Below are positions 1 through 64,000 of a stretch of DNA of 64,000 nt, piece by piece. The notes under the pieces are model-generated. The model was not told where the DNA came from. It saw nothing but the letters and a program-made list of their open reading frames with translations, and ran no database searches. Each line of letters opens with the position of its first letter. Within the stretch, counting starts at the first letter, position 1. The translations under genes were made by a program, and so were the position numbers. Source of the DNA: Halodesulfurarchaeum formicicum (GTDB taxonomy: Archaea > Halobacteriota > Halobacteria > Halobacteriales > Halobacteriaceae). The stretch spans positions 1,302,001 through 1,366,000 of the forward strand of contig NZ_CP016804.1 in NCBI RefSeq assembly GCF_001886955.1, in the 5' to 3' direction.

Positions 1-853
1 CGCCCTCGGTCTCGAGAAGGTTGACGTGGAGCCAGTACTTCGCGAACTGGTGACCCGTGGCCGCCTCGCTCTGGGCGATCTCGTTCTCGTGATGGGGGAA
101 GACGAGATCCTGGCCGCCGACGTGGATGTCGATCGACTCGTCCAGGTGCGCCATACTCATCGCCGAGCACTCGATGTGCCAGCCCGGTCGGCCCTCGCCC
201 CAGGGGGCGTCCCAGATCTGGCCCTCGGCCTCGACTGCCGCCGGATCACCGTCGCGGTGCTCGGCGACGGTCTCGGGGTCCACGGGGCCGGCCTTCCAGA
301 GCGCGAAGTCCTGCGGGGCCTCCTTCTCGGCGCGTTCGGCTTCCGGCCCCTGGGATTCCATCGCTTCGAGGTTCTGGCCGGAGAGCTTGCCGTACTCGGG
401 GAACGAGGAGACGTCGAAGTACACGGACCCATTCGAGACGTACGCGTGGTCCCGTTCGATGAGTGCCTCGATGAGGTCGATGATCTCCGGAACGTGTTCG
501 GATACGCGAGGGTACACGGAGGCCCGTTTGAGGTTCAACCCGCGCATGTCCTCGATGACCGAGGAGATGTAGTGCATCGCCACTGACTGCTCGTCCCCAC
601 CCAACTCCTCACTCCCGACTCGGGCGACGATCTTCTCGTTCACGTCGGTGAAGTTCTCGACGTGTCGAACCGAGTAGCCCAGGTGTTCGAGCCATCGGTG
701 CATCACGTCGACTTGCACCCAGGAGCGTGCATGGCCCAGGTGGGCGTCGTCCGAGACCGTCAGCCCACAGTAGTAGAGCAGTACGGAGTCGGGGTCCTGC
801 GGCTCGAACGGTTCGCGCTCGCCGGTGAGCGTGTTCGTCACGGAAAGCGGCAT
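1..853 (-). CDS. cysS: Cysteinyl-tRNA synthetase, N-terminal part (gene runs off the left edge)
   Basis: Charges tRNA-Cys with cysteine in the cytosol. The reading frame starts at an ATG at 853 and stays open to base 1, giving 284 residues of a protein usually near 490. Residues 25-46 carry the class I start: the zinc cysteine C29 in YYCGLTV and the HIGH-type motif HLGH at 38-41. Further on are GWHIECSAM with another zinc-ligand cysteine and HHENEIAQSEA, both typical of CysRS. The KMSKS loop and anticodon-binding region lie outside the window. A TATA-like element at 880-885 sits 27-32 nt before the start, fitting a leaderless mRNA. Identity is certain; only completeness is unknown. Confidence 0.97.
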   Translation of the reverse strand, partial: MPLSVTNTLTGEREPFEPQDPDSVLLYYCGLTVSDDAHLGHARSWVQVDVMHRWLEHLGYSVRHVENFTDVNEKIVARVGSEELGGDEQSVAMHYISSVIEDMRGLNLKRASVYPRVSEHVPEIIDLIEALIERDHAYVSNGSVYFDVSSFPEYGKLSGQNLEAMESQGPEAERAEKEAPQDFALWKAGPVDPETVAEHRDGDPAAVEAEGQIWDAPWGEGRPGWHIECSAMSMAHLDESIDIHVGGQDLVFPHHENEIAQSEAATGHQFAKYWLHVNLLETEG

Positions 854-879
854 TGCGTGTGACTTGCTCGCCCGAACGG

Positions 880-885
880 TTTATC
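880..885 (-). promoter_or_regulatory. TATA-like element for cysS
   Basis: Reads GATAAA on the minus strand, 27-32 nt before the cysS ATG, the usual spacing for a haloarchaeal leaderless transcript. Confidence 0.5.
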
Positions 886-893
886 TCATACGG

Positions 894-1349
894 TCAGTCC
901 CTGTCCAAAACGTCCTCGACCAGCCGAAGCGCCGTCGGCCCGTCGCCCCGTGGAACCAGCACGACCGCGGCCTCGCCGACCGTGCCAGCACCCAGGACGG
1001 GAACGTCCGAGACCGAGAGGGCCCAGATGGCGTTCCCGAACCGCCCGGGATCGATATCACCTCGGAGGCTGATCGCCGTGGGCGACTCGGCCGCGGAGGC
1101 CTGTCCGAGGACGGTCACGCCTTTGTCGGTATTCCGTTCCATCCGGACCGAGACACGCGAGGTGTGGGGCTCCAGGGCCGGGAGTTCGTCTGCGTACCGA
1201 CGGAGCGCCGAGGCGACAGCGTCGGTTTCCCCAGCCACGTCGAGCTCGCGGGCCGCGGCCGTGTAGTTCAGGACCCCCGCTCGCAGGGCCCGCCGAAGGT
1301 ACGGTGTCCGGTCGACGGCACGACGGGTCTCGGCGGCGATCGATCCCAT
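894..1349 (-). CDS. Conserved haloarchaeal protein of unknown function (DUF7523-type)
   Basis: A 151-residue acidic soluble protein. The frame is open further upstream, but the ATG at 1349 (MGSIAAETRRAVDR) is preferred because the upstream extension is low-complexity and overlaps the next gene. The N-terminal half is helical (RALRAGVLNYTAAARELD, a possible HTH-like segment). The C-terminal half looks like a beta-rich ACT-like fold. No catalytic motif or membrane segment is visible. It lies between cysS and a membrane protein, all on the minus strand. I believe this is the family called DUF7523, but the name is from memory; the function is not known. Confidence 0.8.
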   Translation of the reverse strand: MGSIAAETRRAVDRTPYLRRALRAGVLNYTAAARELDVAGETDAVASALRRYADELPALEPHTSRVSVRMERNTDKGVTVLGQASAAESPTAISLRGDIDPGRFGNAIWALSVSDVPVLGAGTVGEAAVVLVPRGDGPTALRLVEDVLDRD

Positions 1350-1389
1350 ACCAGCCCAGCCGATCGAAGCGGACAAAAACGCGCCGAAA

Positions 1390-1992
1390 TCAGGTTTCGT
1401 CCGACTCGAAGGGGTCCCACTCGGCGAGATAGCCCCCGACACCAACGGCCATGATCGCGGCCGCAACGATCGAGGCGATGGCCGCGAGGGGGTTGACGAC
1501 GGCGAGCAGAATCACGACGAGGAGGAACGCCCCGGCCGCACCCAGCACGATAGGGTTTTCGAGGCGTTCGGTATCGAGTCCGAGCGGGAGCGTGCCGTCG
1601 GGTGACTGCTCGCTGTCGGTCTCGTGGTCGGCCTGGACAGTCGACTCGGAACTCGGTTCGGTCGATTCGGTCGCTTCAGCCGGGACGGCCTCGACGTCGA
1701 TGGTCGTTTTTTCCTGTCCGTAGCCGGCGGTGATTTCGAGTCGGCCGGTCCCCGCGGCGGCCTCCATGAACTGCAACTCGACGCGTCGCCACTCACCTTT
1801 CGGGACGAAGACGTGATGCTCCGTAATGGACCCGAGTGCGGCCAGGTCGTCGTCCGGATGGAAATGGATGTGGGTCGGTTTCCCGTGGTTCTCCAGAAGC
1901 AGCGCCATCGACTGGGAGGCTCGGACCGTCCGCTCGTCGGTCTCGACGGTGTTCAGTCCGTCGCGGTTGAGGTAGACGGTGAGCTCCCGCAC
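1390..1992 (-). CDS. Haloarchaeal membrane protein of unknown function (DUF7524-type)
   Basis: About 200 residues. A beta-rich N-terminal domain of about 100 residues (RELTVYLNRDGLNTV...) is followed by a Ser/Thr/Glu-rich linker and two closely spaced hydrophobic segments near residues 148-166 and 168-189, ending in a short acidic tail (WDPFESDET). This looks like a soluble domain tethered by a helical hairpin. The start is uncertain: GTG at 1992 is chosen because MRELTVYLNRDG looks like a natural N-terminus. Upstream GTG 2010 and TTG 2019 are also in frame. It follows the Trm112-like gene by about 33 nt and is probably cotranscribed. Function unknown. Confidence 0.75.
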   Translation of the reverse strand: MRELTVYLNRDGLNTVETDERTVRASQSMALLLENHGKPTHIHFHPDDDLAALGSITEHHVFVPKGEWRRVELQFMEAAAGTGRLEITAGYGQEKTTIDVEAVPAEATESTEPSSESTVQADHETDSEQSPDGTLPLGLDTERLENPIVLGAAGAFLLVVILLAVVNPLAAIASIVAAAIMAVGVGGYLAEWDPFESDET

Positions 1993-2025
1993 GAGTTTAC
2001 CTACGGCCACCCTGGTCAAAAAGGT

Positions 2026-2217
2026 TCAGGCGGAGGTCTCTCGCATATCCGGCGGAAGGAGGTTCGGGATCCCGTCCTCGATCGGGTAGACCGTCCCACA
2101 CTCCGTGCAGGTAAGCGACCCCGCCACGATCTCCCCGTCGTCTCGCGATTCCACTGAAAGTTCAAGTTCGGCCTTGTCCACCGGGCAACAGACGATGTCC
2201 ATGAGTTCTTCGTTCAC
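2026..2217 (-). CDS. Trm112-family methyltransferase-activating zinc protein
   Basis: A 63-residue protein starting at GTG 2217 (MNEELMDIVCCPVDK). Two cysteine pairs, C10/C11 and C37/C40 (TCTECG), followed by YPIEDGIPNLLP are the hallmarks of the Trm112/YcaR family. Archaeal Trm112 binds and stabilises several RNA and protein methyltransferases; this is known for Haloferax Trm112. An internal ATG six codons in would give a shorter product. GTG is favoured because it keeps the usual NEELMDI lead-in. It lies downstream of purA on the same strand. Confidence 0.85.
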   Translation of the reverse strand: MNEELMDIVCCPVDKAELELSVESRDDGEIVAGSLTCTECGTVYPIEDGIPNLLPPDMRETSA

Positions 2218-2278
2218 GACCCGTTCACCGACTGGATAATCGAGGGGGGTCGAAAAAAGGCTGCCGGGTACCGGCGAC

Positions 2279-3592
2279 TCAGGCGAAGGGGTCCTCGCGG
2301 ACGATGGCCGTCTCCCGCGCCGGGCCGAGCCCAAGTGTCACCGTCGGCACTCCCAGTTCGGACTCGATGTAGGAAACGTACTCCTGGGCGGCCGTCGGAA
2401 GCGCTTCGTATCCCTCCGCTGCGACCGCGTTCCAGTCGACGTCGGGCCAGCCCTCGAACGTCCGATAGACCGGTTCGCACTCGCCCCAGCGCTCGGTCGT
2501 CGCGGGCATCGTATACCGGGTCTCACCCTCGTGTTCGTACGCGTGGCCGACTTTGACTTCCTCGAGGCCGGCCAGCACGTCGAGGTGGTTGATCGCGAGG
2601 CCCGTGAAGCCGTTCGCTCGGGTCGCCGTGCGCAACATGGGCATGTCGAGGTAACCGACCCGACGCGGGCGACCGGTGACGGTGCCGTACTCGCCACCCT
2701 CATCGCGGATGTATTCGGCCAGGTCGCCGTCCAGTTCAGTGGGGAGCGGGCCGGTACCGACCCGGGAGAGATAGGCCTTGACGACACCGATCACGTCCCC
2801 CTGACCGACGGTGGTCACGCCGAGCCCGGAACCGGTCGCCGCGTAGCCGGCGGTCGGGTTCGAGGAGGTGACGTAGGGGTAGATCCCGTGATCGATGTCC
2901 AGCGAGGTACCCTGGGCCCCTTCGAGCATGACCTGATCGCCCGCCTGGACGCGCTCGTCGAGGAATTCGCCGGCGTTGACGGCCAGCCCCTCCGATTTGA
3001 TCCGGTCACCGAAGGCTTTGTACTCCTCGTAAAGCGCCTCGACATCGAACGCTTCGTCGGCCTCACCGTCGTAAACCTCCTCGTAGAGCGCGCGTTTCTG
3101 CGGGACGACGTACTCCAGGCGGTCTCGGAGCACAGCGGGGTCGAGCAGGTCACCGACACGAATGCCACGGCGACCCGCCTTGTCCTCGTAGGTGGGCCCG
3201 ATGCCACGACCGGTCGTGCCGGCCGCAAGATCGGAGTCGGATTTTGCGGACTCCTCGATACCGTCGATGGCCCGATGATAGGGCATGATCACGTGGGCGC
3301 GCTTTGCGAGCCGCACGTCGGGATCCAGCCCCTGTTCGCGGAGCTGGTCGACCTCGTCGAAGAACGTTCGGGGGTTGATCACGACGCCGTTGCCCAGCAC
3401 GCCGATCTTGCCCCGGACCGCGCCGCTTGGAACCAGGGAGAGTTTGTACTCCTCGTCCCCGTCGACCACGGTGTGCCCCGCGTTGTCCCCGCCCTGATAC
3501 CGTACCACGACGTCGGCTCGTTCGCCCAGCAGGTCGACGACCCGGCCCTTCCCTTCGTCGCCGAGCTGCGCCCCGACGATCGTCACAGTCAT
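2279..3592 (-). CDS. purA: Adenylosuccinate synthetase
   Basis: Catalyses IMP + Asp + GTP to adenylosuccinate, the first committed step to AMP. The product is 437 residues, normal length. GDEGKG at residues 11-16 is the GTP/IMP loop containing the catalytic Asp; YQGGDNAGHTV follows at about 37, and GTTGRGIGP and the C-terminal GLGPARE region are present. ATG 3592 is chosen because it gives the canonical MTVTIVGAQLGDEGKG. The frame is open for 43 more codons upstream, but that stretch is non-family sequence over the promoter. A TATA-like box lies at 3617-3623. purB, the next enzyme, is 45 kb away. Confidence 0.97.
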   Translation of the reverse strand: MTVTIVGAQLGDEGKGRVVDLLGERADVVVRYQGGDNAGHTVVDGDEEYKLSLVPSGAVRGKIGVLGNGVVINPRTFFDEVDQLREQGLDPDVRLAKRAHVIMPYHRAIDGIEESAKSDSDLAAGTTGRGIGPTYEDKAGRRGIRVGDLLDPAVLRDRLEYVVPQKRALYEEVYDGEADEAFDVEALYEEYKAFGDRIKSEGLAVNAGEFLDERVQAGDQVMLEGAQGTSLDIDHGIYPYVTSSNPTAGYAATGSGLGVTTVGQGDVIGVVKAYLSRVGTGPLPTELDGDLAEYIRDEGGEYGTVTGRPRRVGYLDMPMLRTATRANGFTGLAINHLDVLAGLEEVKVGHAYEHEGETRYTMPATTERWGECEPVYRTFEGWPDVDWNAVAAEGYEALPTAAQEYVSYIESELGVPTVTLGLGPARETAIVREDPFA

Positions 3593-3616
3593 ACCCAGGG
3601 ATTTCGACCCCCGGGG

Positions 3617-3623
3617 TAAACTT
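3617..3623 (-). promoter_or_regulatory. TATA-like element for purA
   Basis: Reads AAGTTTA on the minus strand, 25-31 nt before the purA ATG. The 222-nt interval 3593-3814 is a divergent promoter region between purA and the winged-helix gene; no other feature was seen in it. Confidence 0.5.
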
Positions 3624-3781
3624 ATTACGGAACGTTCGGGCCCACGAGTCCAACGGCAGACCTGACAGACGGGCAGCATGCCGCCGAAGCAGCAAGTGAA
3701 AAATCCGTCACATGTTACCACCCGAAGCGTTATGCGTGCGGGCCGCTAACGTGGGAATACTGGTCGCTTTGGACGGCAAGG

Positions 3782-3787
3782 TTTAAA
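3782..3787 (+). promoter_or_regulatory. TATA-like element for the winged-helix gene
   Basis: TTTAAA, 28-33 nt before the ATG at 3815 and 23-28 nt before an ATG at 3810 that opens a two-codon mini-ORF (see findings). Confidence 0.6.
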
Positions 3788-3814
3788 TCCACCTACGACA
3801 AGTTAACAAATGGC

Positions 3815-4120
3815 ATGATAGATCGCCTGGCCAAAGAGGTCGATATGCTAGAGCGCCATCTGCAGGTTCTGAAGATGGTCATCGAGAGCGAACCCATCGG
3901 GATCGTGAAGATGTCGAACGAAACCGGCTATCCCCATCACAAGGTGCGATATTCACTGCGGGTACTCGAAGAGGAGAACCTCATCGAGCCGTCGAGTCAG
4001 GGCGCCATCACGACGGAGGACACCGCGGACTTCGTGGAAGACCTCGACGGCGAGATCGAGGAGATCATGGAGAAACTCGAAGCGATGAAGATCGATTCGG
4101 TCCCCGAAGCAGCCGAGTAG
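3815..4120 (+). CDS. Small winged-helix transcriptional regulator (haloarchaeal)
   Basis: 101 residues. An N-terminal helix (residues 1-20) leads into a winged helix: VIESEPIGIVKMSNETGYPHH and VRYSLRVLEEENLIEPS supply the HTH and wing. A Glu/Asp-rich C-terminal helix (EDLDGEIEEIMEKLEAMK) probably dimerises. It resembles archaeal predicted regulators that read out as one small HTH domain plus helix. Starts at ATG 3815 behind a good TATA box. Its stop codon is only 2 nt from the stop of the converging 4123-6273 gene. Target genes are not evident. Confidence 0.85.
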   Translation: MIDRLAKEVDMLERHLQVLKMVIESEPIGIVKMSNETGYPHHKVRYSLRVLEEENLIEPSSQGAITTEDTADFVEDLDGEIEEIMEKLEAMKIDSVPEAAE

Positions 4121-4122
4121 CC

Positions 4123-6273
4123 CTAGAGTTTGGGCACGGTCACGTGGAACGTTTCGCTCCGGTCCTCGATCAGACCGAGGTGGAAGCCACTTCCCCCGTC
4201 CGGCTTGACGTAACTCGCTTTCTCGTTCCGACTGAACAGCCCGCCAGAGGAAGCGGCTGATTCTGCGCTTTCGAGTGCCTGCGGTTCGAAGAAGCTCGCA
4301 GTGACGTAGAAGGCACCCGCAAGCGAGTCGACGGCTCCCCCGACGGCACGCGCCCCGTCAAGAAGTGTCTCGAGCTCCTCGCCCTGAACGGGGTTTCGCC
4401 CCTCGTTGTACGCCGCGACGGCGAGGGGATTGCCCATCCGATCCCGCATGACGATGGCAAACTCCTCCTGAGCGCCCGACTCCGGATCGACGGTCACCGA
4501 GCCGTCGAACTCGACGCGATCGATCTGCGGAATCGCCTCGAAGAGTTCGCCCATCGCCGAGTCGGCCTCCAGATCGAGCAGTTCGTACGGGAACTCCCGG
4601 AGCAACCAGGAGACGAATCGGAACGCACCGGTCCCCTCCAAAAATGGCCGGTAGGCCTGGCCGTCGACCTGGGCGGACTCGCTCTCGAACTGCGTGTGAT
4701 GTTCGAGTTGCAGGTTCGCGTTGATCGCATCCTGATCGGCCTCGGCGATGGCCTCCAGGGTCGGTTTGCCCTTGGACTCGTACCTGACAAAGAGATTCGT
4801 CCCGGCCAGGGCTGTCGCCGGGTCGATGTCGCCAGTGCCACCAGCCGCTGGTGGGGCCCCACCGGCCTCCAGTTCTTCGACACGGGCCTGCAGTTCGTCG
4901 CGTTCGCTTCGAACATCGGCCAGTTCCTCCTCGAGGCGGGCCCGCTCGGACCGGGCCTCTTCGAGTTCAGCTTCGAGGGATTCCCGCTGGGATTCGGCCG
5001 ACTCCAGTCGCTCTTCGAGGTGCTCGATCCGCTCGTCTCGCTTTTCCAGGGCCGCTTCGAGCTTTTTCCGCTGGGGGGTGTTCGAACCGGTGGCAGCCCG
5101 GTTTGTCGTACCGGTCGAAGAAGCGCGGGACACCGATCCCGATTGTCCCGTCGGCCGCTCCGACTGGCGGTTCTCTGAATCGGCTGCCTGTGACGTGGCG
5201 GCGCCGCCCGTGTTCGCTTCCGCTTCGGAATCGACCGGTTCGGTTTCGTCCGGATCGAGCGCGGGAATGGCACGAGTCCGCCGCCACTCCGCCTCTGCGC
5301 GGAACATCCGATCGAGGTTCGAGTCCGCGTCGGCTTCGACGGCGGACTCCGAACGTGGGTCCGACGCCGTCTCGGTCGACGGCTCTTCCGGCTCGGGATC
5401 TGTTTCCCGCTCGGTCGCGGCGGCGTTCGGTGTTCCAGTACTCGGTGACGGGCCAGCTTCCGGCTCAGGGTCGGCCGGCGGCTCGGTTTCCGACGGCGAA
5501 CTCGACCCCTGCGGAGGTGAGTCACTCACGTCAGCGGTACTGCCGGACCCCGCGGCGCTCGATTCTGCCTCCGCTGGTGACTCCGAGGACGTAGAATCCT
5601 CCTCGCTGCCCTGGTCCTCCTCTGGCGGTGACTCGGTCGATTCGGTGTCCGGGGCCGACACAGCGGGTTCATCGTCCGGAGAATCTGTGGCCGCAGCGGT
5701 CGCGGTGTCCGTCGCCGCCCCGGTCGCGGTGGTCGCCGGCTCCGGAATCTCCGTGATCGTCATGGAGACGTCCATGACCTCGTACAGTCCAACTTCGTCC
5801 GCGGCAAGTTCGTAAGCCTTCTCGCTGGTCTCCAGGCGACCGCTCTCTCCGATGAAGGCGGCGGCCCGCCGGGTCCCGCCGTAGTAGACGAGGTAGTAAT
5901 CCCCGCTGAGGACGTTCTCCGAGAGTTCGACGTAGCCGGTGAAGTTGGCCTCCGAAAGGGTGCGATCTGCCTCCGCCAGTGGCGTGTCCTCGGTGAAGTA
6001 CCGCGCCCGTGGCTGCCCACCGCGCTCCTGCATCGCGAACAACAGCGGCAGGGAGTCGTGCGGTGCCGCATACACCGTCCCCGATTCCTCGAAGGCCGAA
6101 AGCGAGCCCTCGAAGACGCCGATGACCCGACCGTTCAGCATGAAAAGCCAGGTGTCCCCGGCGACCACCGCGCCGGTGTGATCGTGATCGGAAAGTTCGG
6201 AAAGGCCCCCCATCCCGCCGGAGAACGGTCGAGAATCCCAGGATCGAACCTGATCGACCGTGCGTGAGTGCAT
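4123..6273 (-). CDS. Large acidic coiled-coil protein, DUF7527-type, haloarchaeal
   Basis: 716 residues in four parts. Residues 1-180 form a globular beta-rich domain (TWLFMLNGRVIGVFEGSL; GTRRAAAFIGESG). Residues about 180-400 are a low-complexity Ser/Thr/Glu/Pro/Asp linker. Residues about 405-478 are a charged coiled coil (RLESAESQRESLEAELEEAR). Residues 490-716 form a C-terminal globular domain (LAVAAYNEGRNPV; AGAFYVTASFFEP). There is no signal peptide or membrane helix, so it is cytosolic. ATG 6273 (MHSRTVDQVRSWD) is preferred to a TTG two codons upstream. A TATA-like box at 6297-6304 fits this start. I associate the C-terminal domain with the family called DUF7527 in current databases; function unknown. 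Confidence 0.8.
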   Translation of the reverse strand: MHSRTVDQVRSWDSRPFSGGMGGLSELSDHDHTGAVVAGDTWLFMLNGRVIGVFEGSLSAFEESGTVYAAPHDSLPLLFAMQERGGQPRARYFTEDTPLAEADRTLSEANFTGYVELSENVLSGDYYLVYYGGTRRAAAFIGESGRLETSEKAYELAADEVGLYEVMDVSMTITEIPEPATTATGAATDTATAAATDSPDDEPAVSAPDTESTESPPEEDQGSEEDSTSSESPAEAESSAAGSGSTADVSDSPPQGSSSPSETEPPADPEPEAGPSPSTGTPNAAATERETDPEPEEPSTETASDPRSESAVEADADSNLDRMFRAEAEWRRTRAIPALDPDETEPVDSEAEANTGGAATSQAADSENRQSERPTGQSGSVSRASSTGTTNRAATGSNTPQRKKLEAALEKRDERIEHLEERLESAESQRESLEAELEEARSERARLEEELADVRSERDELQARVEELEAGGAPPAAGGTGDIDPATALAGTNLFVRYESKGKPTLEAIAEADQDAINANLQLEHHTQFESESAQVDGQAYRPFLEGTGAFRFVSWLLREFPYELLDLEADSAMGELFEAIPQIDRVEFDGSVTVDPESGAQEEFAIVMRDRMGNPLAVAAYNEGRNPVQGEELETLLDGARAVGGAVDSLAGAFYVTASFFEPQALESAESAASSGGLFSRNEKASYVKPDGGSGFHLGLIEDRSETFHVTVPKL

Positions 6274-6296
6274 ACCCAACCGAAGGGAGCATGCCG

Positions 6297-6304
6297 GTAA
6301 AAAG
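6297..6304 (-). promoter_or_regulatory. TATA-like element for the DUF7527-type gene
   Basis: Reads CTTTTTAC on the minus strand, 24-31 nt before the ATG at 6273. Confidence 0.5.
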
Positions 6305-6384
6305 ACTTTCCCGAGCCGTCAGTGTGGGTACCGATGGAAAATTGCGATCGGGTGTCCGTTTGGGGAAGAGAGCTATTGGGTAAT

Positions 6385-6663
6385 TTACAGCTTCTCCTCG
6401 GCGTCTTCGGCGAGCTCCGCCATGCGCTTGGAGAGTCGGCCGGCCGAGCTAAACTCGTCCTCGCTCATCGCCGACGCCAGGGCGTTGCCGAGAACGAAGA
6501 CGGCGTGTTTGTGCTCGCTTTTGGACTTGTGGACGTGTGAGGGATCCACGTCGAGTTCCTCGTAGGGCTCGAAGTGCTCGGCGTTGATCTCCTCGAAGCC
6601 GGCAAACCGGTCCTTGATGTGGACCATCTCCTCGTGGAGCTCCAGCAGTTCGTCTTTGTGCAT
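6385..6663 (-). CDS. UPF0058 family protein
   Basis: 92 residues, mostly helical. The MHKDELLELHEEMVHIKD start and the block HKSKSEHKHAVFVLGNAL are typical of the UPF0058 family, a conserved archaeal family with conserved histidines but no established function. Histidines at about residues 1-15 and 43-53 could bind metal (inference). A TATA-like TTAAAAG lies at 6692-6698. It sits alone between two other single minus-strand genes. Confidence 0.9.
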   Translation of the reverse strand: MHKDELLELHEEMVHIKDRFAGFEEINAEHFEPYEELDVDPSHVHKSKSEHKHAVFVLGNALASAMSEDEFSSAGRLSKRMAELAEDAEEKL

Positions 6664-6691
6664 AATTACTCGAAGTTGAGGAGGTTGCAGG

Positions 6692-6698
6692 TTAAAAG
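6692..6698 (-). promoter_or_regulatory. TATA-like element for the UPF0058 gene
   Basis: Reads CTTTTAA on the minus strand, 29-35 nt before the ATG at 6663. Confidence 0.5.
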
Positions 6699-6728
6699 TC
6701 TCTCGGGGTCCCAGGCGGCTACACGCCC

Positions 6729-6941
6729 CTAGAAGACGTACTCGTCCTCGTGGCCCATCATCCCCTCGTCCTCGAACCCGCCTTCCTCCTCTTCGATCGG
6801 GCCGGATGTCTTGTAGGCCTTGATACCCGCGGACAGTAGCTGTTCGATCGCCTCTTCCTGGCTCAGGAACTCCCCCTGGTCGACGAGCTGAGCGATCTGC
6901 ATCTCGATGTGGTCGGGGACGTTGATTTCCACCGTCGGCAT
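6729..6941 (-). CDS. Ribbon-helix-helix (CopG-like) small protein, DUF7120-type
   Basis: 70 residues. The start MPTVEINVPDHIEMQIAQLVDQGEFLSQ followed by EEAIEQLLSAGIKAYK has the beta-strand/helix/helix pattern of RHH DNA-binding proteins. The tail is strongly acidic (IEEEEGGFEDEG), common in haloarchaeal small regulators. No toxin partner is adjacent, so a chromosomal RHH regulator is more likely than an antitoxin. The DUF7120 name is from memory. A CTTAAGA box lies at 6970-6976. Confidence 0.8.
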   Translation of the reverse strand: MPTVEINVPDHIEMQIAQLVDQGEFLSQEEAIEQLLSAGIKAYKTSGPIEEEEGGFEDEGMMGHEDEYVF

Positions 6942-6969
6942 CTATCGAGCGGGTTTGGCCCCCTCCCTT

Positions 6970-6976
6970 CTTAAGA
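6970..6976 (-). promoter_or_regulatory. TATA-like element for the RHH gene
   Basis: TCTTAAG on the minus strand, 29-35 nt before the ATG at 6941. Confidence 0.5.
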
Positions 6977-7052
6977 CTGACGGGCCCCCAACAGGCATCG
7001 ATGCCATCGCCTGGACCACAAGGGACTAATCCGAGCCCCCGATAGTCGCCGT

Positions 7053-7649
7053 ATGGCTGTGAGGGACGTGACCGGCCTCTACGCGGAATTCGGGGCGGAC
7101 CGGCTTCCGCCGGGCCAGCACCGAACCGATGAGTTCCCGGTCTTCACGAAAGGCGACACGCCCGATGTCGATCGGGAGACACTCACCCTCGAAATCACCG
7201 GGGCCGTCGCCACCGAGCGGACCTTCGACTGGGAGGCGTTTGCGGACTTGCCCACGGAGACACAGCGCCAGGATGTCCACTGTGTCACGGGCTGGAGTTC
7301 CTTCGACCACGAGTTCACGGGTGTCCCCGTTCCCGCGCTCGCGGATCGGATCGACATCGATCCGGCGGCGACACACGTCCTGTTCCACGCGGCGGATGGC
7401 TACACGACCGACCTGCCACTTTCGGCGGTGATGCGCCAGGAGGTGCTCCTGGCCTTCGAACACGAGGGGTCCCCCCTCGAACGAGAACACGGCGGACCAC
7501 TCCGGGTCGTCACACCCCACAAATACGCCTACAAGGGCGCGAAGTGGCTCACTGGCATCGAATTCAGTACCGAACCCATCCGGGGCTACTGGGAGCAGCG
7601 GGGGTACTCCGTCTCTGCCGACCCCTGGGCCGAGGACCGGTACAGCTGA
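7053..7649 (+). CDS. Sulfite-oxidase-fold molybdopterin protein (YedY/MsrP-like), cytosolic
   Basis: 198 residues covering the Oxidored_molyb (SUOX) fold. QDVHCVTGWSS (C77) matches the conserved Cys that ligates Mo through its thiolate. HAADGYTTDLPLSAV and TPHKYAYKGAKWLTGIEF are further family blocks. No Tat signal or membrane helix is visible, so unlike MsrP/YedY it is predicted cytosolic. Its stop is 3 nt from menF, so it is probably the first gene of the men operon. The substrate cannot be read from sequence. A second, shorter paralogue is at 27927-28457. Confidence 0.88.
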   Translation: MAVRDVTGLYAEFGADRLPPGQHRTDEFPVFTKGDTPDVDRETLTLEITGAVATERTFDWEAFADLPTETQRQDVHCVTGWSSFDHEFTGVPVPALADRIDIDPAATHVLFHAADGYTTDLPLSAVMRQEVLLAFEHEGSPLEREHGGPLRVVTPHKYAYKGAKWLTGIEFSTEPIRGYWEQRGYSVSADPWAEDRYS

Positions 7650-7652
7650 CCC

Positions 7653-9047
7653 ATGCGAGATAGCGCCGACCAGTCAGGAGACAACGGTTCACCACCCGGA
7701 GGAGCCGTGGCCGAGGACCTCCATGACCGCCACCAGGCAGACCGACTCGACGCGGCGGTCCGGACGACCGGACCCCGCACGCTCCGCGAAGCGATCCAGG
7801 CACTGGATCCGATCACTGCAGTCTGGGCGAGTCCAGACGGCCCGGCGGTCCTCGCGGTGGGGCAGGCCAAAACGGTCACCGCGTCGGGAGCAGCTCGGTT
7901 CCAGGAAGTGAAAAGACGTGGCGATCGACTGCTCGAACGAGTCGAGACAGCCCACCTGCCCGAACGCGCCCGACCCCGCCTGTTTGGGGGCCTTTCCTTC
8001 TTCGACCAGGCTACACTCGAACCCCCCTGGACCGATTTCGAGCCGGCCGCATTCGTCCTGCCGGCGATCCAGGTGACCCTGGGTCGAGACCAGACCCTCG
8101 TTTCCGGCTTCGGTGCGGGGGCAGCCCCGCCTCGTCTCGATCAAATCGTACAGCAACTTGCCCACGCAGGCGAGGGAACACAGACGAAAACGGATCCACG
8201 CATTTCGGCGACTGCGACCGACCTCCGGGCCGACCGACCGGACTGGATCGAACGAGTGCGGGCCATCCAGGATCGCATCGAAACCGGCCCGCTCCAGAAG
8301 GCCGTCCTCGCCGCAGCCCTGGACGTGGCGTTGACCGACCCACTCCCACTCGGAGCAGTGCTGAAGACCCTGACTGATCGGTATCCATCCTGCTACCGGT
8401 TCAGCTTCACGCCGCCGGGCACCCAGGCGGGCGATACCCCACCGGCGCAGTTCTTCGGGGCGACCCCGGAGCAACTCGTCGGCAAGCGAGGTCGAACCGT
8501 GGAAACCGAAGCGCTCGCCGGAACCGTCGAGCGGGGAGCCACCGAGGCGATCGACGCTGCAAACGTCTCGCGGCTCCAGCGGGATTCGACCCTGGCTGTT
8601 GAACACGAGTTCGTGGCCAGCCGAATCGCCGAACAGCTCCGTGAGACGGCGGCCACGGTCACGGTCGGTGATCGGGAAGTCCGGAGTCTGGCGAACGTCC
8701 ACCATCTCAGAACTCCCATCCACGCCACACTCGATACGGACACACACGTCCTGGATTTCGTCGCCACGCTTCACCCCACGCCGGCAGTTGGCGGGCATCC
8801 ACCCGAGGCGGCACTGGAGACGATTCACGAGGTCGAATCGACGGTTCGTGGCTGGTATGCCGCCCCAGTGGGCTGGTTCGACGCGAACGGTGACGGGGAG
8901 TTCGCCGTCGGCATCAGATCTGCCCTCGCACGCGACAGCCGGGTCACGCTCTTTGCCGGGAACGGCATCGTGGCCGGCAGCGACCCCGAAACGGAGTACG
9001 AGGAACTCGCGGCCAAGTTCCGACCGATCAGGGAGGTGCTCGAATGA
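7653..9047 (+). CDS. menF: Isochorismate synthase
   Basis: Converts chorismate to isochorismate, the first step of menaquinone synthesis. 464 residues. The C-terminal half has the chorismate-binding signature: ETEALAGTVERG, HPTPAVGGHP near 375 and GWFDANGDGEFAVGIRSAL near 415. The first 190 residues are less conserved, as usual in MenF/EntC. It starts 3 nt after the sulfite-oxidase-like gene and its last codon overlaps the menD start by 4 nt (ATGA), implying translational coupling. Confidence 0.95.
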   Translation: MRDSADQSGDNGSPPGGAVAEDLHDRHQADRLDAAVRTTGPRTLREAIQALDPITAVWASPDGPAVLAVGQAKTVTASGAARFQEVKRRGDRLLERVETAHLPERARPRLFGGLSFFDQATLEPPWTDFEPAAFVLPAIQVTLGRDQTLVSGFGAGAAPPRLDQIVQQLAHAGEGTQTKTDPRISATATDLRADRPDWIERVRAIQDRIETGPLQKAVLAAALDVALTDPLPLGAVLKTLTDRYPSCYRFSFTPPGTQAGDTPPAQFFGATPEQLVGKRGRTVETEALAGTVERGATEAIDAANVSRLQRDSTLAVEHEFVASRIAEQLRETAATVTVGDREVRSLANVHHLRTPIHATLDTDTHVLDFVATLHPTPAVGGHPPEAALETIHEVESTVRGWYAAPVGWFDANGDGEFAVGIRSALARDSRVTLFAGNGIVAGSDPETEYEELAAKFRPIREVLE

Positions 9048-10798
9048 CCGCCCCGAACCTGAGTACGCTCTGGGCCGAGGTGTTGATCGACGAAGCCGCC
9101 GCGGCTGGACTCGACCGGGTCGTGATCGCCCCCGGAAGTCGGTCGACGCCGCTCACCGTCGCCGCCGACCAGCACCCCACACTCGACACCGAGACGCACC
9201 TCGACGAGCGCTCGGCTGGCTTCTACGCCCTGGGAATCGGCAAGCGGTCTGGCTCCCCGGCCGCGCTCATCTCGACCTCGGGGACCGCCGCGGTGAATTT
9301 CCACCCCGCGGTCGTCGAGGCCCAGCAATCCAGAACCCCACTCGTGGTGCTGACCGCGGATCGGCCCCCGGAACTGCAGGACAGCGGCGCGAACCAGACC
9401 ATCGACCAGCGGGACCTCTACGGGTCGGCGACGCGCTTCAATCGCACGCTCCCCGCTCCCGATCCGGCCGACCGGAGCCTTCGGTCGCTCCGAACCACCG
9501 TCGATCGAGCACTCGCCGCCGCGGAGCCGCCGAATCCGGGCCCCGTTCACCTCAACGTTCCCCTGCGAAAGCCACTGGCCCCGGTGGAGGATTCGACTGC
9601 CCTGCGCGGCCCGCTTCCCGAGACTGGCGCGGGCAAAACAGGTCGGGATGGGCCCTTCGTTCGCACGCACGCTGGAACGGTCTCGCCCAGCGATGGGGCT
9701 GTGGCCGAACTTCGGACGCTCATCGAACAGGCCGATCGGGGATTGCTCGTCGCTGGCCCGCTCGCTCCTGACCCAGCACGTCGTGACGCGCTTTACCGGC
9801 TGGCCCGGGAAACGGGCTTCCCGCTTTTGGCAGACCCGCTCTCGAACCTCCGTTTCGGCCAAGAACTGCCAGAGCTGGTACTGGGTGGCTACGATGGCTA
9901 TCTGGGCACCGCAGGCACGGCCGCCTGGCCCGATCCGGACCTCGTGATTCGGGTTGGCGCCTCACCGACCTCGAAAGCGCTCAGACACTGGCTTCGGGAC
10001 GCTGAGACGCGACAGTTCGTAATCGACCCGGCTGGCGGCTGGCGGGAGGGGACCTTCACCGCGACGGACCGGATTCAGACCTCGATTCCGGCGCTCGTCG
10101 ATGCGCTGAAGGACGTGAACGCTGCGGTTCGTTCCGGCTGGACGGAGCGGTTCCACCAGGCCGAGGCGGTTCATCAAGCCGCTGTCGCAGATGTCGACGC
10201 GCCGGGGTGGGAGGGTGGGGTCCTCCAACAGGTCGTTGCCGCCGCCCCCGATCCGGCGACCGTGTTCGTCTCGAACAGCATGCCGGTCCGGGACCTCGAC
10301 CGGTACGGCCACCCCCGGGCGGCCGACCTGACGGTGCTCGGAAACCGCGGGGCAAGTGGGATCGACGGCATCGCGAGCACTGCACTCGGGGCCGGCAGCG
10401 CAACCAGCGACCCGCTGATCGCGATCACGGGCGATCTCGCCTACTTCCACGACATGAACGGCCTGCTCGCGCTGGGTCGGTTCGGGCTCGATACGACGAT
10501 CGTTTTGCTCAACAACGACGGCGGGGGCATCTTCCACAAACTGCCGATCGCGGACTTCGATCCGCCCTTCGAGCGCCAGTTCAGGACCCCACACGGACTT
10601 GACTTCGAGGCCACCGAGGCACTCTACGAACTAGATTTCGAACGGGTCGATCCCGCGGAGATCGGCACAGCCGTGGCTGAGAGCACAACGGCCCCCGGAA
10701 CCCAGGTGCTCGAAGTCCGGACCGACGCCGACCGGAGCCAGCAGCTTCGAGAACGGCTCCGCGAGACGGTCGGGAATCGACTCGCCGATCGCGAGTGA
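9044..10798 (+). CDS. menD: 2-succinyl-5-enolpyruvyl-6-hydroxy-3-cyclohexene-1-carboxylate synthase
   Basis: ThDP-dependent enzyme joining isochorismate and 2-oxoglutarate (SEPHCHC synthase). 584 residues, within the usual range. It has the N-terminal pyrimidine-domain glutamate region (THLDERSAGFYALGIGK), the TSGTAAVNFHPAVVEA and LTADRPPEL blocks, and the C-terminal ThDP motif GDLAYFHDMNG...NNDGGGIFHKLPI near 455-490. Overlaps menF by 4 nt. A 43-nt gap then separates it from menB, which may have its own promoter. Confidence 0.97.
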   Translation: MTAPNLSTLWAEVLIDEAAAAGLDRVVIAPGSRSTPLTVAADQHPTLDTETHLDERSAGFYALGIGKRSGSPAALISTSGTAAVNFHPAVVEAQQSRTPLVVLTADRPPELQDSGANQTIDQRDLYGSATRFNRTLPAPDPADRSLRSLRTTVDRALAAAEPPNPGPVHLNVPLRKPLAPVEDSTALRGPLPETGAGKTGRDGPFVRTHAGTVSPSDGAVAELRTLIEQADRGLLVAGPLAPDPARRDALYRLARETGFPLLADPLSNLRFGQELPELVLGGYDGYLGTAGTAAWPDPDLVIRVGASPTSKALRHWLRDAETRQFVIDPAGGWREGTFTATDRIQTSIPALVDALKDVNAAVRSGWTERFHQAEAVHQAAVADVDAPGWEGGVLQQVVAAAPDPATVFVSNSMPVRDLDRYGHPRAADLTVLGNRGASGIDGIASTALGAGSATSDPLIAITGDLAYFHDMNGLLALGRFGLDTTIVLLNNDGGGIFHKLPIADFDPPFERQFRTPHGLDFEATEALYELDFERVDPAEIGTAVAESTTAPGTQVLEVRTDADRSQQLRERLRETVGNRLADRE

Positions 10799-10807
10799 GG
10801 AACAGCG

Positions 10808-10816
10808 AAACTTTTT
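10808..10816 (+). promoter_or_regulatory. Possible internal promoter before menB
   Basis: AAACTTTTT, 26-34 nt before the menB ATG, in the only sizeable gap (43 nt) inside the men operon. It may allow separate expression of menB-menA-menC-menE. Confidence 0.35.
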
Positions 10817-10841
10817 GGCACCGGCCCGTAGGAGTTCGGTA

Positions 10842-11723
10842 ATGGTCTCGACGCTCTTCGACCCCGACCGGTGGACGCCGGTCCGGGAGTTCGAGTTCTC
10901 GGACATCACGTACCACCGTGGGACCGACGTCGGCGCGGTCCGGATCGCCTTCGACCGGCCCGAGGTTCGCAACGCCTTTCGACCCCAGACGGTCGATGAA
11001 CTCTCGACGGCCCTGGAACACGCGAAACGGCAGACCGACGTCGGCGCGGTTCTCCTGACGGGGAACGGGCCCAGTCCCGACGACGGCGGCTGGGCGTTCT
11101 CCTCGGGAGGCGATCAGGCCGTCCGCTCGGAATCCGGCTACGAATACGGCGCGGACGAGGGCGGTTCGACCGGACGGCTCCACATCCTCGAAGTGCAACG
11201 GCAGATCCGCCACCTCCCGAAACCGGTCATCGCCGTGGTCCCGGGTTGGGCGGTCGGGGGCGGGCACAGTCTCCATGCGGTCTGTGATCTCACCATCGCG
11301 AGCGAGGAGGAGGCCACGTTCAAGCAGACCGATCCGGACGTCGCCAGCTTCGACGGGGGGTTCGGCTCGGCCTACCTCGCTCGCCAGATCGGCCAGAAAC
11401 GGGCCCGGGAGATCTTCTTCCTCGGGAAAACCTACGACGCGGCCGAGGCGAAGGCGATGGGCATGGTCAACGAGGTCGTCCCACACGAAGCGTTGGAGGA
11501 CCGGGCCATCGAGATGGCCGAGACGATCACGAAGAAGAGTCCGACCGCGATCCGGATGCTCAAGTACGCCTTCAACGGCGTCGACGACGGGCTGATCGGC
11601 CAGCAGGTGTTCGCCGGCGAGGCGACCCGACTCGCCTACATGACAGATGAGGCCCGGGAAGGTCGGGACGCGTTCCTTGAGGATCGCGAGCCGGAGTTCG
11701 AGGAGTTCCCCTGGCACTACTGA
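10842..11723 (+). CDS. menB: 1,4-dihydroxy-2-naphthoyl-CoA synthase
   Basis: Crotonase-fold enzyme that closes the naphthoquinol ring from o-succinylbenzoyl-CoA. 293 residues. RPEVRNAFRPQTVDEL, SSGGDQ near 95, and GWAVGGGHSLHAVCDLTIAS (oxyanion hole) are classic MenB motifs, as is the C-terminal AYMTDEAREGRDAFLE. ATG 10842 (MVSTLFDPDRW) is preferred to an upstream start at 10815 that would run over the promoter-like element. Its stop overlaps the menA start by 1 nt (TGATG). Confidence 0.97.
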   Translation: MVSTLFDPDRWTPVREFEFSDITYHRGTDVGAVRIAFDRPEVRNAFRPQTVDELSTALEHAKRQTDVGAVLLTGNGPSPDDGGWAFSSGGDQAVRSESGYEYGADEGGSTGRLHILEVQRQIRHLPKPVIAVVPGWAVGGGHSLHAVCDLTIASEEEATFKQTDPDVASFDGGFGSAYLARQIGQKRAREIFFLGKTYDAAEAKAMGMVNEVVPHEALEDRAIEMAETITKKSPTAIRMLKYAFNGVDDGLIGQQVFAGEATRLAYMTDEAREGRDAFLEDREPEFEEFPWHY

Positions 11724-12658
11724 TGGCGGACACAGCCGACATCTCCCGCCGCGAGGCCTGGGTGATCGCCGCCCGGCCACACGTGAAACCGGCCGGGGCA
11801 GCGCCCGTGATCGTCGGGACCGGGCTAGCCGTTCATCAGGGTGTGTTTGCGGCGCTGCCGGCGATCGCAGCCCTGCTTGGCGCGCTGCTCATCCAGACGG
11901 GGACGGATTTCGCCAACGACTACTTCGACTACGCGAAGGGCGTCGATTCGGATGAGTCGGCCGGCTACGTGCGGGTCTCCCAGTCGGGGTTGATCCCCGC
12001 TCGCCGCGTCTTCGGGGCGGCTGTGCTCTGCTATGGGCTTGCCTTCCTCCTGGGGATCTATCTCGTGTCGATCGGCGGGCTTCCGATCGTCGTCGTGGGG
12101 CTGGCCAGCATCGCCAGCGGCTTTGCCTACTCCGGTGGCCCGTACCCGATCGCCTCCCACGGGCTGGGGGACATCTTTGCCTTCCTCTTTTTCGGCGTGA
12201 TTGCGGTTACTGGGACGTACTACGTCCAGGCGAGTGCAGTCCTGCTGGAGACCATCCCGGTGACGGTTCACCCGGAGACACTCCCGCTTGCGGCAATCGT
12301 CGCGAGTCTCTCGATGGGCGGGCTGATCACGAACATCCTCGTGGTCAACAACATACGGGACATCGAGGACGACCGGGCGGCGGGCAAGCACACGCTGGCC
12401 GTTCACCTCGGCTACCGCTTTAGTCGGGTCGAGTACGTCTTGCTCACGGCGCTTGCGTACGCGGTTCCGCTCTGGTTTTTCTTCCGGGGTGCGGGAGTCG
12501 TCGTGTTGCTGCCCGTCCTGAGTCTCCCACTGGCAATCTCGGCCACGCGGCAGCTCTATGCCGGCCGTGACACCGAGACGCTCAATCCGGCCCTCGAACG
12601 AACCGGCAAGCTGGTCGCGGCCTTCGGGGTCCTCTTCGGGGTCGGACTGGCGCTATGA
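11723..12658 (+). CDS. menA: 1,4-dihydroxy-2-naphthoate polyprenyltransferase
   Basis: UbiA-family integral membrane enzyme that prenylates DHNA to demethylmenaquinone. 311 residues with 8-9 hydrophobic helices. The first Asp-rich motif is NDYFDYAKGVDSD (about 71-83) and the second is NIRDIEDDRAAGKHT (about 210-224), both Mg-prenyl-diphosphate sites. Overlaps menB by 1 nt and menC by 4 nt. Context inside the men operon makes MenA much more likely than another UbiA prenyltransferase. Confidence 0.95.
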   Translation: MADTADISRREAWVIAARPHVKPAGAAPVIVGTGLAVHQGVFAALPAIAALLGALLIQTGTDFANDYFDYAKGVDSDESAGYVRVSQSGLIPARRVFGAAVLCYGLAFLLGIYLVSIGGLPIVVVGLASIASGFAYSGGPYPIASHGLGDIFAFLFFGVIAVTGTYYVQASAVLLETIPVTVHPETLPLAAIVASLSMGGLITNILVVNNIRDIEDDRAAGKHTLAVHLGYRFSRVEYVLLTALAYAVPLWFFFRGAGVVVLLPVLSLPLAISATRQLYAGRDTETLNPALERTGKLVAAFGVLFGVGLAL

Positions 12659-13707
12659 GCCGCGTCCAGCCCTACGAACTGGCGCTCGACCCGCCGCTCC
12701 GCACGGCCCGCGAGACGATGCAAACCAGACGTGGGCTGCTATTCCGGGTCGAAGAGGGGCCGGGTGGGATCGGCGACGCGGCTCCGCTCCCGCCGTTCAC
12801 GGAGTCCGACGAGGAGAGTCGGGCCGCTCTGGAGCGTGCGGCAGATGCCTACGACCATCGGGGCTGGCCAGCGGCATTGAAAGTCGTCTCCGACCAACGC
12901 GACGGCCGACTGGAATATCCGGCCGCCCGGCACGCCGTCTCGCTCGCGATGCTGGATTGGCGGGGGCGAACCCAGGCGGAGCCATTGTTCGAACAGCTCG
13001 GCGGCACAGCGGGCGCGCCGGTCCCGGTCAACGCGACGGTCGGTGATGCCTCCCCCAGCGAGACCGCCCAGTCGGTCGCTGAAGCCAGAAATATGGGATT
13101 CCAGGCCGTGAAGGTGAAAGTCGGCCGAGGGCCAGTCGATCGGGACCTCGAACGCCTCCGGGCCGTTCGCGAGCGGGTCGGCTCGACGGTTTCAGTGCGC
13201 GTCGACGCGAACGGGGCCTGGTCACCCGAGACGGCGACCACGTTTCTCCGGAACGCCGCTGACCTGGATCTGGCCGCGGTCGAACAGCCCCTTCCAGTTG
13301 CAGAGACCCTGGCCCATGCGGACCTCCGCGGGCTGGGGACCCCAATCGCCGTCGACGAAAGCCTCGCGGAGTTCCCCGTGCAGGAGCTGCTGGCCGCGAA
13401 CGTCGCCGACTGGTACGTCCTGAAACCGATGGCCCTCGGCGGGGTTGATGTCGCCGCCGGTGCTGGGAGACGAATCGCTCGCCAGGGCGGGACCCCGATC
13501 TGTACCTCGATCTTCGAGAGCGTCGTGGGTCGTACGGCGGCCGTCCACCTGGCCGCGGCACTGGGTGTGACGGAGGCAGCCGGGCTCGCCACGGCCGATC
13601 GCCTGGTGACTGACCTCGCTGAGGACCCAGCTCCGATCGAGGACGGCGTCGTGATCCCCCCATCCGGTCCCGGTCTCGGGATCGGGGAGGTGGGAATCGA
13701 TGGATGA
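12655..13707 (+). CDS. menC: o-Succinylbenzoate synthase (enolase superfamily)
   Basis: Dehydrates SHCHC to o-succinylbenzoate. 350 residues. The enolase-superfamily barrel shows the catalytic lysines in AVKVKVG (about 150), the metal-binding Asp in VDANGAW, Glu in VEQPLP and Asp in VDESLAE, and the second-lysine region YVLKPMALGG. The N-terminal capping domain is present. Overlaps menA by 4 nt and menE by 8 nt. Confidence 0.95.
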   Translation: MSRVQPYELALDPPLRTARETMQTRRGLLFRVEEGPGGIGDAAPLPPFTESDEESRAALERAADAYDHRGWPAALKVVSDQRDGRLEYPAARHAVSLAMLDWRGRTQAEPLFEQLGGTAGAPVPVNATVGDASPSETAQSVAEARNMGFQAVKVKVGRGPVDRDLERLRAVRERVGSTVSVRVDANGAWSPETATTFLRNAADLDLAAVEQPLPVAETLAHADLRGLGTPIAVDESLAEFPVQELLAANVADWYVLKPMALGGVDVAAGAGRRIARQGGTPICTSIFESVVGRTAAVHLAAALGVTEAAGLATADRLVTDLAEDPAPIEDGVVIPPSGPGLGIGEVGIDG

Positions 13708-15187
13708 GTCCCTCCGGCGGTGGGCCACTGCAACCCCTGATCGAGTCGCGCTCATTGACGCCGCAAGTGGGATTCGCCTGACCTACGCCGAACTCGACCG
13801 GTGGGCCGACTCGATTGCAAGCGCCCTCGTCGAACATGGCATCGAACCGGGTGATCGGGTCGCGCTGCTCCTGGGGCGCAAACCCGCTGCGATCGCGGCG
13901 ATCTGGGGGGTCCTCCGGGCCGGCGCGACGCTGGTCCCGCTCGATCCGGACGAACCGGCCCAGAATCTGCGCTCCCGCTGTGACCGGGCTGCAATCGAGG
14001 CCTGCATTTGCGGGAGCGAGACGGCGAAGACGGCCGAAGCGGTGGCTCCATCGGGAACCGATCGACTCCAGATCGAATCGATACCACGGAAAAGCTCCAG
14101 AACTCGGCAGTTCGACGAGCGAACCCACGAGACGGGGCCTCAGCGTCTCGATCGGACACGAGTCGTCCTGTTCACTTCCGGAACGACCGGTCAGCCGACT
14201 GGCGTTCGACTCACGGCGCGAAATCTGGGGGCCAGTGCCGCCTCGACGGTCGCGCGACTGGGCGTCATGGCCGCCGATCGCTGGCTGCTCGATCTGCCGA
14301 TCTACCACGCTGGCGGGCTCTCGATACCCATCAGAACCGCGATGCTCGGGGCCACGACCGTCCTGCGGCGGGGGTTCGATGCGGAGGCCACGGCGACGAC
14401 CATGGCGGCGTACGAGGTAACCGGTGTCTCCCTGGTCCCGACGATGCTCCGTCGCCTGCTTGACGGGCCTGGCGTTCCCGAAACTCTCAAATTTGTGCTG
14501 GTGGGCGGGGCTGAAACGCCCCCGTCTCTCGTGAAGCAGGCGATCGAAGCCGACGTGCCGATTTTTGTGTCCTATGGCATGACCGAAACGGCCTCCGGGA
14601 TCGCCACGGCGACCCCCGCTGAACTCCGAGAGGACCCCGAGACCGTGGGTCGCCCGGTTCGTGCAGCGAGCGTTTCGATTTTGGGGCCCGACGGGGCGTC
14701 CCTGGATCCAGGCCAGGTGGGCGAAATCGCTGTTTCGGGAGCTATCGTGAGCCCTGGTACCCTTTCAAGCGAGCGGCGCCGGCCCCGACGGGCGTTCCGC
14801 ACGGGAGACCGTGGCCGTCTCTCGCCGGCCGGCTGGCTCACTGTGACGGGTCGAATCGACGATCTGATCGTCACCGGCGGGGAGAACGTCTCGCCGCGTT
14901 CCGTCGAGGCCGCGATCCGGGAGACACTCCCCGTTAAAGCGGTCGCGGTGCTCGGCATTCCCGACGCGGAGTGGGGCGAGCGCGTGGCTGCAGCGGTGGT
15001 CTTCGAAGCGGAAGCGACAGCGATCGAAACTGAGGCGGTCCGAGAGACGCTCCGGGGACGGGTTCCGGAGTACGCGCTGCCAAAACGGGTTCTCGCACTG
15101 GATTCGCTTCCGCGAACGGCCTCCGGCACTGTCGATCGGACGGCACTCGAAGAGCAATTCGAGGAGTACGACGACAGTCAAGAATGA
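13700..15187 (+). CDS. menE: o-Succinylbenzoate--CoA ligase
   Basis: ANL-superfamily adenylating enzyme forming OSB-CoA. 495 residues. The P-loop LFTSGTTGQPTGV (about 155-167), SYGMTETASG, TGDRGRLSPAGWL, and the hinge-region VTGGENVSPRSVE are all present. Oddity: the C-terminal A10 motif, normally GK(V/I)DR with the catalytic lysine, reads TASGTVDR here, so the lysine position is threonine. Length and every other motif are intact, so this does not look like decay. Last gene of the men operon; no menH is present in the window. Confidence 0.93.
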   Translation: MDESLRRWATATPDRVALIDAASGIRLTYAELDRWADSIASALVEHGIEPGDRVALLLGRKPAAIAAIWGVLRAGATLVPLDPDEPAQNLRSRCDRAAIEACICGSETAKTAEAVAPSGTDRLQIESIPRKSSRTRQFDERTHETGPQRLDRTRVVLFTSGTTGQPTGVRLTARNLGASAASTVARLGVMAADRWLLDLPIYHAGGLSIPIRTAMLGATTVLRRGFDAEATATTMAAYEVTGVSLVPTMLRRLLDGPGVPETLKFVLVGGAETPPSLVKQAIEADVPIFVSYGMTETASGIATATPAELREDPETVGRPVRAASVSILGPDGASLDPGQVGEIAVSGAIVSPGTLSSERRRPRRAFRTGDRGRLSPAGWLTVTGRIDDLIVTGGENVSPRSVEAAIRETLPVKAVAVLGIPDAEWGERVAAAVVFEAEATAIETEAVRETLRGRVPEYALPKRVLALDSLPRTASGTVDRTALEEQFEEYDDSQE

Positions 15188-15190
15188 ACC

Positions 15191-15196
15191 TTTAAA
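15191..15196 (+). promoter_or_regulatory. TATA-like element for the 15221 HTH gene
   Basis: TTTAAA immediately after the menE stop, 25-30 nt before ATG 15221; suggests this gene is expressed separately from the men operon. Confidence 0.6.
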
Positions 15197-15220
15197 CGGT
15201 TTCGCCGGAAGTATACGATA

Positions 15221-15577
15221 ATGAGCGGGGAATCCATCGAGGCCGAACTCTCGGCGGACGAACGGGCCGGCCTCGAACTCGTCAGAGAACGAGGGTCGAT
15301 CCACCAATCCGAGTTCTGGAAGGAACTCGATGTCTCCTCCCGCAAGGGGAGTCGGCTGGCGACGGCCCTGGAGGAGAGCGGGTTGATCGAGCGGGAACGA
15401 ACCGTCCACGGGGGCAACCAGACCTACTTGTTGAAGCCGGTGATCCGGGAGGAGGACCTCGACTTCTCACTCTTGATGGCCGGGGACATGCTCTCGCCGT
15501 TCGTCGGCGAGGAGAACATCGACCCCGAGTCCGACCGGTTCTCCCAGTGGATCATGAACCTCGTCTACCAGGAGTAG
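15221..15577 (+). CDS. MarR/Lrp-like helix-turn-helix protein, haloarchaeal
   Basis: 118 residues. A winged helix occupies residues 13-70 (LELVRERGSIHQSEFWKELDV, SRKGSRLATALEESGLIER, then the wing ERTVHGGNQTYLLKP). The C-terminal 45 residues (LLMAGDMLSPFVGEENID; SQWIMNLVYQE) match small haloarchaeal regulators of unknown target. Own promoter at 15191-15196. Its TAG stop directly abuts the stop of gatA on the other strand (TAGCTA). Confidence 0.85.
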   Translation: MSGESIEAELSADERAGLELVRERGSIHQSEFWKELDVSSRKGSRLATALEESGLIERERTVHGGNQTYLLKPVIREEDLDFSLLMAGDMLSPFVGEENIDPESDRFSQWIMNLVYQE

Positions 15578-16846
15578 CTACTCGAGTGCGCTTCCGGCCC
15601 GGATGATCTGTTCTTCGCCGAAGGCCGGCCCGATCAGCTGAAAGCCGACGGGCAACCCCTCGTGTTCGCCGACCGGGACCGAGATGGCCGGCAGATTCGC
15701 GAGATTCACCGGGACGGTATTCGCGTCGATGCGGTACATCTGCAGCGGATCGTCGAGGCTCTCGCCCAGCTTTGGCGGGAGAACAGGCATCGTCGGGGTC
15801 GCCAGCACGTCAGCTTCCTCGAAGGCCGCATCGAAGTCCTGTTTGACCCACGAGCGAGCCTCCTGAGCCTGTTTGTAGTACTTGTCGTGATAGCCCTCCG
15901 AAAGGGCGAAGGTCCCTAACAGAATGCGGCGAATGACTTCCTCGCCGAAGCCGTCCGAACGGCTCTTCGCGAAGGCCTCGTTCCAGTCGCCCTCGAAGCC
16001 ACCCGAGACGCCGTACCGCACGCCGTCGAAACGAGCCAGGTTCGAGGAGGCCTCGGACATCGCGATGACATAATAGGCCGCGACGGCGTACTCGACGGAG
16101 GGCAAATCGACCTCGACCGTTCGTGCGCCCTGCTCGCGGAGTGTCTCCAGACCCGCCTCGAAGCGCTCCCGCACGCCCGGTTCGCTCCCTTCGACCAGTT
16201 CCGTCGGGATCCCGATCGTGAGGCCCTCGACATCGCCATCGGCGACGGCGGCGTAATCGACAGCTGCGCCCGCCTCGCGAGTCGTTCCGTCGTGTTCGTC
16301 GGGCCCGGCGATGACCGAGAGGAGTTCGGCCGCCTCGCGAACGGTCGACGCGATCGGCCCGATCTGTTCCAGACTGTTGGCGTAGGCGACCAGCCCATAC
16401 CGGGAGACCAGCCCGTAGGTTGGCTTGATTCCGACCGTCCCCGTAAAGGCAGCGGGACACCGGATCGAGCCACCCGTGTCCGAACCGAGCGCCACGTCGG
16501 CATCCCCGTTTTTGACGGCGGCAGCACTCCCGCCGGATGAGCCCCCTGGGACGTGGTCTTCGTCGACCGGGTTTCGAGTCGGCCCGAAAGCAGAGGTCTC
16601 CGTGGTCGTCCCCATCCCGAACTCGTCCATGTTCGTCTTGCCGACGATGGTCGCGCCAGCTGCCTTCAGCCGGCTGACGACGGTCGCGTCGTAGGGCGGG
16701 ACGTACTCCTCGAGCATCTCCGAGCCACAGGTCGTCCGGACCCCCTCGGTGCTGATGTTGTCTTTCACCGCCACCGTCGTGTCCGCGAGTGGCCCCTCGG
16801 TCTCGCCCTCGATCTCCGTGCGGGTGATGAAGGCGTTCAGGCTCAT
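15578..16846 (-). CDS. gatA: Asp-tRNA(Asn)/Glu-tRNA(Gln) amidotransferase subunit A
   Basis: Amidase subunit that releases ammonia from glutamine for transamidation of Glu-tRNA(Gln) and/or Asp-tRNA(Asn). 422 residues, slightly short as in other haloarchaea. The Ser-cisSer-Lys triad is visible: Lys in VAVKDN (about 28), Ser in GGSSGGSAAAV, and the nucleophile in SDTGGSIRCPAAF. The C-terminal block is GLPVGFQLIGP. Overlaps gatC by 4 nt. gatB is not in the window, so the complex must be completed from elsewhere. Confidence 0.96.
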   Translation of the reverse strand: MSLNAFITRTEIEGETEGPLADTTVAVKDNISTEGVRTTCGSEMLEEYVPPYDATVVSRLKAAGATIVGKTNMDEFGMGTTTETSAFGPTRNPVDEDHVPGGSSGGSAAAVKNGDADVALGSDTGGSIRCPAAFTGTVGIKPTYGLVSRYGLVAYANSLEQIGPIASTVREAAELLSVIAGPDEHDGTTREAGAAVDYAAVADGDVEGLTIGIPTELVEGSEPGVRERFEAGLETLREQGARTVEVDLPSVEYAVAAYYVIAMSEASSNLARFDGVRYGVSGGFEGDWNEAFAKSRSDGFGEEVIRRILLGTFALSEGYHDKYYKQAQEARSWVKQDFDAAFEEADVLATPTMPVLPPKLGESLDDPLQMYRIDANTVPVNLANLPAISVPVGEHEGLPVGFQLIGPAFGEEQIIRAGSALE

Positions 16847-17121
16847 GAGACCCGCGGCCCCTTGAATCGGCCGTCCTCGGACTCGCTGGCGTTTCGAAGC
16901 GCGTCCTCCTGTGAGAGGGAGGGCTGGACCTCGTCTGCCCGCATCACGTTGACGAGGTCGGGTTCGGACTCGACCGCCGGGACCTCCTCCAGGGCGTCAA
17001 AGTAACCCAGAATGTCCTGGAACTCGGCGGTGAACGCCTCGACTGCGGACTCGTCTAGTTCGACACGGGCGAGGTCCGCGACGCGCCGTACGTCGGCCGC
17101 CTCGACCGGCTCGTCTGTCAT
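16843..17121 (-). CDS. gatC: Asp-tRNA(Asn)/Glu-tRNA(Gln) amidotransferase subunit C
   Basis: 92-residue GatC, the strap that holds GatA to GatB. VRRVADLARVELDE at 12-25 and FQDILGYFDALEEVP, then VMRADEV, are the conserved GatC segments. Translationally coupled to gatA by an ATGA overlap. A TATA-like CCCTTACC lies at 17147-17154 on the minus strand. Confidence 0.95.
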   Translation of the reverse strand: MTDEPVEAADVRRVADLARVELDESAVEAFTAEFQDILGYFDALEEVPAVESEPDLVNVMRADEVQPSLSQEDALRNASESEDGRFKGPRVS

Positions 17122-17146
17122 TGTCGATCCGAACGGGTGGTCGTTC

Positions 17147-17154
17147 GGTAAGGG
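17147..17154 (-). promoter_or_regulatory. TATA-like element for gatC-gatA
   Basis: CCCTTACC on the minus strand, 26-33 nt before the gatC ATG. Confidence 0.4.
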
Positions 17155-17165
17155 TTTCGATCCGG

Positions 17166-17849
17166 TCAGAAGAGACTCGCGAGCCGGTTCTTTACGCGGC
17201 GTTTGGCCCCACCAGCGGCCTGCCGGAAGCTGATGTGCCAGGGGGTGCGATGGCCCTCGACCGTGGTTTTCCCCGCCCGAATCGCGTCGACGATTCCCGC
17301 GGCCGTGTGACTATTGGCGTCGACCGCGGTTATCGCCTGCCCCACCATCTCCGCGATGTGGGCGTCCGACCCGGCGGTCTGTGGCAGACCGTGTTTCTCG
17401 GCGAAGGCCCGTGCCTTGCGGTTGGCCCGGCCCGTGAGGAGCCGTGAGTTGTACACCTCGATCGCGTCGGCCGAGGCCAGTGCAGCCCGAGAGATATTCG
17501 GGGCGACCCCGCTCCGGGACTTCTGGAACGGGTGCGGGACGACTGCAATGCCGCCGGCCTCGTGAATCGCGTCGAGGGTCTCCGAAAAGGGCAGCCCCTT
17601 CGGGATCTTGCGATCGATGCCGAGCGCGAGGACGTGACCGGCCGCGGAGGTGACCTCCATCCCCGGAATCCCGATGAGATCGAACTCCGGGGCGAGTTCG
17701 ACCGCCCGCTGGCTGGCGTCGAACGCGTCGTGGTCGGTCACCGCGATGGCGTCGAGCCCGACGGCTGCAGCCTGCTCCAGGAGCATCTCGACGGGGTCCC
17801 GACCGTCGTACGAACGGGCCGAGTGGGCGTGGAGCTCGACGGTGAGCAC
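17166..17849 (-). CDS. PHP-domain phosphoesterase
   Basis: 227 residues starting at GTG 17849 (VLTVELHAHSARSYDGRDP). ELHAHS, VTDHD (about 40-44), GMEVTS, VVPHPF (about 105-110) and AGSDAH (about 165-170) are the metal-binding motifs of the PHP superfamily (polymerase/histidinol-phosphatase type). The set resembles stand-alone archaeal PHP proteins and RNase AM-like or nucleotide phosphoesterases; the substrate is unknown. An ATG at 17924 in the same frame would add residues outside the fold and reach into the purL promoter, so GTG is preferred. Confidence 0.88.
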   Translation of the reverse strand: MLTVELHAHSARSYDGRDPVEMLLEQAAAVGLDAIAVTDHDAFDASQRAVELAPEFDLIGIPGMEVTSAAGHVLALGIDRKIPKGLPFSETLDAIHEAGGIAVVPHPFQKSRSGVAPNISRAALASADAIEVYNSRLLTGRANRKARAFAEKHGLPQTAGSDAHIAEMVGQAITAVDANSHTAAGIVDAIRAGKTTVEGHRTPWHISFRQAAGGAKRRVKNRLASLF

Positions 17850-17922
17850 GCAATCGGCTTCGATACCGCCCCGCAAAAACCAACCGATCTCTCGTGATCC
17901 ACCATCGTGCACATAACAAACC

Positions 17923-17928
17923 ATTTAG
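17923..17928 (+). promoter_or_regulatory. TATA-like element for purL
   Basis: ATTTAG, 26-31 nt before the purL ATG at 17954. Confidence 0.45.
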
Positions 17929-17953
17929 TCGCCGGGAATGATCAATGAGATGA

Positions 17954-20068
17954 ATGACTCTGGCCGAACCGGACCGCGAACGGGTCACCGAGACCCTCGA
18001 CCGGGAGCCCACGAGACCGGAGGCCGCGCTGTTCGAGAACCTCTGGAGCGAGCACTGTGCGTATCGCTCCTCCCGACCGCTACTGGGTGCCTTCGAGAGT
18101 GAAGGCGAGCAGGTCGTCGTCGGCCCCGGCGACGACGCTGCCGTCGTCAGCCTCGATGAGGACACCTACGTGGCCTTCGGGATCGAGAGCCACAACCACC
18201 CCTCCTACGTCGACCCCTACGACGGGGCCGCGACGGGTGTCGGCGGCATCGTCCGGGACATCATCTCGATGGGAGCCTACCCCATCGGCCTCGCCGACTC
18301 CCTCTATGTGGGAGATTTCGCCGACGAACACCCGCGCTATCTCCTCGAAGGGATCGTCGAGGGGATCGGCGACTACGGCAACTCGATCGGGGTTCCGACG
18401 ATCGCCGGGAGCACCCGATTCCACCAGGGCTACGAGGGGAACCCGCTGGTGAACGTCGCCTGCGTGGGACTGGTCGACGAACAGCGACTCGTGACCGCGG
18501 AAGCGAGTGCCCCGGGGAACAAACTCGTCCTGGTCGGCAACGCGACCGGTCGTGACGGCCTCGGCGGCGCGAGTTTCGCGAGCGAGGACCTCGGCGAGGA
18601 CGCCGAAACGGAGGACCGACCGGCGGTCCAGGTCGGTGACCCTTACACCGAGAAGTTGCTCATCGAGGCCAACGAAGTCCTGATCGACGAAGGGCTGATC
18701 GAATCGGCGCGCGACCTGGGGGCGGCGGGCCTGGGCGGGGCCTCCTCCGAACTGGTCGCGAAGGGCGGCCTGGGGGCCGACATCGACCTGGAGAAGGTTC
18801 ACCTCCGCGAGACGGGAATGAACGCGACGGAGATTCTGCTCGCCGAATCCCAGGAGCGGATGGTCTACGAGGTGCGCCCGGAGCACGTCTCGCGGGTCGA
18901 GGCGATCGCCGACCGCTTCGACCTGGGGATTTCGGTCATCGGCGAGACCACCGACACCGGCCGCTATGTCTGTCACTTCGACGGCGAGACCGTCGTCGAC
19001 GTGCCCGCAGTCTTCGTGGCCGATGGCGCGCCGATGAACGACCTGCCGACGATCGATCCCGAACAGCCCGAACCGGATCTGCCGGAGATCGACCTGCGCG
19101 AGGCCATGGAGACGGTCCTCGCCAGTCCGAACACCGCGAGCGACGAGTGGGTCTACCGCCAGTACGATCACGAGGTCGGCGCGCGGACGGCCATGCGGCC
19201 GGGCGACGACGCGGGCATTCTGGCCATTCGCGAGGCCGAGACCGGCCTCGCGATCACCTCGGGCACCGAACCGACCTGGACGGACACCGCACCCTACGAG
19301 GGCGCGTACGCCACGGCCCTGGAGAACGCCACGAACCTCGCGGCCAAGGGCGCGAGTCCGCTTGCGACCGTGGACTGCGTGAACGCAGGGAACCCGGAGA
19401 AGCCGGACGTCTACGGCGAATTTGCGGCGATCGTCGATGGCCTGGCCGACGGCTGCAGCGATCTCGATGTGCCCGTGGTCGGCGGGAACGTCTCGCTTTA
19501 CAACGATTCCAACGTCGGCCCGATTCCGCCGACGCCCACGCTGGCCATGATCGGCACCACCCCGGATTTCGACGCGCCGACGCTCGCGGTCGAAGGCGAG
19601 GGAGAACTGGTGCTGCTCGGTGCGTTCACGGAGCAACTGGGTGGGGCCGAACTGCTGTCCCAGCTCGGTGGGGCAGATCGGTTCCCCGAACTGCCTGAGA
19701 ATCCGAGCGAAGTGATCGAGGCCATCATCGAGGCTGCAAGCCTGGAGCGTACCACCGCCGTCCACGACGTGAGCGACGGCGGCCTGGCCGTGACCCTCGC
19801 AGAGATGGCCCACGAGGCGGGTGGCGTCGACGCGACCGTTCCGAGTGCCGCCGCGCTCTTCTCGGAGGCTCCGGGGCGAGTCGTCGTGGAGACCACCGAC
19901 CGGGAAGGGCTGGTGGACGCTGTCGGGGACCGGATACCTGTCCAGTCACTCGGCACGACAACCACGGCGGGCGGGCTCTCGGTGACCGTCGCTGACGAAG
20001 ACGAGACGATCAACTACGACGCCGCTCAAATCACGGAGTTCCGGTCGACCCTGGAAACGCTCGGGTGA
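17954..20068 (+). CDS. purL: Phosphoribosylformylglycinamidine synthase subunit II
   Basis: Converts FGAR plus ammonia and ATP to FGAM in purine synthesis, working with PurS and PurQ (not in this window). 704 residues, the archaeal/Bacillus-type small Pur[14 protein letters not shown] (about 28-40, catalytic His), the metal-binding ESHNHPS and [13 protein letters not shown] near 75-100, the mid-protein [14 protein letters not shown], and the second AIRS-type half with [14 protein letters not shown] near 600 are present. Ends 4 nt before the stop of a converging tiny gene. Confidence 0.97.
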
Positions 20069-20072
20069 CCGG

Positions 20073-20210
20073 TCAGAAGGCCAGCGGGAGGACGAAGGCG
20101 ATCGCCAGCCCGATCAGCAGAACGATGAAGCCGATCGTTACTTCACTGGACTCGAACGCCTGCATCGGTGCCGTGACTCGACCTTCCTCGGCGGGTTCGT
20201 CGTCGCTCAT
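20073..20210 (-). CDS. Tiny single-span membrane protein (haloarchaeal)
   Basis: 45 residues starting at ATG 20210 (MSDDEPAEEGRVTAPMQAF). An acidic N-terminus is followed by one hydrophobic helix at about 24-44 (VTIGFIVLLIGLAIAFVLPLAF) reaching the C-terminus, so it is predicted tail-anchored with the N-terminus in the cytosol. Small proteins with the RVTAPMQ/VTSPMQ motif and one helix recur in haloarchaea (I recall DUF7550, unverified). Function unknown. Its stop is 4 nt from the purL stop. Confidence 0.75.
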   Translation of the reverse strand: MSDDEPAEEGRVTAPMQAFESSEVTIGFIVLLIGLAIAFVLPLAF

Positions 20211-20331
20211 ACCTCCATCTCGAAGCGCCTGGTACTTTGGCGTATCGAAGCCCGGGAGAGTCCACCGAGAGTTGCATTCGCCCAAGTGCAATTGACAGCA
20301 GGCTTATCATTCCGGCGGGAGAGGGGCCGAT

Positions 20332-20490
20332 ATGGCAACGTGTCCAGCCTGCAACGCCGAGATCACCCACGTGGACGCAGAAATGATCGAATTGAACCCC
20401 ACCGAAGAAGTGGCAGAATCGACCGAAGGGGAGCCCTCGCGGGCCATCGCGACGGTCTGTCCGGAGTGTGAGGCTATCATCGGGATCTAG
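20332..20490 (+). CDS. 52-residue zinc-ribbon micro-protein
   Basis: A small gene from ATG 20332 to TAG 20488-20490. Two CPxC knuckles, CPAC at residues 4-7 and CPEC at 43-46, frame an acidic middle (VDAEMIELNPTEEV), the layout of the small haloarchaeal zinc-finger proteins. A TATA-like CTTATC lies at 20303-20308, 24-29 nt upstream, so it looks independently expressed and leaderless. It could bind nucleic acid or a protein partner; the function is unknown. Confidence 0.75.
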   Translation: MATCPACNAEITHVDAEMIELNPTEEVAESTEGEPSRAIATVCPECEAIIGI

Positions 20491-20510
20491 ATTTTCGCTA
20501 ACCGGTAGCC

Positions 20511-20516
20511 TATTTA
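20511..20516 (+). promoter_or_regulatory. TATA-like element for the hisF transcript
   Basis: TATTTA. An ATG at 20540 lies 24-29 nt downstream, where a leaderless transcript would begin, whereas the hisF ATG is 68 nt further on. Confidence 0.5.
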
Positions 20517-20539
20517 CTCGGGATAGAGACACGTCCAGT

Positions 20540-20587
20540 ATGCACAGTCAGGTCGGGGCCGGCTGGCCCCAGGAGGGACGACGATGA
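20540..20587 (+). CDS. Possible 15-codon leader ORF upstream of hisF
   Basis: ATG 20540 to TGA 20585-20587 encodes [15 protein letters not shown]. The stop overlaps the hisF ATG as ATGA. The ORF starts at the position expected for a leaderless mRNA from the TATA at 20511-20516. It spans a perfect 6-bp hairpin (20555-20570) and ends in the hisF Shine-Dalgarno. It holds a single His at position 2, so it is not a His-run attenuator. This is inferred from layout only. Confidence 0.35.
   Translation: MHSQVGAGWPQEGRR
20555..20570 (+). promoter_or_regulatory. Hairpin adjoining the hisF ribosome-binding site
   Basis: GGGGCC (20555-20560), loop GGCT, GGCCCC (20565-20570): a perfect 6-bp GC stem ending one base before AGGAGGG (20571-20577), an unusually strong Shine-Dalgarno for this genome. 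The arrangement could modulate initiation at hisF. Confidence 0.45.
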
Positions 20588-21396
20588 CGCTCACGAAGCG
20601 GATCATTCCATGTATCGACGTCGACGTCGACGAGGACGGGAACGCGGCGGTCTACACCGGCGTGCAGTTCGAGGACCTGGAGTACACCGGTGACCCCGTC
20701 GAGATGGCAAAGGAGTACAACGAGGCCGGGGCCGACGAGTTCACCTTCCTCGACATCACCGCCTCGGCCGAAGGCCGGGAGACGATGCTGGACGTGGTCG
20801 AGCAGGTCGCCGACGAGGTGTTCATCCCGCTCACCGTCGGCGGCGGGATTCGCACGGTCGAGGACATCAAAGAGACCCTGCGTGCCGGGGCCGACAAGGT
20901 CTCGATCAACACCGGCGCCATCGAGCGCCCGGAACTCATCACCGAAGGCGCAACCGCCTTCGGGAACCAGTGTATCCTCCTGAGTGTCGACGCCCGACGG
21001 CGGTTCGACGAAGCGGGCGAACACTACGTCCAGATCGACGGCGAGTCGGCCTGGTTCGAGGCGACGATCCACGGCGGGCGAACCGGCACGGATCTCGACG
21101 TCCTCGAGTGGGTACGGGAGGCCGAGGAGCGCGGGGCCGGGGAAATGTTCATCAACTCCATCGACAAGGACGGCACCAAAGACGGGTATGACCTCCCGCT
21201 GATGGAAGCGGTCAGCGACGCCGTCTCGACGCCCGTAATTGCCTCCTCCGGCTGTGGGCATCCCCGGCACATGCTCGAAGTCTTCGAGGCGGGCGCGGAC
21301 GCGGCGCTCGCGGCGTCGATCTTCCACTTCGACGAATACACGATTCAGGAGACCAAGGAGTACCTCGACGACCACGGCGTGCCGGTTCGACTCTAG
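20584..21396 (+). CDS. hisF: Imidazole glycerol phosphate synthase cyclase subunit
   Basis: Makes IGP and AICAR from PRFAR with ammonia from HisH. 270 residues, TIM barrel. [10 protein letters not shown] at 5-14 holds the catalytic Asp12; [18 protein letters not shown] and KVSINTGAI (phosphate sites), LLSVDARRR (second catalytic Asp) and [12 protein letters not shown] follow. No other his gene is in the window. It is preceded by a strong SD and a possible leader ORF. Its TAG stop shares the palindrome CTAG with the rpoL stop on the other strand. AICAR from this step feeds the PurH domain at 50.4-52 kb. Confidence 0.97.
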
Positions 21397-21680
21397 CTGG
21401 CCGCCACGTCGAAGGCGTCCTGGAAGTCGGTGAGTTTCTGCTTGATCTGTCCCGCCGCCCGTTCGAGCGCCTCGAGCGGGTCGGTTCCGTCCTCGGTCTT
21501 GAGAGTGAGCACTGGCTCGGTCTGGCCACCCGACTGTTCGGGATTGACGTCGTAGGTCGCCGCCGAGACCGCCTCGGCCTCGAGCAATGCGCCTTTGAGG
21601 ACGTTCATGAATGTGTGGTCCTCGCCGGCGATTTCGATGACGAGTTCCGATTCGTCGCGCTCGATGACCCGGAGATCCAT
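21393..21680 (-). CDS. rpoL: DNA-directed RNA polymerase subunit L
   Basis: 95-residue RpoL (Rpb11/AC19 homologue) that dimerises with RpoD in the archaeal RNAP assembly platform. [18 protein letters not shown] (about 19-36) is the family signature, followed by a C-terminal helix. ATG 21680 ([17 protein letters not shown]) is the natural start; further upstream the open frame is non-family sequence. A TATA-like box lies at about 21704-21710. Overlaps hisF by 4 nt, tail to tail. Confidence 0.95.
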
Positions 21681-21768
21681 GTGGCTCTGTATTCTAGTGA
21701 GTCGTTTGAACGTTTCGACCCGCCACGAGGGCCGGAGACGTTTTGGGCTGGGGTGCCAACGAGTCGGC

Positions 21769-23403
21769 ATGGATCCGCTCGCCCTCGGAGCGCGCTTCGC
21801 CGTCCTCGTCGCGAGCGGGCTCGCGCTGGTTCTCGTGCACCGCCTGCGCGGCTCACAGACGGTCCGCTGGCGTCAGGTTCGAACCCGACTGCTCTTCGGA
21901 CTCCCACTCGGAACGGTGCTCACGGCGGGGCTGCTCGCGGTGATCTATCTCTTCGTCCAGGGCGGCTACGGGCACGACCACCTGCTCACGTTGCCCTTCG
22001 TCTCCTGGTCGCTTCGCTACCCGCTGGGAATGGTCGCCGCGCCGCTCGGCCACCAGAGCCTGGGGCATCTGGTCGGGAATCTGGCCGGATTCCTCGTCTT
22101 CGGGACACTCGCGGAATTCGCCATCGGGCACTACCCACAGACCCGCGGGCAGGCCGCCTTCAGTTCGCTCCGGACCAACCCCTACGCCCGGGTGCTCGGA
22201 TTCCCGGCCGGGGTCGTACTCGTGGCCCTTCTCACGAGTCTGTTCGCCTGGGGCCCGATCATCGGCTTCTCCGGGGTCGTGTTCGCGGCGGTCGGGTTCG
22301 CGCTCGTCCACTATCCGCTCGTGACGGTCGCCGGCCTGATCGGCCAGGAGTTTCTCACCACCACGTTCTGGACCCTCCGGAACCCGATCCAGACCGCCTC
22401 GGCGGGAACCTCCTATGGGGCCCCCTGGTGGGCGAACGTCGCCGTTCAGACCCATCTGCTGGGATTGCTGCTCGGTGTCGGCCTGGGAGTGGCTTGGAAG
22501 CGTTTTCGAACCGACACCGTTCGAACCGATCCCTGGCGGCTCTTCGTCGCGAGCGTACTGGTGGGGAGTTCGCTCACGCTCTGGGCGCTCTGGTGGTACA
22601 GCGGGGTGGACCGCTACCAGCTGTTTCGCGCACCGGGATTCGTCCTGTTGCTTGGAGTCGCCGTCCTCATCACGGTGGCAGCGAGCCTTCGTCGATCCCC
22701 GATCGCGGACCTCTCGGCCCGACAGGTTTCGATCGGCCTGCTCGTCGTCCCGGTACTCGTAATGGGCGGGATCGCCCTGCCAGTGAACCTGACCGCCACC
22801 GGAGCCATATCGGCACCGGGGGACACTGTCACCGTCGCGGACTACGAGGTCGGCTACGCCGAGGCGGCCACCGACCCGCGATACGAACCGCTCAACGTTT
22901 CGTTTGTCGAGTCGCCGTCCCCGCCCACGGTCAGCGGCGTGATCGTCGCGAGCGAGCAACGGCATCTCTGGACCCGGGCCGTCTCCGCGGGTCGGATGGC
23001 GAACGCGGATCGAGCCACCGTGACACTAGGGGGGTTGGGCTGGCGGGAGTCAGTGGAAATCCGCCGGACGGGATGGGAAGCCGTCGGGGGCGACGCGGCG
23101 TTCCTCGTCCGGGCCGCACCTGGCGCGGAGCCCCCCACGGCGATCCATGCGAGCGACTCGGCGACAGCCGACGCGGTGGTTGCTGGCCGGGCGATCACGG
23201 TCGCGCCACGGAACGGACGTTTCGAGGTGACAGTCGAATCCAAAGCCGAGTCGGTACAGATCGGCGCTCCTGATCGGCGCCCCGTGCCCGAACCGGGCGG
23301 AAACGTCACGGTCGGCGGACTCAGAATCGAGCACGACGATTCCTCGCTGATAGCTGGTCACGAGGACACCCGCGTCGTGGTGTTCCGGGCCGCTGGAGCC
23401 TAG
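21769..23403 (+). CDS. Rhomboid-family intramembrane serine protease with large C-terminal domain
   Basis: 544 residues. Several hydrophobic helices occupy roughly residues 8-380. Rhomboid motifs: [10 protein letters not shown] (H95, H100, N104), GFSG at 166-169 with nucleophile S168, and the general-base candidate H229 in [10 protein letters not shown]. After about residue 395 comes a soluble domain of about 150 residues ([18 protein letters not shown]... to the end), presumably outside the cell. ATG 21769 is chosen; the longer frame from 21595 would run through rpoL and its promoter. The last codon shares CTAG with the converging methylase gene. Confidence 0.9.
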
Positions 23404-24017
23404 TCCCAGACGACCCGATAGAGTTCGGCCTGGATCGTCTGGCTGGTCGAGTCGTGATGTCTGAACTGTTTTGGAATGTGAAACTCGACCCCGTAGGCGT
23501 GGGTGATCCGACCGCCGTTGTCCATCGTAAAGGCCTCCAGGAACTCCCGGCTCCCCTCGTTGTGGATCGTATACGAGACGGCGGCGTCCCCGGCGATCGT
23601 TTCGAGGAACTCCCGGTCGGCGTGGCGATTGTCCTCGTGGGCCCCGAAGGGCGGGTTGGCGACGACGGTCGTCCCCGCCAGATCGACCGGCAGGGCCGTC
23701 GCGTCCCCACGAATCCAGTCGACCGGCATGCTCGACAGCGATCGTTCGTTCGCCCGGGCCTGTTCGAGCGCGGCCGGATCGATCTCGACGCCCATGACCC
23801 GGTCAGGTGATCGCAGTGCCGCGGCCAGCGCGAGCATCCCCGTTCCGGTCCCCAGATCGATCACCGTCTGCCCCTCGATGTCCCCCTCCAGGTCGGCCAG
23901 CGCGACGAGATGCGCGGCGACCGAGGCCGGCGTGCGATACTGTTCGAGATCCCGAATCGGGTCCTCGAAGTCCGAGACGCCCCCCAGTTCGGCTTCGAGA
24001 CGGGCTTTCAGTCCCAT
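23400..24017 (-). CDS. METTL5-like N6-adenine methyltransferase
   Basis: 205 residues. The SAM site is DLGTGTG at 54-60 and the catalytic N6-amino-methylase motif is NPPF at 121-124, with the N-terminal LEQYRTPASVAAHL typical of METTL5-type proteins. Human METTL5 makes m6A in 18S rRNA; archaeal homologues probably act on 16S rRNA (inference). Overlaps the rhomboid stop by 4 nt and lies about 25 nt downstream of dph2 on the same strand, a translation-related pairing. Confidence 0.9.
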   Translation of the reverse strand: MGLKARLEAELGGVSDFEDPIRDLEQYRTPASVAAHLVALADLEGDIEGQTVIDLGTGTGMLALAAALRSPDRVMGVEIDPAALEQARANERSLSSMPVDWIRGDATALPVDLAGTTVVANPPFGAHEDNRHADREFLETIAGDAAVSYTIHNEGSREFLEAFTMDNGGRITHAYGVEFHIPKQFRHHDSTSQTIQAELYRVVWD

Positions 24018-24042
24018 TGGTCTCCCATCGTCGGGGGACTCA

Positions 24043-25077
24043 TCACCACGTCCCCTCGAAGGTGTCGAACTCGAGTGCGTCCATCGGTTCCTCCCCGATG
24101 GCGATGCGGTACTCCTGGGGGGTCAAAAGCGGCTGGTCGAACTGGGGCCCGTCGTCGGTCGTGATCCGTGGGCAGGCGGTGTTCACGTAGGCGTCGAGGC
24201 CGAAGTTCTTGAGGTGTGAGGGGGTGATCTCGTCGAGGGTGATGAGGGAGGCGTTCTCGTTCTCCGCGGCGAGCTGTTCGGCGATGCCGTGGCGACGCTG
24301 GCCGATCTTCGTCCCCGCGATGATGCCCCAGGTCTCGGCGTCCATCGCCTGGTGGATCGCGGCGTAGCGCTGTTTGACGAATTTCTCCGCGGACGCGGGT
24401 TTGACGACGTTGTTCACCGGATCCGCGATGATGACGTCCTTTTCGGGGTTGTCCATGGCGAGCCCGGAAGGGTGAAAGCCACCGCCACCGACATAGAGGA
24501 CCTGCTCGGCCGGAACCTTGGCGCTCGCGTAGTTACACCCGAGGACCTGGCCCTCGTGGGTGAGTCGTTCGTCCCCCCGGCGAGTCTGGACCGTAAAGCC
24601 CCGGTCTTCGAGGAAGGCCTGCATCGCGTCGAACTTGTTCATGTGCTGAGCGGTGGTCACCAGCCCCACCTCGCCGGGCTCCAGATGCTCGATGGCTTCG
24701 GCCATAATCGGTTCGACGTCGACGTTCGAGAACAGCGGCACGTAGACCACCCCCTCCGATTCGACCATCGGCGAATGACCGAAGTGGACGAACACGTCGG
24801 TCCGACGCATCAGATCCATGTCCAGGTCACAGGCCCCGAAGTTGGCCTCGCCGGAGATGTAGATCTGCACCCGGTCAGGCAGATGTGCTTCGAGGTCGCT
24901 TGCCACGTTCGGCGCGCGTCGCTTGATCCCCTCGGGGAACTGCAGGCCAACGGTTTCGGCCGCCTGCTCCGTTACTGCCTCCGCGACTCGTTCGAGTTCG
25001 TAATCCCACTCCCGGTCGTGTTTCAGGGCGAGGCCGGTATCCCGGAGATCACCCTCCCAGCCGTCCGTATCGGTCAT
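24043..25077 (-). CDS. dph2: Diphthamide biosynthesis enzyme Dph2 (radical SAM-like ACP transferase)
   Basis: Transfers the 3-amino-3-carboxypropyl group of SAM onto a histidine of elongation factor 2. 344 residues. The three cysteines that hold the unusual [4Fe-4S] cluster are C83 (GACD), C182 (GCNY) and C303 (ACPR), one per domain. GLQFPEGIKRRA near 44-55 and YVGGGGFHPSGLA near 196-208 are conserved. A TATA-like GGTTATACC lies at 25101-25109 (minus strand). Confidence 0.95.
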   Translation of the reverse strand: MTDTDGWEGDLRDTGLALKHDREWDYELERVAEAVTEQAAETVGLQFPEGIKRRAPNVASDLEAHLPDRVQIYISGEANFGACDLDMDLMRRTDVFVHFGHSPMVESEGVVYVPLFSNVDVEPIMAEAIEHLEPGEVGLVTTAQHMNKFDAMQAFLEDRGFTVQTRRGDERLTHEGQVLGCNYASAKVPAEQVLYVGGGGFHPSGLAMDNPEKDVIIADPVNNVVKPASAEKFVKQRYAAIHQAMDAETWGIIAGTKIGQRRHGIAEQLAAENENASLITLDEITPSHLKNFGLDAYVNTACPRITTDDGPQFDQPLLTPQEYRIAIGEEPMDALEFDTFEGTW

Positions 25078-25100
25078 TACGCCGCTCTATTGGGTAGGGA

Positions 25101-25109
25101 GGTATAACC
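25101..25109 (-). promoter_or_regulatory. TATA-like element for dph2
   Basis: GGTTATACC on the minus strand, 24-32 nt before the dph2 ATG. Confidence 0.5.
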
Positions 25110-25167
25110 CGTCCGGTCCCCACACTCGACACCGAAGGTGCTTAGGCCAGGCCGACAAACCGCCGAT

Positions 25168-26007
25168 ATGGCGATTCACAGCGACTGGGGCGACTGGCTA
25201 CCCGAGGCCGTCGCCGCGGCGAATCCGGACGGCCTCGCCCTGTGGTATCTCGGCTGTAACGGCTTCATTCTGAAGGCCGGTGACGGAACCACCCTCTTCA
25301 TCGATCCGTACCTGGGGACCGGCGATCCTCCCCGGACGGTTCGGATGATCCCGATTCCCTTCGAGCCAGGAGACGTTCAGGCGGCCGACGCCGTGCTGGC
25401 GACACACGAGCACACCGACCACGTGCACGGCCCGAGCCAGGGCCCCATCCTCACGGAAACCGGGGCCACGTTCCTTGCTCCGGAGCAGAGCGTCCGAAAG
25501 GCTCGCGAGGAAGAGACCTGGACGGAGACCTACGGCGTCGAACCCGACCAGTACGACGTCGTCTCGACGGGCGAATCACGCGAGTTCGGAGCGGTGACCG
25601 TCCACGTCGAACCGGCCTTCGATCCGGACGCGGCCGAGCCGGTGAGCTACCTGATCGAGTACGACGGCCTGACGGTCTTCCACGGCGGGGACACGAAGCC
25701 GGACCCAGCCCTGGAGAAAATCGGCCGGGAGTACGACATCGATCTGGGAATCCTCGCGTTCGGTTCGACCGGGATGATCCCCGACAAAACCACCCGCGAG
25801 CCGAAGAAGACGACGTGGTACAGCGACGAGACCCAGGTCATCGACGCCGCCGAACAACTCTCACTCGATCGGCTCCTGCCGACCCACTGGGACATGTGGA
25901 AGGGGCTGACGGCCGATCCGACTGCCCTGTTCGATCACCGTCGTTCACGACAGGCACCCGCTCGAATCGACATCGTGGAGATCGGCGATCGAGTCGATCT
26001 GCAGTAA
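25168..26007 (+). CDS. MBL-fold metallo-hydrolase, UlaG-like
   Basis: 279 residues. LATHEHTDHVHG near 84-95 is the HxHxDH zinc motif; FHGGDTKPDP and LPTHWDMWKG give further ligands. The sequence resembles the UlaG/L-ascorbate-6-phosphate-lactonase branch (GCNGFILKAGDGTTLFIDPYLG), whose haloarchaeal members have unknown substrates. ATG 25168 (MAIHSDWGDW) is used, with a weak TATA-like GCTTAGG at 25140-25146. Single-gene unit divergent from dph2. Confidence 0.88.
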   Translation: MAIHSDWGDWLPEAVAAANPDGLALWYLGCNGFILKAGDGTTLFIDPYLGTGDPPRTVRMIPIPFEPGDVQAADAVLATHEHTDHVHGPSQGPILTETGATFLAPEQSVRKAREEETWTETYGVEPDQYDVVSTGESREFGAVTVHVEPAFDPDAAEPVSYLIEYDGLTVFHGGDTKPDPALEKIGREYDIDLGILAFGSTGMIPDKTTREPKKTTWYSDETQVIDAAEQLSLDRLLPTHWDMWKGLTADPTALFDHRRSRQAPARIDIVEIGDRVDLQ

Positions 26008-26014
26008 CCACGGC

Positions 26015-26020
26015 TTTAAG
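26015..26020 (+). promoter_or_regulatory. TATA-like element for the 26073 coiled-coil gene
   Basis: TTTAAG just after the MBL-fold gene. It is 31-36 nt before ATG 26051 of a mini-ORF and 53 nt before the main ATG at 26073. Confidence 0.5.
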
Positions 26021-26050
26021 AGGCTGTTGACCCACCCTTTTCGTGTACAC

Positions 26051-26080
26051 ATGACACGCCGAGGGGGTCGCCATGACTGA
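26051..26080 (+). CDS. Possible 9-codon leader ORF overlapping the 26073 gene
   Basis: ATG 26051 to TGA 26078-26080 (MTRRGGRHD). It overlaps the first 8 nt of the main gene in another frame, and its codons contain the purine-rich GAGGGGG (26061-26067) that would serve as SD for ATG 26073. Position relative to the TATA box fits translation from the mRNA 5' end. Layout-based inference only. Confidence 0.25.
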   Translation: MTRRGGRHD

Positions 26081-27923
26081 GGAACAGGTCGTCCAGGTAG
26101 ACGGTATCACCGTCGAGAAGTCCTTCGATGCGGAGGGGTTTCCCGTCCCCGCCGTACGGATGGAAATCGCGTCCGAACGGAGCGAGCCAGTCTCGGTTCG
26201 CCTGACCGAGACGGTACCCGATCAGTTCGACATCGACCAGATCGGGTTTCACCCGGACTACGGGAGCGAGCACTGGACGGCCCGGAGCGACGGCACGCTC
26301 CGGTTCGAGCGCGAACTCGTCCCGGCGGAGACGCTTACGACCGTCTACGGGATCCGCATGGACGACCGGACGGATCCGACACCGCTGCTCGACGAACCAT
26401 CCCTGGCCGTGGACCCCGCGCCGATCAACCCGGCTGGGGAGGACATAACAGACTCGCGTGAGGACCTGGGTGCGAGCGAGACAGCCGAGTCGACGGCCAC
26501 AGCGGAGTCCCTGCCGGACGACGACGCGGAGATCATCGGCGGATCGCCGTCGAACGGCGGCGCCGACTCGAAGACACAATCGACAGAAACGGCGCCGTCC
26601 GTAACCGGTGATTCGTCGGTTCAGACGGCCGCGGCCGATGCGGAAACGGCCTCGGAATCGGCCGCGACGGAAACCAACGGGGGCCTCGACACGGAGGCGA
26701 CGGTCGAAGCGGCCGTCGGCGGTGGGGACGCCGAGGACGATGCCGAGCCCGAGCCGGAATCGAAAACGATCGAGGGGGAATCCGACTTCGAGACGATCGT
26801 GGAGGCCCTCGTGGCGGAACTGGAATCGGGCGCCGTCGACGAGACCGACAGGGAAGCCCTCGCGTCGGCGCTCTCGACGGGGTCGCGGAGCCAGTCAGTG
26901 CAGGTCGAACACCTCCAGTCCCGCGTGGCCGAACTGGAGGCCTACACGGACGCCCTGGAGTCGTTCATCGACGCGGCCGGGACCAGCGAGGACATCTCGA
27001 CGATGCTCGCCCCCGAGTTCGAGGCCGTCGAATCTCGCCTGGACACGCTCGAATCCGGCCAGACGGCCCTCGAAGCGGGCCAGGACGACATCGAAACCGA
27101 TCTCGATGCCGTCGTGGAGGATGTCGAGGATCTGGACGAGGAGTTCGACGAGTTCGAGGACGACATCGAGGATCTCGAAGACGACGTCGAGGACCTGACC
27201 ACGGACCAGGACGATCTGAACGCCGAACTGGAGGAGCTGGCCGGCTATCAGGACGCCCTCGACGACGAGATCGCGGACCTCGCGGCCACGCAGGCGGACC
27301 TCCTGGAGACGGCCGATCAGACACAGCAGGACGTTGCCGACCTCGAATCGCAGGTCGAGACGGTCGACGACGAGTTCGAATCTCTCCAGAACGAGCAATC
27401 CCAGCTCGCAACAGCACAGGAGGCCACCGAAGCGGAACTGGAGGAACTCGCCACGGAGCAGGCCGAGCAGATCTCCTGGCTGCAGGATCTCCAGACCGAC
27501 CACCAGGACCTGGAAGGCACCGTCGACGGGCTCGAAGAAACCGTAAAGACGGTCGACGCGCAGGCGAGCGAGGTGGCCGAGTCGGTCGACCGGCTGGAGT
27601 CCGCGGTCGAGCGCGCGGAATCGACCGTCGCCGACTTCCAGTCGGAGATCGAGTCCATTCAGTCACAAATCGAGTCGGCAGTCGAAAAACGGGCCGAACT
27701 GGCCGACACAGTCGAATCCGTCGCCGAAGACACGGCCCAGATGGAGGCGGAACTCGAACGGATCGAGCGCCTCCAGGGCGATCTGGACGCGATGGACGAG
27801 CGACTCGCGGACGTCGAGGACCTGCAGCTCACCGTCCAGGAACTCGAAACGAAGTTCGAGAACTTCGAGGAGGACATCAATCGCATTCGGCAGGTCAGCG
27901 ACCAGCTTTCGGACGTCTTCTGA
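26073..27923 (+). CDS. Long acidic coiled-coil protein, haloarchaeal, function unknown
   Basis: 616 residues. Residues 1-105 are a compact beta-rich domain (VRLTETVPDQFDIDQIGFHPDYG). Residues 110-235 are a Ser/Thr/Ala/Glu linker. A short helical segment (FETIVEALVAELESG) follows, then an almost continuous coiled coil from about 270 to 616, with repeating Asp/Glu-Leu heptads (DLDEEFDEFEDDIEDLEDDV). No membrane segment or ATPase motif is visible, so it is not an SMC protein. Its layout (globular head, acidic linker, coiled coil) parallels the 4123-6273 protein, though I see no sequence identity. A structural or scaffold role is guesswork. Confidence 0.8.
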   Translation: MTEEQVVQVDGITVEKSFDAEGFPVPAVRMEIASERSEPVSVRLTETVPDQFDIDQIGFHPDYGSEHWTARSDGTLRFERELVPAETLTTVYGIRMDDRTDPTPLLDEPSLAVDPAPINPAGEDITDSREDLGASETAESTATAESLPDDDAEIIGGSPSNGGADSKTQSTETAPSVTGDSSVQTAAADAETASESAATETNGGLDTEATVEAAVGGGDAEDDAEPEPESKTIEGESDFETIVEALVAELESGAVDETDREALASALSTGSRSQSVQVEHLQSRVAELEAYTDALESFIDAAGTSEDISTMLAPEFEAVESRLDTLESGQTALEAGQDDIETDLDAVVEDVEDLDEEFDEFEDDIEDLEDDVEDLTTDQDDLNAELEELAGYQDALDDEIADLAATQADLLETADQTQQDVADLESQVETVDDEFESLQNEQSQLATAQEATEAELEELATEQAEQISWLQDLQTDHQDLEGTVDGLEETVKTVDAQASEVAESVDRLESAVERAESTVADFQSEIESIQSQIESAVEKRAELADTVESVAEDTAQMEAELERIERLQGDLDAMDERLADVEDLQLTVQELETKFENFEEDINRIRQVSDQLSDVF

Positions 27924-27926
27924 GCG

Positions 27927-28457
27927 TTACGGGGACCGGTCCGCCGTTTCGTCCGCGTCGTGTTCGACTCGATTTGCCGTGAACCGTTCGCCCTCGGGGA
28001 AGAGGTTTTCGAGGGCTTCCGGGTCCTCACCGGGTTCGAGCGTGAGCGGTTCGATGCGGGCTGCACCCTTGATATCTCGTGCCCCCTCGGTCCCGGGGGT
28101 AACCAGCCGGTTCGTGTACTCCTGGTGGGCCCCGATCGGGACGCCGTCTTTCAGGAAGGCAAGTACGCCGCCCAGGGCCTCGCGGATCGGAATCGTGACG
28201 GCGTACTCGTCGGCGGATTCGACGAGGAGGTGAGTCGTGTCCGGCGCCACGCCAGCCGCGTCAAGCAACGAGCCCACTGTCGGGCCGGTCCAGTCGGCGG
28301 TGTAGCTGCTCCCCGTCGCACAGATGATCTCGACGGCCTCGGTCGTGATCTCGAAGTCCGCAAGCCGGGCTTCGGTCACGGCGACTCGATCGGGGCCGTC
28401 GACGGTCACTGGCGGTCCGAACGCGAGTGCGTCGGCGAGTGACCCGTAATCGTCCAT
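27927..28457 (-). CDS. Short sulfite-oxidase-fold molybdopterin-binding-like protein
   Basis: 176 residues, shorter than the 7053 paralogue. EIICATGSSYTADWTG (C46) matches the Mo-ligand Cys region CVTG...W of the SUOX fold, and VGSLLDAAGVAPDTTHLLVES with VTIPIREAL follows the same fold order. No Tat signal or membrane helix is visible. The family blocks after residue about 125 diverge (EPLTLEPGEDPEALENLF), so catalytic competence is unsure. A TATA-like ATGTATAG lies at 28484-28491 on the minus strand. Stops 3 nt from the converging coiled-coil gene. Confidence 0.75.
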   Translation of the reverse strand: MDDYGSLADALAFGPPVTVDGPDRVAVTEARLADFEITTEAVEIICATGSSYTADWTGPTVGSLLDAAGVAPDTTHLLVESADEYAVTIPIREALGGVLAFLKDGVPIGAHQEYTNRLVTPGTEGARDIKGAARIEPLTLEPGEDPEALENLFPEGERFTANRVEHDADETADRSP

Positions 28458-28483
28458 TACGTCGATCGTTAGGCCCCGCGGCT

Positions 28484-28491
28484 TCTATACA
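28484..28491 (-). promoter_or_regulatory. TATA-like element for the 27927-28457 gene
   Basis: ATGTATAG on the minus strand, 27-34 nt before the ATG at 28457; the 96-nt gap to phoU is a divergent promoter region. Confidence 0.45.
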
Positions 28492-28553
28492 TTTCGTCAC
28501 GGGTTATCTGTGGCTGCCGAAGAGTACATTACGGGGACGCCCACGGTATAGGT

Positions 28554-29234
28554 ATGGCGCGAGAGAGCTACCAAGAGCAGCTCGATCAACTGCGCAGCGA
28601 CGTGCTTTACATGGGGGAACTCGTGGGGGACCGGTTACGGACGGCGCTGTCTGCGATGGAATCGAAAGACGATACGGCGGCGATGAACGTTATCGAGGGC
28701 GACGCCGAGATCAACCAACTGTATCTCGATCTGGAAGGGGACTGTGTCGACTTGCTGGCCCTTCAGCAGCCGGTGGCCTCCGATCTCCGATTTATCGCGG
28801 CCTCCTTCAAGATCATCACGGACCTCGAACGCATCGGGGACCTGGCGACGAACCTCGCCGACTACAGTCTGGACGCCGAACGGGACGTGTTCCCGGAGGT
28901 CGACATCCAGTCGATCGGCGACGAGACACTGGACATGCTCGAGACGGCCATGGAGGCCTTCGAAACCGAGGATCACGACACCTGCCTGGCGATCGCCGAT
29001 CGGGACGAGGAGGTCGACGAGATGTGCCGAAAAGCCTCCGAGGCCGTTGTCCGTGATCTGATGGAGCGAAACATTTCGAACGGGACCGACGACGCGGAGA
29101 TCGAACAGCTGATGAACGACGTCTCGCGGCTCCTGCTCACTATCCGGGACCTCGAACGGGTCGGGGACCACGCGACGAACATCGCCGCGCGGACCCTCTA
29201 CATGAGCGAGGGTGATGACCAGCTAATCTACTGA
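28554..29234 (+). CDS. phoU: PhoU-family phosphate-signalling protein
   Basis: 226 residues, two three-helix bundles. The paired metal-cluster motifs are DLERIGDLATNLADY (about 86-100) and DLERVGDHATNIAAR (about 200-214), the classic E/DxxxD repeats of PhoU. In bacteria PhoU restrains phosphate uptake through PstB and a sensor kinase. Haloarchaea have several PhoU proteins acting without PhoR. No pst genes are adjacent. Its TGA stop forms TGATCA with the ferredoxin stop. Confidence 0.93.
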   Translation: MARESYQEQLDQLRSDVLYMGELVGDRLRTALSAMESKDDTAAMNVIEGDAEINQLYLDLEGDCVDLLALQQPVASDLRFIAASFKIITDLERIGDLATNLADYSLDAERDVFPEVDIQSIGDETLDMLETAMEAFETEDHDTCLAIADRDEEVDEMCRKASEAVVRDLMERNISNGTDDAEIEQLMNDVSRLLLTIRDLERVGDHATNIAARTLYMSEGDDQLIY

Positions 29235-29555
29235 TCAGTCATCAGCCGGTTCGCCGGTCGGCTCCTCGGCCTCGATACTCGGCGGATAGGAGCCCCGATC
29301 CAGCTTGAGATCCGTCTCCGGACGAGCCATACAGGTCAACGCGTAGTTCTCGGCTTCCGCCTCCGTGAGTCCACGAGCGCCCGGCTGCGTAACCTCACCT
29401 TCGATAATCTCGGCCGAGCAGGCCAGACACATCCCGACACGGCAGGAGTACTCCTGGGAGATTCCCTCCCGAACCGCGACGTCGAGGATCGTCTCGGTCT
29501 CTGCCACCTCGATTTCCTCGCCGGTCCCGACGAACTCGACGGTGTGTGTTGTCAT
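29235..29555 (-). CDS. Plant-type [2Fe-2S] ferredoxin
   Basis: 106 residues. Cluster cysteines C38, C43, C46 and C75 follow CX4CX2CX28C. The fold core is ILDVAVREGISQEYSCRVGMCLACSAEI, without the long acidic insertion of the classic halobacterial ferredoxin, so this is a second, minimal type. ATG 29555 is chosen; a longer frame to 29861 is Arg-rich nonsense over the neighbouring promoter. TATA-like GTTATAGG at about 29579-29586. The redox partner is unknown; the divergent neighbour is a flavin-dependent reductase. Confidence 0.93.
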   Translation of the reverse strand: MTTHTVEFVGTGEEIEVAETETILDVAVREGISQEYSCRVGMCLACSAEIIEGEVTQPGARGLTEAEAENYALTCMARPETDLKLDRGSYPPSIEAEEPTGEPADD

Positions 29556-29578
29556 GCAGTCGTGTAGGGAAATCACCC

Positions 29579-29586
29579 CTATAACC
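29579..29586 (-). promoter_or_regulatory. TATA-like element for the ferredoxin gene
   Basis: GTTATAGG-type sequence on the minus strand, 24-31 nt before ATG 29555. Confidence 0.45.
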
Positions 29587-29668
29587 CTTTTCTCCCACGT
29601 GGCCCCGGCCGGCTCTCGGAATGGGGCCGACCGACAACGGTTTTCATCAGGGGTGTCTACCCGTGTGC

Positions 29669-31036
29669 ATGCCTCCCGCAGAGAGAGACGCCATCGTCGT
29701 CGGGGCCGGCACCGCAGGTGCTTACGCCGCCGCGACGATCGCCAGCGCCGGATACGACGTGACGGTACTCGAACGGAAACCCGAGGACGAAGCCGGACAC
29801 ATCGCCTGCGGGGACGCGTTGAAGGGGGCCGACGAGTTCCCCGACTCGATTCCGAAATCAACCTTCGAACACGCGATCAGCAACCCGGACGTCGATCACG
29901 GCCGGTTCGAGATCCCACAGGCCGACACGGTCGTCGACATCCCCGTGCCGGGAGAATTGGCCGTCATCGACCGACTGGCGTTCGGGAAGGCGATCATCGA
30001 CGGCGCTCAGATCGCGGGAGCCACCTTCGAGTTCGACACCGTCGTCACGGACGTACTCCAGGACGGAAAGCAGGTTACAGGCGTTACAGCGATGCAAGAC
30101 GGCGAGCCCCAGGCCTTCGAGGCCCCGATCGTCGTGGATGCTGCGGGGGCGCTCTCGCTCCTGCAAGACAAGGCCGACCTCGAGGAGACGACCTTCGACA
30201 CGAACGTGAACTACCGGCAGTTCACCTCGGCCTATCGAGAGATCATCGAGGTCGAGGAGCCGGTCGATTACGAGGACGCCCTGGTCTTCAAACCGACAGA
30301 CCGCGCGGAAGGGTACATCTGGTACTTCCCCCGGACCGCCACCGAGATAAACGCCGGCCTGGGGTTCCAGATGACCGCGGAGCCAATGCAGTTGGTCGAG
30401 GCTCTCAGGGAGGACCTCGAATCCCGACCGGAGTTCGAGAACGCGGAAGTGCTCGACAAACTCGGCGCGGCCATCCCAACTCGCCGCCCCTACGACTCCG
30501 CGGTCGCACCGGGCTATCTCGCGGCGGGAGACGCCGCCGGCCACGTGAACCCCACGACTGGCGGGGGCATTGCTGGAGCAGCCTATGCCGGCACGTACGC
30601 CGGCGAAAGCGCCATCGACGCGCTCGAAGCCGACGACGCGAGCGAGGACGTGCTCTGGGAGTACAACGAGCGAGTCATGGACCACTTCGGCGGCCGATAC
30701 GCCAGCCTGGACGTGTACAACATCCTGACGACGGCCGTCGAGGTCGAGGATCTCATGGACCTGTTGGCCTCGATTCCGGCCGAGAAGGTCTCGGAGGCAC
30801 TCTATGCCGGGACAGCCGATTTCGGCCTGGGGCTCAAACTCCGGACCATGCTGGGGAGTCTGGGTCACTTGGGCTTGCTCTACCAGCTGTATCAGACCAA
30901 AGACGTGGCCGACCGCCTGCTTGACCACTACGAGACCTACCCCGAGTCGCCCGCCGAGTTTGCCGAGTGGCAACGAGAACGAGATGCGATCATGGAGTCG
31001 GTCTACCAGGTGACCGGGGCGTCGCCAAAGTACTGA
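29669..31036 (+). CDS. Geranylgeranyl reductase-family flavoprotein
   Basis: 455 residues. The FAD dinucleotide motif VVGAGTAGAYAA is at 10-21, followed by GHIACGDALKG (about 42-52) and the second FAD motif GYLAAGDAAGHVNPTTGGGIAGA (about 288-310), characteristic of archaeal (di)geranylgeranyl-lipid reductases. These saturate isoprenoid chains of ether lipids or of menaquinone. It is divergent from a ferredoxin gene, a plausible electron donor. The substrate (lipid or quinone side chain) cannot be decided here. ATG 29669 (MPPAERDAIVVG) fits; TATA-like GGTTTTCA at 29639-29646. Confidence 0.9.
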   Translation: MPPAERDAIVVGAGTAGAYAAATIASAGYDVTVLERKPEDEAGHIACGDALKGADEFPDSIPKSTFEHAISNPDVDHGRFEIPQADTVVDIPVPGELAVIDRLAFGKAIIDGAQIAGATFEFDTVVTDVLQDGKQVTGVTAMQDGEPQAFEAPIVVDAAGALSLLQDKADLEETTFDTNVNYRQFTSAYREIIEVEEPVDYEDALVFKPTDRAEGYIWYFPRTATEINAGLGFQMTAEPMQLVEALREDLESRPEFENAEVLDKLGAAIPTRRPYDSAVAPGYLAAGDAAGHVNPTTGGGIAGAAYAGTYAGESAIDALEADDASEDVLWEYNERVMDHFGGRYASLDVYNILTTAVEVEDLMDLLASIPAEKVSEALYAGTADFGLGLKLRTMLGSLGHLGLLYQLYQTKDVADRLLDHYETYPESPAEFAEWQRERDAIMESVYQVTGASPKY

Positions 31037-31259
31037 GCGGTGTTGTGTCCTCAGACGAATCCTCACCGAGCCAAGCGGCGTCTGTCGGGTGGCTGACGTT
31101 ACGGCCGATGCGCGATCGGGGTTAACACGTCCTTACCAATAGCTGCCGGTAATTCGAAATGGCGGCTTGATTCGGGGGAATCGACCCCCAGCGGGGACCC
31201 AAACAACCAAATCGGTTAAGTAGGTGGTCGTTGATGGATAGTGTGGGTGATACACAAAC
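31037..31259. other. Intergenic region upstream of nhaC
   Basis: 223 nt. No gene was seen. It holds two mutually exclusive hairpins, GATTC/GAATC (31169-31173 with 31178-31182) and GGGGG/CCCCC (31174-31178 with 31185-31189), and the nhaC TATA-like box GGTTAAGTA at 31214-31222. Confidence 0.5.
31214..31222 (+). promoter_or_regulatory. TATA-like element for nhaC
   Basis: GGTTAAGTA, 38-46 nt before ATG 31260, so the transcript probably has a short 5' UTR rather than being leaderless. Confidence 0.45.
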
Positions 31260-32798
31260 ATGGCAGGTTCGTCTGGTGGTAGCGAAACGTCTGTATCGGA
31301 TGAGCTCAAGGAAGCGGAGGAGGCAATGGAAGGACCGCGGATCGAATTCTACGGGGGTCGCTGGGCAAGTACGATCCCCTTACTCCTGTTCATTCTCTGG
31401 GCCATCTTCCAGAGTGGTGTCCTCGGTATCGGGGACACGAACGGGCTGGTAATCGGGGCCCTGGTCGCGACGATCATCGGGATGTTCTTCGCGAAGGGCG
31501 ACTGGAAAACATACGCAAATACGATTTTCGAAGGGATGACACAGCGAGTGGCCGCGACGGCGATCGTGGCCTGGCTGTGGGCCGGCATGTTCGCCGAAAC
31601 GCTGCAGGTTGGTGGCTTCGTCGACGGCCTGATTTATGCCGCAGACGCGCTCAACGTCGGGGCCGCGACGTTCCCCGCCGCAGCGTTCATCCTCGCAGGA
31701 TTGCTCGCAACCGGAATCGGTACCGGGTACGGGACGACTGTCGCGTTCGTCACGCTGTTCTTCCCGGCCGGGGTCCTGCTCGGCGCGAGTCCAGTCCTCC
31801 TGTTCGCGGCAATCCTTTCGGGAGCCGTGTTCGGGGACAACCTCGCCCCGGTGAGTGACACCACGATTGTGAGTGCCGTGACCCAGGACTCGGACATTGG
31901 GGGCGTCGTCGCCTCCCGGTTCAAGTACGCGATCGCCGCCGCGGTACCGGCGTTCATCGCGTTCCTGGTCATGGGTTCGATCATGCCCGGTGCCGACCTT
32001 CAGGGCCAGGCCGCCCTGGAGGGAACTGCACCTGGGCTCTTGCACCTCGTCTCCATGGGGATCGTCATCGTGACGGCCATCCGTGGTCGCCACATTGTCG
32101 AGGCGATCTCCTGGGGTATCATCGCCGCGATCGCGTTCAACTTGATCTTCGGGCTCTCGACGGTGAGCGACATCGTCGCCTTCACCGTCACCGAACCCGG
32201 AGCCTTCACGGCCCTGCCGTTCGTGGTCGTGGGTGACGCAGCCGGCGTGGGTGGCAGTCTGTACGCCGGTGCGCTCGGCTTCTTCCCGCTGATCGTGCTG
32301 ACCCTGCTGATCGTTTCGATGGCTCGCATCATGATCCAGGGCGGTGGCTTCCAGGCGATGCAGGACATCCTGCTCAACAGCGTCGCGACGACGGTGCGAC
32401 GTGCCGAGCTGACGATGGTTCTGGGGACGGCCGCGATCAACGGCATGATCACGATCAACACGGCCGCGGAGATCGCAATCGCGCCGTACATCGCACGAAT
32501 CGGCGAGAAGTTCAACATCAACGGCTACCGCCGGGCGAACATCCTGGACGCGAACACCTCCGCGCTCGGGTACATCTTCCCGTGGGCCGGTGGTGTCCTG
32601 GTCGGATACCAGGTCATGGTCGGTCCGGACGGGCTCGGTGCCCAGTACGGAGACGCCATGATCGTCAACCCGATCGAAGTGGTACCGTACGTGTTCCACG
32701 GCTGGTTCCTGTTGTTCGTCTTCATCATCGCGGCGATCACCGGGTTCGGGCGTGAATACATTGCCGACCGGCGCTCCGAGGAGGTGGCTCGCGTATGA
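31260..32798 (+). CDS. nhaC: NhaC-family Na+/H+ antiporter
   Basis: 512 residues with 11-12 predicted membrane helices. GTGYGTTVAFVTLFFPAG, GAVFGDNLAPVSDTTIVSA (about 195-213; acidic/polar transport site) and LDANTSALGYIFPWAGGVLVGYQ near 425-447 are NhaC-superfamily signatures. It would export Na+ in exchange for protons, central to salt homeostasis. The N-terminal 30 residues are acidic and cytosolic. Coupled by a 4-nt overlap to a small OB-like protein. Confidence 0.92.
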   Translation: MAGSSGGSETSVSDELKEAEEAMEGPRIEFYGGRWASTIPLLLFILWAIFQSGVLGIGDTNGLVIGALVATIIGMFFAKGDWKTYANTIFEGMTQRVAATAIVAWLWAGMFAETLQVGGFVDGLIYAADALNVGAATFPAAAFILAGLLATGIGTGYGTTVAFVTLFFPAGVLLGASPVLLFAAILSGAVFGDNLAPVSDTTIVSAVTQDSDIGGVVASRFKYAIAAAVPAFIAFLVMGSIMPGADLQGQAALEGTAPGLLHLVSMGIVIVTAIRGRHIVEAISWGIIAAIAFNLIFGLSTVSDIVAFTVTEPGAFTALPFVVVGDAAGVGGSLYAGALGFFPLIVLTLLIVSMARIMIQGGGFQAMQDILLNSVATTVRRAELTMVLGTAAINGMITINTAAEIAIAPYIARIGEKFNINGYRRANILDANTSALGYIFPWAGGVLVGYQVMVGPDGLGAQYGDAMIVNPIEVVPYVFHGWFLLFVFIIAAITGFGREYIADRRSEEVARV

Positions 32799-33061
32799 GC
32801 GTCCTCGAGAAGTGGCTGGCCGGCTGGACGTTCCGGACCGCAAAACCCGACTACGAGCCGGGTGAGAAGATCGAGGTGATGGTCACATCGATGCAGAACG
32901 GCAAAGCAAAGGCCCGAATCGGTGACTCGGTCCTCCGGATCAAGGAGGTGCCTGAGGACGGGCTGAACACGAGAGTGATGGTCAAGGTCGACGAGTGGGA
33001 CACCGAGGACCACATCGGCGAAGGGACCTACCTCGAGACGGTCGGCGAGAGCGCTTTCTAG
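32795..33061 (+). CDS. Small OB/TRAM-like protein coupled to nhaC (DUF7513-type)
   Basis: 88 residues. After 15 residues (MSVLEKWLAGWTF) the sequence YEPGEKIEVMVTSMQNGKAKARIGDSVLRI and VMVKVDEWD predicts a five-strand beta barrel resembling TRAM/OB domains. It overlaps nhaC by 4 nt. Whether it regulates the antiporter, binds RNA, or is merely cotranscribed is unknown. The DUF number is from memory. Confidence 0.75.
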   Translation: MSVLEKWLAGWTFRTAKPDYEPGEKIEVMVTSMQNGKAKARIGDSVLRIKEVPEDGLNTRVMVKVDEWDTEDHIGEGTYLETVGESAF

Positions 33062-33071
33062 GCCGTTCGGG

Positions 33072-33080
33072 TTTCTTTTT
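33072..33080 (+). terminator. T-rich terminator after nhaC operon
   Basis: TTTCTTTTT, 11-19 nt after the stop of the small OB-like gene, in one of the few convergent gaps with room for a terminator (18 nt). Confidence 0.45.
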
Positions 33081-33394
33081 CAGGTGCGGTCGACAGTCGC
33101 CTCGACGCGAACGGACTCCGGATAGTCCCACTCGAGGACCTGCCGACCGACCTCCTCCCGACCGCGAAGCTCGAAGCGACGCTGATAGACCGTGTACTGC
33201 CAGTCGTCGTATCGGGCCGTCGAATCGCCGTCGAGTTGCTTGTAAAGCGGCACGCGATATTCCGTCGGGGCGTCCGAGTGGGGGCCTTTGAGCTCGGTTC
33301 CCTTCCGGCGGACGGTCCGTTTGATCGTCTCGACGACGGAATCGAGTGTCTCCCGATCGCCGCTCTTCAGCGTGAGGTGGAGGACGGTGGTCAT
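33080..33394 (-). CDS. uS10-like (ribosomal protein S10 family) paralogue
   Basis: 104 residues. MTTVLHLTLKSGDRETLDSVVETIKRTVRRKGTELKGPH follows the uS10 fold (beta strand, helix with a basic run, GP loop). KQLDGDSTARYDDWQYTVYQRRFELRG replaces the usual His-Lys loop and the C-terminus differs from canonical RpsJ. It matches what is annotated in haloarchaea as a uS10/mL48-family protein, additional to the true S10. Ribosome association is unproven. Divergent from the Nudix gene. TATA-like GGCTTTTCCC at about 33418-33427. Confidence 0.8.
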   Translation of the reverse strand: MTTVLHLTLKSGDRETLDSVVETIKRTVRRKGTELKGPHSDAPTEYRVPLYKQLDGDSTARYDDWQYTVYQRRFELRGREEVGRQVLEWDYPESVRVEATVDRT

Positions 33395-33475
33395 GAGCCA
33401 AGGGAGGACGAGCGACGGGAAAAGCCTGTAGTATGCGAGTCGAGTCTGTCGTGGAGTCACACACTCCGACATTCT

Positions 33476-33484
33476 CTTATTACG
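33476..33484 (+). promoter_or_regulatory. TATA-like element for the Nudix-DUF5787 pair
   Basis: CTTATTACG, 22-30 nt before ATG 33506. Confidence 0.45.
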
Positions 33485-33505
33485 CCACCGTGTACCGCTC
33501 TAGTA

Positions 33506-33931
33506 ATGACGGTTGAAGCGACAAGCGCCGGGGCCATTCTCTATCGGGACACGCGGGGCCGGCGTGAATACCTCCTACTGAAGAGCCGCCCCGGGGACTG
33601 GGAATTCCCCAAAGGCGGCGTCGAGGGGGACGAAGAACTCCAGCAGACGGCGATCAGAGAGGTACAGGAGGAAGCCGGAATCAGCGATTTCAGGCTGCTC
33701 GATGGCTTCCGCGAGGAATACGATTATGTCTTCGAGGCGAACGGGGACCGGATCCACAAGACCGTACACCTGTTCGTCGCGAAGTCCTACGAGGCCAGTG
33801 CCGAACTGTCCCACGAACACCGGGACCACCAGTGGCGTGATTACCAGCAAGCACTGAACACGATTACCCAGGACGGCCCGCGGGACATCCTGCGGGACGC
33901 CCACGAGCACATCGACGAACTGGACGTGTGA
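33506..33931 (+). CDS. Nudix hydrolase (Ap4A-hydrolase-like)
   Basis: 141 residues, one Nudix domain. The Nudix box, GX5EX7REUXEEXGU, is complete at about residues 37-59 (GGVEGDEELQQ ... REVQEEAGI). The start MTVEATSAGAILYR and FPKGGVE, plus the C-terminal FVAKSYEA, resemble archaeal bis(5'-nucleosyl)-tetraphosphatases. Starts at ATG 33506; a frame from 33236 is a shadow of the uS10-like gene. Coupled to the next gene by GTGA overlap, so the two proteins are made together. Confidence 0.9.
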   Translation: MTVEATSAGAILYRDTRGRREYLLLKSRPGDWEFPKGGVEGDEELQQTAIREVQEEAGISDFRLLDGFREEYDYVFEANGDRIHKTVHLFVAKSYEASAELSHEHRDHQWRDYQQALNTITQDGPRDILRDAHEHIDELDV

Positions 33932-35001
33932 GCTTCCCACCCGGGGACAGCGAGTTCGCCTTCGAACTGGCGAGTTGTGCCTGGGCCGAACAGGAGTGGC
34001 CACCAACGGGTGAGCCGACACCGGCCATCGTCGCCCGCCAACTGGGCTGGCAGCAGCGTCGCTGGGATACCATCGTGATCGAGGTCGATCCCGGGGCCTT
34101 CGAGACCCGCGCCGCGTTCGGCCCCGAGCGGCTCAACAGCGACCTTCGGCACGTCCTCCAGCACGCCCCGGAATCCTGGACCTATTACCGCGAGGCCCTT
34201 CCACACCCGGGCTATCCCTGGCGGTACGTCAGGGAGTCGATCCACGAGGCGACGGCCCGTGACGCCCTCGAATCCCGCAAGCGCGGGGGCCAAATCGAGA
34301 TCCGCCGGGTCGAGAAGTACCCCGACTGGGTCGACCGAATCATCGCGATCGAGAACAAACCCGACCTGGATGCAAGCGCCGCCCGGCGACTCACGGACCA
34401 GCTAGAACGAGATGTCGCCGCCGGGATCGCCGACGAGGTCTGGCTCGCGACGACCGGCACCGATTCGCGAGTGGAACCAGCGCTCTTAGAACGGATCCCC
34501 TCCGAGGTCGGAATTCTCACGCTGGGGCCCGAGGGAGTTGACGTGCGCTGGCGACCGCGCACCCTCGACACGGAGCAAGCTGGTATCGACATCCTCGACC
34601 GATCCGAAGGCGGATCACACGATCAGTCAGCAGCCCAGTTCGAGGTGCTGTCACGGGCCGCAAAATCGGAGAAACGATACGACATCGCCGAGCGGGCCTA
34701 CGAGCGGGGGTGGCGTCACTACGTCGAGTCGATGCGGCCGGACTGTGCACACTTCGATTTGACCGTTGGTCGGTACGGCTACAGACCGACGTGTACAGCC
34801 TTCGATCGGACCCAGACCCCACGGGAGTGTCGGGGTAGCTGTCCACACTTCCAGCCCGAACCGCCCCAGCACCGACAGGGTGGCTGGCCCATTGAGGGCG
34901 GACCCGGGCAGACGGTCAAGCGAATCTTGCGAGAACGGAGCGCGAGGCGTCACTCCGTCTCCAGCACTGTCACGTCCGATCGGGGCACCGCCAGCCGGTA
35001 G
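33928..35001 (+). CDS. DUF5787-type protein with PD-(D/E)XK-like motif and Cys cluster
   Basis: 357 residues, GTG start overlapping the Nudix stop by 4 nt. Residues 131-146 read YPDWVDRIIAIENKPD: a literal PD followed eight residues later by E142-x-K144, as in PD-(D/E)XK nucleases. Cysteines occur only at C17 near the start and C273, C289, C301 and C305 near the end, a spacing reminiscent of the Cys-ligated Fe-S nucleases (AddB/Cas4 type). The family is annotated as unknown function; the nuclease idea is my inference. The last 17 codons run antisense through the 3' end of the next gene. Confidence 0.8.
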   Translation: MSFPPGDSEFAFELASCAWAEQEWPPTGEPTPAIVARQLGWQQRRWDTIVIEVDPGAFETRAAFGPERLNSDLRHVLQHAPESWTYYREALPHPGYPWRYVRESIHEATARDALESRKRGGQIEIRRVEKYPDWVDRIIAIENKPDLDASAARRLTDQLERDVAAGIADEVWLATTGTDSRVEPALLERIPSEVGILTLGPEGVDVRWRPRTLDTEQAGIDILDRSEGGSHDQSAAQFEVLSRAAKSEKRYDIAERAYERGWRHYVESMRPDCAHFDLTVGRYGYRPTCTAFDRTQTPRECRGSCPHFQPEPPQHRQGGWPIEGGPGQTVKRILRERSARRHSVSSTVTSDRGTASR

Positions 35002-35426
35002 GTCGGAACGGTTCGGTCGATCCGTTCCAGGACGTCTTTTTGGGTGAGTGTCCGGAGCGCGGCACGGACCTCCTCGACCGCGGCGTTTGGCTCCCCCTGA
35101 TCGCGCACCTCGTGGAGGATCGCGACGACACTCGCCGAGCGCTCCTCGGGGCCCGGAACCGCCTCGAAGACCGCCGCTTCGATTCCAGCAAAGGCGACGG
35201 CCGGCCCATCACCTGTCTCGCCGGAAAGCACCGCCTCACCCTCCGGCGTGACCCGGATCAAGCTGTTATCGTCTCGATAGTAGTAGGGTTTGAGTTCGGA
35301 TTCGAGGTACTGGTGGACCTCGCTGCCGCTGTCCATATCCCAGGCCGCCTGGAGCTCGCTGTTCTTCGTGGGTTCACGTTCCAGAATATCCGCGAGCCGC
35401 GACCGGGCCGTCTCGGAGAGGGGCAT
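34950..35426 (-). CDS. DUF5797-type winged-helix protein (haloarchaeal)
   Basis: 158 residues. The N-terminal 75 residues form a winged helix (ARSRLADILEREPTKNSELQAAWDM; SEVHQYLESELKPYYYRDDNSLIRVTPEGEAVL). The C-terminal 80 are a helical domain of unknown role (SVVAILHEVRDQG; AALRTLTQKDVLERID). A probable DNA-binding regulator; no target is evident. Its 3' end overlaps the converging DUF5787 gene by 52 nt, the longest coding overlap in the window. Confidence 0.82.
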   Translation of the reverse strand: MPLSETARSRLADILEREPTKNSELQAAWDMDSGSEVHQYLESELKPYYYRDDNSLIRVTPEGEAVLSGETGDGPAVAFAGIEAAVFEAVPGPEERSASVVAILHEVRDQGEPNAAVEEVRAALRTLTQKDVLERIDRTVPTYRLAVPRSDVTVLETE

Positions 35427-35465
35427 ATCTACGGGGATTAAGGCGAGGTATTTCCCCTTTCTGGC

Positions 35466-36719
35466 TCAGGAGCCGAAGATAGATTTTGTGTCCGTGAGCG
35501 TCTCCTCGACCTGTGTGTAGACCAAAAGGAGGGCCAGCACGGCGAGGACGCTCCCCGCGAGAAAGGGCACGTGAAAGCCAAAGCGCTCCAGAAAGCCGGC
35601 CGAAAGCGGCCCCACCGCCACCCCAAACCCGAAGGCCATGGTAAGCACCGACAGCGTGGTTCCCGAGGCCCCCTCGCGGGCGAGGTCACCGGCCAGCGCC
35701 AGCGAGGGCGCGAAGACCATCGCGACGGCGACCCCCTGTGCGAGCCTAGCGAGTGTCATCAGAAGCGGCGAGAGGACATACCCCTGCGCGAGCGTCGAGG
35801 GAACGAGAATCAGGAATCCGGCGACGAGGAACGGACGACGCCCATACCCGTCACTCGCCCGCCCGATCGGGATCTGCAGCAGGATGTTCGCGATCGTCAC
35901 CGCCCCGAACTGGATCCCGAAAAGAACCGTCGACTGTCCCAGGCGAGCGTTGATCTGGCCTTCGAGGGGCGCAAAGAGTGCGATCGCGATCCCCATCGCC
36001 ACGGTGCCCAGGCCAAGGGTGAAAACCGGATCCAGGAGATAGCCCGGTGGCCCCCTGACCGCAATGGAGAGGTCGCTTCCGGCACTCGCCCGGGTCTCCG
36101 GGGGATCCTCGACGAAGAGAGACACGAGGAGGAAACTGAGAAACGCCCCCGCGACCGCGACGAGAAAGGCCGCATCGAAGCCCCAGAATTCGACGACGAC
36201 CCCGGCGACGATCGGGCCAAAGCCGAACCCGATGAGTCTGAAAGTGTTGTAGACCCCAAAGTTGCCGCCGCGGGTCCGAGCGCTCGTCGCGAACTCGTTT
36301 ACGAGTGCAACCGTCGCCGGGATGGTAAAGGCCGCCCCGATTCCCTGGAGCAGCCGGAAGAAGAGGACCCAGCGGTACTGTGAGACGAAGATGTACCCAC
36401 CGCTCCCGATCCCTAGGACCGCGAGCCCGAAGAGGATGAAGACCTTCCGCCGGCCCGCCCGGTCAGTCAACCGTCCCGTGAAGGGCTGGCTAAAGCTGTT
36501 GAGAAAGCCAAACATCGAGAGCGCGAGGCCGATCAGCAGCGATTCGGTGACCGTGATCGAGATGATCGGGACCTGGGTGCCCAGCAGGGCGTCGAGCTGA
36601 ATTTGGCCGGAGGCGATGTAGAGCGGCAGGACGATGATGAGAAAGGAGTTGCCCATCTCGTCGGCCATCCGTGCGAATGCCAGCACGAGGACCCGACGGT
36701 CGGTACCGAAAACGGCCAT
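35466..36719 (-). CDS. Major facilitator superfamily transporter
   Basis: 417 residues with about 12 hydrophobic helices in two six-helix halves. The loop 2-3 signature GRLTDRAGRRKVFI is at about 80-93 and its second-half counterpart GRASDGYGRRPFLV at about 288-301, defining MFS. It starts MAVFGTDRRVLVLAF. Similar haloarchaeal proteins are annotated as generic or drug-efflux-like MFS; the substrate is unknown. It lies about 38 nt downstream of the DUF5797 start on the other side, with no obvious partner. Confidence 0.92.
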   Translation of the reverse strand: MAVFGTDRRVLVLAFARMADEMGNSFLIIVLPLYIASGQIQLDALLGTQVPIISITVTESLLIGLALSMFGFLNSFSQPFTGRLTDRAGRRKVFILFGLAVLGIGSGGYIFVSQYRWVLFFRLLQGIGAAFTIPATVALVNEFATSARTRGGNFGVYNTFRLIGFGFGPIVAGVVVEFWGFDAAFLVAVAGAFLSFLLVSLFVEDPPETRASAGSDLSIAVRGPPGYLLDPVFTLGLGTVAMGIAIALFAPLEGQINARLGQSTVLFGIQFGAVTIANILLQIPIGRASDGYGRRPFLVAGFLILVPSTLAQGYVLSPLLMTLARLAQGVAVAMVFAPSLALAGDLAREGASGTTLSVLTMAFGFGVAVGPLSAGFLERFGFHVPFLAGSVLAVLALLLVYTQVEETLTDTKSIFGS

Positions 36720-36778
36720 GATGGGGATTACTGACTCGATGCCTTCCCTGTTTGGAAACCGGTCGCGCGAGCAACGGC

Positions 36779-36784
36779 CTTAAG
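36779..36784 (+). promoter_or_regulatory. TATA-like element for tfs
   Basis: CTTAAG, 26-31 nt before the ATG at 36810. Confidence 0.55.
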
Positions 36785-36809
36785 CCCGCGAATCGAGAAC
36801 GGACCCCCA

Positions 36810-37124
36810 ATGGAGTTCTGTGACGAATGCGGCTCGATGATGCGAGCCGACGGCGAGTTCTGGGTGTGTACCAGCTGTGAGAACCGACAGCCCAAGAACC
36901 CCGACGCGAACTACGTCCTCTCGGAGGAACAGGAGGTCAGCGAGGTCATCGAAACCGGAACCGGCGGTGACACCGGGCTTCCGACGACCGAGACCCAGTG
37001 CCCGGAGTGTGGGAACGATACGGCCTACTGGTACATGCAACAGATTCGCTCGGCCGACGAGTCAGAGACCCGCTTTTTCGTCTGCACGGAGTGCGATCAC
37101 CGCTGGCGAGAAGACGATCACTGA
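36810..37124 (+). CDS. tfs: Transcription factor S (TFIIS/RPB9-like RNA polymerase cleavage factor)
   Basis: 104 residues. The N-terminal zinc ribbon has C4, C7, C20 and C23; the C-terminal ribbon has C64, C67, C92 and C95. Between the last two pairs is the acidic hairpin with D83-E84 (RSADE) that enters the RNAP secondary channel and triggers cleavage of backtracked RNA. The intact DE pair means it should be cleavage-competent. Followed by a T-rich run and three hairpins. Confidence 0.96.
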   Translation: MEFCDECGSMMRADGEFWVCTSCENRQPKNPDANYVLSEEQEVSEVIETGTGGDTGLPTTETQCPECGNDTAYWYMQQIRSADESETRFFVCTECDHRWREDDH

Positions 37125-37131
37125 CACCCAC

Positions 37132-37137
37132 CTTTTT
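37132..37137 (+). terminator. T-rich terminator after tfs
   Basis: CTTTTT starting 8 nt after the tfs stop, typical of archaeal intrinsic termination, immediately before a 13-bp inverted repeat. Confidence 0.5.
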
Positions 37138-37138
37138 C

Positions 37139-37183
37139 GAGACGGGGTTCCTTGCTCGCTGCCTCGCTGCGGAACCCCGTCTC
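37139..37183. repeat. Perfect 13-bp inverted repeat, 19-nt loop
   Basis: GAGACGGGGTTCC (37139-37151) and its exact reverse complement (37171-37183). The loop contains a near-repeat of CTCGCTGC. It lies between the convergent tfs and trmI genes. It could be a bidirectional terminator or a remnant of a dispersed palindromic element. Confidence 0.75.
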
Positions 37184-37204
37184 CAAATATCTGGACCAAA
37201 AAAG

Positions 37205-37221
37205 CCGCGCCGACGGCGCGG
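37205..37221. repeat. GC-rich 7-8-bp hairpin
   Basis: CCGCGCCG and CGGCGCGG around a single A (37213), the second of three hairpins in the tfs-trmI gap. Confidence 0.65.
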
Positions 37222-37232
37222 AGAACCGCTTC

Positions 37233-37255
37233 GAGCGGGTTCTTCGAACCCGCTC
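37233..37255. repeat. Perfect 10-bp hairpin with TTC loop
   Basis: GAGCGGGTTC (37233-37242), TTC, GAACCCGCTC (37246-37255). Its left arm can instead pair within CCGCTTCGAGCGG just upstream, giving a competing structure. Third hairpin in the tfs-trmI gap. Confidence 0.7.
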
Positions 37256-37360
37256 TCGCGGATGCTACTTCTCTCACCCAGTATCAATTGTCATGGGAAC
37301 GGCCCCAGACCATAGCGGAAATTTGCCGTCCCACTTGTGAAGCGGGTGTGACCGCCTCCG

Positions 37361-38080
37361 TTATTCCATCCGTGCGAAGGTAAGATAGCCCGTGTGACCG
37401 ACCCCCTTCGTGGCGGGACGGGACCCACGGTCGTCGAAGTCCATCCGCCGCTGGATGGTCTCGGTCGTCTCGACGTCTCCCAGACCCGCTTCGCGAGCCG
37501 TGTGTTCGACCTCGCGAGCGGCCTCGATGAACGGCGAGTAGACGGCCACGAAGCCGCCGGAGACGAGCAGATCGGGTGCCCGAGCCACGACGGTTGGGGC
37601 GTCTTCCGTGTCGAGGGTGAGCACGTCGAAGCCACCCAGGTCCCCAAGTGCCTCGGTCAGGTCACCGGTTCGGACCTCGACGGTTTCGGCCACGCCAGCC
37701 AGTTTCATGTTCTCGCGGGCCACGTCGGCAAAGTCAGGGTCGCGCTCGAAGGTCGTAACCGCGGCCCCCATTCGACCGAGGTAGGCCGCGAGCACGCCCG
37801 TTCCGGTACCGGCGTCGAGCACCCGGTCGCCGGCCGCGACGCCCGTGTGCCCGACCAGAAGGCCGATGTCCTTTGGCATCATCGGCGCGCCGGTTCGCTC
37901 CAGGTGGTTGAACAGGTCCGGTCCTCGCAGGGCCCGGACCCCAAAGGCCTCGCCGAGATGACTCTCGACCTGCTGGCCGGGTTCGACGTCCTCGGGGACG
38001 TGCACGACCCCCAGATCGGTGTGAAGTTCCGCACCCGGTTCGACCAGAAACTCCCGGTCGCCGCGGACGAGGAGAATCAC
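37361..38080 (-). CDS. trmI: tRNA (adenine-N1)-methyltransferase, TrmI type
   Basis: 239 residues from GTG 38080 ([16 protein letters not shown]). The N-terminal small beta domain, then [15 protein letters not shown] and the SAM-binding [16 protein letters not shown] (about 100-115) and the TLDTEDAP block define archaeal TrmI, which makes m1A57/58 in the tRNA T-loop. The GTG overlaps the NAC gene stop as GTGA. A much longer upstream frame is a shadow of the NAC gene. Confidence 0.93.
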
Positions 38081-38448
38081 TCGAGGTCGTCGATGGCCGC
38101 CGCGAGGTCGCCATCCGCCGCTTCGAGGGCCTGTCGGGCTGTCTCCGTCGGAACCCCGGCCCGCTCGGCAACGATCTCGACGTCGGCCTCGGGAATCCCA
38201 GTCCCGGACTCGGCCGGGGACTCGCTCTCCTCGGACTCCGCCTCGTGTTCCGCTGGTTCGCCGACGACCTGGTAGGTCTCCTGGCCCTGGGCGTCCATGC
38301 GGGTGACCTCGGGCTCGTCGAAGTGGAGTTTGGTCCCGTCTTCGAGGGTGATCGTGGCCTCGACGGCGTCGAGTTCGTCGAGGTCGATCCCCATCTGGTC
38401 CATGAGCTGTTCCATCTTGCGCGGGTTCATGCCGCCGCCTCCGAACAT
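38077..38448 (-). CDS. nac: Nascent polypeptide-associated complex (NAC) protein
   Basis: 123 residues. The NAC domain occupies 1-65 ([40 protein letters not shown]) and a UBA domain the last 40 ([31 protein letters not shown]), with an acidic linker. Archaeal NAC is a homodimer at the ribosomal exit tunnel. Coupled to trmI, making a translation-related operon; the PUA gene lies 46 nt upstream. Confidence 0.96.
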
Positions 38449-38494
38449 ACCCGAGGGTTGGAAGCCGGGGAGAAAAGCGTGGCGTTTGGGACAC

Positions 38495-38953
38495 TCAGCG
38501 AGCGCCCTCGCGGACGAGCACGGCCATGCCCGTCTCGAAGTCGAGCATCGCCGACGCGTCGAGTTCGGCCCGGCCCACCGCGATGAGTTCGCCGCGTTCG
38601 TGTTCGATTAGCACCTCGTCGCCCGCCCGCACCGCCGGATCGACCGATTGGACGAACTTCGCGAAGACGTTCTTCCCGTCTCTGACGTATGGCTCGCTCT
38701 CGTCACCCACCACGACGCGGTAGGCCGGGGGATCGAGGGCTGCCTGAAGATCCTGCCCACCGGCCAGACCGAGCGTGAAGCGGCCGTCCGTCCCCAGACT
38801 CACCAGCCGGTCGCCGTCCTGGATGACCTGGCGCGGGCGACCGGATGCGGAGCGCTGGATCGTCCGGTCCACGCCGGGTGGAAAAAGTGCCTGCCCGGCT
38901 CCAGCCCCGAACTGGTAGTCGGCTACGGTGCGCAGTTGTGCCGCCGAGTGCAT
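38495..38953 (-). CDS. PUA-domain RNA-binding protein
   Basis: 152 residues. The last 75 residues are a PUA domain ([44 protein letters not shown]), the RNA-binding module of pseudouridine synthases and archaeosine transglycosylases. The first 75 form an adaptor domain ([18 protein letters not shown]). It matches the stand-alone PUA proteins of haloarchaea, related to the C-terminal part of archaeal TGT. It is probably first in the PUA-NAC-TrmI unit. Its target RNA is unknown. Confidence 0.88.
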
Positions 38954-38990
38954 GGCCGTCCTGGGGTCGGGAGCGGTTTAGCGGCTTCGT

Positions 38991-41255
38991 TCACGTCCGC
39001 CGGAACAGTCGACTCCAGAGCGAGCGGGCGGACGGCCGTTCGGCCAGTAGTACTGGCACGTCGAGCGCTTCGAGACTCCGAAGCGCCGGCGAGCCCTGTA
39101 TCACCCGGGAGAGCAGGCCCCGCTCGGTCGCGCCCAGAACGACCAGGTCGTACTCGCCGCCGAGTCGACCGATGACCGACGACGGGGATCCCGTCTCCAC
39201 GATCTGTTCGGCGTCTTCGAGGCCATTCTCCGTGGCCCACTCCGTGAGGAACTTCTCGCCAGCGGCCTCCTCGCCCGCGTCGACCACGTGAAGCAACGAG
39301 ACCGAGGAATCGACTGCCGCCTGGAGTGCCCTGGCGACGTCGGCAGAGAGTTCCGAGGAGCGCCCACCCGTCGTGGGGAGCAAGACCTCCGCAGGATCGA
39401 ACTCCTCGGCGTCGAGGACCAGGAAGTCACAGGGCAGGTCGTGGGTCAACTCGTCAAGTGCCCGCTCGGCGCGACCGCCAGCAAAGCGAGCCCCGCCATA
39501 CCCCATGACAACCGTGTCGGCGTCGTGGTCTCTCGCAGCATCAAAGACCTCTTCGAGGCCCCGGTGAGAGAGGATCGTCCGGGTCTCGATCGGCACCCCA
39601 AACTGCGTCGCGTCCTCGGTCGCCGCCGAAAGAAGCTCCGAGGACCGCGCGTCGATCTGGTCTCGATTGCGCGCTGCGGCCTGCAACGACGTCTGGTCGG
39701 GGACGGTGACGATGTGTGTCGCGAGCACGCGACCCCCCTGCTGGCGGGCGAGAATGCTCGCCAGGGTGATGAGCGCGGTCTCCGTCCGGGGGTTCATGAC
39801 CGGCACCATGATCGTCGGCCCTTCGTCCCCGTTCGGTGCGACGGCGTTTGCGGCATCAACCACCTGGTCGGGGAACTGTTCCTCCCGTGACGAGATGAAA
39901 TCCGAGAGCACGCCCTCCTGGGTCGTGTTGTCCCGCGCGTAGAGGAAGTACCAGACCACCGCGCCGGCCACGAAGGCCCCGGCTAACGCGATTTCGTAAT
40001 TGTCCATGAACGCGACGAGCCCCAGGGAGAGAACGGTCCCGAGAATTGGGGTGTAGGGATACAACGGCACCGTGAAGTCCGGGTCGTACTCCGGGGTTTC
40101 TGCCTCCCGAAAGACGATCAGGGCCACGTTCATCAGGGCATAGACGATGAGATGGAGCACACTCGCGGCCTTCGCGAGCACCGCGATTTCCCGACCCAGA
40201 AGCGCGATGAATACGACGATCAGCACGCCCGTGACCAAAATTGACCGGTAGGGCGTCGAGAAGTTCGGGTGGACCTCGTTGAGCCAGTCCGTGACGATCT
40301 TGTCACGGCCCATCGCGAAGTTGATCCGCGCGGAGGCCAGAATCGAGGCGTTGGCCGAGGAGGCTGTCGCCAGAAGCGCTCCGACGGTCATCACCCCAGC
40401 CGCTGCCCCCGCAACCCCGGTTATCGGCCCGATAGCGGTTGGGAAGGCCACTTCCGCCGCCTGAGCGACCGGAGCGTCCGTGCTGAGTTCGGGCCACGGA
40501 ACCACGCCGAGCATGATCGAGACGACGATCGCATAGATGACCGTCACGATGGCCACACTTCCGATGAGCGCGATCGGGAGGTTGCGTCCCGGATTGCGAA
40601 GTTCCTCGCCCACGGTGGCGATCTTCGCATACCCCAGAAACGAGACGAATACGAGGGCCGTTCCCGGAAGGATCTGGCCGAGGCCGAGGGGAGCGAGACC
40701 ACCCTCGCTCGTGAGCGTGGCGTAGTCAAAGGAGAAGAAGCCGGCAATCGAAAACAACGTGAGAATGCCCAGGAGCAGGAAGACGATAACCGTCTGCACA
40801 CCACCAGTCTCCTTCGCACCGATGTAGTTGACCCCGACAAACACGACGCCCGCGATCAGTGCCCCGACCTGGATCTGGTTGAGAAAGCCCAAGTCCGGGA
40901 GCGAGACGAAGACCGCGAGGTACTGACCGAACCCGATCGAGTAGAAGGCTGAGGCAAAGGCAAGCCCCATCCAGTCACCCATGCCGGCGATCGAGCCGAA
41001 CAGTGGCCCAAGGGACTTGTTGATGTAATAGTACCCCCCGCCAGCCTTGGGCATGGCCGTCCCGAGTTCGGAGATCGAGAGCGCATTCACCATCGCGATC
41101 ACGCCCCCGACGACGAAGGAGAGCACCACGACTGGCCCGGCAGCGTGGGCTGCAACACCGGGGAGCACGAAGATCCCGGCCCCGATCATGGTCCCGATCC
41201 CGATGGTCATCGCCGAGATCAGGCCCAGGTCTTTCGCGAGTTCTTCCTCGGTCAT
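38991..41255 (-). CDS. APC-family amino-acid transporter with two fused Usp domains
   Basis: 754 residues. The first about 435 form 12 membrane helices with APC signatures (TIGIGTMIGAGIFVLPG at 16-32; KAGGGYYYINKSLG). Two universal-stress-protein domains follow (about 460-600 and 610-740) with the characteristic VMGYGG and VVLGATERG nucleotide loops. APC-Usp fusions are known in haloarchaea; the Usp part is thought to regulate transport by sensing nucleotides. Start overlaps the free usp gene by 4 nt. The substrate is unknown. Confidence 0.93.
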   Translation of the reverse strand: MTEEELAKDLGLISAMTIGIGTMIGAGIFVLPGVAAHAAGPVVVLSFVVGGVIAMVNALSISELGTAMPKAGGGYYYINKSLGPLFGSIAGMGDWMGLAFASAFYSIGFGQYLAVFVSLPDLGFLNQIQVGALIAGVVFVGVNYIGAKETGGVQTVIVFLLLGILTLFSIAGFFSFDYATLTSEGGLAPLGLGQILPGTALVFVSFLGYAKIATVGEELRNPGRNLPIALIGSVAIVTVIYAIVVSIMLGVVPWPELSTDAPVAQAAEVAFPTAIGPITGVAGAAAGVMTVGALLATASSANASILASARINFAMGRDKIVTDWLNEVHPNFSTPYRSILVTGVLIVVFIALLGREIAVLAKAASVLHLIVYALMNVALIVFREAETPEYDPDFTVPLYPYTPILGTVLSLGLVAFMDNYEIALAGAFVAGAVVWYFLYARDNTTQEGVLSDFISSREEQFPDQVVDAANAVAPNGDEGPTIMVPVMNPRTETALITLASILARQQGGRVLATHIVTVPDQTSLQAAARNRDQIDARSSELLSAATEDATQFGVPIETRTILSHRGLEEVFDAARDHDADTVVMGYGGARFAGGRAERALDELTHDLPCDFLVLDAEEFDPAEVLLPTTGGRSSELSADVARALQAAVDSSVSLLHVVDAGEEAAGEKFLTEWATENGLEDAEQIVETGSPSSVIGRLGGEYDLVVLGATERGLLSRVIQGSPALRSLEALDVPVLLAERPSARSLWSRLFRRT

Positions 41256-41680
41256 GTTTCGGGGAGAGAGATTACCGGCCGGTCAGCACGGGTGAGTAAC
41301 TTGAGTGAGAGATCACCGGAGAGAAAGTGCATCAGCCGACCGCCCGATCGCGGACGGTAGACGATCGAAGTCGCCTCGACGTCGGCGGCCGTTTCGATTA
41401 TCGCGCCCACCACGTCCCGGGCGTAGGCCGTCTCGGACTCCGCATCCGGGAAGTGCTCGCGCAGGACGGCGAAACTCTCCGCCGCGATCGCTTCTGATTG
41501 CTCGACCGGCGTCTTGTCCGGCACGCCCTCGCCTTTTTCGACGACGTGGAGCACGACGACCTCGCCCGGATCGTACTTTGCGAGAATTCGAGCCGTTTTC
41601 TCGGCGTCGTCCACGTTTGCGACCGGGACCAGCACGCGCCCGAGAAGGTCCCGATTCCGGTCGGTGGGCGTCTCGTTCAT
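41252..41680 (-). CDS. Universal stress protein (UspA family)
   Basis: 142 residues. LLGRVLVPVANVDDAEKTARIL starts the Usp fold; the tail TSIVYRPRSGGRLMHFLSGDLSLKLLTRADRPVISLP lacks a clean G2xG9xG ATP loop, so nucleotide binding is doubtful. First gene of the Usp-APC operon (4-nt overlap), with a TATA-like GGTTTTAAC at 41705-41713. Probably a regulatory partner of the fused transporter. Confidence 0.9.
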   Translation of the reverse strand: MNETPTDRNRDLLGRVLVPVANVDDAEKTARILAKYDPGEVVVLHVVEKGEGVPDKTPVEQSEAIAAESFAVLREHFPDAESETAYARDVVGAIIETAADVEATSIVYRPRSGGRLMHFLSGDLSLKLLTRADRPVISLPET

Positions 41681-41704
41681 ACCCGTCTCTATTGTGGACT
41701 GGCA

Positions 41705-41713
41705 GTTAAAACC
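41705..41713 (-). promoter_or_regulatory. TATA-like element for the usp-APC operon
   Basis: GGTTTTAAC on the minus strand, 25-33 nt before ATG 41680. Confidence 0.55.
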
Positions 41714-41725
41714 GTTCGAATTGCC

Positions 41726-42223
41726 TCAAAGCAGGAACGTCTCGATCCGATCTCCCAGATCGATGAACGTGTCGGCGACGTCCCTGAGTTCCTCGGCGGT
41801 CGAACTCTCGAAGGCCATGACCTCCACGCGGACGCCCTCGTGACGGAGATGGGAGACCAGTCGCGAGAAATCGCCATCGCCCGTACAGAGCACGACCGTG
41901 TCCACGTGATCGGCCAGCGTCACCGCGTCCAGACTCATACCCACGTCCCAGTCAGCCTTCTTCGAGCCGTCCTGGAAGGTCTTGATGTCCTTGATCTTGG
42001 TCTCGAAGCCGATGTCGGCAAGCGCCTCGAAGAAGCTCTCCTCCTCCGGGGAGTCGGCCCGAATGACGTAGGCAATGGCCCGAGTGAGCTCGCGGTTCTG
42101 CACGGCCTTCGAGAGAAGCTTCGAGTAGTCGATGTTCCGGGAGTGAAGACTCTGTGCGGAGTGATAGAGGTTTTGCGCGTCGGCAAGGACCGCAACGCGC
42201 TGTCCGGGATGGATCGAGGTCAT
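41726..42223 (-). CDS. NYN-domain (LabA-like) PIN-fold protein
   Basis: 165 residues. RVAVLADAQNLYHSAQSL (catalytic Asp), KKADWDVGMSLDAV and LCTGDGDFSRLVSHLRHEG are the acidic motifs of the LabA/DUF88 branch of PIN-like nucleases, so a metal-dependent RNase is likely. The three acidic clusters are intact. TATA-like GGTTTAAC at 42247-42254, overlapping the 3' end of the upstream phosphoesterase gene. Confidence 0.9.
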   Translation of the reverse strand: MTSIHPGQRVAVLADAQNLYHSAQSLHSRNIDYSKLLSKAVQNRELTRAIAYVIRADSPEEESFFEALADIGFETKIKDIKTFQDGSKKADWDVGMSLDAVTLADHVDTVVLCTGDGDFSRLVSHLRHEGVRVEVMAFESSTAEELRDVADTFIDLGDRIETFLL

Positions 42224-42246
42224 ACCTGCCCGTCTTCCCGTGCGAT

Positions 42247-42254
42247 GTTAAACC
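42247..42254 (-). promoter_or_regulatory. TATA-like element for the NYN gene
   Basis: GGTTTAAC on the minus strand, 24-31 nt before ATG 42223; it lies inside the last codons of the neighbouring phosphoesterase gene. Confidence 0.5.
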
Positions 42255-42907
42255 TCCGCTTCCTCGTCCGGGCCGGGGGTCTCGTGGCGAGTCACAGCGA
42301 GCGTGTCCGGATCCAGTTCGTAGTAGGAGTCCCAGGCCGGCGCGGCGGTAATCACGCGTGTGTCTCCGAAAGTCGTCTCCGTGTGCTGATGGTGGTGTCC
42401 AGTCAAACAGAGATCGGGTGAGAGCGCCGAGATGAGTTCATCGACCGGCCGACATCCAACGGCGTACTCCTCGTCGACGTCGGTCCCGTGTGGCGCTTCG
42501 TGGGTGAGCAACACATCGACCGAACCCACCCGTTTGAGGGCCTCGACGTCACCCCGGACAAAGTGTCGTCGCCGGTCGCCACGAAGCGCGGATCGGGGCT
42601 TCTCGTACTGGGTGGGTGCGAAATTGCCCGACAACCCGCCGATTCGCAGGCCCTGGAGTTCGACGGCGCGGCTATCGAGCAGCCGGGCGTTTCTGGTATT
42701 CCGGCTGCGGACCCGGCCATGTCGGAGCGCGTCAATCACGTCGAAATCCTCGTTGTTGCCCGCGATGAAGTAGGTCTCGACCGGCAGGTCATAGTAAAAG
42801 AGGTCCCCGAGCTGGAGGGCCACGTCCGGGTCTGCGGCCCGATAGGCGCGCATGAGGGCTGCACGGCGATCGGGCGTGTTCGCGTGGGCGTCACCCAGGA
42901 CGAGCAT
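42248..42907 (-). CDS. Calcineurin-like metallophosphoesterase
   Basis: 219 residues. LVLGDAHANTPDR (D-x-H), LQLGDLFYYDLP (GD), IAGNNEDFD (GNxE/H), LTHEAPHGTD and LTGHHHQH (GHxH) are the metal ligands in the expected order. Resembles MJ0912/YfcE-like small phosphodiesterases; the substrate is unknown. ATG 42907 (MLVLGDAHANT) is used; a longer frame lacks family sequence. TATA-like GGTTTTTC at 42934-42941. Confidence 0.9.
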   Translation of the reverse strand: MLVLGDAHANTPDRRAALMRAYRAADPDVALQLGDLFYYDLPVETYFIAGNNEDFDVIDALRHGRVRSRNTRNARLLDSRAVELQGLRIGGLSGNFAPTQYEKPRSALRGDRRRHFVRGDVEALKRVGSVDVLLTHEAPHGTDVDEEYAVGCRPVDELISALSPDLCLTGHHHQHTETTFGDTRVITAAPAWDSYYELDPDTLAVTRHETPGPDEEAEV

Positions 42908-42966
42908 TCGATTCCCTGTTGGAGCGCCCCCTTGAAAAACCGGGCGACAGGCCGGGCCCAAAACAG

Positions 42967-42972
42967 CTTTAA
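42967..42972 (+). promoter_or_regulatory. TATA-like element 230 nt upstream of dapA
   Basis: CTTTAA, 24-29 nt before the ATG of the possible leader ORF at 42996. It is the best promoter match between the phosphoesterase and dapA. Confidence 0.45.
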
Positions 42973-42995
42973 CCCTGGACGATCAGCCTTCGAGC

Positions 42996-43070
42996 ATGAT
43001 ACTCGCTTCCACCGGCGGTCACGGCGGAACTGGGGGCGAGTTTCGACCTGTTCTGAAACGTGGGCAGTGA
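42996..43070 (+). CDS. Possible 24-codon leader ORF of the lysine operon
   Basis: ATG 42996 to TGA 43068-43070, 24 residues, beginning MILASTGGHGGTGG and ending LKRGQ. It starts where a leaderless mRNA from the TATA at 42967-42972 would begin. Rich in Gly, with one Lys near its end, so not a Lys-run attenuator. It may simply be a chance ORF. Confidence 0.3.
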   Translation: MILASTGGHGGTGGEFRPVLKRGQ

Positions 43071-43093
43071 TCACATGGCTCGTTGCGGGTTCG

Positions 43094-43109
43094 GACCCCG
43101 TTTCGGGTC
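43094..43109 (+). promoter_or_regulatory. Hairpin in the dapA upstream region
   Basis: GACCC, loop CGTTTC, GGGTC. Its left arm can alternatively pair with GGGT at 43087-43090, so only one of the two hairpins can form at a time. Confidence 0.35.
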
Positions 43110-43202
43110 GTCTCCTATCCGGCGACCAGTAGTTGACTGGCCGCTCATCACTCGCCCGTATCAGCACACTAATGGAACACCCCACCGACCAACCGACCAC
43201 CA

Positions 43203-44093
43203 ATGACACACGATCTCACGACCGGCGTCTACCCGGCAATGACGACGCCGTTCCTCGAAGACGGAAGTATCGACCACGATCGACTCGCGGCGAACGCCAG
43301 TCGGCTCGAAGCAGCCGGCGTCGACGGCGTCGTCCCTGTGGGCTCGACTGGCGAAAGCGCCACGTTGACCCACCAGGAACACGTCGACGTCGTCGAGACA
43401 GTCGTCGAAGCTGTCGATGTGCCCGTGATCGCCGGGGCCGGAAGTAACGCGACCCACGAGGCCCTCGTCCTCGCCCGCGGAGCGGAGGATGCCGGGGCGG
43501 ACGGGCTCCTGCTCATCTCGCCGTACTACAACAAGCCCGAACCCGCCGGAATGGAGGCCCACTACCGCGCGATCGCGGACGAGGTCGACCTGCCACAGAT
43601 CATCTACAACGTCCCCTCGCGAACGGGCCGAAACATCGCCGTCGAGACGGCAGTGAACCTGGCGAGCCACGAGAACATCGTGGGTTACAAGGCCGCGAGT
43701 GGCGATCTCGGCCGAGTCAGCGAGGTCGCCCGGCGCACGGCCACCGAGGAGTTCTCGGTCCTCTCCGGTGACGACGGCCTGACCCTCCCGATCATTTCGG
43801 TCGGCGGCACAGGGGTCATCTCCGTCGCCGCGAACGTCGAACCCGAGCGCACCGTCGAACTGGTTCACGGTGCGCTCGATGGTGACTACGAGCAGGCCCG
43901 TGAGGTGCACCGGGAACTCGCCCCACTGGTCGACGCTCTCTTCGCCGAGACGAACCCGATCCCGGTCAAGGCCGCAATGGAGATCCGCGGACACGGCACG
44001 GGCCGGCTTCGCTCCCCGCTCTCGACGATCAGCCCGGAGAACCGCCGTGAACTCGAATCGGTCCTCGCGGACCTCGCGGAGGGGGCCGAATGA
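43203..44093 (+). CDS. dapA: 4-hydroxy-tetrahydrodipicolinate synthase
   Basis: Condenses pyruvate and aspartate semialdehyde, the first step to diaminopimelate and lysine. 296 residues. GSTGES at 47-52, Y136 in IIYNVPSRTG and the Schiff-base lysine K163 in GYKAAS are in place. First gene of a six-gene operon in which every junction is a 4-nt ATGA overlap. Confidence 0.96.
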   Translation: MTHDLTTGVYPAMTTPFLEDGSIDHDRLAANASRLEAAGVDGVVPVGSTGESATLTHQEHVDVVETVVEAVDVPVIAGAGSNATHEALVLARGAEDAGADGLLLISPYYNKPEPAGMEAHYRAIADEVDLPQIIYNVPSRTGRNIAVETAVNLASHENIVGYKAASGDLGRVSEVARRTATEEFSVLSGDDGLTLPIISVGGTGVISVAANVEPERTVELVHGALDGDYEQAREVHRELAPLVDALFAETNPIPVKAAMEIRGHGTGRLRSPLSTISPENRRELESVLADLAEGAE

Positions 44094-44872
44094 GCGAGGG
44101 CCGCCGAATCGGGGTCACCGGCGCGACCGGCCGGATGGGCCAGGCAGTCCGGGACGCAGCCGAAGAACGCGGGCTCACCGTCGCCTTCGCCGTGAACCGG
44201 GACGCCGACCCACAGCTGGAGAACGTGGAGCCGGCGCGTCGATTCGAGACCCTACTCACCGAGACCGAACCCGACGCAATCATCGACTTCACGGGCCCGG
44301 AGAGTGCTGTCGAGTACGTCACCCTGGCGGCCGAGGCCGGCGTTCCCATCGTGACTGGCACGACTGGCTTCGACGACGAGCAGCGGGCCGCCCTCGAGGC
44401 CGCCGGCGAGGAGAGTCCGGTCCTGCTGGGGGCGAACTTCGCCCGCGGGGTGCAGGCCCTGATCGACGCCGTGACGGCAGCCGTGGGGTCACTCTCGGAG
44501 TACGACATCGAACTGACCGAAACCCACCACAACGGCAAACGCGACGCCCCGTCCGGGACTGCCTCGCTGATTCTCGACCGGATCGACGAGGCCCGTGGCG
44601 AGCCCGCAGCGCGGGTGCACGGTCGTGAGGGCGAGGCCCCGCGGGAAGCCGGCGAGATCGGCGTTCACGCTCGCCGAGCCGGCGACATCACGGGCGAACA
44701 CGAGGTCCTGCTCGCAGGCAACCGAGAGACCCTCTCGCTTACTCACCGGGCCGGCTCACGCTCGGTCTTCGCAGAGGGAGCTCTCGACGCCGCGAGCTGG
44801 CTCGTCGACCAGGAACCGGGATTCTACCGATTTGCAGCGATCGCAGCGAAACTGAGCGAGACCGACCAATGA
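44090..44872 (+). CDS. dapB: 4-hydroxy-tetrahydrodipicolinate reductase
   Basis: 260 residues. The N-terminal Rossmann motif is GVTGATGRMGQAV (4-16); the active site HHNGKRDAPSGTA lies at about 145-157, with the catalytic His and Lys. Reduces the DapA product with NAD(P)H. ATGA overlaps with dapA and dapD. Confidence 0.96.
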   Translation: MSEGRRIGVTGATGRMGQAVRDAAEERGLTVAFAVNRDADPQLENVEPARRFETLLTETEPDAIIDFTGPESAVEYVTLAAEAGVPIVTGTTGFDDEQRAALEAAGEESPVLLGANFARGVQALIDAVTAAVGSLSEYDIELTETHHNGKRDAPSGTASLILDRIDEARGEPAARVHGREGEAPREAGEIGVHARRAGDITGEHEVLLAGNRETLSLTHRAGSRSVFAEGALDAASWLVDQEPGFYRFAAIAAKLSETDQ

Positions 44873-45699
44873 CGCTGGAAGCCGACATCACCGACCTCAA
44901 GCATCGCTACGATTCGGGCGAGGTAACGGAACTGGGCGCGGACGAACGCGAGGTACTTGCGGAGTTCCTCGCCGCCCTCGAAGCGGGCGAAATTCGGGCC
45001 GCCGAACCCCGCAACGGCGGCTGGGAAGCCGTCGAGTGGGTCAAGACCGGAATTCTGCTCAACTTCTCGCTCCGGGAGATCGAGCCCCGGACCTACGGCG
45101 ACGTGACCTACCACGACGTGCTGGGACTCCGAGAAACCGCTGATCTGGGCGAGCGCGGCACCCGGAACACGCCCAATGGCACCACAATTCGCCGCGGAGC
45201 CTACGTCGGCAGCGACGCGATCCTGATGAGCCCAAGTTTCGTCAACATCGGCGCGTACGTGGGCGACGGCACGCTGGTCGACTCGGCGAACACGGTCGGT
45301 TCGTGTGCCCAGATCGGCGAGAACGTCAAGCTTGGCGGAAACACGCTGATCGGCGGAGTCTTGGAACCTGTCGAGGACACGCCGGTCGTCATCGAAGACG
45401 ACGTCTCCCTGGGTGCCGGCACCCGGGTAACCTCCGGATTCGTCGTCGGCGAGGGGAGTGTCGTCGGCGAGAACACGCTTTTGAGCCCCAGAGTACCGGT
45501 CTATGACCTGGTCGAGGAAGAGATCCGCTACGGCGAACTGCCGCCAAACCGGCGAGCATTCACCCGCTTTGTCGAATCCAGCGTGGGCGATCACGAACTG
45601 TTCAGCGACGGCGCGTACAAGCCCGCGGTGGTTGCCATGGACATCGAGGCCGAAACACGGGACGCAACCCAGCGCGAGGCGGAGCTTCGAAGTTCATGA
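44869..45699 (+). CDS. dapD: Tetrahydrodipicolinate N-succinyltransferase
   Basis: 276 residues. A central left-handed beta-helix of hexapeptide repeats (SDAILMSPSFVNIGAYVGDG; CAQIGENVKLGGNTLIGG; VIEDDVSLGAGTRV) defines DapD. Uses succinyl-CoA, so the operon encodes the succinylase branch of the DAP pathway rather than the aminotransferase or acetylase branch. Coupled to dapB and lysA. Confidence 0.96.
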   Translation: MTLEADITDLKHRYDSGEVTELGADEREVLAEFLAALEAGEIRAAEPRNGGWEAVEWVKTGILLNFSLREIEPRTYGDVTYHDVLGLRETADLGERGTRNTPNGTTIRRGAYVGSDAILMSPSFVNIGAYVGDGTLVDSANTVGSCAQIGENVKLGGNTLIGGVLEPVEDTPVVIEDDVSLGAGTRVTSGFVVGEGSVVGENTLLSPRVPVYDLVEEEIRYGELPPNRRAFTRFVESSVGDHELFSDGAYKPAVVAMDIEAETRDATQREAELRSS

Positions 45700-46922
45700 C
45701 CGGACCGACCGTTCGCCGACTTGACGACTGGGACCGAGACCCGCTGCAGGAGATCGCCGAAACCCACGGGACCCCAGCTTACGTCATCGACCTGGACCGG
45801 GTCCGGGAGAACCTGGACCGGTTGCAGACGGCGTTTCCGGACGCCAGACTGCTGTACGCTGTCAAGGCCAATGCCGGCCGGGCAGTTCTGCAGACACTTG
45901 CAGACGCTGGTGTCGGCGCCGAGTGTGCCTCCATCGGGGAGGTGAGCCGGGCGCTTGAAGCCGGCTTCGACCCCGCCGACGTGCAGTACACCCCGGTCAA
46001 CGCGCCAGCCCGAGACCTCGATGGCCTCCTGATCGATGGCGGCGGGACGATCACCATCACCGTCGACGCGATGGACACCATCGACCGCCTCGCCGAGCGT
46101 GGCTTTACCGGGGACATCGCGATCCGAATCCACCCAGGGACAGGTGCTGGCCACAGCGACGCAGTCGCGACCGGCGCGGACGCCAAGTTCGGGATCCCGG
46201 TCGATCGGGTCCCGGAGGCGGTTGCGGCCGCGACCGAGCGAGGATTCGATGTGGTCGGCCTGCACGCCCACGCCGGGAGCGGCATCTTGAACGACGGACT
46301 GGCGGCCCACCAAGAGGTCATCGAGACGATCGCGTCGGTCGCGACGGACCTGGACACCGACCTGGAGTTCGTCGACGTGGGCGGCGGGTTCGGCGTTCCG
46401 TATCGGCCCGACGAAGAACCGCTCGACCTGGACGCGATCGCGACCGCAACCCGAGAAGCTCTCTCGGAAGTCGACGCCGAGCTCCGTATCGAACCGGGCC
46501 GCTATCTGGTCGCCGACGCCGGGGTCCTCCTGGCCCGGGTCAACACCGTCAAGCCGGCCGGCGACGGCGTCCTGGCTGGCGTCGACGCGGGCATGACCGA
46601 TCTGCTCCGACCGGCCCTGTATGACGCCTACCACCCGATCAGGTCACTCAGCGAGGACCGGGCCGGAGAGAGGGAGACGGTCTCGGTCGTCGGCCCGATC
46701 TGTGAGAGTACCGACGTGCTCGCCCGGGACCGACGTCTCCCGAAGCCAGAGCGAGGTGAGCTGTACGCACTCGGCTTCACCGGCGCCTACGGCATCGAGA
46801 TGGCGAGCCAGTACAACAGCCGGCCGCGAGCACCCGTGATCGCCATGGAAGACGGCGCGACCGAACTCGTCAGACGCCGGGAAACTGTCGAGGACGTGAT
46901 CGACTCGGAGGTGGACAGATGA
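45696..46922 (+). CDS. lysA: Diaminopimelate decarboxylase
   Basis: 408 residues, fold-III PLP enzyme. The PLP lysine is in LLYAVKANAG (about 50-59). GLHAHAGSG (about 188-196), VGGGFGVPY and PGRYLVADAG follow, then the substrate cysteine region GPICESTDVLARD (about 330-342). Converts meso-DAP to lysine. It lies before the epimerase that makes its substrate, but all are cotranscribed. Confidence 0.96.
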   Translation: MTGPTVRRLDDWDRDPLQEIAETHGTPAYVIDLDRVRENLDRLQTAFPDARLLYAVKANAGRAVLQTLADAGVGAECASIGEVSRALEAGFDPADVQYTPVNAPARDLDGLLIDGGGTITITVDAMDTIDRLAERGFTGDIAIRIHPGTGAGHSDAVATGADAKFGIPVDRVPEAVAAATERGFDVVGLHAHAGSGILNDGLAAHQEVIETIASVATDLDTDLEFVDVGGGFGVPYRPDEEPLDLDAIATATREALSEVDAELRIEPGRYLVADAGVLLARVNTVKPAGDGVLAGVDAGMTDLLRPALYDAYHPIRSLSEDRAGERETVSVVGPICESTDVLARDRRLPKPERGELYALGFTGAYGIEMASQYNSRPRAPVIAMEDGATELVRRRETVEDVIDSEVDR

Positions 46923-47746
46923 ACGTTCCCTATCGCCAGTACCACGGGACGGGCAACGCATTCGCGGTCGTCGAAGCCGCGGCTCTGGAGACCGACCGGG
47001 CGGCGTTTGCGCAGTCGGCCTGTGCGGAGTTGGGGGTGGATGGGATCCTCTTTCTGGAACTCGATCCCGAAACCGATCCCACCCGGGTCGGCTTCACACT
47101 CTACCAGCCGGACGGCAGCACGGCCGAGATGTGTGGCAACGGAGCCAGGGTGGCCGCCCGGTGGGCCCACGAACAGACTGGAAATCGAAAGTTTCGCCTC
47201 GACACCCCGGCCGGGGACCGACTCGCGGACGTTGATGCGGACCAGACCAACGTGACCGTCGAGATGGGCGAACCGACCTTCGAGCCGGCCGAAATCCCCG
47301 TGGAATCGGAGGGACCGATGATCGAGGAGCCCTTCGAGGGGCTGACGATCTCGGCTGTCAACACGGGTGTGCCCCACGCGGTGGCGTTCCTCCGGTCGGT
47401 CGAGGAGGTTGCCCTGGAGGCCATGGCCCAGCCGATCCGCTACGCGGATGAATTTCCGGCGGGCACGAACGTCACGGTTGCCGAGTACGTCGGGCCCAAC
47501 GAGTTCAGACAGCGCACCTACGAGCGGGGCGTCGAGGGTGAGACCCAGTCCTGTGGGACCGGCGCAGTCGCGATCGCCGCCGTCGCCGTCAGACAGGAAC
47601 TGGCCGAGGCTGGAACGCCGATCGAGGTGTCGCCACCGGGCGGCACGCTGACGGTGACCGTCCCGACAGACGGGCCAGCCACGCTTGCGGGCCCAACGGT
47701 CTTCGAGCGCGAGGGAACGGTCGAGTTCGAGGGGGCGAACCGATGA
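46919..47746 (+). CDS. dapF: Diaminopimelate epimerase
   Basis: 275 residues. The catalytic cysteine pair is C72 (MCGNGARV) and C212 (SCGTGAVA), in the two mirror-related halves. Interconverts LL- and meso-DAP. ATGA overlaps on both sides. Confidence 0.97.
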   Translation: MNVPYRQYHGTGNAFAVVEAAALETDRAAFAQSACAELGVDGILFLELDPETDPTRVGFTLYQPDGSTAEMCGNGARVAARWAHEQTGNRKFRLDTPAGDRLADVDADQTNVTVEMGEPTFEPAEIPVESEGPMIEEPFEGLTISAVNTGVPHAVAFLRSVEEVALEAMAQPIRYADEFPAGTNVTVAEYVGPNEFRQRTYERGVEGETQSCGTGAVAIAAVAVRQELAEAGTPIEVSPPGGTLTVTVPTDGPATLAGPTVFEREGTVEFEGANR

Positions 47747-48816
47747 GCTTCGACCCGATCAAGTTCCTCGAAACGGCCGTCGAAACTCCCTCGACCGAGT
47801 CGGTCACGGCAATGCGGGAACTGGTCCGGGAGACTTTGGAAGCGAACGGTGAAACAGTCAGGATCGACGACGCCGGAAACCTGCTGGCCGAGAAAGGGAG
47901 CGAAGAGCCACGGATCGTTCTCAACACGCACCTGGACACCGTCCCGCCCCACCACCCGCTCGAACGGACCGAGACGGAGATCCGGGGGCGAGGGTCCTGC
48001 GACGCGAAGGGGCCACTCGCGGCGATGCTCGCGGCCTTCATTCGCACGGAGCCCGAAACGGGTCGGCTGACCCTCGCGCTCACGCCCGACGAGGAACAGG
48101 AGTCGACCGGCGCAGCGGCGCTCGAACTGGACGCAGACGGTTTCATCGTGGGCGAACCGACCGGGCTCGACGTATGTGTGGCCGCCAGGGGCCGATTTCA
48201 GGGGACGGTACGCCTGGGTGGGCGGGGCGCTCACGCAGCCACGCCCGAATCGGGCGTGAACGCCATCTCGGGACTCAAAGAGGCGATCGCGGGCCTGGAG
48301 AGCTACGACGCCGAACACGGGCCCGCGACCCATCCACGGCTCGGGGCCCCCACACTGACCCCCACGCTCGTCTCTGGGGGCGAAGCCACCAACCGGATCC
48401 CGTCGGAAGCAACTCTCACAATCGATCGACGGAGCGTGCCGCCCGAGCGGGCACCCGAGTTCTTCGAGTCGCTCCAGGCACACTTGCGCTCGGTCGTCCC
48501 CGAAGATCTCACCGTCGCGGTCGAGCCGGCCGAGCGGGAGACCCCGTTTCTGGAAGGGTTCGAGACGGATTCCGACGCGGCGGTCAGTCAGGCGCTGGTC
48601 GCTGCCGGCGCGGGCGAACCTCGAACCTTCGGAGCCGCGACCGAGGCCGCCTATTTTGCGGCGGTCGCGCCGACTGTGGTCTTTGGGCCGGGCGTGCTGG
48701 CCGACGAACAGGGGCCGGTCGCGCACGGCGAGCGGGAGTACGTCTCGATCGACGCCGTCCGGCGGGCCGGAACGATCCTCACCGAGGGACTCGAGACGCT
48801 TCTCGTGGCCGGATAA
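47743..48816 (+). CDS. dapE: M20-family succinyl-diaminopimelate desuccinylase
   Basis: 357 residues. LNTHLDTVPP (about 62-71), CDAKGPLAAML (about 86-96, bridging Asp) and TPDEEQESTG (about 108-117, catalytic Glu) are the M20 di-zinc motifs; GGEATNRIPSEATLTID is in the lid domain. Its position as last gene of a succinylase-type dap operon makes DapE the likely role. The succinyl-DAP aminotransferase (DapC) is missing from the cluster and must be encoded elsewhere. Its TAA abuts the purB TAA as TAATTA. Confidence 0.9.
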   Translation: MSFDPIKFLETAVETPSTESVTAMRELVRETLEANGETVRIDDAGNLLAEKGSEEPRIVLNTHLDTVPPHHPLERTETEIRGRGSCDAKGPLAAMLAAFIRTEPETGRLTLALTPDEEQESTGAAALELDADGFIVGEPTGLDVCVAARGRFQGTVRLGGRGAHAATPESGVNAISGLKEAIAGLESYDAEHGPATHPRLGAPTLTPTLVSGGEATNRIPSEATLTIDRRSVPPERAPEFFESLQAHLRSVVPEDLTVAVEPAERETPFLEGFETDSDAAVSQALVAAGAGEPRTFGAATEAAYFAAVAPTVVFGPGVLADEQGPVAHGEREYVSIDAVRRAGTILTEGLETLLVAG

Positions 48817-50196
48817 TTACGCGTCTCGTGCGAGCGAGGCGGCGATGCCGGTGTACGATTCCGGGGTGAGCGAACGGAGCGTTTCTTTCGTCGAGGCATC
48901 GACGTCAAGGTCCTCGATGAGCGCCTCGAAGTCCGCCATGGTGACGGATTCGCCACGGGTGGCTTCCTTCACCAGTTCGTAGGCGTCCGGATTCCCCTCG
49001 CGCCGGAGGACCGTCTGGATCGCCTCCCCGATCACCGCCGGATTGGCCTGGAGGTCCTCGGCCATGACCGACTCGCGGGGCACGACCTTCGCCAGGCCGG
49101 TCTCGAGTTTCACGTAGCCCAAAAGCGAATGGGCGAGTGCGACCCCCATGTTCCGTTTGACCGTCGAGTCCGAGAGGTCCCGCTGCATGCGGGAGGTCGT
49201 GATGGTCTCCGCGAGGAAGCCCAAATCGCTGTTGGCCCGCGAGAGGTTGCCCTCGCTGTTCTCGAAGTCGATCGGGTTGACCTTGTGGGGCATCGTCGAG
49301 GAACCCGTCTCGCCCGCCGCGGCTTCCTGGCCCAGATAGCCCCGGCTCACGTACTGCCAGGCATCTTGATCGAGATCGATCAGCACCCGATTGACACGGG
49401 CCAGCGCGTCGAAAAGCGTCGCCAGGTCGTCGCCGGGATTGATCTGGGTCGTCGGCTGCAGGTAGGAGAGTCCCAGATCCGTGACGAACTCGCGGGCAAA
49501 GGCCGGCCAGTCGACGTCGGGGTAGGCCACGGCGTGGGCCGCGAACGTCCCGGTCGCCCCGCCGAGTTTGCCCGCGAGCGAGTCTGTCGCCGCTTCGACG
49601 GCCGCGATTCCCTGGCCCACGCGGGCGGCGTACACCGCCATCTCCTTGCCGAAAGTCGTCGGCGTTGCCGGCTGGCCGTGGGTTCGGGCAAGCATCGGGA
49701 GATCTGCATGTGCGTGTGCAAACTCGGTCAGTTCCTCACGAATCGCCCGCAGTCGAGGCAGTAACACCGACTCCATGGCGTCCCGGATCAGCATGCGGTA
49801 GGCCAGGTTGGTGACGTCCTCGCTCGTCAGGCCAAAGTGCAACCAGGGATGGACCCGTTCGGGTGTGGCCTCCCGCAGATAGTACTCGACGGCCTTGACG
49901 TCGTGGTTGGTCGCGGCATACCCCTTGGCCCCGGTCGTCTCGATGGCCTTGATCAACTCGGCGTCCGACTCATCAAAGTCCCGATAGCAGTCCCGCATCG
50001 ACGCCCGGAGGTCGGGATCGATCTCGACGGGGGTCGCCTGGAGATCAGCGAGGGCGATAGTGTACTCTACCTCGACGGTCACGCGGGCACGCTGCAGCGC
50101 CGCTTCGCTCACGTACTCGACGAGCGGAGCAGTACGGTCGGCGTACCGGCCGTCGAGCGGCGAGACGGCCCAGAGCGGGCCACGATCGTTTGACAT
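48817..50196 (-). CDS. purB: Adenylosuccinate lyase
   Basis: 459 residues. Acts twice in purine synthesis (SAICAR to AICAR, adenylosuccinate to AMP). The superfamily signature GSSTMPHKVNPIDFEN (about 287-302) and the catalytic-His regions TRTHGQPATPTTFGKE and HFGLTSEDVTN are present. ATG 50196 (MSNDRGPLWAVSPLDGRY) is the family start. TATA-like TCTTAA at 50222-50227. Confidence 0.97.
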   Translation of the reverse strand: MSNDRGPLWAVSPLDGRYADRTAPLVEYVSEAALQRARVTVEVEYTIALADLQATPVEIDPDLRASMRDCYRDFDESDAELIKAIETTGAKGYAATNHDVKAVEYYLREATPERVHPWLHFGLTSEDVTNLAYRMLIRDAMESVLLPRLRAIREELTEFAHAHADLPMLARTHGQPATPTTFGKEMAVYAARVGQGIAAVEAATDSLAGKLGGATGTFAAHAVAYPDVDWPAFAREFVTDLGLSYLQPTTQINPGDDLATLFDALARVNRVLIDLDQDAWQYVSRGYLGQEAAAGETGSSTMPHKVNPIDFENSEGNLSRANSDLGFLAETITTSRMQRDLSDSTVKRNMGVALAHSLLGYVKLETGLAKVVPRESVMAEDLQANPAVIGEAIQTVLRREGNPDAYELVKEATRGESVTMADFEALIEDLDVDASTKETLRSLTPESYTGIAASLARDA

Positions 50197-50221
50197 GTGT
50201 CGGTGTGGCCGCGGTCGCCGG

Positions 50222-50227
50222 TTAAGA
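50222..50227 (-). promoter_or_regulatory. TATA-like element for purB
   Basis: TCTTAA on the minus strand, 26-31 nt before the purB ATG. The 169-nt gap to purNH is a divergent promoter region for two purine genes. Confidence 0.5.
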
Positions 50228-50365
50228 ATGTCGGTCGAGTCGTTCCACGTTCGTGAATACATTCGTCCCGTTTCACGCCTGGAGCCACGGAGATATGCAC
50301 GAGAGTGTATAATCGTTCGCGGAGGGACCACAACGATTTTGCGAATGCGCGCCGGGCTATCCAGT

Positions 50366-51973
50366 ATGCCAATCATCGCCGGACTCGCGAGCAACCGCGG
50401 TCGCAATCTCATGCACATCCAGGATCGACAGCCGGGGGGCACGACCCTCGGGGTCGTCGTGTCGAACCACGCCGACGCGCCGATCATCGAAAAGGCCGAA
50501 AATCGAGGGATCGACACCGCCGTCGTCGAGCGCTCCCCGGGAATGGCTCGCCGGGAACACGAACGACGAATCTTGCAGGTGCTTTCCGACTACGACCTGG
50601 ATCTCGTCGCGCTCGATGGCTACATGCGAATTCTGTCCGAGACGTTCCTCGAAGCCGCGCCGCCGACGCTCAACGTTCACCCCTCGCTGTTGCCGTCCTT
50701 CCCGGGCGATAACGCCCACGAGCAGGCCCTCGATGCTGGCGTCGCCGTCTCCGGGTGTACTGTTCACCTCGTAACCGACGCCGTCGCCGAGGATGGCTCG
50801 GTCATCGATGAGCACGTCGATGCGGGCCCGATCATCACCCAGGAGCCAGTGCCGGTCTACCCCGAGGACGACCCGGCTGATCTGAAACGCCGGGTCCTCT
50901 ACGAGGGCGAGTTCACGGCCTATCCCCGGGCGATCGCGATGATCGCAGCGGGACAGGTGACAATCGAGGGAGACTCGGTCACGGTCACGGAGGACGGCGG
51001 GGCCTTTCCACATCGGCGGTTTAACTCCGCCGACCGGGTTCGCAAGTTACGGTATGGGGAGAACCCCCATCAGGACGCCGCCCTCTATGCCGATCCGCGA
51101 AGCGAGGCCGCCAGCGTGGTCGACGCCGACCAGCGAAATCCCACCGGCAAGGCACTCTCCTACAACAATTATAACGACGCCGACGCCGCCCTGAACCTGA
51201 TCCGGGAGTTCGAAGCGCCGGCCGCTGCGGTCATCAAGCACACCAACCCGGCCGGGTGTGCGGTGGGCGACAGTCTCAGCGAGGCCTACGAAGACGCCCT
51301 GGCCACGGACGCCAAGAGTGCGTTCGGCGGGATCGTGGCCCTCAACCGACCCTGTGATGAGCCAACCGCGACCGCCATCGTCGACTCGTTCAAGGAGGCT
51401 GTGGTGGCACCAGGGTACACAGATGCCGCCCTCGACGTACTGACGGAAAAAGACGATCTCCGCGTGCTCGACGTCGGCGAATTCGATGGCGACACGCTGG
51501 GACAGGTCGAGAAGCCGCTGGTCGGGGGTCGGCTGGTCCAAGAGCGTGACCTCCAGGCCCCCCAGGCGGCGGATCTGGAGACGGTAACCGACCGCGAGCC
51601 AACCGAGGCCGAACTGGAGTCGTTGCTCTTTGCCTGGCAGACCGCCAAACACGTCAAGTCAAACGCCATCGTCCTGGCGTCCGGCACCGAGACGGTCGGG
51701 ATCGGAATGGGACAGGCGAGTCGAGTCGACGCCGTCGACCTGGCGACCAAGAAGGCCGAACGGGATGCCGAGGGCAAGTCCGCAGCAGGGAGTGTCATGG
51801 CGAGTGACGCCTTCTTCCCCTTCCCGGACGGGGTCGAACTCGCGGCCGAAGCAGGCGTCGAGGCCGTGATCCAGCCGGGTGGCTCGGTCAACGACGAGGC
51901 CGTCATCGAAGCCGCGAACGAGCACGATCTGGCGATGGTGTTCACGGGCACCCGTGCCTTCCGGCACGATTGA
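50366..51973 (+). CDS. purNH: Bifunctional GAR formyltransferase / AICAR formyltransferase (PurN-PurH fusion)
   Basis: 535 residues. Residues 1-205 are PurN: LASNRGRNLMHI, LDGYMRIL, NVHPSLLPSFPG and HVDAGPIITQE. Residues about 222-535 are the AICAR transformylase half of PurH: LRYGENPHQDAALY, VIKHTNPAGCA, SDAFFPFPDG and QPGGSVND. The IMP-cyclohydrolase domain of bacterial PurH is absent; haloarchaea use PurO for that step. Two folate-dependent formyl transfers sit in one chain. The start is uncertain: ATG 50366 fits a TATA-like GATTTTGC at 50334-50341; ATG 50345 fits GTATAAT at 50307-50313. Confidence 0.94.
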   Translation: MPIIAGLASNRGRNLMHIQDRQPGGTTLGVVVSNHADAPIIEKAENRGIDTAVVERSPGMARREHERRILQVLSDYDLDLVALDGYMRILSETFLEAAPPTLNVHPSLLPSFPGDNAHEQALDAGVAVSGCTVHLVTDAVAEDGSVIDEHVDAGPIITQEPVPVYPEDDPADLKRRVLYEGEFTAYPRAIAMIAAGQVTIEGDSVTVTEDGGAFPHRRFNSADRVRKLRYGENPHQDAALYADPRSEAASVVDADQRNPTGKALSYNNYNDADAALNLIREFEAPAAAVIKHTNPAGCAVGDSLSEAYEDALATDAKSAFGGIVALNRPCDEPTATAIVDSFKEAVVAPGYTDAALDVLTEKDDLRVLDVGEFDGDTLGQVEKPLVGGRLVQERDLQAPQAADLETVTDREPTEAELESLLFAWQTAKHVKSNAIVLASGTETVGIGMGQASRVDAVDLATKKAERDAEGKSAAGSVMASDAFFPFPDGVELAAEAGVEAVIQPGGSVNDEAVIEAANEHDLAMVFTGTRAFRHD

Positions 51974-52016
51974 GGGTTCCCACAACTATACCCCGGACGC
52001 TCTCGTTTGGGACGGT

Positions 52017-53063
52017 ATGGACGCAGGCGTCGTGTTGCTCAACTTCGGCGAACCCGCCGAACCGACCCGGGAAGCCGTCGAACCCTTCCTCGAACGTATC
52101 TTTCTGGACAACGCGAATCTGGAACGCTTCGACAGCGAGGCCGCAGCCCGCGAGCGAGCCAGCGAACTCGCCAACCGTCGGGCGAGCGGCCTCATCGAGG
52201 AGTACGAGACCATCGGTGGCTCCCCGCTCGACGAGCAGGCCCAGGCCCAGAAGTCGGCCGTCGAGGACGAACTCGCCGCCCGGGGATTCGACCCGGTGGT
52301 GTCCCTGGCGATGCAGTACACCGACCCGCTCATCGACGACGTGGCCGCCGAGATGGCTGCCCAGGACCTCGATCGCGTGATCGTCGTCCCGGTGTATCCA
52401 CTCTCGGGCCCCTCGACCAACATCGCTGCCGTCGGGGACTTCGAATCGGCGCTGGCTGAGCACGACGCCGACGTGGAGTTCCGTGCCGTCACCGGCTGGC
52501 ATCGGCACGCGACGTACACCCGACTCCGGGTGGAGAACGTCCAGTCGTTCCTCCAGGCCCAGGGAGTCGACCTCGGGACCCCGGGGACCGAACTCCTCTT
52601 CTCGGCCCACGGGACTCCCACCTCGTACCTGGAGGCCGGCAGCCGCTATGACCAGTACGTCACGGAGTACGCGGACACCATGGCCGCGTTGCTGGGCCGG
52701 GAGTCCTACACGCTGGGCTTCCAGAATCACGCGAACCGGGACATCCCCTGGACCGAACCGGACATCGAGGACGCCCTCGAATCGATCGAGGCCGACCGGG
52801 TCGTCGTCGAGCCGATGAGTTTCCTCCACGAGCAATCCGAGACGCTTCACGAACTCGACGTCGAACTTCGCGAGGCAGCCGAAACACAGGGGCTGGAGTT
52901 CTACCGGGTGCCAGTGCCACACGACGATCCGCGGCTCGCGACGGTCCTCGGGGACCTGATCGAACCGTTCCTCGCCGACTTCGACCCCGCCTACCACCAG
53001 CTTCGCCAGTGTCAATGCCGGGATGAGCCGGGAACCTACTGCCTGAACGCGCCCGTCGAGTAA
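52017..53063 (+). CDS. hemH: Ferrochelatase-family protein with C-terminal Cys cluster
   Basis: 348 residues. VVLLNFGEPAEP opens the family; VVPVYPLSGPSTNIA, LFSAHGTPTSYLEAG (catalytic His) and EPMSFLHEQSETLHELD (acidic metal-side helix) follow. Inserts Fe2+ into a porphyrin. The only three cysteines are C332, C334 and C342 in QCQC...TYC at the very C-terminus, a possible Fe-S or metal site as in several actinobacterial and animal ferrochelatases. Whether it uses protoporphyrin or coproporphyrin is not decidable. Its TAA abuts the hemE stop (TAATTA). Confidence 0.92.
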   Translation: MDAGVVLLNFGEPAEPTREAVEPFLERIFLDNANLERFDSEAAARERASELANRRASGLIEEYETIGGSPLDEQAQAQKSAVEDELAARGFDPVVSLAMQYTDPLIDDVAAEMAAQDLDRVIVVPVYPLSGPSTNIAAVGDFESALAEHDADVEFRAVTGWHRHATYTRLRVENVQSFLQAQGVDLGTPGTELLFSAHGTPTSYLEAGSRYDQYVTEYADTMAALLGRESYTLGFQNHANRDIPWTEPDIEDALESIEADRVVVEPMSFLHEQSETLHELDVELREAAETQGLEFYRVPVPHDDPRLATVLGDLIEPFLADFDPAYHQLRQCQCRDEPGTYCLNAPVE

Positions 53064-54071
53064 TTACCATTCCCAGGATTTCGCCGTCTCGACGAAGGCC
53101 GCGACCGACTCCACGGGCGTGGAGCGATTCACGCCGTGCCCGAGATTGAGAATGTGTCCCTCCGGGCCGGCGGCCTCGATGACCGACTCCGTGCGCCGCC
53201 TGACGAACTCGGGGTCGCCCAGCAGATCGGTCGGATCGAGGTTGCCCTGGACAGGCTGTTCGCCGAGGGTCTCGCGGGCCTCGGCCATGTCGACCGTCCA
53301 GTCGAGCCCGACCACGTCCGCGCCGCTCTCGGCCAGGGTCGGCAACCGACCGCCCATGTTCCGGACGAAGACGATCGTTGGCACGTCGACGGCCTCGAGG
53401 ATCTCCTGATGGAGCGGCAACACGTAGTCGCGGTAATCCTCGGGCCCCAGGAGTCCCGCGTAGGTATCGAATAGCTGGATGGCGTCGGCCCCATGGTCGA
53501 CCTGGAACTGGACATACTCCCGAACAACGTCCGCGAACGTCGAAAGCAGGTCCTCGAAGGCCGTGGGATGGGCCGCACGGAACCCCCGCACGGGGATGTG
53601 ATTTTTGGCGGGCTCGCCCGCGACCGCATAGGAAGCGAGGGTGAAGGGCCCGCCGGCAAATCCCAGAGTCGCCGCCCGGTCGCCGACGTGGTCACTCACG
53701 CGCTCGATCAACTCGCCCACGTAGTCGAGCCGTTCGGCGACCGGTTCGTGGTGGTGTGGGACCGCCTCCGACGTCTCGATCGGGTCGTCGATGACCGGCC
53801 CCACGCCGGATTCGAGGTGATAGTCGATGCCCAGCGGCTCCAGGGCGACCAAAATGTCCGAGTAGATCACGACGGCGTCGAGGCCGAAGCGCTCGAAAGG
53901 CTGCAACGTGATCTCGGTCGCCACGTCCGGGGTGGAGATGGCCTCGCGGAAGGTGTAATCGGCCCGAAGCTCGCGGTACTCGGGGAGATAGCGGCCCGCC
54001 TGGCGCATCAGCCAGACCGGCGGCCGAGCAGTTTCCTCCCCGCGGGCCGCCTGCAAGAAGTGTGATCGCAT
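53064..54071 (-). CDS. hemE: Uroporphyrinogen decarboxylase
   Basis: 335 residues. PPVWLMRQAGRYLPEYRELR (about 17-36) is the UroD substrate-binding signature; VIYSDILVALEPLG carries the catalytic Asp, and LNLGHGVNRSTPVE closes the site. Makes coproporphyrinogen III. Convergent with hemH, so two steps of the protoporphyrin/coproporphyrin route lie together rather than the siroheme-based Ahb route of many archaea. ATG 54071 is used; a frame from 54098 adds nine unsupported residues. Confidence 0.95.
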   Translation of the reverse strand: MRSHFLQAARGEETARPPVWLMRQAGRYLPEYRELRADYTFREAISTPDVATEITLQPFERFGLDAVVIYSDILVALEPLGIDYHLESGVGPVIDDPIETSEAVPHHHEPVAERLDYVGELIERVSDHVGDRAATLGFAGGPFTLASYAVAGEPAKNHIPVRGFRAAHPTAFEDLLSTFADVVREYVQFQVDHGADAIQLFDTYAGLLGPEDYRDYVLPLHQEILEAVDVPTIVFVRNMGGRLPTLAESGADVVGLDWTVDMAEARETLGEQPVQGNLDPTDLLGDPEFVRRRTESVIEAAGPEGHILNLGHGVNRSTPVESVAAFVETAKSWEW

Positions 54072-54119
54072 CGTCGAACGATCGTGTGGAGTCACCAAAA
54101 GGCTTGACCAACCAGCGAC

Positions 54120-55175
54120 TCAGGACCGGATCGATCGATAGGCATCGAGGTACGTCTCCAGCACGGCGTCGTCGTCGAACCGGGCGAACGCCTCGTCGAA
54201 GCTTCGTCGTTCGAGGTCCCCGGCCGCGGCGAGTCGGCGGGTAAGCTCCTCCGGGCTGGTCGCCGTGAACCCACGCTCCTCGTGCTCGACCAGTTCGTGA
54301 GCGCTCGCCGCCTCGTGGTACTCGACTACCGACACGCACCCGGCCGCGAGCGCGCGAAGCAGGTCGTGGGCGAACGGCGTGTATTCGGCGGTGTGGACGT
54401 AGACGTGTGCTGCCTTGAACCGGGCGATGCGTTCCTCGACGGGGAGGTCCCCGACGAAAGTCACCCGGTCGTCGATCCTGAGGTCCCGGGCCTGGCGTTC
54501 GTAGGCCGCCCGACGGGGGCCGTCACCGATGATCGTCGCCGTCCAGTCGTACTCGCGAAACTCCGCCAGGGCCAGGAGCAGCGTTTCGAGGTTCGCGCCG
54601 TCATCAAGCCGGCGAGAGTAGACGATGTCCCCGCTTTCGGTTGGGGTTGTCTCCCTGAGCAGTTCCATGTCGATCCCCGTCGGAATAACCTGGATATCCG
54701 CGGCATCGACACCCAGCGCTCTTACAGTGGTCTCGACCGTCGTCGAGGGCGTGACGATCGCATCCGCCGCACGAAGCCCGGCAGATCTGAGCCAGCGCGA
54801 AAATCCACCAGTCGTCTCCGGTGGGTCGTAACATTCCACGAGCAGGCCGGCCCCCGTCATGGTCGCGCCGATCCGCGCCGCGACGACCCAGTTCGGCGGT
54901 TCACACGCTGCATGCACCACGTCAGGACTGACCTCCCGAACGGCGTTGACGACCCCCAGCGGTGTGGATAGCCCACCGGTCGAGCCGTCACCGACCGCGT
55001 GATAGGTGAGCCCGTCCTGTTCGAACTCCACGAAGTCCCCCTGCCACCACTTCGCCGTGATGACCGTCACCTCGTGGCCGCGTTCGGAAAGCGCCGTGGC
55101 CAGACGGTTCAACCGGGCTGCGCCGTCGGTGTCGGCGTGATGAATCGTCGTCGCCGAGACGAAGGCCAGCCGCAT
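54120..55175 (-). CDS. Glycosyltransferase family 4 protein
   Basis: 351 residues, GT-B fold. The N-terminal domain is RLAFVSATTIHHADTDGAARLNRLA, with TPSTTVETTVRALGV at the domain junction; in the C-terminal domain, YSRRLDDGANLETLLLA, IIGDGPRRAAYE, VTFVGDLPVEE and the EX7E region near EYHEAASAHELVEHE identify GT4. Donor and acceptor unknown; a lone gene not in a glycan cluster. TATA-like TTTTTTAAAC at 55197-55206. Confidence 0.9.
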   Translation of the reverse strand: MRLAFVSATTIHHADTDGAARLNRLATALSERGHEVTVITAKWWQGDFVEFEQDGLTYHAVGDGSTGGLSTPLGVVNAVREVSPDVVHAACEPPNWVVAARIGATMTGAGLLVECYDPPETTGGFSRWLRSAGLRAADAIVTPSTTVETTVRALGVDAADIQVIPTGIDMELLRETTPTESGDIVYSRRLDDGANLETLLLALAEFREYDWTATIIGDGPRRAAYERQARDLRIDDRVTFVGDLPVEERIARFKAAHVYVHTAEYTPFAHDLLRALAAGCVSVVEYHEAASAHELVEHEERGFTATSPEELTRRLAAAGDLERRSFDEAFARFDDDAVLETYLDAYRSIRS

Positions 55176-55196
55176 ACTATCGGGCACGGCGACCGG

Positions 55197-55206
55197 TTTA
55201 AAAAAG
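55197..55206 (-). promoter_or_regulatory. TATA-like element for the glycosyltransferase gene
   Basis: TTTTTTAAAC on the minus strand, 22-31 nt before ATG 55175. Confidence 0.55.
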
Positions 55207-55223
55207 GTTTCAGTTCCGCCCGG

Positions 55224-56279
55224 TCACTCCACCGTCGGGTTCTCCCAGTCGTGATCGAAGTGGGCGCCCTCTCGGCGTCGGGCCCCCGGTGCGACCTGGA
55301 TGAATTCGGCGCGATCCCTGGCCGCAGGAATCGTCGCTGCGCCCACGTAACTCAGCCCCGAGCGGATACCTGCGAGGAACTCCGTCGTCACCTCGGCCAG
55401 TGGGCCAGCAAGCGGCGTCAGCGCCTCGACGCCCTCGTCGGCGGTCGGCTCGCTGTTTTCCTTGTCGGTGCGAGCGTCGTTCGCGGCCGTGGTCGCCATT
55501 CCACGGGAGCGTGTGTACTGTTCGCCGTCCACCTCGACGATCTCGCCGGGCGACTCTTTCATCGCCGCGAAGAACCGACCCATCATCACGGTGTCCGCGC
55601 CGGCCAGGAGTGCCTTCGTCGCGTCCCCCGAGTTCCGGATGCCGCCGTCGGCGATGATCCGGACATCCAGGTCCGCCGCGGCTTCGGCGGCATCAGAGAC
55701 GGCGGTGAGCTGTGGCACTCCGGCCCCGGCGACCACTCGGGTCGTGCAATGTGAGCCAGGTCCGATGCCGACTTTGACCGCGTCCGCACCGGCTGCAGCC
55801 AGGTCCTGGACCCCCTCAGCAGTCGCGACGTTCCCGGCGATCAAATCCACGTCGGGAAACTCCCGTTCGATGTCCGAGACGGCATCGAGGGCCCGTTCGA
55901 GGTGTCCGTGGGCCACGTCGACCATGACGGCGACCGCGCCGGCTTCGATCGTCTGCTCGGCCCGCTCCAGGTAGTCCTCGCTGATTCCGACTGCGGCCCC
56001 GACCCGTTCGCCGGCCGCCCGCACAGCCCTGACTTCCGCGAGTTGCTCCTCGATCGAGAGGAACCGATGGATCGTACCGAATCCACCGATTCGGGAAAGT
56101 TCGATCGCGGTCTCGGCCTCGGTCACCGTGTCCATCGGCGCGCTCAAAAGCGGATTTTCGAGCTCGATCGACGGTGTGAGGTTGGTCGAGAGGTCGACCT
56201 CATCGCGGCTGTCCACTGGCGAACGATGTGGCACGAGCAAGACGTCGTCATAGGAGAGTCCGGTGCGTAGCGTATCCAT
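55224..56279 (-). CDS. IMP dehydrogenase / GMP reductase family protein lacking CBS domains
   Basis: 351 residues, one TIM barrel. [21 protein letters not shown] at 9-29, the nucleophile loop [11 protein letters not shown] (about 172-182), [12 protein letters not shown], the flap [12 protein letters not shown], and [16 protein letters not shown]. No CBS pair interrupts the barrel, as in GMP reductases and some short IMPDHs. [12 protein letters not shown] is intermediate between the IMPDH and GMPR consensus, so direction (IMP to XMP or GMP to IMP) cannot be called. TATA-like CTTTAAG at 56306-56312. Confidence 0.9.
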
Positions 56280-56305
56280 CCCGACTGGCGTGAGGGATGG
56301 ACTTG

Positions 56306-56312
56306 CTTAAAG
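56306..56312 (-). promoter_or_regulatory. TATA-like element for the IMPDH/GMPR-like gene
   Basis: CTTTAAG on the minus strand, 27-33 nt before ATG 56279. Confidence 0.55.
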
Positions 56313-56347
56313 GTTTCACACCGCTGTCGAAGGCGTGGGCGAAAGCC

Positions 56348-56470
56348 CTACAGGGTCGTTCCGCCGAGACCTGGCGAACACTGTCCACAGTACGCGTGAT
56401 TCCGATAGACGGTCGAGTGTTCGAGCGGCCGGCCACAGGACTGGCACTTCTGATAGGGTTCGGTTCGCAT
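56348..56470 (-). CDS. 40-residue zinc-finger micro-protein
   Basis: From ATG 56470 to a stop at 56348. Two knuckles, CQSCG (C9, C12) and CGQC (C28, C31), about 15 residues apart, make one zinc site. The rest is short and basic/polar (MRTEPYQ start, GLGGTTL end). Fits the class of haloarchaeal zinc-finger micro-proteins found by proteomics. TATA-like GGTTTAT at about 56501-56507. Function unknown. Confidence 0.7.
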   Translation of the reverse strand: MRTEPYQKCQSCGRPLEHSTVYRNHAYCGQCSPGLGGTTL

Positions 56471-56553
56471 GATTCGTACCTCAGAGAAACGGGGCAATCC
56501 ATAAACCCCTTCGAGAACGGGCGGGAACTGCAGGTTTTTTAGGCTAGCCAAAA

Positions 56554-57612
56554 TCAGATGACGCCGGTTCTGGTGGCCGCTTCGATCGCGGCCGCCTCCT
56601 CGATGCCATCCCCGAGAATCGTGTAGCGGTCGCGAATCTGGTGGGCCGTCGTGAGCGCCTCGATGACCGCCTCGTCGCTGATCCCGAGTTGGTCGGCGGT
56701 GGTCGGGGCGTCGATACTCGCAAGCGCGTCCCGCACGGCTCGCCACTCCCCGTCCGCGCCGCTGTGGAGGTACTCGGTGAGGATCGAACCGACCCCGACC
56801 TGATGGCCGTGAAGCGCGCTCCCGGGGACGATCCGGTCGAGCTGGTGGCTAAAGAGATGTTCGGCGCCGCTGGCCGGTCGTGAGGAGTCCGCGATGCTCA
56901 TCGCCACGCCCGAGGAGACGAGTGCCTTCACCACGATCCAGGCGGACTCCTCCAGTCCGCGTTTGATCGAAGGGGCGGCGTCCCGGAGCAATTCCGCCGT
57001 CATCTGTGAGAGGGCCCCGGCGTACTCGGAGTACTCGACGTTCTTCAGCCGATTGGCGAGTTTCCAGTCCTTGACCGCGGTGTAGTTGCTAATGATGTCC
57101 GCACACCCGGCAGTCAGAAGCTCCCAGGGCGCTTCGGCGATGATCCCGGTGTCCGCGATGACGGCGATCGGGGGCGCGGCCGCCACGCTATGGCGGGTAT
57201 CACCTTCGGGCACCGATCCGCGGCCGCTCACGATGCCGTCGTGGCTGGCAGCGGTTGGGACCGAGACGAACCCCACGTCAAGCCGGTCCGCGGCCATCTT
57301 CGCGATGTCGATGGGTTTGCCCCCGCCGACGCCGACGAGAAAGCCGGGCTCGACCGTTTCTGCCGCCTCCAGCACGCGCTCGACCGCTCCGAAGGAGGCC
57401 GCCTCGATAACGACGACCGCCGGATCAAAACCCGCCGCTTCGAGTCGTTCGAGGAGGAAGTCCCCGGCCACCGCTTTCGGCGTCTCGCTCGTCACGACCA
57501 GCGGCCGACCGTGGAGGTGGGTGCTCGTGATGACCTCGCCGGCCTCGGAAAGGACGTCGTGGCCCACCACGACGTTCCGGGGCAGCCGAATCCAGGTCGA
57601 TTTCTCGAACAT
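56554..57612 (-). CDS. egsA: Glycerol-1-phosphate dehydrogenase (NAD(P)+)
   Basis: 352 residues. Makes sn-glycerol-1-phosphate, the stereospecific backbone of archaeal lipids. FLVGVGGGKPIDIAKMAA (about 92-109, NAD site), SVPTAASHDGIVSG, AGCADIISNYTAVKDW (zinc Asp) and HGHQVGVGSI (zinc His) are the family motifs. ATG 57612 (MFEKSTWIRLPRNVVVG) is chosen. TATA-like TGTTTATG at 57636-57643. Works upstream of the geranylgeranyl reductase seen at 30 kb. Confidence 0.96.
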   Translation of the reverse strand: MFEKSTWIRLPRNVVVGHDVLSEAGEVITSTHLHGRPLVVTSETPKAVAGDFLLERLEAAGFDPAVVVIEAASFGAVERVLEAAETVEPGFLVGVGGGKPIDIAKMAADRLDVGFVSVPTAASHDGIVSGRGSVPEGDTRHSVAAAPPIAVIADTGIIAEAPWELLTAGCADIISNYTAVKDWKLANRLKNVEYSEYAGALSQMTAELLRDAAPSIKRGLEESAWIVVKALVSSGVAMSIADSSRPASGAEHLFSHQLDRIVPGSALHGHQVGVGSILTEYLHSGADGEWRAVRDALASIDAPTTADQLGISDEAVIEALTTAHQIRDRYTILGDGIEEAAAIEAATRTGVI

Positions 57613-57635
57613 GGTTTGGCTTCTTCGGCGGGACA

Positions 57636-57643
57636 CATAAACA
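57636..57643 (-). promoter_or_regulatory. TATA-like element for egsA
   Basis: TGTTTATG on the minus strand, 24-31 nt before ATG 57612. Confidence 0.5.
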
Positions 57644-57674
57644 ACCACGGGAGCCGACCGACGCCACCGCTCAC

Positions 57675-58664
57675 TCAAAGCGTATCCAGAACCGCAAGGA
57701 CACGCTCCTCCGCATCGCGATCGGGGCCGTTCTCGATACCGGTTCTGGAACTCTCCTGGAAGTCAGTTACCGTGCGGGCCATCGCCGTCTCGACCGGGGT
57801 CGAATCCCAGCCCAGAGCCGCGATCTTGGCCGTCGAGAGCAGGTGTGGATAGGGCCGGTAGAGCGGGAACGCCTCGGCATCGAGGTCGGCGACCGAGAGT
57901 TCGCGATTGCTGGCGTGGACGACATCCACGTCGGTCTCCAGGGCCCTCGCGGCCAACTCGACCATTCGATCCAGGGTGACGGCGTTGCGGTCGCCGACGT
58001 TGTACGCCTCGCCCGGCGTGCCACGCTTCGCGACGAGCCGGAGACCACGGGCCACGTCCTCGACGTACGCTCGCTGCCAGAGGTTCGTGCCGTCCCCGGG
58101 CACCACGATTCGCTCCTCGTTCTCGATCCGGTGCAGCCAGTAGGCCAGTCGCTCGGTGTAGTCGTGGGGCCCGTACACGATCGGCGGCCGGACCGCCATC
58201 GCGTTCACACCCTGCTCAGCGGCCTCGAACACCGCTCGATCACCGGCTGCTTTCCGATTTCCGTAGGTTTCGGGCATGTCGTCCGTGGCCTGGGCGGGCG
58301 AACACGGTTCGAGGGGAGTTTCGCCCTCTCGTTTGGGCACCTCCTCCGCGGCGTACGCGGCCCCACTTGAAACGTAAACGTAGGCGTCGGCGTCGGCGAA
58401 CACCCGCGTCGCGTGCTCCACGGCTCCGGGGTGATAGGCGACCATGTCGAAGACGATGTCCGGTGCGACCGCTTGGGCGGCATCTTCGAGGCTCTCGCGA
58501 TCGGTTCGGTCGCCGGTGACGTGATCCACGTCTGGCTCGTCCGCAAAGGGGTTCTCGTGTCGCCCGCGATTGAAAATCGTTACGTCGTCCCCGTGGGTGA
58601 GCAGCTCTTCGATTAGATGCCGGCCGATAAAGCGGGTCCCACCGATGACAAACGCCTTGGTCAT
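57675..58664 (-). CDS. NAD-dependent epimerase/dehydratase-like SDR
   Basis: 329 residues. GGTRFIGRHLIEELL at 8-22 is the glycine-rich dinucleotide motif (GGTxFxG, extended-SDR variant); VYVSSGAAYA and PETYGNRKAAGD give the catalytic Ser and the YxxxK pair. The overall pattern resembles GDP-mannose/UDP-sugar epimerase relatives and CSP41/mRNA-binding-like SDRs. The substrate is unknown. The gene is a separate unit between egsA and the reductase operon. Confidence 0.9.
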   Translation of the reverse strand: MTKAFVIGGTRFIGRHLIEELLTHGDDVTIFNRGRHENPFADEPDVDHVTGDRTDRESLEDAAQAVAPDIVFDMVAYHPGAVEHATRVFADADAYVYVSSGAAYAAEEVPKREGETPLEPCSPAQATDDMPETYGNRKAAGDRAVFEAAEQGVNAMAVRPPIVYGPHDYTERLAYWLHRIENEERIVVPGDGTNLWQRAYVEDVARGLRLVAKRGTPGEAYNVGDRNAVTLDRMVELAARALETDVDVVHASNRELSVADLDAEAFPLYRPYPHLLSTAKIAALGWDSTPVETAMARTVTDFQESSRTGIENGPDRDAEERVLAVLDTL

Positions 58665-58704
58665 GGGGAGGGGACGAGCCCAACTGGAAAAACAATAGCG
58701 ACCG

Positions 58705-59313
58705 CTACCGCGAGGTGGAAATCTGGCCGAGGATCTCCCGTTCGGCCTCGCGAAGCCGACTTTCGAAGGCGGACTCGTCCAGGCCGGCCAGCGAGGAAAG
58801 TTCCGAAAGTGTCGTCTGTCGCGGGCGCTCGTAGTATCCCGCGTCGATCGCGCGGAACAACGCCGCCCGCCGTGAATCGGTGAGTGCCGCGAGATCGATC
58901 TGGGCGGGCCAGGCTGTCTGTTCGCGGTCGACCTTCCAGTAGTCCACCAGTTCGACAGCGTCCGCGACGTCGTCCAGCTCGGCCCGGATCGACTGGGCCG
59001 CCTCGAAGGAGTCGACGTAGGTAGTCACCAGCAGCTCCCCGTCCGCCGACCGAGACGGACGCACCCGGGGCACGGACCCGGAGTCGAAGACCGCCGTGCA
59101 CGCACACGGGCGAGAAAGCGGCCGTTCGAGCTGTTTCACGGCTGTTTCGCCCTCCGCGCGGACGACGAGTTCGCAGTTGATCCCGTCCTCCGTGCGGAAG
59201 ACAGAAATATCCGTTATCGTCCCATCGAACTCACGGACCGGACACGTTCGGGTCGGTCTGACCCGGAATTCGAGCCGGTAGGAGCTGCGATTCAACCCGG
59301 TCGGGTCGTCCAT
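58705..59313 (-). CDS. HTH_10 (Bat/DmsR/NarO-like) regulator with N-terminal cysteine motif
   Basis: 202 residues. The last 55 form the HTH_10 domain (ALTDSRRAALFRAIDAGYYERPR and LSELSSLAGLDESAFESRLREAER). The N-terminal domain holds four cysteines, C24, C47, C70 and C72. The C70-x-C72 pair and the upstream cysteines resemble the CXnCXCX7C motif I recall for NarO/DmsR oxygen-responsive regulators; here the final position (residue 80) is Ser. Last gene of the molybdoenzyme operon (1-nt gap after torD), so it probably controls that operon in response to oxygen or redox state. Confidence 0.88.
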   Translation of the reverse strand: MDDPTGLNRSSYRLEFRVRPTRTCPVREFDGTITDISVFRTEDGINCELVVRAEGETAVKQLERPLSRPCACTAVFDSGSVPRVRPSRSADGELLVTTYVDSFEAAQSIRAELDDVADAVELVDYWKVDREQTAWPAQIDLAALTDSRRAALFRAIDAGYYERPRQTTLSELSSLAGLDESAFESRLREAEREILGQISTSR

Positions 59314-59314
59314 G

Positions 59315-59980
59315 TCACTCGACGTTCGATCTCGCTCGCTCGGCCATCTGTTCGACCGCTTTCGGTTCCGGTGCCGAAACGCCGAGGGTCGCCCGAAGGT
59401 GATCGAGAACCTCGCCCAGCACGTCCACACACCACCGGTGGAACGGCGCCTCGGCGACGGCCGCGTCAACCAGCTCCTGGAAGGGGTCGACCCAGTCCAG
59501 TTCCGACTCGACGAACGTCGCCAGCTCGTCGATCTCCGCGGCCTCGGTCAACACGCTGGCGTACTCCAGTTCCAGCGCGAGGTGATCGGCCGGGTAAGCC
59601 TCCGGAACGGCGGCGTCCATGGCCGCGTAGCGTCGCTCCATCGCCGTCGCCGGTGGGCCCTCCATCAGGCCGCCCTCGTGATCACCGTACCACTCCTTGT
59701 ACGGGGAGGCAGCGGGTGGCGCGAAGGGCTGTCGAAACGCTCCAAACAGAGCCTCGTAGTCTTCAGTCAGGTCCCGGCCGTCGATCGACGGCGGAGGCGA
59801 GGGCTCAGCGAGCCCCACGTCCGCCATCGTTCGGGAGAGGTCCTCGTAGAGGCTCCCGTCCTCGATGGCCCGTCGGAGGTCCTCGTCGGGGTGGCGCAGG
59901 CAGTTCGACAGCAGCACCTGGAGCTGTTCCCAGGACCCGCGAGCCGGCAACGTCCGTTCCTCACGATGGTGGTCTTCCAT
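59315..59980 (-). CDS. TorD/DmsD-family molybdoenzyme chaperone
   Basis: 221 residues, all-helical. LTEDYEALFGAFRQPFAPPAASPYKEWYG followed by HLALELEYASVLTEAA and FHRWCVDVLGEVL matches TorD-family chaperones that hold the apo-catalytic subunit until Mo cofactor insertion and Tat export. Begins 1 nt after the NrfD stop; ATG 59980 is preferred to a TTG at 60001. Its presence in the operon indicates an exported catalytic subunit. Confidence 0.92.
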   Translation of the reverse strand: MEDHHREERTLPARGSWEQLQVLLSNCLRHPDEDLRRAIEDGSLYEDLSRTMADVGLAEPSPPPSIDGRDLTEDYEALFGAFRQPFAPPAASPYKEWYGDHEGGLMEGPPATAMERRYAAMDAAVPEAYPADHLALELEYASVLTEAAEIDELATFVESELDWVDPFQELVDAAVAEAPFHRWCVDVLGEVLDHLRATLGVSAPEPKAVEQMAERARSNVE

Positions 59981-59981
59981 G

Positions 59982-61124
59982 CTAGAGTCCGGGGACGGCA
60001 AGCGGGGTTTTCACGGCAGCCAGCAACACGACATAGCGCAGCAGGTAGCCGCCGACCAGCACCAGGACGTACTTCGTCGCGTAGCCACCGGTGAGCACTT
60101 TGCGCCCGAAGGGCGTCTCGCCGAAGTCCGTGAACTGGTGTAACATGGTCACCGTCAGCGAGATCACCACGGGGAGCCCGGTCCCGAGGATCAGGACCCC
60201 GCCGATGAAGGCCAGCTGGTAGGTTCCCAGCAGTTCGGAGAGTGTCGCCTGTGCCCCGAGATTAGCCGACCCGGAGAGGAAAGACAGCAGCGCTCCGATG
60301 GCGACCAGTTCCACGATGATGATGGCGTCGTCGGTCAGGCAGAACCGGTGATTGACACGGGTCAGCGCGCCACCGCTCATGACCGTTCCCAGGAGCGCAG
60401 CCGAGATCCCGGTCGAGACCCCACTCATCAGGAAGATGAAGGGGAGGTAGGTTCGGCTCCAGACCGGCACCGCCGCGATGTCGCTGAGGAGCATCGCCGT
60501 GTAGACCACGACGAGCACGGCAACGACCGCGCCGAAGGTCCGGAAGGCACCCCAGACACGGTTCGGGAGCCGCGTGATGTCCGCGAGCCGGTCGAGGAGC
60601 CAGACGATCCCCCGTTCCGTCCGCCAGGGCATCACCCCGTCGATCCAGCCGAGAATCTTTCGGGGGAAGAGGCTCAGACCGGATTCGTCCCGCAGATCCC
60701 GGCCGAAGTGCAGCCAGAGGGTCTCCAGGACTGCGATCAGGGAGAACGTGATGATCATCCAGGTCCCGATGACCATCCAGGAGCCGTAGTTCGTGAAGTT
60801 CCACGCGAAGGTCAGCGCGCGCAGCGGCGCGCCGAGGTGTGAGAGCAAGGCGATGCTCCCGACCCCGATGGCGATCAGCGCGATGACCGAGCCCCAGCGG
60901 GATGTCTCCGCACACGCAAAGCGGTGTTCCGGGTCGTCGGTCCGGGCCAGTAGCAGGCGGCCGAGCCAGTTGTCGGCGTCCATCAGACTCTTCATGAAGC
61001 TGGCCCAGGCCGAGGTGAGGTACGAGCCGCCGGCCACGCCCCCCAGGAAGAGGTACGTGGCGATGAACACGCCCCAGTGGACGTGGGGTAACCACAGCCA
61101 TTCACTGGCTCCTATCGCGCTCAT
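59982..61124 (-). CDS. NrfD/PsrC-family membrane quinol-interacting subunit
   Basis: 380 residues with about 8-9 hydrophobic helices. HVHWGVFIATYLFLGGVAGGSYL near 14-36 is the typical first NrfD helix (conserved Gly and polar residues for quinone), followed by LGAPLRALTFAWNFTNYGSWMV. No haem ligand pattern is seen, as in other NrfD proteins. It should oxidise menaquinol and pass electrons to the Fe-S subunit encoded 2 nt upstream. Confidence 0.93.
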   Translation of the reverse strand: MSAIGASEWLWLPHVHWGVFIATYLFLGGVAGGSYLTSAWASFMKSLMDADNWLGRLLLARTDDPEHRFACAETSRWGSVIALIAIGVGSIALLSHLGAPLRALTFAWNFTNYGSWMVIGTWMIITFSLIAVLETLWLHFGRDLRDESGLSLFPRKILGWIDGVMPWRTERGIVWLLDRLADITRLPNRVWGAFRTFGAVVAVLVVVYTAMLLSDIAAVPVWSRTYLPFIFLMSGVSTGISAALLGTVMSGGALTRVNHRFCLTDDAIIIVELVAIGALLSFLSGSANLGAQATLSELLGTYQLAFIGGVLILGTGLPVVISLTVTMLHQFTDFGETPFGRKVLTGGYATKYVLVLVGGYLLRYVVLLAAVKTPLAVPGL

Positions 61125-61126
61125 GC

Positions 61127-61792
61127 TTAGTCCCCTGCGTTGTACGGCGTGGTGACTTCCTTCGTGCCGTCGACGCGTCCGTCGACGGCCGAGGTGCTAT
61201 CCTGGAGCGGTTCGACGATCACGCGACCGTTGGCCACCGCCCCAGACCGGAACCGTTCCGCGGCGGCCTGGGAGGCCTCTTCGATGATCTCCTTCTGCGG
61301 GCCGGCCTTGATGGCCTCGCCGACACAGTCCGAGACGCAATTGGGCTCGACCTGATCTTCGAGTTCGTGTTTAGGTGTGTCCTCGACGTCGGCCCCACTG
61401 CCGGGACCCTGGCCGAGACACATGTTGCACTTGGACATGAGCCCCTCGTCGCCGTAGGTCGGCGCGCCGAAGGGACAGGCCCAGCCACAGTACTTGCAGC
61501 CGATGCAGTCGTCCCGGTTGATCGTCACGATCCCGTCGCTCTCGCGTTTCTCGATGGCGTTGGTCGGACAAACTTTCTCACACGGGGCGTCGTGACAGTG
61601 CATGCAGGACATCGACAGCGGGACGTCCTCGACGTCGGGGTAGGTCCCCGTCTGGTGGTGAGTGACCGTTCGCCAGTCGTCGGTGTCCGAACCGCGGCCG
61701 TGGAACTGTTTGCAGGAGATCGAACAGGCGTGACAGCCGATACACCGGTTCGGGTCGAAGTAGAAGACCCAGTGTTCGCTTTCGACTGCCAT
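61127..61792 (-). CDS. Four-cluster [4Fe-4S] electron-transfer subunit (DmsB/PsrB-like)
   Basis: 221 residues. Four cysteine groups: RCIGCHACSISCKQ (about 16-29), CMHCHDAPCEKVCP (about 63-76), DCIGCKYCGWACPFG (about 94-108), and CNMCLG with NCVSDCVGEA (about 121-160). Together they hold four [4Fe-4S] clusters and wire the NrfD subunit to the Mo catalytic subunit. No signal peptide, so it is expected to be exported in complex with the catalytic subunit. 2-nt gaps on both sides in the operon. Confidence 0.95.
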   Translation of the reverse strand: MAVESEHWVFYFDPNRCIGCHACSISCKQFHGRGSDTDDWRTVTHHQTGTYPDVEDVPLSMSCMHCHDAPCEKVCPTNAIEKRESDGIVTINRDDCIGCKYCGWACPFGAPTYGDEGLMSKCNMCLGQGPGSGADVEDTPKHELEDQVEPNCVSDCVGEAIKAGPQKEIIEEASQAAAERFRSGAVANGRVIVEPLQDSTSAVDGRVDGTKEVTTPYNAGD

Positions 61793-61794
61793 CG

Positions 61795-64000
61795 TCAGTC
61801 ACCCCCCTCGGGTTTGACGTCAACGGCGATGTGCCTGTCCACCTGTCCCGTGATCGGGTCCATCTGTTTGTCGTGAAGTGTCATCGTGTTCATGCCCTCT
61901 CCATCAGGCGTCGCCGAGGTCTCGCCGAAGCCATACTCGGCGGTGACAAAGCCGGGACGGGCGTTCTCGGTGACGTGTGCCATGAGTTCCCCGCTTCCGG
62001 TCTTTGACTCCACGGTCACCATGTCGCCGGTCTCGATGCCCCGTGCCTCGGCGTCCTCGGGATTGATGTGGAGATAGTTGCCCCGGTAGTCCTCCTCGTT
62101 GAGATCGTTGCGTTTCGCGAAGTGGTCCTGTAGGCGCTCCTGGGGCTGGTTGCTCCCGTGTGAGAAGAACACCGAGCGCACGTCGTAGAACTCAAGCGGG
62201 TACTCGTCGCTGGTCGAGTCCCCATAGGTTCCCGGCGGAATCCACTCGGGGGCCGTGCTCATGCCGGCTTCCTCCGCAGCCTGGGCGAAGCTTCCGACCT
62301 GATCGAGGTCGAAGCGGAAGACGAAGTTGTCGTTGTCCTTCCACTTCTCGTAGTCGTACTCCTCGACCAGTTCGTAGTTCTTCTCGCCACTCGAGAGTTC
62401 TTCGAGAGTGAGATCCAGCGTCGAAAGCTGGTCGTCGATGAAGTCCTCGTGAGAGTCCCACTGTTCGAAGATCCGCCAGTCGTCGTTGTCCGTCTTCTCG
62501 GCCATCGCCGACGCGATGCCAGTCAGGATGTCGAAGTCCGGCTTCGTGTTCCACTGCGGGTCGACGGCCGCTTTGCCGCCGGTGACCCACTTGTGGTTGG
62601 GATAGGCTGACCAGTTGCCGGTCCCGAGCGTGTCCTTCTCAAGAGACGTGGCTTCCGGAAGAACGACGTCCGCGTTTCGGGAGACGCCGTTCCAGTAGGC
62701 GTCGATCGAGATGACCAGTGCCATCTCCTCGATAGCCCGGACCCACTCCTCCGCGTTCCCGTCCTTCAACGGATCGTCGTGGTGAACCACGATGCCGTTG
62801 ATGTGACCGTTATCGACCATCTCGGGAACGAGGTTATGGGCGATGTCCGTGATGTGACGGACCGGGTAGTCGGAGTATTCCTCGTACTTCGTAATCGCCG
62901 GCTCCTTGAACTGAGCCCGGTTCGTGTAGTCCATCTCACAGACTTCGCCGAACGAGGCAGTGCTTGCGTACTCCCAGAGGCGAAGCCCGCCCGGCCGGTC
63001 GATGTTGCCGACGAGGCCGTTGAGCGCCGTGATGTTCTGCGTGGCCTTCCAGCCGTTGCCCATCTGGGCCGTGCCCGTCCAGACCGAGATACCGGCCCGC
63101 GGGGCCGCCTCGGCGAAGCCACGAGCGACCTCGCGGATGTCCTCGGCGGGAATGCCCGTGATCTCCGCCGCGTCCTCCGGCGGCATGTCCGCGGCCGCTT
63201 CCTTGTAGGCGTCGAAGCCGTGGGTGTAATTCTCGACGAACTCCTGGTCGTACAGGTCCTCCTCGATGATGACGTTCGCCATCGCCAGCGCCAGCGCGCC
63301 GTCAGTCCGGGGCTCGATCGGCAGCCACTTGTCGGACTTCTCGGCGGTGATGGTGTGCTGGGGATCGATCGTGACCAGGGTCGCGCCCCGGTTCTCGATG
63401 GCCTCGAGTGTGCCCTTGGCCTCGAACTGTCCGGCAAAGGAGTTGAGCTGGTTGCGGCCCCAGGCGATGATGTAGTCGCTGTTCTGGTAGTCCGGGACGC
63501 GGTTGTTCGATCCCACGCCCATCATGCCGCCAGTGACGAAGGTCGGTCCCGCACAGACGTGGATCCCGCGGCTGATGCGTTCGGGTGTGCCGTAGAGTTC
63601 GCGCCACACCGTCGAGAAAATCGGCGTCTCGGCCCAGCTCGTCGCGTCGAGAAGCGTCTCCTCGCCATACTCATCAGCGAAGCTCACCAGCCGGTCGGCG
63701 GTGAACTCGAAGGCCTCCTCCCAGCTAACCTTCTGGAGCTCGCCGTTTTTCCGGATGTGGGGCTCCTTGATGCGTTTGGGGTCGTGGGTCTTGTCCTGCT
63801 GTCCCAGTCCCTTCGGACAGAGGGTTCCTTCGGTCCCCGGGCCGGCACTACCCCGTGGGTGACCATCGACACCGGTGATGTTCACGACCGACCCGTCGAC
63901 GACGGTCACCTCCTGCCCGCAGTTGTGCGAGCACATCCAGCAGTTCCCGAAGGCTTTGGAGACATCCGCACCGCCCGAGTCGGTTCCATCGTCACTGGAG
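61795..64000 (-). CDS. Molybdopterin oxidoreductase catalytic subunit (PsrA/PhsA-like), N-terminus beyond right edge
   Basis: At least 734 residues; the frame is open to base 64000. The first visible stretch is a Ser/Asp/Gly linker, then the [4Fe-4S] motif C-x2-C-x3-C (CWMCSHNC) with the fourth Cys in TLCPKG about 33 residues on. GIHVCAGPT supplies a cysteine at the Mo-ligand position, as in polysulfide, thiosulfate and tetrathionate reductases and not Ser as in DMSO reductase. GRNQLNSF, GNGWKATQNITALNGLVGNIDRPGG and the C-terminal pterin domain are present. A Tat signal is expected upstream but not visible. An internal ATG at 63936 lies inside the Fe-S motif and is not the start. Confidence 0.93.
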   Translation of the reverse strand, partial: SSDDGTDSGGADVSKAFGNCWMCSHNCGQEVTVVDGSVVNITGVDGHPRGSAGPGTEGTLCPKGLGQQDKTHDPKRIKEPHIRKNGELQKVSWEEAFEFTADRLVSFADEYGEETLLDATSWAETPIFSTVWRELYGTPERISRGIHVCAGPTFVTGGMMGVGSNNRVPDYQNSDYIIAWGRNQLNSFAGQFEAKGTLEAIENRGATLVTIDPQHTITAEKSDKWLPIEPRTDGALALAMANVIIEEDLYDQEFVENYTHGFDAYKEAAADMPPEDAAEITGIPAEDIREVARGFAEAAPRAGISVWTGTAQMGNGWKATQNITALNGLVGNIDRPGGLRLWEYASTASFGEVCEMDYTNRAQFKEPAITKYEEYSDYPVRHITDIAHNLVPEMVDNGHINGIVVHHDDPLKDGNAEEWVRAIEEMALVISIDAYWNGVSRNADVVLPEATSLEKDTLGTGNWSAYPNHKWVTGGKAAVDPQWNTKPDFDILTGIASAMAEKTDNDDWRIFEQWDSHEDFIDDQLSTLDLTLEELSSGEKNYELVEEYDYEKWKDNDNFVFRFDLDQVGSFAQAAEEAGMSTAPEWIPPGTYGDSTSDEYPLEFYDVRSVFFSHGSNQPQERLQDHFAKRNDLNEEDYRGNYLHINPEDAEARGIETGDMVTVESKTGSGELMAHVTENARPGFVTAEYGFGETSATPDGEGMNTMTLHDKQMDPITGQVDRHIAVDVKPEGGD

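Follow-up and report, generated by a model that had tools for sequence, protein, structure and literature searches.

Haloarchaea withstand strong irradiation and drying, and they serve as the principal genetic models of archaeal DNA repair. To our knowledge, they also have core signature proteins of no known function. One candidate for such a protein is encoded by Halodesulfurarchaeum formicicum in the 64,000-nucleotide stretch analysed here (contig NZ_CP016804.1, positions 1,302,001 to 1,366,000; hereafter the window). An earlier note, made from the letters of this DNA, had described the gene at 33928-35001 as encoding a DUF5787-type protein and had read it as a PD-(D/E)XK nuclease with an Fe-S-type cysteine cluster, coupled to a nucleotide-cleaning Nudix hydrolase. 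What does this protein do, and with which partner?

The gene (33928..35001, + strand) has a GTG start and encodes 357 residues. Its family assignment was borne out: PF19100 (DUF5787) was the only Pfam match of the protein, with 376.5 bits over residues 34-310 against a gathering cut-off of 25 bits. The PF19100 model begins at residue 34, and the N-terminal helix with C17 lies outside it. Searches of NCBIfam, PHROG, PADLOC and the PDB sequences with the window protein gave no match, and the PDB sequence searches returned nothing credible for DUF5787. The literature search found neither a paper that names DUF5787 nor biochemical or genetic data on it, and no entry of a 2012 survey of haloarchaeal signature proteins could be matched to it (PMC3287961).

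DUF5787 is a two-copy family of the class Halobacteria

Of 292 genomes of the class Halobacteria, 289 carry PF19100, normally in two copies, and Haloferax volcanii, included as a control, has it as well. In a phylum-wide draw, all above-cut-off matches among those listed came from this class. The sole match outside it (genome G481; 21 bits, below the cut-off) was rejected as spurious because its location reads as a methionyl-tRNA synthetase gene. DUF5787 was missing from three genomes of the class (G020, G217 and G285; one of family f5 and two of family f11), which may have branched before the family originated. A search of GTDB contigs with a single sequence found nothing, and 497 loci were confirmed when an alignment served as the query; the 80 loci kept were all haloarchaeal where the record was named to that level.

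A maximum-likelihood tree of 61 proteins separated paralog 1 (41 rows, including the window gene) from paralog 2 (20 rows) with 100/100 support, and each of these two clades has members of many haloarchaeal families. This topology fits a single duplication of an ancestral DUF5787 gene, which would predate the divergence of the sampled haloarchaeal families. The paralog 2 gene of Halodesulfurarchaeum formicicum is located on the minus strand at 1936303-1937100 of the contig (also given as L032:1393-2376, minus strand), beside the aIF2-gamma/Rpo7/Spt4 cluster.

Predicted models show a PD-(D/E)XK core split by a winged helix

The AlphaFold2 model of the window protein, built on a 70-sequence alignment, reached a pLDDT of 86.9 and a pTM of 0.86, and that of paralog 2 reached 93.7 and 0.91. 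Both share the predicted order alpha-beta-beta-[winged helix-turn-helix]-beta-alpha-beta, which is that of a PD-(D/E)XK core split by a winged helix between strands 2 and 3. The alpha-beta-beta-beta-alpha-beta nuclease core of the earlier note was thus present in the models, with the winged helix inserted after beta-2. In the window model, alpha-1 (residues 9-23; 33952..33996, +) carries the invariant E9 and E13, the near-invariant E21 and C17, and is followed by beta-1 and beta-2 (residues 33-41 and 44-53; 34024..34086, +) with R37, Q38, R44 and D47. The insert (residues ~55-127; 34090..34308, +), delimited by DSSP and Foldseek, is made of helices at 55-110 and strands at 114-127. After it come beta-3 (residues 135-143), which together with the E142-N143-K144 motif occupies 34330..34359 (+), and then alpha-2 (149-165) and beta-4 (170-176) at 34372..34455 (+).

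Foldseek comparison of the window model with the PDB gave no match at E <= 0.001. The high-probability PDB matches were winged helices of the ArsR/SmtB type, extending over 76-79 columns and covering the insert, and the PDB nucleases PaqCI, Card1 and BbvCI matched weakly, with probabilities of at most 0.41. For paralog 2, no PDB match reached E 0.001 either, and the top one, AF2093, is of uncertain significance. In the comparison with viral models, ranks 3, 5 and 7 went to MmcB-type DNA-repair proteins, two of them with a probability of 0.99 and a target TM of ~0.5; overall, the MmcB-like matches had probabilities of 0.85-0.99 but E values of 0.01-0.07. Among the viral models, MmcB-like proteins (PF06319) were the best neighbours, but the matches in structure databases were weak overall.

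MmcB-like proteins belong to the PD-(D/E)XK superfamily. The rank-3 match comes from Acidovorax phage ACP17, in which a motif scan picked out an MmcB-like protein with a sub-threshold PF06319 match. Read by eye, its D-L-L..IEVK..IP..SGV follows the order seen in DUF5787, and we infer that the succession of Asp, ExK and I/LP..xG is common to both. MmcB-like proteins differ from DUF5787 in lacking both the insert after beta-2 and the four-cysteine module and in being about half as long. The sequence link also falls short of significance in hhalign, where known PD-(D/E)XK families miss each other as well. For the same reason, the profile-profile comparison of DUF5787 with NucS, Cas4, Hjc and MmcB-like proteins, which found nothing, was a test of no power and is uninformative.

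D47 rather than D133 is the likely catalytic aspartate

Conservation was assessed in 189 sequences, 148 of paralog 1 and 41 of paralog 2. Invariant in all of them were E9, E13, R37, Q38, R44, D47, R61, Y131, W134, E142, N143, Q158, D162, R250, E255, R263 and the cysteines C273, C289, C301 and C305; E21 and K144 were each retained in 188. The catalytic core had been proposed to consist of D133, E142 and K144. The last two held up well, being among the residues just listed. D133 did not: it was kept in 116 of the 148 paralog 1 and 32 of the 41 paralog 2 sequences, the others having E, A, N, G or R at this position, by which it was ruled out as the catalytic Asp. Since D133 varies and D47 is invariant, D47 (codon 34066-34068, +) is the candidate for the metal-binding Asp. 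In the models of both paralogs, D47 is in beta-2 and E142-N-K144 is at the end of beta-3. Typical PD-(D/E)XK enzymes have a metal site of this layout, an Asp and an ExK motif, with a Gln on the following helix. The metal site of DUF5787 is thus most likely formed by D47 and E142 with K144, together with Q158 on the next helix, as judged from conservation and predicted position.

The C-terminal cysteines probably form a self-contained metal site

The cysteine inventory of the earlier note was correct: C17, C273, C289, C301 and C305 are the complete set in the window protein. The likeness to the Fe-S-stapled AddB/Cas4 nucleases was not upheld. The Fe-S staple of Cas4 and AddB comprises one N-terminal Cys and a CX2CX5C motif, that is a 1+3 pattern, whereas DUF5787 has a 1+4 pattern in which the C-terminal module (34744..34842, +) reads CX15CX11CX3C. 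All four C-terminal cysteines are invariant across both paralogs. C17 is present in 148/148 paralog 1 sequences, but in 4 of the 41 paralog 2 sequences, among them that of Halodesulfurarchaeum formicicum itself, the position is Ala or Ser while the four C-terminal cysteines are retained.

These data bear on the possibility that DUF5787 is a true Fe-S nuclease of the RecB type, of the Cas4/AddB/Dna2 kind, in which C17 and three of the C-terminal cysteines would bind a 4Fe-4S cluster. The predicted PD-(D/E)XK core, the location of C17 in alpha-1 with its full conservation in paralog 1, and the group of invariant C-terminal cysteines are consistent with it. However, the fourth invariant cysteine, the different spacing and the dispensability of the N-terminal Cys in paralog 2 argue against it, and a Pfam search with 70 members gave no Cas4/PDDEXK_1 match up to an E value of 5. 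Comparison with Cas4 (PF01930) by hhalign gave 0.2-0.3%, in a test without power. We therefore regard an Fe-S cluster as unlikely, if still conceivable for paralog 1. Because of the 1+4 pattern with its other spacing and the dispensable C17, a self-contained four-cysteine site, probably binding Zn, is the likelier explanation.

Paralog 2 ends in a PIP box

A C-terminal PIP box (QxxhxxA, where h is aliphatic and A aromatic) was present in all 41 paralog 2 sequences and in none of the 148 paralog 1 sequences, which usually end in a basic tail. Paralog 2 proteins end in QSGLDRF, QASLDRFS, QTGLDRY, QSGLDRWR and similar sequences; that of Halodesulfurarchaeum formicicum terminates in RRQSFLDRF. These ends resemble those of Fen1 from the same genomes, which has the tails QTGLDQFT, QTGLDRWT or similar in 7 of 8 genomes examined, the Fen1 of the eighth not being recovered. 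As a background, such a motif occurred within the last 12 residues in 0.2% of 3590 other ORF ends from the fetched loci. The PIP consensus and its function in PCNA binding have been described (PMC4929162, PMC7776575). Paralog 2 would thus dock on PCNA by its PIP box, and this motif is the strongest clue that DUF5787 would act on DNA at or near replication.

The layout of a nuclease domain with a terminal PIP box is also that of NucS/EndoMS (PF01939). NucS has an OB/Sm-like N-terminal domain, and DUF5787 instead has the winged-helix insert and the four-cysteine module; a Pfam search of DUF5787 proteins gave no NucS (NucS_C) match. NucS was missing in Halodesulfurarchaeum formicicum and six others of the 29 genomes tested. 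Only the three exceptions lack DUF5787, whose presence is thus not bound to that of NucS.

Neighbouring genes point to no single pathway

The upstream Nudix gene (33500..33931, +; probable ATG start at 33506) shares the four nucleotides GTGA (33928-33931) with the start of the DUF5787 gene. This coupling is real in the window and recurs in the sister species, but it was ruled out as a general feature: at the 63 named GTDB loci with a Nudix gene nearby, the two genes overlapped in 2, lay within 100 nt of each other in 9 and more than 1 kb apart in 19. Co-occurrence itself was frequent, a Nudix gene being found near paralog 1 on the same strand in 34/41 loci and in 63/80 loci; in genome G002 it sits elsewhere, away from paralog 1. 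The Nudix protein is 79-91% identical across non-congeneric haloarchaeal loci. Its closest solved relatives are Ap4A hydrolases, and nucleotide cleaning, the role suggested for it at first, is therefore not the likeliest one. G020, G217 and G285, the genomes without DUF5787, also lack the Nudix gene, as would be expected equally from shared descent of the two traits and from a functional link between them. Taken as a functional pair, Nudix and DUF5787 are thus only weakly suggested; the second DUF5787 paralog is a better-supported partner than the Nudix gene.

In many genomes, paralog 2 is divergent beside a cluster of aIF2-gamma, PIN, Rpo7, Spt4 and S24e genes and convergent to genes for a PhnP-like MBL protein and an AAA ATPase (names inferred from sequence). 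The neighbours of paralog 1 include TFS and an S10-like protein. The surroundings of both paralogs are mixed and point to no single pathway. A role in gene expression, with DUF5787 as an RNA-processing nuclease paired with a Nudix enzyme acting on RNA or Ap4A, would accord with the translation and transcription genes near both paralogs. We consider this improbable: the PIP box on paralog 2 speaks for the DNA sliding clamp, the paralog 2 gene lies beside the aIF2-gamma cluster in divergent orientation and is not one of its members, and the overlap with the Nudix gene is rare.

The DUF5797 gene (34950..35426, -), which is convergent to the DUF5787 gene so that the two overlap at their 3' ends, is a neighbour of paralog 1 in 69/80 loci; it is conserved but is not thought to be part of the DUF5787 system. 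The S10-like protein, with a ribosomal S10-like domain, is encoded opposite the Nudix gene (33080-33472, -) and is kept in 59/80 loci. Further upstream, a gene for a DUF7513 protein (32795-33061, +) overlaps the end of an NhaC-type antiporter gene, and for its product a Dis3-like cold-shock (OB) match was obtained with a score equal to the curated cut-off.

A predicted pair of repair nucleases

The observations above are probably best explained by a Halobacteria-specific family of metal-dependent PD-(D/E)XK DNA nucleases with one PCNA-docked and one clamp-free paralog. In such enzymes, D47 and E142 would hold one or more divalent metal ions, and K144, helped by Q158, would activate water. The inserted winged helix may position double-stranded DNA, and the four-cysteine module could stabilise the protein or provide an extra DNA contact. 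Paralog 2 would be recruited to PCNA by its PIP box, from which we propose a role in replication-coupled repair. Paralog 1, the protein of the window, has no PIP box and would work clamp-free.

A different possibility is that the nuclease fold has lost catalysis, and that DUF5787 is a DNA-binding or regulatory protein acting through the winged helix and the four-cysteine module. The winged helix is indeed the part that best matches solved structures, and no activity is on record for DUF5787. Nevertheless, few positions of the family are as well conserved as the catalytic residues, and this holds in both old clades, which makes a loss of catalysis quite improbable.

Searches for DUF5787 in viral and phage collections gave no hit, and the plasmid search returned one record only, an 828 kb replicon. 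Since the family is near-universal in addition, it is a chromosomal core gene and not a mobile or defence gene. A restriction-like defence nuclease, conceivable in that many restriction and CRISPR systems contain PD-(D/E)XK folds, is thus very unlikely indeed for a family with two chromosomal copies, each clade spanning the class Halobacteria, and with no PADLOC match.

With a metal-dependent DNA nuclease as the preferred reading, nearly all haloarchaea would have two predicted nucleases, one of them with a Fen1-like PIP box, as candidate replication-coupled repair factors. We find this near-universal two-copy family with a putative clamp-docking paralog more interesting than the claims of the earlier note. 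More tentatively, the two proteins could be haloarchaea-specific repair nucleases, one on the sliding clamp and one clamp-free, that run a core repair step; this broader proposal is possible and doubtful at the same time. If true, a step such as the cleavage of mismatches, crosslinks or recombination intermediates would be done by other enzymes in other archaea, and the DUF5787 step would persist where NucS is lost.

The Holliday junction resolvase Hjc (PF01870) resembles DUF5787 in the PD-(D/E)XK core predicted for the latter. Hjc is a small single-domain protein, the profile comparison of no power showed no sequence similarity of DUF5787 to it, and Hjc is encoded separately in genomes that also carry DUF5787. 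The genome of Halodesulfurarchaeum formicicum contains Hjc as well as a Cas4-like domain within an 891-residue open frame, possibly Dna2-like.
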